A stretch of 12,762 nt of DNA from positions 1 through 12,762 of the forward strand of contig JAJYJB010000073.1 of NCBI GenBank assembly GCA_021789735.1, read 5' to 3'. Under the pieces are notes generated by a model. That model searched no databases, was not told the DNA's origin, and saw nothing but the letters and a program-made list of their open reading frames with translations. A program made the position numbers and the translations under genes. This stretch comes from Nitrospirota bacterium. GTDB taxonomy: Bacteria; Nitrospirota; Thermodesulfovibrionia; Thermodesulfovibrionales; JdFR-88. Each line of letters opens with the position of its first letter. The first letter of the stretch is position 1. Positions 1 through 12,762 of this stretch are shown in pieces.

Positions 1-2
1 AC

Positions 3-80
3 GGCTACAGAGACGTCAAATACTTCCTGCTCAAGATCCATCAGCACTGTGGCCTGCTCAGCCCCAGGCTTTCAACATAA
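3..80 (+). CDS. 3' end of a cut-off gene, possibly a transposase
   Basis: The first bases read through in one frame as a 25-residue tail containing GYRDVKYFLLKIHQHCG and ending at a TAA at 78-80. The other two forward frames give unconvincing, low-quality peptides. The aromatic/basic pattern (GYRxxxYFxLKIxQHCG) resembles the C-terminus of some DDE transposases of the ISL3/IS204 kind as I remember them, but 25 residues are too few to be sure. The start lies outside the window. No terminal inverted repeat can be recognised in the 86 bases before the next gene, so the element's border is not defined. Confidence 0.4.
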   Translation, partial: GYRDVKYFLLKIHQHCGLLSPRLST

Positions 81-166
81 ATGCGAAAGAGGGAAAATTA
101 TTTATAATACCTTCATGACTTTTTCGATAGGAGAGCACATTTTTTAGCTCATTGAGAGGTGGCCTT

Positions 167-1234
167 ATGTCAAAAGTTCTGGTCCATCCCGCTACATATG
201 AAAATGCGGCCCTGGCCGTGGACAGGGTCTTCGAGGCCTTTCCGCTTGTGCTTGAGGGCCGGAAGGTCCTAATCAAGCCCAATGTCCTCAGGGCGTCCGA
301 GGCAAGGGAAGGGATCGTTACTAACCCCGCTGTCCTTCGCGCCGTGGTCGAAAAAGTGGAAGGGCTTGGGGCCGCCTCCATCACAGTGGGCGACAACCCG
401 GGGCTGTTCGATTACGGGGCAAACGAGGCCAGTTTCAGGAAAACGGGCCTGATGGAGGCATCCAAAGGGCATTATCAGAATATCGGCGATGATTCGGTGA
501 AGGTCCCGTTCAACGAAGCGTTCCTGCCCTCGGTCAGCGTCTCCCGGGCGGTTATGGAGGCCGACGTTGTCATCAGCCTTCCCAAGTTCAAGACCCACGG
601 GCTGACCGTCATAACCGGCGCCATCAAGAACAGCTACGGGATACTGCCTGGCGCGCAGAAGGCCACTCTGCACAAGGTGGCGGGAAGCCCGGCGCGCTTC
701 CATGAGGCCGTGGTGGAGGTCTTTCGCCTGAGGGTGCCGGACCTCTTCATAGTGGACGCGATAGTCGGAATGGAGGGGAACGGGCCTGCTTCCCCGGAGC
801 TCAGGGACATTGGCCTCATCTTGGCCTCGGACAACGCCGTCGCCATGGACGCCGTGATCGCGACAATGATGGGCTGTGAGCCAGGCGGGCTCAGGTTCCT
901 CCAAAAGGCGAAAGAGCTCGGCCTGGGCGACTATGACCTTGGGGCGATCGAGGTGATAGGAGAACTGAAGAGGCTGCCCGGTTTCAAGCTGCCGCCGATG
1001 GGCGGCGAGGCGCTGGTCCGGAACGATGCCATTCAGCAGATGATACACAACAGGACCGCGCTGCGGCCGGAAGCCGACCCCGCCCGGTGCACCGGATGCG
1101 GCACCTGCGCAGGCCATTGCCCGGCGGCCGCTCTTTCGATGAGCGGCGGCCTCCCGCTGGTGGACCCCGCGGTCTGCATAGCCTGTTTTTGCTGCCAGGA
1201 AATGTGCCCCGAGAAGGCGATCGCCTTAAGGTAA
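167..1234 (+). CDS. DUF362 protein with C-terminal 2x[4Fe-4S] ferredoxin domain
   Basis: The protein is 355 aa from the ATG at 167, which follows a GAGAGGTGG ribosome site at 154-162. A TTG at 152 in the same frame is less likely. Residues 1-290 form a DUF362 domain, with KPNVL near the N-terminus, GDNPG, the hallmark SLPKFKTHGLTVITGAIKN region, and DAIVGMEGNGP. Two bacterial-type ferredoxin motifs follow: CTGCGTCAGHCP (308-319) and CIACFCCQEMCP (337-348). Each has the CxxCxxCxxxCP spacing for a [4Fe-4S] cluster. There is no signal peptide or membrane segment, so it is probably cytoplasmic. DUF362 proteins with this architecture are common in anaerobes and syntrophs. Their reaction is not established, and an electron-transfer or redox-maturation role is inference. 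The gene stands alone and converges on the response regulator downstream. Confidence 0.9.
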   Translation: MSKVLVHPATYENAALAVDRVFEAFPLVLEGRKVLIKPNVLRASEAREGIVTNPAVLRAVVEKVEGLGAASITVGDNPGLFDYGANEASFRKTGLMEASKGHYQNIGDDSVKVPFNEAFLPSVSVSRAVMEADVVISLPKFKTHGLTVITGAIKNSYGILPGAQKATLHKVAGSPARFHEAVVEVFRLRVPDLFIVDAIVGMEGNGPASPELRDIGLILASDNAVAMDAVIATMMGCEPGGLRFLQKAKELGLGDYDLGAIEVIGELKRLPGFKLPPMGGEALVRNDAIQQMIHNRTALRPEADPARCTGCGTCAGHCPAAALSMSGGLPLVDPAVCIACFCCQEMCPEKAIALR

Positions 1235-1242
1235 AAGGCGGT

Positions 1243-1259
1243 CGGCGCCGGGGGCGCCG
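1243..1259 (+). terminator. Candidate hairpin terminator after the DUF362 gene
   Basis: Perfect 7-bp arms CGGCGCC (1243-1249) and GGCGCCG (1253-1259) enclose a GGG loop and are followed by TCTTT. The hairpin sits 9 nt after the DUF362 stop in the space between two convergent genes. The T tract is short, so termination may be weak. Confidence 0.45.
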
Positions 1260-1323
1260 TCTTTGGGGCAGGGCTCATGCGGGAGGAAACAGCCTGAAGG
1301 GCGAAGCTGAAAAAATAAAATCC

Positions 1324-1677
1324 CTATAGCGCTTCGATCATCTGTTTGAGCTTCCCCAGATCGAGCGGCTTGCTTATGTACCGTATGTCCCTGTTCTCGC
1401 TGATCTGCTCCGTTATCAGGTTTTTCGAATAGCCGCTCATCAGTATTATCGGGATGCCAAGCTCTTCGTTTATCTTCCTGGCCGCCTCGATGCCGCCTAT
1501 CTCTCCCTTTATCTTCACGTCCATCAGGACGAGGTCCGGCCGCTCCTTGCCCGCCCTGCTTATCGCCTCCTCGCCGGATGTAACAGGCTCTCCGGGCTCA
1601 AAACCCCACATCTCAAGCAGGTCGGAAAGGTTCATCGCCGTGATCACTTCGTCCTCCACTATCAGGATCCGTTTCAA
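1324..1677 (-). CDS. Single-domain response regulator (CheY-like receiver)
   Basis: This 117-aa protein is only a receiver domain. The acidic pocket is E8/D9, the phosphoacceptor is D53 (in LVLMDVKIKG), the switch residue is S81 (in ILMSGYS) and the conserved lysine is K103 (in ISKP). All key residues are present, so it should accept a phosphoryl group. There is no DNA-binding or enzymatic output domain, so it must signal through a partner protein or act within a phosphorelay. The start is TTG, not ATG: AGAGGGGG lies directly upstream and the frame begins KRILIVEDE as expected for the family. The extended GEIGGIEAA loop and GYS motif resemble receivers paired with PAS/hybrid histidine kinases. 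No kinase gene is in the window, and the output is unknown. Confidence 0.9.
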   Translation of the reverse strand: MKRILIVEDEVITAMNLSDLLEMWGFEPGEPVTSGEEAISRAGKERPDLVLMDVKIKGEIGGIEAARKINEELGIPIILMSGYSKNLITEQISENRDIRYISKPLDLGKLKQMIEAL

Positions 1678-1924
1678 TTTTCCCCCTCTTTCAGCGCTCT
1701 TTTAAGCGGGCTGCTTCCTCTTTCCAGCTTCAAGCCGCCTGACTTAATTATAGGTGAAATCCTCAAGTTGAGATAGGCGGAGGCAGGGGGCTTCCGGCAA
1801 TACCAAAAAAATCGCAGCGGCCCTTGATGTCCGGGGCAGGATACATGGTAGAATTTTTTTGGAGGGCGAAAATTTTTTTTGTTTTCCGCCGAAAATAAAA
1901 AAAGGATCCGGGACAATTTAAAAG

Positions 1925-2632
1925 ATGTTGGTTGGCTACAGGATAACGCGGCCTGAGGAGGCCGGGCGGTTCAGGGCAGACCTCGTTCAGATATCGGTCT
2001 ACCGCGGGATGGAGGGCAACGTCCAGCGCGTTGCCGGCTGCGCTCGCGCATGCAGGCGGATAGGCCGCCCGTACGTCATTCATCCCGTGAATTATTCGCT
2101 TGCGGACAGCGACCCGCGGGCCCTTTCGGAGCTAAAGGAGATGGCCAGATGGTCCGACCTGGGGTTCATCCTCCATGACGAGGTCGCCCCCGATGGCGGC
2201 AGGCTGACTGGCAGACTGGCTGAGGACCTGCGGAAAAATGCGGATGAACTTCACGTCCCCGTGTCCTTTGAGGACGCCGTGAACGTTGGCGATGTCATCT
2301 GGTTCTGGAGCAACTTTGCCCTTTCCATAACGCTTGATGTCGGCCATCTTGAGTCCGCCGGGATAGACTCCCTTGAGTTCGTGAAAAAACTGGACGCCCA
2401 GACCCTCGGCAAGATAGATTTTGTCCACATGCACAGAAAGCACCTCCTGAGGGGAGGGCTGACGGACCACTGGCCGCTTGTGCCTGGCTGCCGGGAGCTC
2501 TTGGCCCTCCAGGAGCTGGTCAGGTCAAGGCCGGGCGTACGGGCTGTGCTGGAGCTTAATGAGGAAGAGACGGAATCCAATCTGGAGCTGCTCTACGCCA
2601 TCAAGGAATCCGTGTCGTCCAGGGACAGATAG
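1925..2632 (+). CDS. Xylose-isomerase-like TIM-barrel protein (sugar phosphate isomerase/epimerase or AP endonuclease 2 family)
   Basis: This 235-aa protein has the beta-strand-end motifs of the AP_endonuc_2 / sugar phosphate isomerase/epimerase TIM barrel: LVQISVY near the N-terminus, YVIHPVNYS, LGFILHDEV, VPVSFEDAVN, LSITLDVGHL, DFVHMHRKH and AVLELNEEE. The histidines, aspartate and glutamates in these motifs are the usual divalent-metal ligands, so a metal-dependent isomerase, epimerase or lyase is plausible. It is shorter than the usual 260-300 aa, and the family's DxHxPxGxG motif is degraded to DHWPLVPG. The upstream AT-rich stretch offers only a weak ribosome site, but this ATG gives the expected short N-terminal strand. 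There is no signal peptide. The substrate cannot be told, and no sugar-metabolism genes are adjacent. Confidence 0.75.
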   Translation: MLVGYRITRPEEAGRFRADLVQISVYRGMEGNVQRVAGCARACRRIGRPYVIHPVNYSLADSDPRALSELKEMARWSDLGFILHDEVAPDGGRLTGRLAEDLRKNADELHVPVSFEDAVNVGDVIWFWSNFALSITLDVGHLESAGIDSLEFVKKLDAQTLGKIDFVHMHRKHLLRGGLTDHWPLVPGCRELLALQELVRSRPGVRAVLELNEEETESNLELLYAIKESVSSRDR

Positions 2633-2913
2633 CCCCACTCCTTCAGGCCTGCCTGAAATGCCCTTCTTTCTTTTTGAAGGACCGCTTTGCATAATTGCAA
2701 GTCAGGCCCCGCGCAAAAAAGAAGAAAATTCCCCGGCCCCCCGGGCCTTGGAAAAGACTCCGAAGCATGGCCGCTCTCAACCGGCATGCCTGTTTTTGGA
2801 CAACAGGGTAAAACAAGCTGCCCAGATAGGGGAGGGCATAGGCGCCAGGCTGCCTGCCCATGCCCTCAAATGGTGAAAGACCGGGACATCCCCTGGGTGC
2901 GGCTTCTGTTTTT

Positions 2914-3387
2914 TTATTTGCCCGCCATCTGGGCCATCATGTTCTTTGCGCCTTCCTGCAGCTCCTGCTGTGTTACGTCCCTTGTGTGGGTGGCAAGGCT
3001 CCAAGTGAAGCCGAAGGGGTCCTTCACAATGCCGACCCTGTCGCCCCAGAACATGTCCTGAACGGGCATATGCTGCCCGGCCCCGGCCTCCAGGGCCTTC
3101 TGGAAGGCGCTGCCCGCGTTATCGACATAGACGTAGAAGTTTACCGGGGAGCCCCCAAGCGTCTCGATGCCTTTGCACGGCTGGTTCGGGACCTCATCTC
3201 CGAGCATCATGATCGAGTCGCCGATCTGGATCTCTGCGTGCATGGTCCCCTTGCCGTTCGGCCCCGCAATGGCGTACCGCTCTACCGCGCCAAAGGCCTT
3301 TTTGTAAAATTCGATAGCCTTGCGGGAATCCTTGAAGGTAAATTGCGGCGTCAGGCTGTGGAACCCTTCGGGCATTGCTTTTGCCAT
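2914..3387 (-). CDS. VOC-superfamily protein, PhnB/glyoxalase-like
   Basis: The protein is 157 aa with an ATG at 3387 behind a strong AAGGAGG site. It shows the PhnB-like VOC fold: SLTPQFTFKDSRKAIEFYKK at residues 11-30, MHAEIQIGDSIMMLGDE at 49-65, VNFYVYVDN at 82-90, and DMFWGDRVGIVKDPFGFTW at 111-129. H50 and nearby acidic residues could contribute to a metal or ligand site. PhnB-like members are mostly of unknown function despite being named after the phosphonate locus; relatives include bleomycin-resistance-type binders and glyoxalases. It is transcribed away from the oxidoreductase gene on its right, and the two may share control from the 315-bp gap. A methionine-rich, helical tail of about 20 residues (QEGAKNMMAQMAGK) extends beyond the domain. 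Confidence 0.85.
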   Translation of the reverse strand: MAKAMPEGFHSLTPQFTFKDSRKAIEFYKKAFGAVERYAIAGPNGKGTMHAEIQIGDSIMMLGDEVPNQPCKGIETLGGSPVNFYVYVDNAGSAFQKALEAGAGQHMPVQDMFWGDRVGIVKDPFGFTWSLATHTRDVTQQELQEGAKNMMAQMAGK

Positions 3388-3442
3388 TTTTTACTGCCTC
3401 CTTTTTATGCATTTTTTTTTTTTTTTGACCGGGAACTTCGGG

Positions 3443-3471
3443 AACTTTCCCGTTTTTTTTGCGGGAAAGTT
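3443..3471. repeat. 10-bp inverted repeat in divergent intergenic region
   Basis: The arms AACTTTCCCG (3443-3452) and CGGGAAAGTT (3462-3471) match perfectly around a T-rich 9-nt loop. The repeat lies 55-85 bp upstream of the VOC start. It could be an operator or an RNA hairpin; nothing in the sequence decides which. Confidence 0.5.
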
Positions 3472-3613
3472 TTCACCAGTTTTCACCAAACTAGGGAGCT
3501 TTATATCAATTTCTCTCATAAAACTGGACCGATTTCAACTTTTTTTGAGGAAAGAGACGTTTTTTTTCTTTGAAGAAAGAGGCGGGGTGAAAATCCACCA
3601 GGGGCCGGCCCGC

Positions 3614-3641
3614 TTGACCTGCGCCGCACGTGCAATAGAAT
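3614..3641 (+). promoter_or_regulatory. Candidate sigma70-type promoter of the oxidoreductase gene
   Basis: A -35 box TTGACC (3614-3619) and a -10 box TAGAAT (3636-3641), each 5 of 6 to consensus, are separated by 16 bp. Transcription would begin near 3648, leaving a leader of about 55 nt that carries GAGAGGAGG just before the ATG at 3703. Confidence 0.55.
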
Positions 3642-3702
3642 TAGGTTAAGGGGGCGGGGGAACAAAGCTGTTCCGGGAAAGAACGAGAGGAGGAAACAAA
3701 AA

Positions 3703-4731
3703 ATGCCAAAAGGCCAGGGCTCGGGCGGCGCGGCGGCCGCAACAGAGAAGCAGAGAAGGCGGGCAGGGCAGATGCATGAAAAAACCATGCTGGCGGCCGC
3801 GATAGACCGCTTTGGCCCTCCGGAGGTGCTTACGCTGCACACCCTTCCCGTGCAAAAGCCGGGGCCGGGCGAGGTGCTTGTCGCGCTCCATTCGGCTGGC
3901 GTCGGCTCCTGGGACGCGAAGATACGGGACGGCTCCTGGGCTACGCATAAAAAGTTCCCGCTTGTGCCGGGCGCCGACGGCGCGGGTTTTATCGCCGAAA
4001 AAGGGGCTCGCGTGCGGGACCTCAAAGAGGGGGACCGCGTATGGGCCATGCATTATGAAAACCCCAGGGGCGGGTTCTACGCCGAATATGTGACGGTGGA
4101 TGCGGCAGACGTTGCGCTTGCGCCAAAGCAGCTCTCTCTCCCCGAGGCGGCCGCGGCGGTTGTGACCGGGCTTACCGCCCTCCAGGGCATTGACGACATC
4201 CTCCATGTGGAAAACGGCGAGACCGTGCTTGTCTTCGGGGCATCGGGCGGGGTGGGCTCGATTGCTGTGCAGTTTGCGAAGCTCAGGGGTGCCAGGGTGA
4301 TCGCCACCGCCACAGGCAGGAACGCGACCCGGTTCGTGCGGGACCTGGGGGCGGACGAGGTGTTTGACGCCAGGAGCGCCGATGCCTTGGAACAGCTTCG
4401 TGCGCTTGCCCCGGAGGGGCTTGACGCGGTGCTTGCCCTTGCGGGAGGGACCGGGCTAGAGCGGTGCCTGGGCCTCGTGCGCCCGGGAGGAAGGATCGCA
4501 TATCCAAACGGCGTGGAGCCGGTACCCGTGAAGCGCCGCACTGCCACACTTAAGGCTTACAACGGGGAGGCCGGTCCGGCACAGTTCGAAAGGCTGGGTT
4601 TTGCCGTTGAGGAAGCCGGGTTCAAAGTCCCTATTGCGGCGACATTTACTCTTGAGCAGGCCGCAGAGGCGCACGAGAGGCTGGAGCAGGGGCATGTGCT
4701 GGGGAGGATCGTGCTGCAGATACGGCCCTGA
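3703..4731 (+). CDS. MDR-family NADPH:quinone oxidoreductase (zinc-independent)
   Basis: The protein is 342 aa. Residues 30-140 form the GroES-like substrate domain (EVLTLHTLPVQKPGPGEVLV, VPGADGAGFI, LKEGDRVWAM). Residues 141-300 carry the Rossmann fold with the nucleotide motif GASGGVG at 179-185. The C-terminal part ends in the family-typical HVLGRIVLQI. The cysteine/histidine zinc ligands of alcohol dehydrogenases are missing, which points to the quinone oxidoreductase/enoyl reductase branch using NADPH. The ATG at 3703 has an excellent GAGAGGAGG site. It adds about 23 Gly/Ala/Arg-rich residues before M24 (3772), where family members normally begin, and M24 has no comparable ribosome site. 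The natural substrate is unknown. A carboxymuconolactone-decarboxylase-family gene follows 110 nt later in the same direction and may be co-transcribed. Confidence 0.87.
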   Translation: MPKGQGSGGAAAATEKQRRRAGQMHEKTMLAAAIDRFGPPEVLTLHTLPVQKPGPGEVLVALHSAGVGSWDAKIRDGSWATHKKFPLVPGADGAGFIAEKGARVRDLKEGDRVWAMHYENPRGGFYAEYVTVDAADVALAPKQLSLPEAAAAVVTGLTALQGIDDILHVENGETVLVFGASGGVGSIAVQFAKLRGARVIATATGRNATRFVRDLGADEVFDARSADALEQLRALAPEGLDAVLALAGGTGLERCLGLVRPGGRIAYPNGVEPVPVKRRTATLKAYNGEAGPAQFERLGFAVEEAGFKVPIAATFTLEQAAEAHERLEQGHVLGRIVLQIRP

Positions 4732-4841
4732 AAACGGGCGACGGTCTTCTGCATGCCGTGATGGGGACCAGCCCCGTCCGCATGGGCCGGGGTATGGATG
4801 GCCGCGCGGCGGACCAAACAGCAAAAAAGGAGATGGAAAAA

Positions 4842-5165
4842 ATGATAACCACTGACGAACAAAGAGCGATAGAGGACTTCAGGGCCGTAGCGCCGGAATT
4901 TGCGAAGCTGACACAGGAGGTCCTTTTCGGTGACATATGGAAGCGTCCCGGGCTCTCGCAGCGGGACAAAAGCCTGATCACTGTCACCTGCCTGGTTGCG
5001 CTGAATCGCGTCGAGCAGGTCGAGTTTCATCTCAAGAAGGCCTTAGAGAACGGCCTGACGAAGGAAGAGCTTGCGGCTGCTATCACGCACATTGCATTTT
5101 ACGCCGGCTGGCCCACCGCGGCCTCGGCGATAAATCACCTGAAAAAAGTAATGGACCGGCAATAA
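4842..5165 (+). CDS. Carboxymuconolactone decarboxylase (CMD) family protein
   Basis: From the ATG at 4842 the protein is 107 aa. I chose this start because GGAG (4829-4832) lies 9 nt ahead of it. The in-frame ATG at 4833 abuts the ribosome site, and those at 4758 and 4794 add a non-conserved basic leader. The core is the all-helical CMD fold, with RDKSLITVTCLVALNRVEQ, VEFHLKKALENGLTKEEL and AAITHIAFYAGWPTAASAI. This matches PcaC-like and stand-alone CMD proteins. The CxxC of AhpD peroxidases is absent (only C50), so a peroxiredoxin-reductase activity is unlikely. Most small proteins of this type have no proven reaction. It ends 19 bp from the end of the convergent respiratory operon, with no clear terminator between them. 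Confidence 0.85.
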   Translation: MITTDEQRAIEDFRAVAPEFAKLTQEVLFGDIWKRPGLSQRDKSLITVTCLVALNRVEQVEFHLKKALENGLTKEELAAAITHIAFYAGWPTAASAINHLKKVMDRQ

Positions 5166-5184
5166 GTTTTTTCATGGAGTATTT

Positions 5185-6921
5185 TCATTTCAGGGTCTTT
5201 ATGTAAGCTATGATCGCATCGACCTCCTTGTCGGTCAGCGGTATCTTGGGCATTATCGGCGGATAGCCCTTGACGACCCAAACGTCGGGATGCTTTATCA
5301 TGAATTCCAGGTACTCTTTGTCCACGGTTTTGACAACGGGCTTCCCGTTCACCATTACGGTCACCTTGTTCCCGTATATTCCCTTATAGCTTGGCCCGAC
5401 TTTCGGCTGGCCCGTTGTCGTGTGGCAGCCGAGACAGCCCTTGCTCCTGAGGAGGGCAAGCCCTTCGCTTGCCTGCGGGGCCGGTCCAACGGCCGGAGCG
5501 GCCTGCGTTTCTTCACCTGCCGCATGGCCCGGTTTTCTCCGGGTCGCCAGAAAAGCCAGCAGATCTTCGGTTTCCGTGGTGGAAAGGATGTGCGCGAATA
5601 CCGGCATGTTGTACGCGCCGTTCATGATGCGCAGCGTCATCTGCTGGCGGGTAAGCTGGTCCGCAATGTAGCTCAGGTCCGGCCCTCTTTTCCCTCCATG
5701 GCCGTCTATCGTATGGCAGAAGAGGCAACCCTTCTCGTTGAAAACCATTGCCCCGTCATACACGGGTCCGGAAGAGGCCCCTATGATATCTGCGGTCAGG
5801 GGGGCGGCGTTGAAGCGGGGGGACCAGTCGGCATTTTTCCCCGCCAGGCTCATCGCGCCAAGACCGAAGGCTATGAATATTACAGCGGCCACACCCAAAG
5901 GTCTCCGCGCCGGATGCCGCTCCCCGAAGCTGCTTACCAGCGGGACCGCAATAAGGACCAGGATGATCAAAATGGGCGCCGCAACCATGACATAGTTCTC
6001 TAAGGCATGAGGCAGCAGGGCCAGCATGGCGTAATACCACAAGAGATACCAGTCCGGGCGCGGCTTCGCATTTATCAGCGAAGGGTCGGGCGGCCTGTCA
6101 AGCCTGTGCGGGCCAAATATCCAGGCAAAAAGCAGGATGCCCATGACCATCGCGAGGGCGAAAACCAGGTCGCGCCAGGCGGCTTCGGGCCAGAAAGGGA
6201 CGCCTTCCTTCCGCAGCATGTCTTCATATTCCGGCCGGTACGTCGCGGGATCTGTCCTGCGCCCTGGCACCGGGGGTTCGGACACCCCGTTGCGCAGCAC
6301 CAGGTAAAGGTGCAGGCCGGCAAACGCGAAGATCAGGAGCGGGAAAAAAACGGCATGAACCGCAAAGATCCGGCTCAAGGTAGAGGAGCCAACTACATAG
6401 CCGCCCAGGATGAAGTGCGCAAGCCACGTGCCTATCAGGGGGACGCGCCCGGCCATCTCCGCAGCCACTACCAGCGTCCATAACCCGCTCTGGTCCCAGC
6501 GCATTGCCTGGCCTGTGGCGGCCATCAATACCGTGAACACCCAAAGGAACACGCCGCTGTACCAGTTCACTTCCCGCGGGAACTTGTAGCTGCCGGTCAG
6601 GAAAACCCTGCAGAGATGAATGGTGATCATAACGACCATGGCCGATGCTCCCCACCAATGCATGCCCCTGAGGAAGCCGGCCAGCGGAGATCTGTCAATG
6701 TGCTTCAGGCTTTGATAGGCGCCGCCCGTCGAGGAGACGTAGACCGTCAGCAGGCCGGTCCCCGTGACCACCTGCAGGATAAAAGCCGTCAGGACCGCGC
6801 TGCCGAAGACATATTTCCACCTGGCCCCGGGCGGGACCGGATGGCCGGCCTGCTTTTTGATCATTCCCGCCAGGCCGGTCCTGATGTCCAGCCATTGCGA
6901 AAATCTTTTCAACAGTTTCAT
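5185..6921 (-). CDS. Cytochrome b fused to a diheme cytochrome c (bcc-type quinol:cytochrome c oxidoreductase core)
   Basis: This 578-aa fusion holds a complete cytochrome b and two cytochrome c heme sites. The b hemes are ligated by H88/H102 and H189/H204. The 14 residues between the second pair are typical of b6-type proteins, and PDWY (289-292) stands in for the PEWY quinol-site motif. After the last membrane helix (about 341-360) come CLFCH (399-403) and CLGCH (496-500), with M439 and M557 as likely distal ligands. The two c domains are joined by an Ala/Pro-rich linker (about 461-485). The c domains would lie on the outer face of the membrane. The protein would oxidise quinol with the Rieske protein encoded 22 nt upstream and pass electrons through its own c hemes to the caa3 oxidase of the same operon. 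The fused diheme part replaces a separate cytochrome c1. It is the last gene of the operon and has a GGGGAG ribosome site. Confidence 0.95.
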   Translation of the reverse strand: MKLLKRFSQWLDIRTGLAGMIKKQAGHPVPPGARWKYVFGSAVLTAFILQVVTGTGLLTVYVSSTGGAYQSLKHIDRSPLAGFLRGMHWWGASAMVVMITIHLCRVFLTGSYKFPREVNWYSGVFLWVFTVLMAATGQAMRWDQSGLWTLVVAAEMAGRVPLIGTWLAHFILGGYVVGSSTLSRIFAVHAVFFPLLIFAFAGLHLYLVLRNGVSEPPVPGRRTDPATYRPEYEDMLRKEGVPFWPEAAWRDLVFALAMVMGILLFAWIFGPHRLDRPPDPSLINAKPRPDWYLLWYYAMLALLPHALENYVMVAAPILIILVLIAVPLVSSFGERHPARRPLGVAAVIFIAFGLGAMSLAGKNADWSPRFNAAPLTADIIGASSGPVYDGAMVFNEKGCLFCHTIDGHGGKRGPDLSYIADQLTRQQMTLRIMNGAYNMPVFAHILSTTETEDLLAFLATRRKPGHAAGEETQAAPAVGPAPQASEGLALLRSKGCLGCHTTTGQPKVGPSYKGIYGNKVTVMVNGKPVVKTVDKEYLEFMIKHPDVWVVKGYPPIMPKIPLTDKEVDAIIAYIKTLK

Positions 6922-6943
6922 TGCCGCTTTTTCTCCCCGGCTG

Positions 6944-7465
6944 TCAAGCGATAGGTATTGGACGGGTCTGCAGTTCCACCTGCCCGCCGCTCACCCTGAC
7001 CTGGAAGCGCTGCAGAGGGAAGGGAGCGGGACCCGCCGCCACAGTCCCGTCCGCATAGTAAACGCTGCCATGACAGGGACACATGAATAGTTTTGAGGAA
7101 GGTTCCCACCTCACAGGACAGCCAAGATGGGAGCAATTGAGAACGAAAGCGATAAAATCCGTGTCCCCGACCCTTCGCACCCAGGCCCCTGTCTTTGCCG
7201 TTTCCCCCGCCCAGGCCGTCGCCGAAGGGTTCGTGAAGGAGACCAAGACCGTATCACCGACGGTAAACCGGTTTACCGGTCCCACGGATACCCACTGCCG
7301 CTGCATCTTTTGAAAAGCCGGCTCCAGAATGTAGCCGATCACCGGCAGCCCCATGGCAAGCGTTATCAGGCTCCCGGCAGCAACTCCCAGCAGGCCCAGG
7401 AAACGGCGTCTGCCCGAGTTTTTTTCCCCGGACTGGCCGGCCATATTTTCATTGCTGTTTTTCAT
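6944..7465 (-). CDS. qcrA: Rieske [2Fe-2S] protein of the bc complex
   Basis: The protein is 173 aa. The N-terminus carries a twin-arginine signal (SGRRRFLGLLGVAAG) that runs into a single hydrophobic anchor ending near residue 46, as in Rieske proteins exported folded by Tat. The cluster motifs are CSHLGC (C111, H113, C116) and CPCHGS (C129, C131? numbering: CP at 129-130, CHGS at 131-134), giving two cysteine and two histidine ligands plus the disulfide pair. A GPAPFPLQRF proline loop follows. It would take one electron from quinol and deliver it to the c hemes of the fused cytochrome b/c. The ATG has an AGGAG site 10 nt upstream. The 76-nt gap to the upstream small gene contains a short AT-rich stretch but no clear promoter. 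Confidence 0.95.
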   Translation of the reverse strand: MKNSNENMAGQSGEKNSGRRRFLGLLGVAAGSLITLAMGLPVIGYILEPAFQKMQRQWVSVGPVNRFTVGDTVLVSFTNPSATAWAGETAKTGAWVRRVGDTDFIAFVLNCSHLGCPVRWEPSSKLFMCPCHGSVYYADGTVAAGPAPFPLQRFQVRVSGGQVELQTRPIPIA

Positions 7466-7541
7466 TTAAGATGTCTCCTGCCCATTTTATGCCTTACGGC
7501 ATCGAATGTAAGGATTTTTCTGATTAAACAAGATTCGCTCG

Positions 7542-7769
7542 CTAGCCGCTCGCTACCCATTTTACGATTGCGATAATAAAGAGGATTATTCCCGGTATGC
7601 CTATGATCTTTGATGTCAGGACGCCCAGTCCCATAAACGTCGCTCCCAGTGAAAGCACGAATGGCCAGTAAGTCGGAGAGGGAATGAATTCCGGCTTCGG
7701 GATGCTCCAGCCTTCGGGCCGGCCTTCCGGCCTTCCCGGCGCGTTTTGATTTTCATTGTGGTCCGGCAT
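7542..7769 (-). CDS. Small two-helix membrane protein of the oxidase cluster (subunit IV-like)
   Basis: The protein is 75 aa from the ATG at 7769, which follows GGAGAAAGGA and overlaps the 3' end of ctaG by 17 nt. The alternative upstream ATG at 7793 would lie deeper inside ctaG. A hydrophilic, Gly/Pro/Glu-rich N-terminus leads to PKPEFIPSPTYWPFVLSLG and two hydrophobic helices with a short turn. The P-x-PTYWPFVLSLG motif is like that at the start of small subunit IV-type proteins, or of C-terminal extensions of subunit I, in caa3/aa3 oxidases. A structural or assembly role in the oxidase is inferred from this motif and the gene's place between ctaG and the Rieske gene. No cofactor ligands are visible. 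Confidence 0.7.
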   Translation of the reverse strand: MPDHNENQNAPGRPEGRPEGWSIPKPEFIPSPTYWPFVLSLGATFMGLGVLTSKIIGIPGIILFIIAIVKWVASG

Positions 7770-8592
7770 ATCCCGGTCCTTTCTCCGCCACAACTTTTTT
7801 TCCAGGATCTTCTTCTTTTTCCCGGTACAGGCGGCTTATCACAACAAGCAGCGCCGAGAAATACAACAGGCCGCCGATGATCCACATGAACATGCCGCCC
7901 AGGTTGAGGTCCTCCTGCGGGGTCAGCTTCCAGCCCGTGCGGATCAACTGGAAGATGCCGGCGCCGTTGGCCTGGCGCATGTACGCGGGATAGTATCCAA
8001 GTGGCGCAAAGGTCAGCAATATCCCCAAAACCATATTGGCCGCCATTGCGATAAAAATATAAATCGACCCGGCCACCGGCGAAAGCCGGTGCGATGGCAG
8101 CGGGGTGAAAATGGGCCACCAGAATATGGTCCCTGTAACCAGCATGCTCAGGTGTTGCAGCGCGTGGACCCAATCGCTGTTCAGCGCGGCGTTATAGAGC
8201 GCCGGCAGGTGCCAGAGCCAAAAAGTCCCCACCGCTAGTAGCAGGGCCACAACCGGCCTGCGGAGGGACCGCTCCGCCCTGGCCGGAAATTTGATGGACA
8301 AAAGCGACCGGACCGGCCCCGGCGGGAGGCCCAGCAGGAGCAGCGGCGGCACGGCCAGTTCAAGCAGAATATGCTCCAGCATGTGCGCGCTGAAAAGGTA
8401 ATTGTCGCCAAGAAAATCGAGAGGCCCGATCAGCGTAAGCAGCATCAGGACCACGCCCGAGGCGAAATACGCAGTCCTGCCGTTCATCCGGAAGCGGACT
8501 GCCCACAAATAAGCCAGGAGAAGGGCCGCGCATCCGATGATCACTGTGGGCTCAAAGTCCCACGCTTCCCAAAAAAGCTGTCCGTTGGTCAT
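7753..8592 (-). CDS. ctaG: CtaG-family caa3 oxidase assembly factor
   Basis: The protein is 279 aa, starting at the ATG at 8592 (MTNGQLFW). This ATG overlaps the coxC stop as ATGA, so translation is probably coupled. The open frame extends upstream but only as an out-of-frame reading of coxC. It is a polytopic membrane protein with about seven hydrophobic segments. It has the family's FSAHMLEHILLELAVPP motif (H70, H74), a WHLPALYN segment (127-134), H143/H147 and a TPQEDLNLGGMFMW segment near residues 214-227. CtaG_caa3 proteins (PF09678) are needed to assemble caa3 oxidases, probably at the copper centres; the histidines fit copper handling. No Cox11 or Sco gene is seen in the window, so CtaG may be the only local copper factor. 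Confidence 0.92.
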   Translation of the reverse strand: MTNGQLFWEAWDFEPTVIIGCAALLLAYLWAVRFRMNGRTAYFASGVVLMLLTLIGPLDFLGDNYLFSAHMLEHILLELAVPPLLLLGLPPGPVRSLLSIKFPARAERSLRRPVVALLLAVGTFWLWHLPALYNAALNSDWVHALQHLSMLVTGTIFWWPIFTPLPSHRLSPVAGSIYIFIAMAANMVLGILLTFAPLGYYPAYMRQANGAGIFQLIRTGWKLTPQEDLNLGGMFMWIIGGLLYFSALLVVISRLYREKEEDPGKKVVAEKGPGYAGPQ

Positions 8593-9149
8593 CGCAGCGC
8601 CCACAGGTAGACAATGGTGAATATGAAAATCCAGACCGAGTCGACAAAGTGCCAGTAGATCGTAATGCCTTCCAGCGCCCCGTCCAGTTTTCCGGAAGCA
8701 ATCGCCGTGCCCCGTTTCAGTCCAATGCCGAAGAGAGCGGCCAGCATGATGAGGCCGATAAATACATGGAGACCATGGAAGCCGGTGAGGGTAAAAAAGG
8801 TTGTGCCGAACAGGTCCCGGCCGACTGTTACGTTTTTGCGGATGAGAGAGGCGTATTCGGTGCCCTCTCCCACTAAAAAGGAAGCCCCGAGCGCAATTGT
8901 GGCCGCAAGCCACGCAAGCGCCGGCCTGGGTCTGCCTGCCCTGAATTTGACCCCTGTCCGCCACATGGTAAAGCTGCTGCTGAAAAGGGCCACGGAGAAT
9001 GCGGCGGTCCTGGGGATGTCCAGGTAACGGGACGCGTCGGCCGCGCTGGGCGATGTCACGTGATAAACCACGTAAGCGATCATCAGCAATATGAAAAAAA
9101 CCGCCTCGGATGCCACAAAAAGCAGCATCGCCAGCCTGATCTTATTCAT
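8589..9149 (-). CDS. coxC: Cytochrome c oxidase subunit III
   Basis: The protein is 186 aa, the five-helix short form of subunit III that lacks the first two helices of the mitochondrial protein. It has SEAVFFILL with the conserved membrane glutamate (E15), GTEYASL, TGFHGLHVFIGL (123-133) and the C-terminal YWHFVDSVWIFIF (165-177). Subunit III stabilises proton uptake and protects the active site of subunit I against turnover inactivation. The ATG overlaps the last 8 nt of coxA and follows a GAGGGGG site, and the stop overlaps the ctaG start by 4 nt, so it is tightly coupled on both sides. Confidence 0.96.
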   Translation of the reverse strand: MNKIRLAMLLFVASEAVFFILLMIAYVVYHVTSPSAADASRYLDIPRTAAFSVALFSSSFTMWRTGVKFRAGRPRPALAWLAATIALGASFLVGEGTEYASLIRKNVTVGRDLFGTTFFTLTGFHGLHVFIGLIMLAALFGIGLKRGTAIASGKLDGALEGITIYWHFVDSVWIFIFTIVYLWALR

Positions 9150-10848
9150 TCGCCGCCCCCTCTTGAGGGTCTGGCGCCACCGCTAAAACCCCCGGCTGCC
9201 CTCCGGCTTGCTGCAGGTCCCATAAAGGCCTTATGCTGCGGACAGGCGGGACATGGTCAAAGTTGTGAGGCGGAGGCGGAGAGGATGTGGCCCATTCCAG
9301 GGTCCAGCCGCCCCATGGATTGTCCCCCGCAGGCTCCCCTTTTTTAAGACTTACGGCCAGGTTGACAAAAAAGACCAAAACCCCCAGCGCCAGGACGTAA
9401 GCGGACAGAGACGATATCAGATTGATGACCGCCAGGTGCGGCAGATCGGGGTACGTAAAGACCCTGCGTGGCATGCCATCGAGCCCGGCGAAGAAAAGAA
9501 GGAAAAAGGTGCCGTTGAAGCCGATCACCATAAGCCAGAACTGTATCTTGCCCAGCTTTTCGGAGAGCATTCGGCCGGTGATTTTAGGGTACCAGTAATA
9601 AAATCCCGCCATCACGGTAAAGATGGTGCCTCCAAGCAGGGTGTAATGGAAGTGGGCCACCACGAAATAAGTGTGGGTAAGCGCCCAGTCTATGGGCACG
9701 ACGGCGAAGGCCACTCCGGACAGCCCGCCGATAGTGAACTGCATGATGAACGCAGCGGAAAACAGCATGGCGGTATCGAATCTGATGGAGCCGCCCCACA
9801 TGGTGGCGATCCAGTTGAAAATCTTCACCCCGGTAGGGACGGCGATCAGCATGCTTGAAAGTGCAAAGACGTAATAGACCGTCCAGTCCATTCCCGTCGC
9901 AAACATGTGGTGCGCCCAGACGCCGAAGCTCAGAAAAGTGATCGCCACGGTGGAGACTGCCATGAACGCATAACCGAAGATCGGTTTCCGGGAGAAGACG
10001 GGTATCACTTCCGATATGATCCCCCAACCGGGCAGGATCAGTATATAGACCTCGGGGTGGCCGAAGAACCAGAAATAATTCTCCCACAGCAGGGGTTTGC
10101 CTCCACCCACGGGATTGAAGAAGGACCCGTGCAGATGCCGGTCTATGAACAGCATTGCAAGCGCGGCGTTCAGCGCGGGCACGGCCAGCAGCATCAGGAC
10201 GGCATTGGCCGCCGACATCCACACGAACAGCGGGGTCCGGCTCAGCTTCATATCGGGGGGGCGAAGGAAGGCAACGGTCACGAGGATATTGATTGCCGAC
10301 ATTATCGATCCTGCCCCGGTCAGGAGGAGGCCCATGATCCAGTAGTCCACACCGGTGCCGGTCATGTACAAGTTCATCGAATAGTTGGTCTCCGTGAGCG
10401 GCGCATAGGCGGACCATCCCGCATGGAGGGTGTTTCCCGTAAAAAAGCTGAAATACAGAAGGAGTCCGCCCATAAGGTACAGCCAGTAGCTAAGGGCGTT
10501 AACCCGCGGGAACGCCACGTCGCGGGCCCCTATCATCAGGGGCACGAAATAGACCATGAAGCCTGTAAGCACGGGCATGACCACCAGGAACACCATTGTC
10601 GTGCCGTGCATCGAGAAAACCTGGTTATAGGTCTCGGGGGAAAGCCAGTGATTGTTCGGTTTGATAAGCTGGGTGCGCATGACCATCGCTTCGGACACCC
10701 CAACCAGAAAAAAAAGCAGCGACGTCACGAAATACATGATGCCTATCTGCTTGTGGTCCACGGAGGAAAGCCAGCTAAGCAGGCCTTTGTATTCCGGGAC
10801 ATCGAGTATGCTCCCCGCTTTTTTTGGAGCTTTGGTTTCGCCGTTCAT
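9142..10848 (-). CDS. coxA: Cytochrome c oxidase subunit I (A-type heme-copper oxidase)
   Basis: This 568-aa catalytic subunit carries all redox ligands. H81 (FSMHGTT) and H401 bind the low-spin heme, H399 binds the high-spin heme, and H264, H313 and H314 bind CuB. Y268 is placed for the His-Tyr crosslink (GHPEVY). E266 marks the A1 type, K342 belongs to the K channel, and D110 with N117 sits at the D-channel mouth. R461/R462 lie at the heme propionates. Deviations from the usual pattern are V99 and F194 where D-channel asparagines are normally found, and T391-H392 where most A-type enzymes have His-Asp at the Mg site. The C-terminus has the typical NPWGGWTLEWATSSPPPP segment. GAAGGGA precedes the ATG, which lies 31 nt after coxB. 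It reduces oxygen to water while pumping protons. Confidence 0.97.
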   Translation of the reverse strand: MNGETKAPKKAGSILDVPEYKGLLSWLSSVDHKQIGIMYFVTSLLFFLVGVSEAMVMRTQLIKPNNHWLSPETYNQVFSMHGTTMVFLVVMPVLTGFMVYFVPLMIGARDVAFPRVNALSYWLYLMGGLLLYFSFFTGNTLHAGWSAYAPLTETNYSMNLYMTGTGVDYWIMGLLLTGAGSIMSAINILVTVAFLRPPDMKLSRTPLFVWMSAANAVLMLLAVPALNAALAMLFIDRHLHGSFFNPVGGGKPLLWENYFWFFGHPEVYILILPGWGIISEVIPVFSRKPIFGYAFMAVSTVAITFLSFGVWAHHMFATGMDWTVYYVFALSSMLIAVPTGVKIFNWIATMWGGSIRFDTAMLFSAAFIMQFTIGGLSGVAFAVVPIDWALTHTYFVVAHFHYTLLGGTIFTVMAGFYYWYPKITGRMLSEKLGKIQFWLMVIGFNGTFFLLFFAGLDGMPRRVFTYPDLPHLAVINLISSLSAYVLALGVLVFFVNLAVSLKKGEPAGDNPWGGWTLEWATSSPPPPHNFDHVPPVRSIRPLWDLQQAGGQPGVLAVAPDPQEGAANE

Positions 10849-10879
10849 TCTATTCCCTTCGGGACGCGCTTGCCGTTTA

Positions 10880-11791
10880 TCATTTCAACCCTTCAAGATA
10901 GGCCGTCAGGTCCTTTATCTGGTCGTCTGTAAGGCCCAGGTCGGGCATATGAACGCCCTTTTTTATGGCCTGGGGGTTCTTGAGCCACCTGGCCAGGTTT
11001 GCCGGTGTGTTTGGAAGCGTGCCCGCGGCCAGGGTTTCCCGGCTTCCCAGGTGCGTCAGGTCGGGGGCATACCCGGAATAGTGGCAGACCACGCAGTTTT
11101 TCTTTGTAAAGATTTTCAAGCCCTGTATTGCCTGCGGCGTGGACGGCGGCAGGGCCGGTTGCTGCTGGTGCCTGAGCCATGCATTGAAGTCCGCGGGAGA
11201 CTGCGCAAAGACCCTGATCCTCATGTCGGCATGCCCCATGCCGCAGAAGGAGTTTCAGGCTCCCAGGTATAGCCCCGGGCGCGTGATGGTCAGCCAGAGA
11301 TAGTTCGGATGTCCGGGGATAATGTCGATCTTCTGCCCGAACGACGGGACCCAGAAAGTGTGGATTACGTCTGCGGACTTGAACCTGAGGAGCAGGCGTT
11401 TGCCCACGGGCAGGTGTATCTCATTGGCCGCCGTCACGCCCGATGGGGAATAGTGCAGCTCCCACCACCATTGGTGCGCTGTCACGGTAAGGTCCGGCTT
11501 TTTGCCGAATACCGGCGGATTCACCCGGGCCATGACCCAGAAAGTGACAACAAGGAGCCCGGTGACAATAAGGACGGGAATGGATATCCAGAGGACTTCC
11601 AGCCTGACATTCTCCGTGAACTGCCTGGGCTCCCGCCCCTCCCGTCGGCGGAACCTGATGGAGGCGTACGCCACCAGCCCCGCGACGGTGAAAAAGATAA
11701 AGGCCCCGACGCCGGTCATTATATAAAACGATCTGAGAATATCGGAGGCCTGCTTTGTTCCCGGGCTCAAAACAGATGTGAAAGTATCCAT
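10880..11791 (-). CDS. coxB: Cytochrome c oxidase subunit II with C-terminal cytochrome c; in-frame UGA read as selenocysteine at the CuA site
   Basis: Read through the UGA this is a 303-aa caa3-type subunit II. Two N-terminal helices (about 21-44 and 65-88) anchor a cupredoxin domain with QWWWELHY (107-114) and H144. The CuA loop reads U179-N-S-F-C183-G-M-G-H187-A-D-M190. Spacing from H144 equals that of classical subunit II, so UGA replaces the first CuA cysteine. A cytochrome c domain follows, with CVVCH (233-237) and M282 as likely distal ligand. Without readthrough there would be a 178-aa protein lacking all but one CuA ligand. A protein restarted at the ATG at 11239 would have no export signal for heme attachment. 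The gene's own final stop is also TGA. The CuA glutamate is serine here. GGAGG precedes the ATG. A nonsense mutation or base error is the alternative. I see the layout directly; selenocysteine is inferred. Confidence 0.85.
11218..11251 (-). promoter_or_regulatory. Candidate bacterial SECIS element in coxB
   Basis: Numbering the mRNA from the first base after UGA, bases 4-8 (UCCUU) pair with 33-37 (GAGGA; one U-G pair). Bases 9 and 32 mismatch, 10-11 pair with 30-31, A29 bulges, and 12-17 (CGGCAU) pair perfectly with 23-28 (AUGCCG). The 5-nt apical loop GGGGC spans 18-22. A stable upper stem, a loop opening with G residues and a loop about 18 nt past the UGA are the known features of bacterial SECIS elements recognised by SelB; the E. 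coli fdhF element has nearly the same spacing. The whole hairpin lies inside coding sequence, as bacterial SECIS elements do. No folding energy was computed. Confidence 0.7.
11255..11257 (-). other. Recoded UGA codon (proposed selenocysteine, residue 179 of CoxB)
   Basis: The triplet reads TGA on the - strand. The preceding codons give RPGLYLGA and the following codons NSFCGMGHADM, in the same frame and both conserved subunit II sequence. TGA differs from the cysteine codons TGC and TGT by one base. TGA also ends coxB, coxC, ctaG, the Rieske gene, the cytochrome b/c gene and the oxidoreductase, so recoding must be specific to this site. Confidence 0.8.
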
Positions 11792-11824
11792 TCCCGCCTC
11801 CGGTCATGAAGCTACAGGATGTCC

Positions 11825-11871
11825 CCTCGGAATGGCCGCCGGGCCTTTGGCCCGTCCCGCCCGTTCCGAGG
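11825..11871. promoter_or_regulatory. Long hairpin in the coxB leader (or terminator on the + strand)
   Basis: The arms CCTCGGAA (11825-11832) and TTCCGAGG (11864-11871) match perfectly and enclose a smaller hairpin, GGGCC-TTT-GGCCC (11841-11853). On the - strand it would end about 33 nt before the coxB ATG as a structured 5' leader. On the + strand it is followed by TTTTT and could terminate transcription entering from the right. Which strand uses it is unknown, and it matches no riboswitch that I recognise. Confidence 0.5.
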
Positions 11872-11980
11872 TTTTTCAGCCGCTTGCCTGCTAACTGGAA
11901 CGGCTTTTCTATTGACTTCTTTTGTAAACTGCTGCCTTGTTTTTTAGTTTAAGGAGGGACTGCCTTTGAATTCTTTTTAC

Positions 11981-12009
11981 AGTCTATATCGTCTTGCGAA
12001 GGCTGACAA
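11981..12009 (-). promoter_or_regulatory. Weak candidate promoter for the respiratory operon
   Basis: On the - strand TTGTCA (12009-12004; 5 of 6 to the -35 consensus) is followed after 17 nt by TAGACT (11986-11981; 4 of 6 to the -10 consensus). It lies about 190 nt upstream of coxB, ahead of the leader hairpin. It is the best pair I found on this strand but could occur by chance. Confidence 0.25.
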
Positions 12010-12080
12010 GTTTTTTTATCGATCATTTTAAAAACCATCAAGGCTTGTTTGAGGACACCCTTTAAAAGCAAAGACGCTGG

Positions 12081-12108
12081 ATTCCGTGATGTTGATGTGG
12101 CACGGAAT
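12081..12108. repeat. Palindromic dispersed-repeat-like unit
   Basis: The arms ATTCCGTG (12081-12088) and CACGGAAT (12101-12108) flank a 12-nt spacer and continue into ATGACGG. Units built on the TGGATTCCGTG...CACGGAATGACGG theme occur many times in some bacterial genomes, from memory. Only one copy is in this window, so its repeat nature cannot be shown here. Confidence 0.45.
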
Positions 12109-12129
12109 GACGGCAAAAGGGCAAACATC

Positions 12130-12149
12130 GGGCGCATTAAGTAGCGCCC
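12130..12149. repeat. Short G+C-rich inverted repeat
   Basis: The arms GGGCGC (12130-12135) and GCGCCC (12144-12149) enclose 8 nt. The repeat lies 21 bp to the right of the preceding palindrome and may belong to the same element. Confidence 0.35.
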
Positions 12150-12452
12150 TCGCAACCCACCCCTTAATCCCATCCCAGGTAGTGTCAAGAATTTTTCGGA
12201 AACTATCGTAAGCTCCGGGGCTGCGATGTAGGAAACCGCTCCAATCCCTTTTTGTTGAAGCAAACCCGATTTTCCATGAAACTCTTTTAGTAAACTGTTT
12301 ATGCGGACAATGTTACGGCCCGGCGGATTATTATGAGACTGGCAGGTTTTTTTGTTTCAAGAGCTGAAGCCGGAAAGGGGCCTTTAAATGGATACATTTT
12401 ATTTTATTTCGCAGCTTGAAAAAAGAGGAGAAGAGCTAAAAAAAACGCCGTG

Positions 12453-12472
12453 TGTTCATTGACGAATGAACA
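12453..12472. repeat. 8-bp inverted repeat between tRNA-Glu and the gene-free stretch
   Basis: The arms TGTTCATT (12453-12460) and AATGAACA (12465-12472) enclose GACG. It lies about 95 nt beyond the 3' end of tRNA-Glu on the same transcript strand, but no T run follows on that strand, so a terminator role is doubtful. Confidence 0.3.
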
Positions 12473-12567
12473 GTCTTGCCAAAAAAATCATTTAAAAGCA
12501 GGCATATAGAGATTTTAGCTTGAACAAAACCAGCAAAAAAGAGAGGAGGGCGGTCACTTTTGCTTAT

Positions 12568-12643
12568 TGGCGGTCCCAACGGGATTCGAACCCGTGTTTT
12601 AGCCTTGAGAGGGCCACGTCCTAGGCCTCTAGACGATGGGACC
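12568..12643 (-). tRNA. trnE: tRNA-Glu (anticodon CUC)
   Basis: The 76-nt gene folds as a cloverleaf. Acceptor GGTCCCA pairs with TGGGACC, the D arm is GTCT/GGAC, and the anticodon stem TGGCC/GGCTA carries loop CTCTCAA with anticodon CTC (12609-12607). The T arm is ACGGG-TTCGAAT-CCCGT. The discriminator is G and CCA is encoded (12570-12568). It reads GAG codons. A T run of 7 follows the 5' end on the + strand, and 27 nt separate it from the second tRNA, so the two are probably cut from one transcript. Confidence 0.96.
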
Positions 12644-12670
12644 TTTTTTAATCCGCACTAAGAGTAAAGA

Positions 12671-12744
12671 TGGCTGGGGAGAGAGGAATCGAACCCCTAT
12701 AAGCAGATCCAGAGTCTGCCGTCTTGCCCTTAGACGACTCCCCA
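12671..12744 (-). tRNA. trnQ: tRNA-Gln (anticodon CUG)
   Basis: This 74-nt cloverleaf has acceptor TGGGGAG/CTCCCCA and anticodon stem GCAGA/TCTGC with loop CTCTGGA and anticodon CTG (12712-12710). It also has a GGTTCGATTCC T arm, discriminator G and an encoded CCA (12673-12671). It reads CAG codons. The 5' U-A first pair is typical of bacterial tRNA-Gln. It lies upstream of tRNA-Glu in the same direction. Confidence 0.95.
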
Positions 12745-12762
12745 AAAAACCAACAGTTTCCG

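Follow-up and report, generated by a model that had tools for sequence, protein, structure and literature searches.

We analyzed a 12,762-nucleotide stretch of DNA (hereafter, the window), which carries on its minus strand coxB, the gene encoding a caa3-type cytochrome c oxidase subunit II (positions 10880–11791). The coxB frame runs from an ATG at 11791 to a TGA stop at 10882–10880, which is followed by an in-frame TAA, and contains a single interruption, a TGA at 11257–11255, behind which 124 codons remain open. Two coxB pieces, listed as proteins of 178 and 119 aa, share this one frame and are separated by that TGA; read through it, the gene encodes 303 residues. The original prediction that two frames with one TGA between them join into a full caa3-type subunit II was thus borne out: with residue 179 written as C, the 303-residue product scored 173.8 bits against the TIGR02866 cut-off of 147.7. 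The protein has two transmembrane helices, a CuA domain, and a C-terminal cytochrome c, with the Pfam domains in the order PF02790 (COX2_TM), PF00116 (COX2), and PF00034 (Cytochrom_C). The best PDB fold match of its AlphaFold model (mean pLDDT of 82) was 2yev_B; as pLDDT was below 50 at residues 183–185, the model does not display the metal site.

The interrupting codon (11255–11257, minus strand) is codon 179 of coxB. In the alignment to the Thermus caa3 subunit II (2yev), residue 179 falls on the first CuA cysteine, as had been predicted, and we therefore denote it U179, a predicted selenocysteine (Sec) at the first bridging position, placed by the frame and the alignments. The codon of the CuA ligand H144 lies at 11360–11362 and those of C183, H187, and M190 lie within 11222–11245, as assigned from the alignment to 2yev and from a 45-row alignment in which residue 179 of the window was entered as C; the CVVCH haem c site (residues 233–237) of the C-terminal domain lies at 11081–11095, all on the minus strand. 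In the 45-row alignment, the four predicted CuA partners and the haem residues C233, C236, and H237 were intact and invariant. That is, the CuA ligand set H, C, C, H, M is encoded in the window by standard codons at four of five places, with TGA at the fifth, and the predicted continuity of the frame through the CuA loop and the CVVCH domain was confirmed. The absence of TGA as a stop, which would mark a code using TGA as a sense codon, was not observed, since TGA terminates six of the 13 window frames that we took as genes, coxB included; the original prediction had counted at least six.

Next to coxB on the same strand lie coxA, encoding oxidase subunit I (PF00115; 9142–10848), which adjoins coxB in seven relatives (L001–L007), and, as assigned by Pfam and gene order, coxC, encoding subunit III (PF00510; 8589–9149), and a ctaG-like gene for a caa3 assembly factor (PF09678; 7753–8619, start provisional). 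A protein of 83 aa with no Pfam match is encoded at 7542–7793 (minus strand), between ctaG and the Rieske gene; its position is conserved in the seven relatives at 56–88% identity. The order coxB, coxA, coxC, ctaG, and 83-aa protein gene is common to all seven. Genes for a Rieske iron–sulphur protein (6944–7465) and a cytochrome b (5185–6921), both on the minus strand, follow in six of the seven, the contig of L001 stopping before them. Cytochrome b and two c-type haem domains are fused into a single protein of 578 aa, encoded beside the Rieske and oxidase genes. Judged from their sequences, the Rieske, cytochrome b, and oxidase genes evidently form a compact bc–oxidase gene cluster. Elsewhere in the window, a frame of 235 aa (1925–2632) had no Pfam match.

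The original prediction proposed a search of other genomes for coxB with TGA at this codon beside the same neighbors, and we found four such loci. In the genome collection, coxB DNA was readable at 39 relative loci, 38 of which reached the CuA codon; L008 ended before it, its contig stopping inside coxB. Not counting the window, the CuA codon in these 38 loci was TGA in four, TGC or TGT in 34, and TAA or TAG in none. TGA was found in L001, L004, L005, and L007, with 96%, 75%, 71%, and 69% protein identity to the window, respectively. All four are loci of metagenome-assembled genomes, and their coxB neighbors are in the same order as in the window. L001 and the window are 94.9% identical at the DNA level over a single alignment of 4473 columns. 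By their record titles, L001 and L004 are Nitrospirae, L005 is from Deltaproteobacteria, and L007 is from Syntrophobacteraceae; the records with TGA at this codon thus name two phyla. The Cys-form L003 falls in the same order as L001 and L004, and the Cys-form L006 shares another order with L005 and L007.

Protein searches gave the same picture of a conserved cysteine column and of proteins ending or starting around it. Among the best 120 of 3997 relatives listed for the full product, all 116 uninterrupted proteins had cysteine at the column, and the remaining four ended just before it. When the 178-residue N-terminal half was searched, at least 16 proteins among the best 120 of 327 listed ended exactly before the codon, at 74–98% identity. 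In the C-terminal search, 22 of 46 proteins (P0144–P0165, the window's own included) started at M185 or M190 and had the same end; once weaker matches were included, 27 of 45 proteins examined started at one of these residues. By this sequence evidence, coxB is evidently one gene that gene callers have split in many assemblies. As in selenoprotein genes, the TGA was aligned with a conserved cysteine of the homologues, and it was kept in relatives with the frame conserved behind it.

Genome searches with the CoxB protein at E 1e-60 gave matches in 3/39, 1/395, 9/395, 3/176, and 1/46 genomes, and no additional UGA coxB was found in these sets. Among the nine matching genomes of 395, TGA stood at the CuA codon in G004 alone; G732 had a TGA elsewhere. 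In the phylum of G004 (395 genomes), a COX2 domain scan gave matches in 80 genomes; a stop lay inside the matched stretch only for the coxB of G004 and for one partial match, in G732. Contig 19 of G732 held another COX2 match with two TGA codons. No CoxB relative was found in the viral collection, and none above 60% identity in the plasmid collection. In a distant Cys-form coxB (L010:6001–6906), a single in-frame TGA occupies a position of the cytochrome c domain that is usually Trp; like the two TGA codons of the G732 match, it may reflect error, decay, or recoding. In addition, L005 contained a second subunit II gene (L005:823–1464) about 4 kb upstream of its UGA coxB. Both of its CuA cysteines are replaced by Ser and a ligand His by Tyr (SQQYSGKGYASM); from these replacements, this subunit II has evidently lost its CuA site, as in quinol oxidases.

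We then compared the two parts of the gene. Across ten pairs of UGA coxB genes, pN/pS was 0.20–0.44 after the TGA versus 0.06–0.38 before it; the values after the codon therefore indicate purifying selection on the part behind the stop. A second interruption was absent from all five UGA coxB genes (the window, L001, L004, L005, and L007). That is, the further stops or frameshifts in close relatives that the original prediction had named as signs of decay were not seen in any UGA-form relative with readable DNA. In G001 and G002, the UGA coxB was the sole COX2 match (E 0.001), and therefore no intact spare coxB was found in these two drafts.

A SECIS-like hairpin lies at the expected distance behind the UGA. 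In the window, CGGCAUG-GGG-CAUGCCG (11227–11243, minus strand) forms a 7-bp stem with a 3-nt apical loop that starts with G, 18 nt from the UGA. All five UGA coxB genes have the hairpin GGCAUG-GG(G/A)-CAUGCC, whose loop lies 18 nt behind the UGA; the loop is GGG or GGA, and the energies of the isolated stems were −9.0, −9.0, −9.0, −12.4, and −6.6 kcal/mol. The bSECIS model, as given in the Fig. 2 legend of PMC13188914, has a loop of 3–9 nt with G in the first two places, a stem of 4–16 bp, a spacing of 16–37 nt, and a minimum free energy of at most −7.5. The window and three of the four UGA relatives agreed with this model in every respect, and the isolated stem of L007 (−6.6) missed the energy limit. 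Among controls, −7.5 was reached at 196 of 5000 random positions and at nine of 193 TGA stops; i.e., the bSECIS hairpin test is not very selective. One of the 18 Cys loci scored (34 were available) passed it, L014 with −12.1, at another spacing. When five selD genes with an in-frame UGA, taken from these and sister genomes, were scored by the same script, two reached −7.5; the hairpins of coxB are therefore not weaker than those found in a known selenoprotein.

A 59-nt stretch of the window (11205–11263, minus strand) folds at −29.1 kcal/mol (z of −3.9) into a longer stem whose base includes the UGA, and none of 200 shuffles folded as well. In the four UGA relatives, the corresponding z-scores lay between −0.95 and −1.33; in the Cys relatives L002, L003, L006, L009, L011, L012, and L014, they were +1.21, +0.85, +0.13, +1.14, +1.09, +1.22, and −2.12, respectively. 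Because the window alone is strong and the distant Cys-form L014 reached −2.12, this score by itself fails to separate the two forms. The stem is invariant, and therefore the hairpin has no covariation. Degenerate stem codons were unchanged in four of four cases, and codons of conserved residues were changed in 89 of 171, which is suggestive of synonymous constraint over the hairpin and too weak to stand alone. The Cys-form coxB of L006 (TGT) retains the UGA-form hairpin in place (L006:3969–4021, −6.6), in a genome with selB and tRNA-Sec; from its sequence, it looks like a possible SECIS relic left after a change from Sec to Cys.

The search for selA, selB, selC, and selD that had been proposed for the same genome was made in eight genomes of relatives (G001–G008), of which G001–G004 are the UGA-coxB genomes. 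Among these four, selA was present in all, selB in all, tRNA-Sec in three, and selD in three. Across the eight, selA exceeded the cut-off in every genome, selB was full length and over the cut-off in seven, and selD was over the cut-off in six (not G003 and G005). ARAGORN found tRNA-Sec (tca) in G001, G003, G004, G005, G007, and G008 and not in G002 or G006; in G002, none was found beside selB either. In the nearest relative, G001, selA, selB, selC, and selD were all present, with selD in pieces. Each UGA-coxB genome thus contained selA and selB and lacked at most one other part, an absence that we attribute to draft quality. Scanning six frames beside selB in G001–G004 revealed no further sel gene. 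All six selD genes over the cut-off have an in-frame TGA of their own, that of G001 in a piece; in five genomes (L071, L072, L073, L075, and L076), selD with in-frame TGA has the known selenoprotein form. Among the Cys-form genomes, G005 and G007 contain selB and tRNA-Sec. We rejected G006 as an example of a Cys-form genome without SelB, because it has a C-terminal selB piece on a short contig, along with related GTPases, as well as selA and a selD with TGA. Since these Cys-form genomes hold all or some of the genes, the machinery is necessary yet uninformative on the form of coxB.

Could the TGA be a sequencing or assembly error, or a chance nonsense mutation in a coxB that has become a pseudogene? 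The relatives are metagenome assemblies, some with titles that mention low coverage, as such an account would have it. However, an identical TGA at four other loci of 69–96% protein identity, at least 16 proteins (among the best 120 of 327 listed) that end at the same residue, purifying selection on the part after the codon, intact neighboring genes, and the position of UGA coxB as the sole COX2 match in two genomes make error or decay scarcely credible. Nor do we give much credence to translation as two polypeptides, in which synthesis would stop at the UGA and restart at M185 or M190 to give a membrane and cupredoxin half and a cytochrome c half. The CuA loop would then be cut between its ligands, and the residues SFCG between the UGA and the restart, which would be untranslated, are identical in the five UGA forms read in DNA. 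Both halves are listed by gene callers, but the start that they choose varies between M185 and M190 among relatives. The M190 codon is preceded, at a distance of 9 nt, by a GGGG run; in the window, neither codon has an AGGAG in the 15 nt before it. Given these observations, such a restart is extremely improbable.

Reading of the UGA as Cys or Trp, whether through a reassigned code or a suppressor tRNA, would suit the cysteine found at the homologous residue. We consider it highly unlikely, because TGA terminates six of the 13 window frames, selA and selB occur in the four UGA genomes and tRNA-Sec in three of them, and SelD, a known UGA selenoprotein, is encoded in G002, G004, and, as a piece, G001. 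A further reading accepts Sec but not as a copper ligand: the selenol would serve redox or sulfide handling in a subunit II without CuA. It has precedents in the many selenoproteins that are thiol redox enzymes, according to PMC13188914, and in the subunit II paralogue of L005 that has lost both cysteines. We regard it as very unlikely all the same, as the five UGA forms read in DNA have kept both the haem c site and the remaining ligands of CuA, and share gene order and sequence with their nearest Cys relatives.

The position of the codon, the conservation of the TGA, the open and selected frame, the conserved hairpin, and the presence of Sec genes in UGA relatives are established from the sequences. 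From these, we infer insertion of Sec by the ribosome, production of the protein, and binding of both coppers. The coxB UGA is very probably translated as Sec by means of SelB, tRNA-Sec, and the hairpin, which would yield a full-length subunit II with a predicted Cu2(S)(Se) CuA center. In the proposed route, SelA, SelB, tRNA-Sec, and SelD would place Sec at the UGA with the aid of the downstream hairpin, and the full-length subunit II would hold a bridging Cu–Se–Cu unit in CuA. Electrons from the bc-type complex encoded next to the oxidase would then enter subunit II at its fused cytochrome c domain and reach the oxygen-reducing subunit I through the mixed S/Se CuA. Compared with a thiolate, a selenolate is more acidic and more easily reduced back. 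We speculate that a selenolate may keep the site copper-loadable and repairable in cells that meet oxygen intermittently. Such a benefit is suggested by analogy with the Sec of formate dehydrogenase and [NiFeSe] hydrogenase, which PMC13188914 links to resistance to over-oxidation.

CuA is among the best studied electron-transfer sites, and to our knowledge its two bridging thiolates are taken as universal. CoxB and selenoproteins are each already known kinds. The window CoxB resembles the caa3 subunit II of TIGR02866, e.g., that of Thermus thermophilus (PDB 2yev), in domain order, CuA ligands, fused cytochrome c, and fold, and differs from the Thermus protein in having TGA for the first bridging cysteine and a SECIS-like hairpin. 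Like bacterial bSECIS selenoprotein genes, such as selD of these and sister genomes, it has TGA in place of a conserved cysteine, Cys homologues, a hairpin with a G-start loop 16–37 nt downstream, and Sec genes in the genomes of its relatives. Unlike known bSECIS selenoproteins, whose sites serve thiol redox chemistry, Mo/W, Ni, or transport, the CoxB site would be one of copper electron transfer. As in [NiFeSe] hydrogenase and Sec formate dehydrogenase, a metal-bound Sec is predicted in energy metabolism; those enzymes bind Ni or Mo/W, whereas the Sec of CoxB is predicted to bridge two coppers. A laboratory azurin with a selenocysteine copper ligand has reportedly been made, and its Cu–Se bond in a cupredoxin fold would match the one predicted for CoxB. 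However, Sec azurin is engineered and has a single type 1 copper, whereas CoxB is natural and is predicted to have CuA.

The original prediction knew of no natural Sec-containing CuA, and our searches agreed with it. No CoxB or CuA protein was among the 119 families or subfamilies of Table 1 in the 2026 inventory (PMC13188914), and no Sec-specific CoxB model was among the matching models of NCBIfam release 20.0. Likewise, no CuA or CoxB selenoprotein was found in the open-licence literature, represented partly by the top matches listed (including PMC9312934, PMC7435645, PMC12013277, PMC5029168, and PMC8318568). Within the scope of this inventory, NCBIfam, and the open-licence literature, UGA CoxB is best read, from its sequence, as a putative new selenoprotein family with the first natural Sec ligand of CuA known to us.

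We compared the distribution of the two forms on a tree made by a quick method from 99 N-terminal domain rows, 18 UGA and 81 Cys; in 13 UGA rows, the stop was deduced from where the protein ends, without DNA. UGA and Cys forms were interspersed, with at least 11 label changes as drawn, of which well supported branches force one. The tree suggests repeated exchange between the two forms. According to PMC1794560, rare selenoproteins arose, in most of the families that have them, from Cys ancestors in organisms already able to decode Sec, and an origin of this kind would fit the UGA CoxB family.

Such genes are split by gene callers in public databases, and their recognition would lengthen the list of selenoprotein families and place selenium in a terminal oxidase. 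A natural Cys/Sec series, at about 70–98% identity, would offer a test of the effect of the bridging atom on potential, covalency, reorganization energy, and oxidation resistance. It is likely that a natural mixed-chalcogen CuA, Cu2(S-Cys)(Se-Sec), stands at the electron entry of a haem–copper oxidase; this would amount to selenium-dependent oxygen respiration in Nitrospirae and Deltaproteobacteria (as recorded), repeatedly exchanged with the Cys form.
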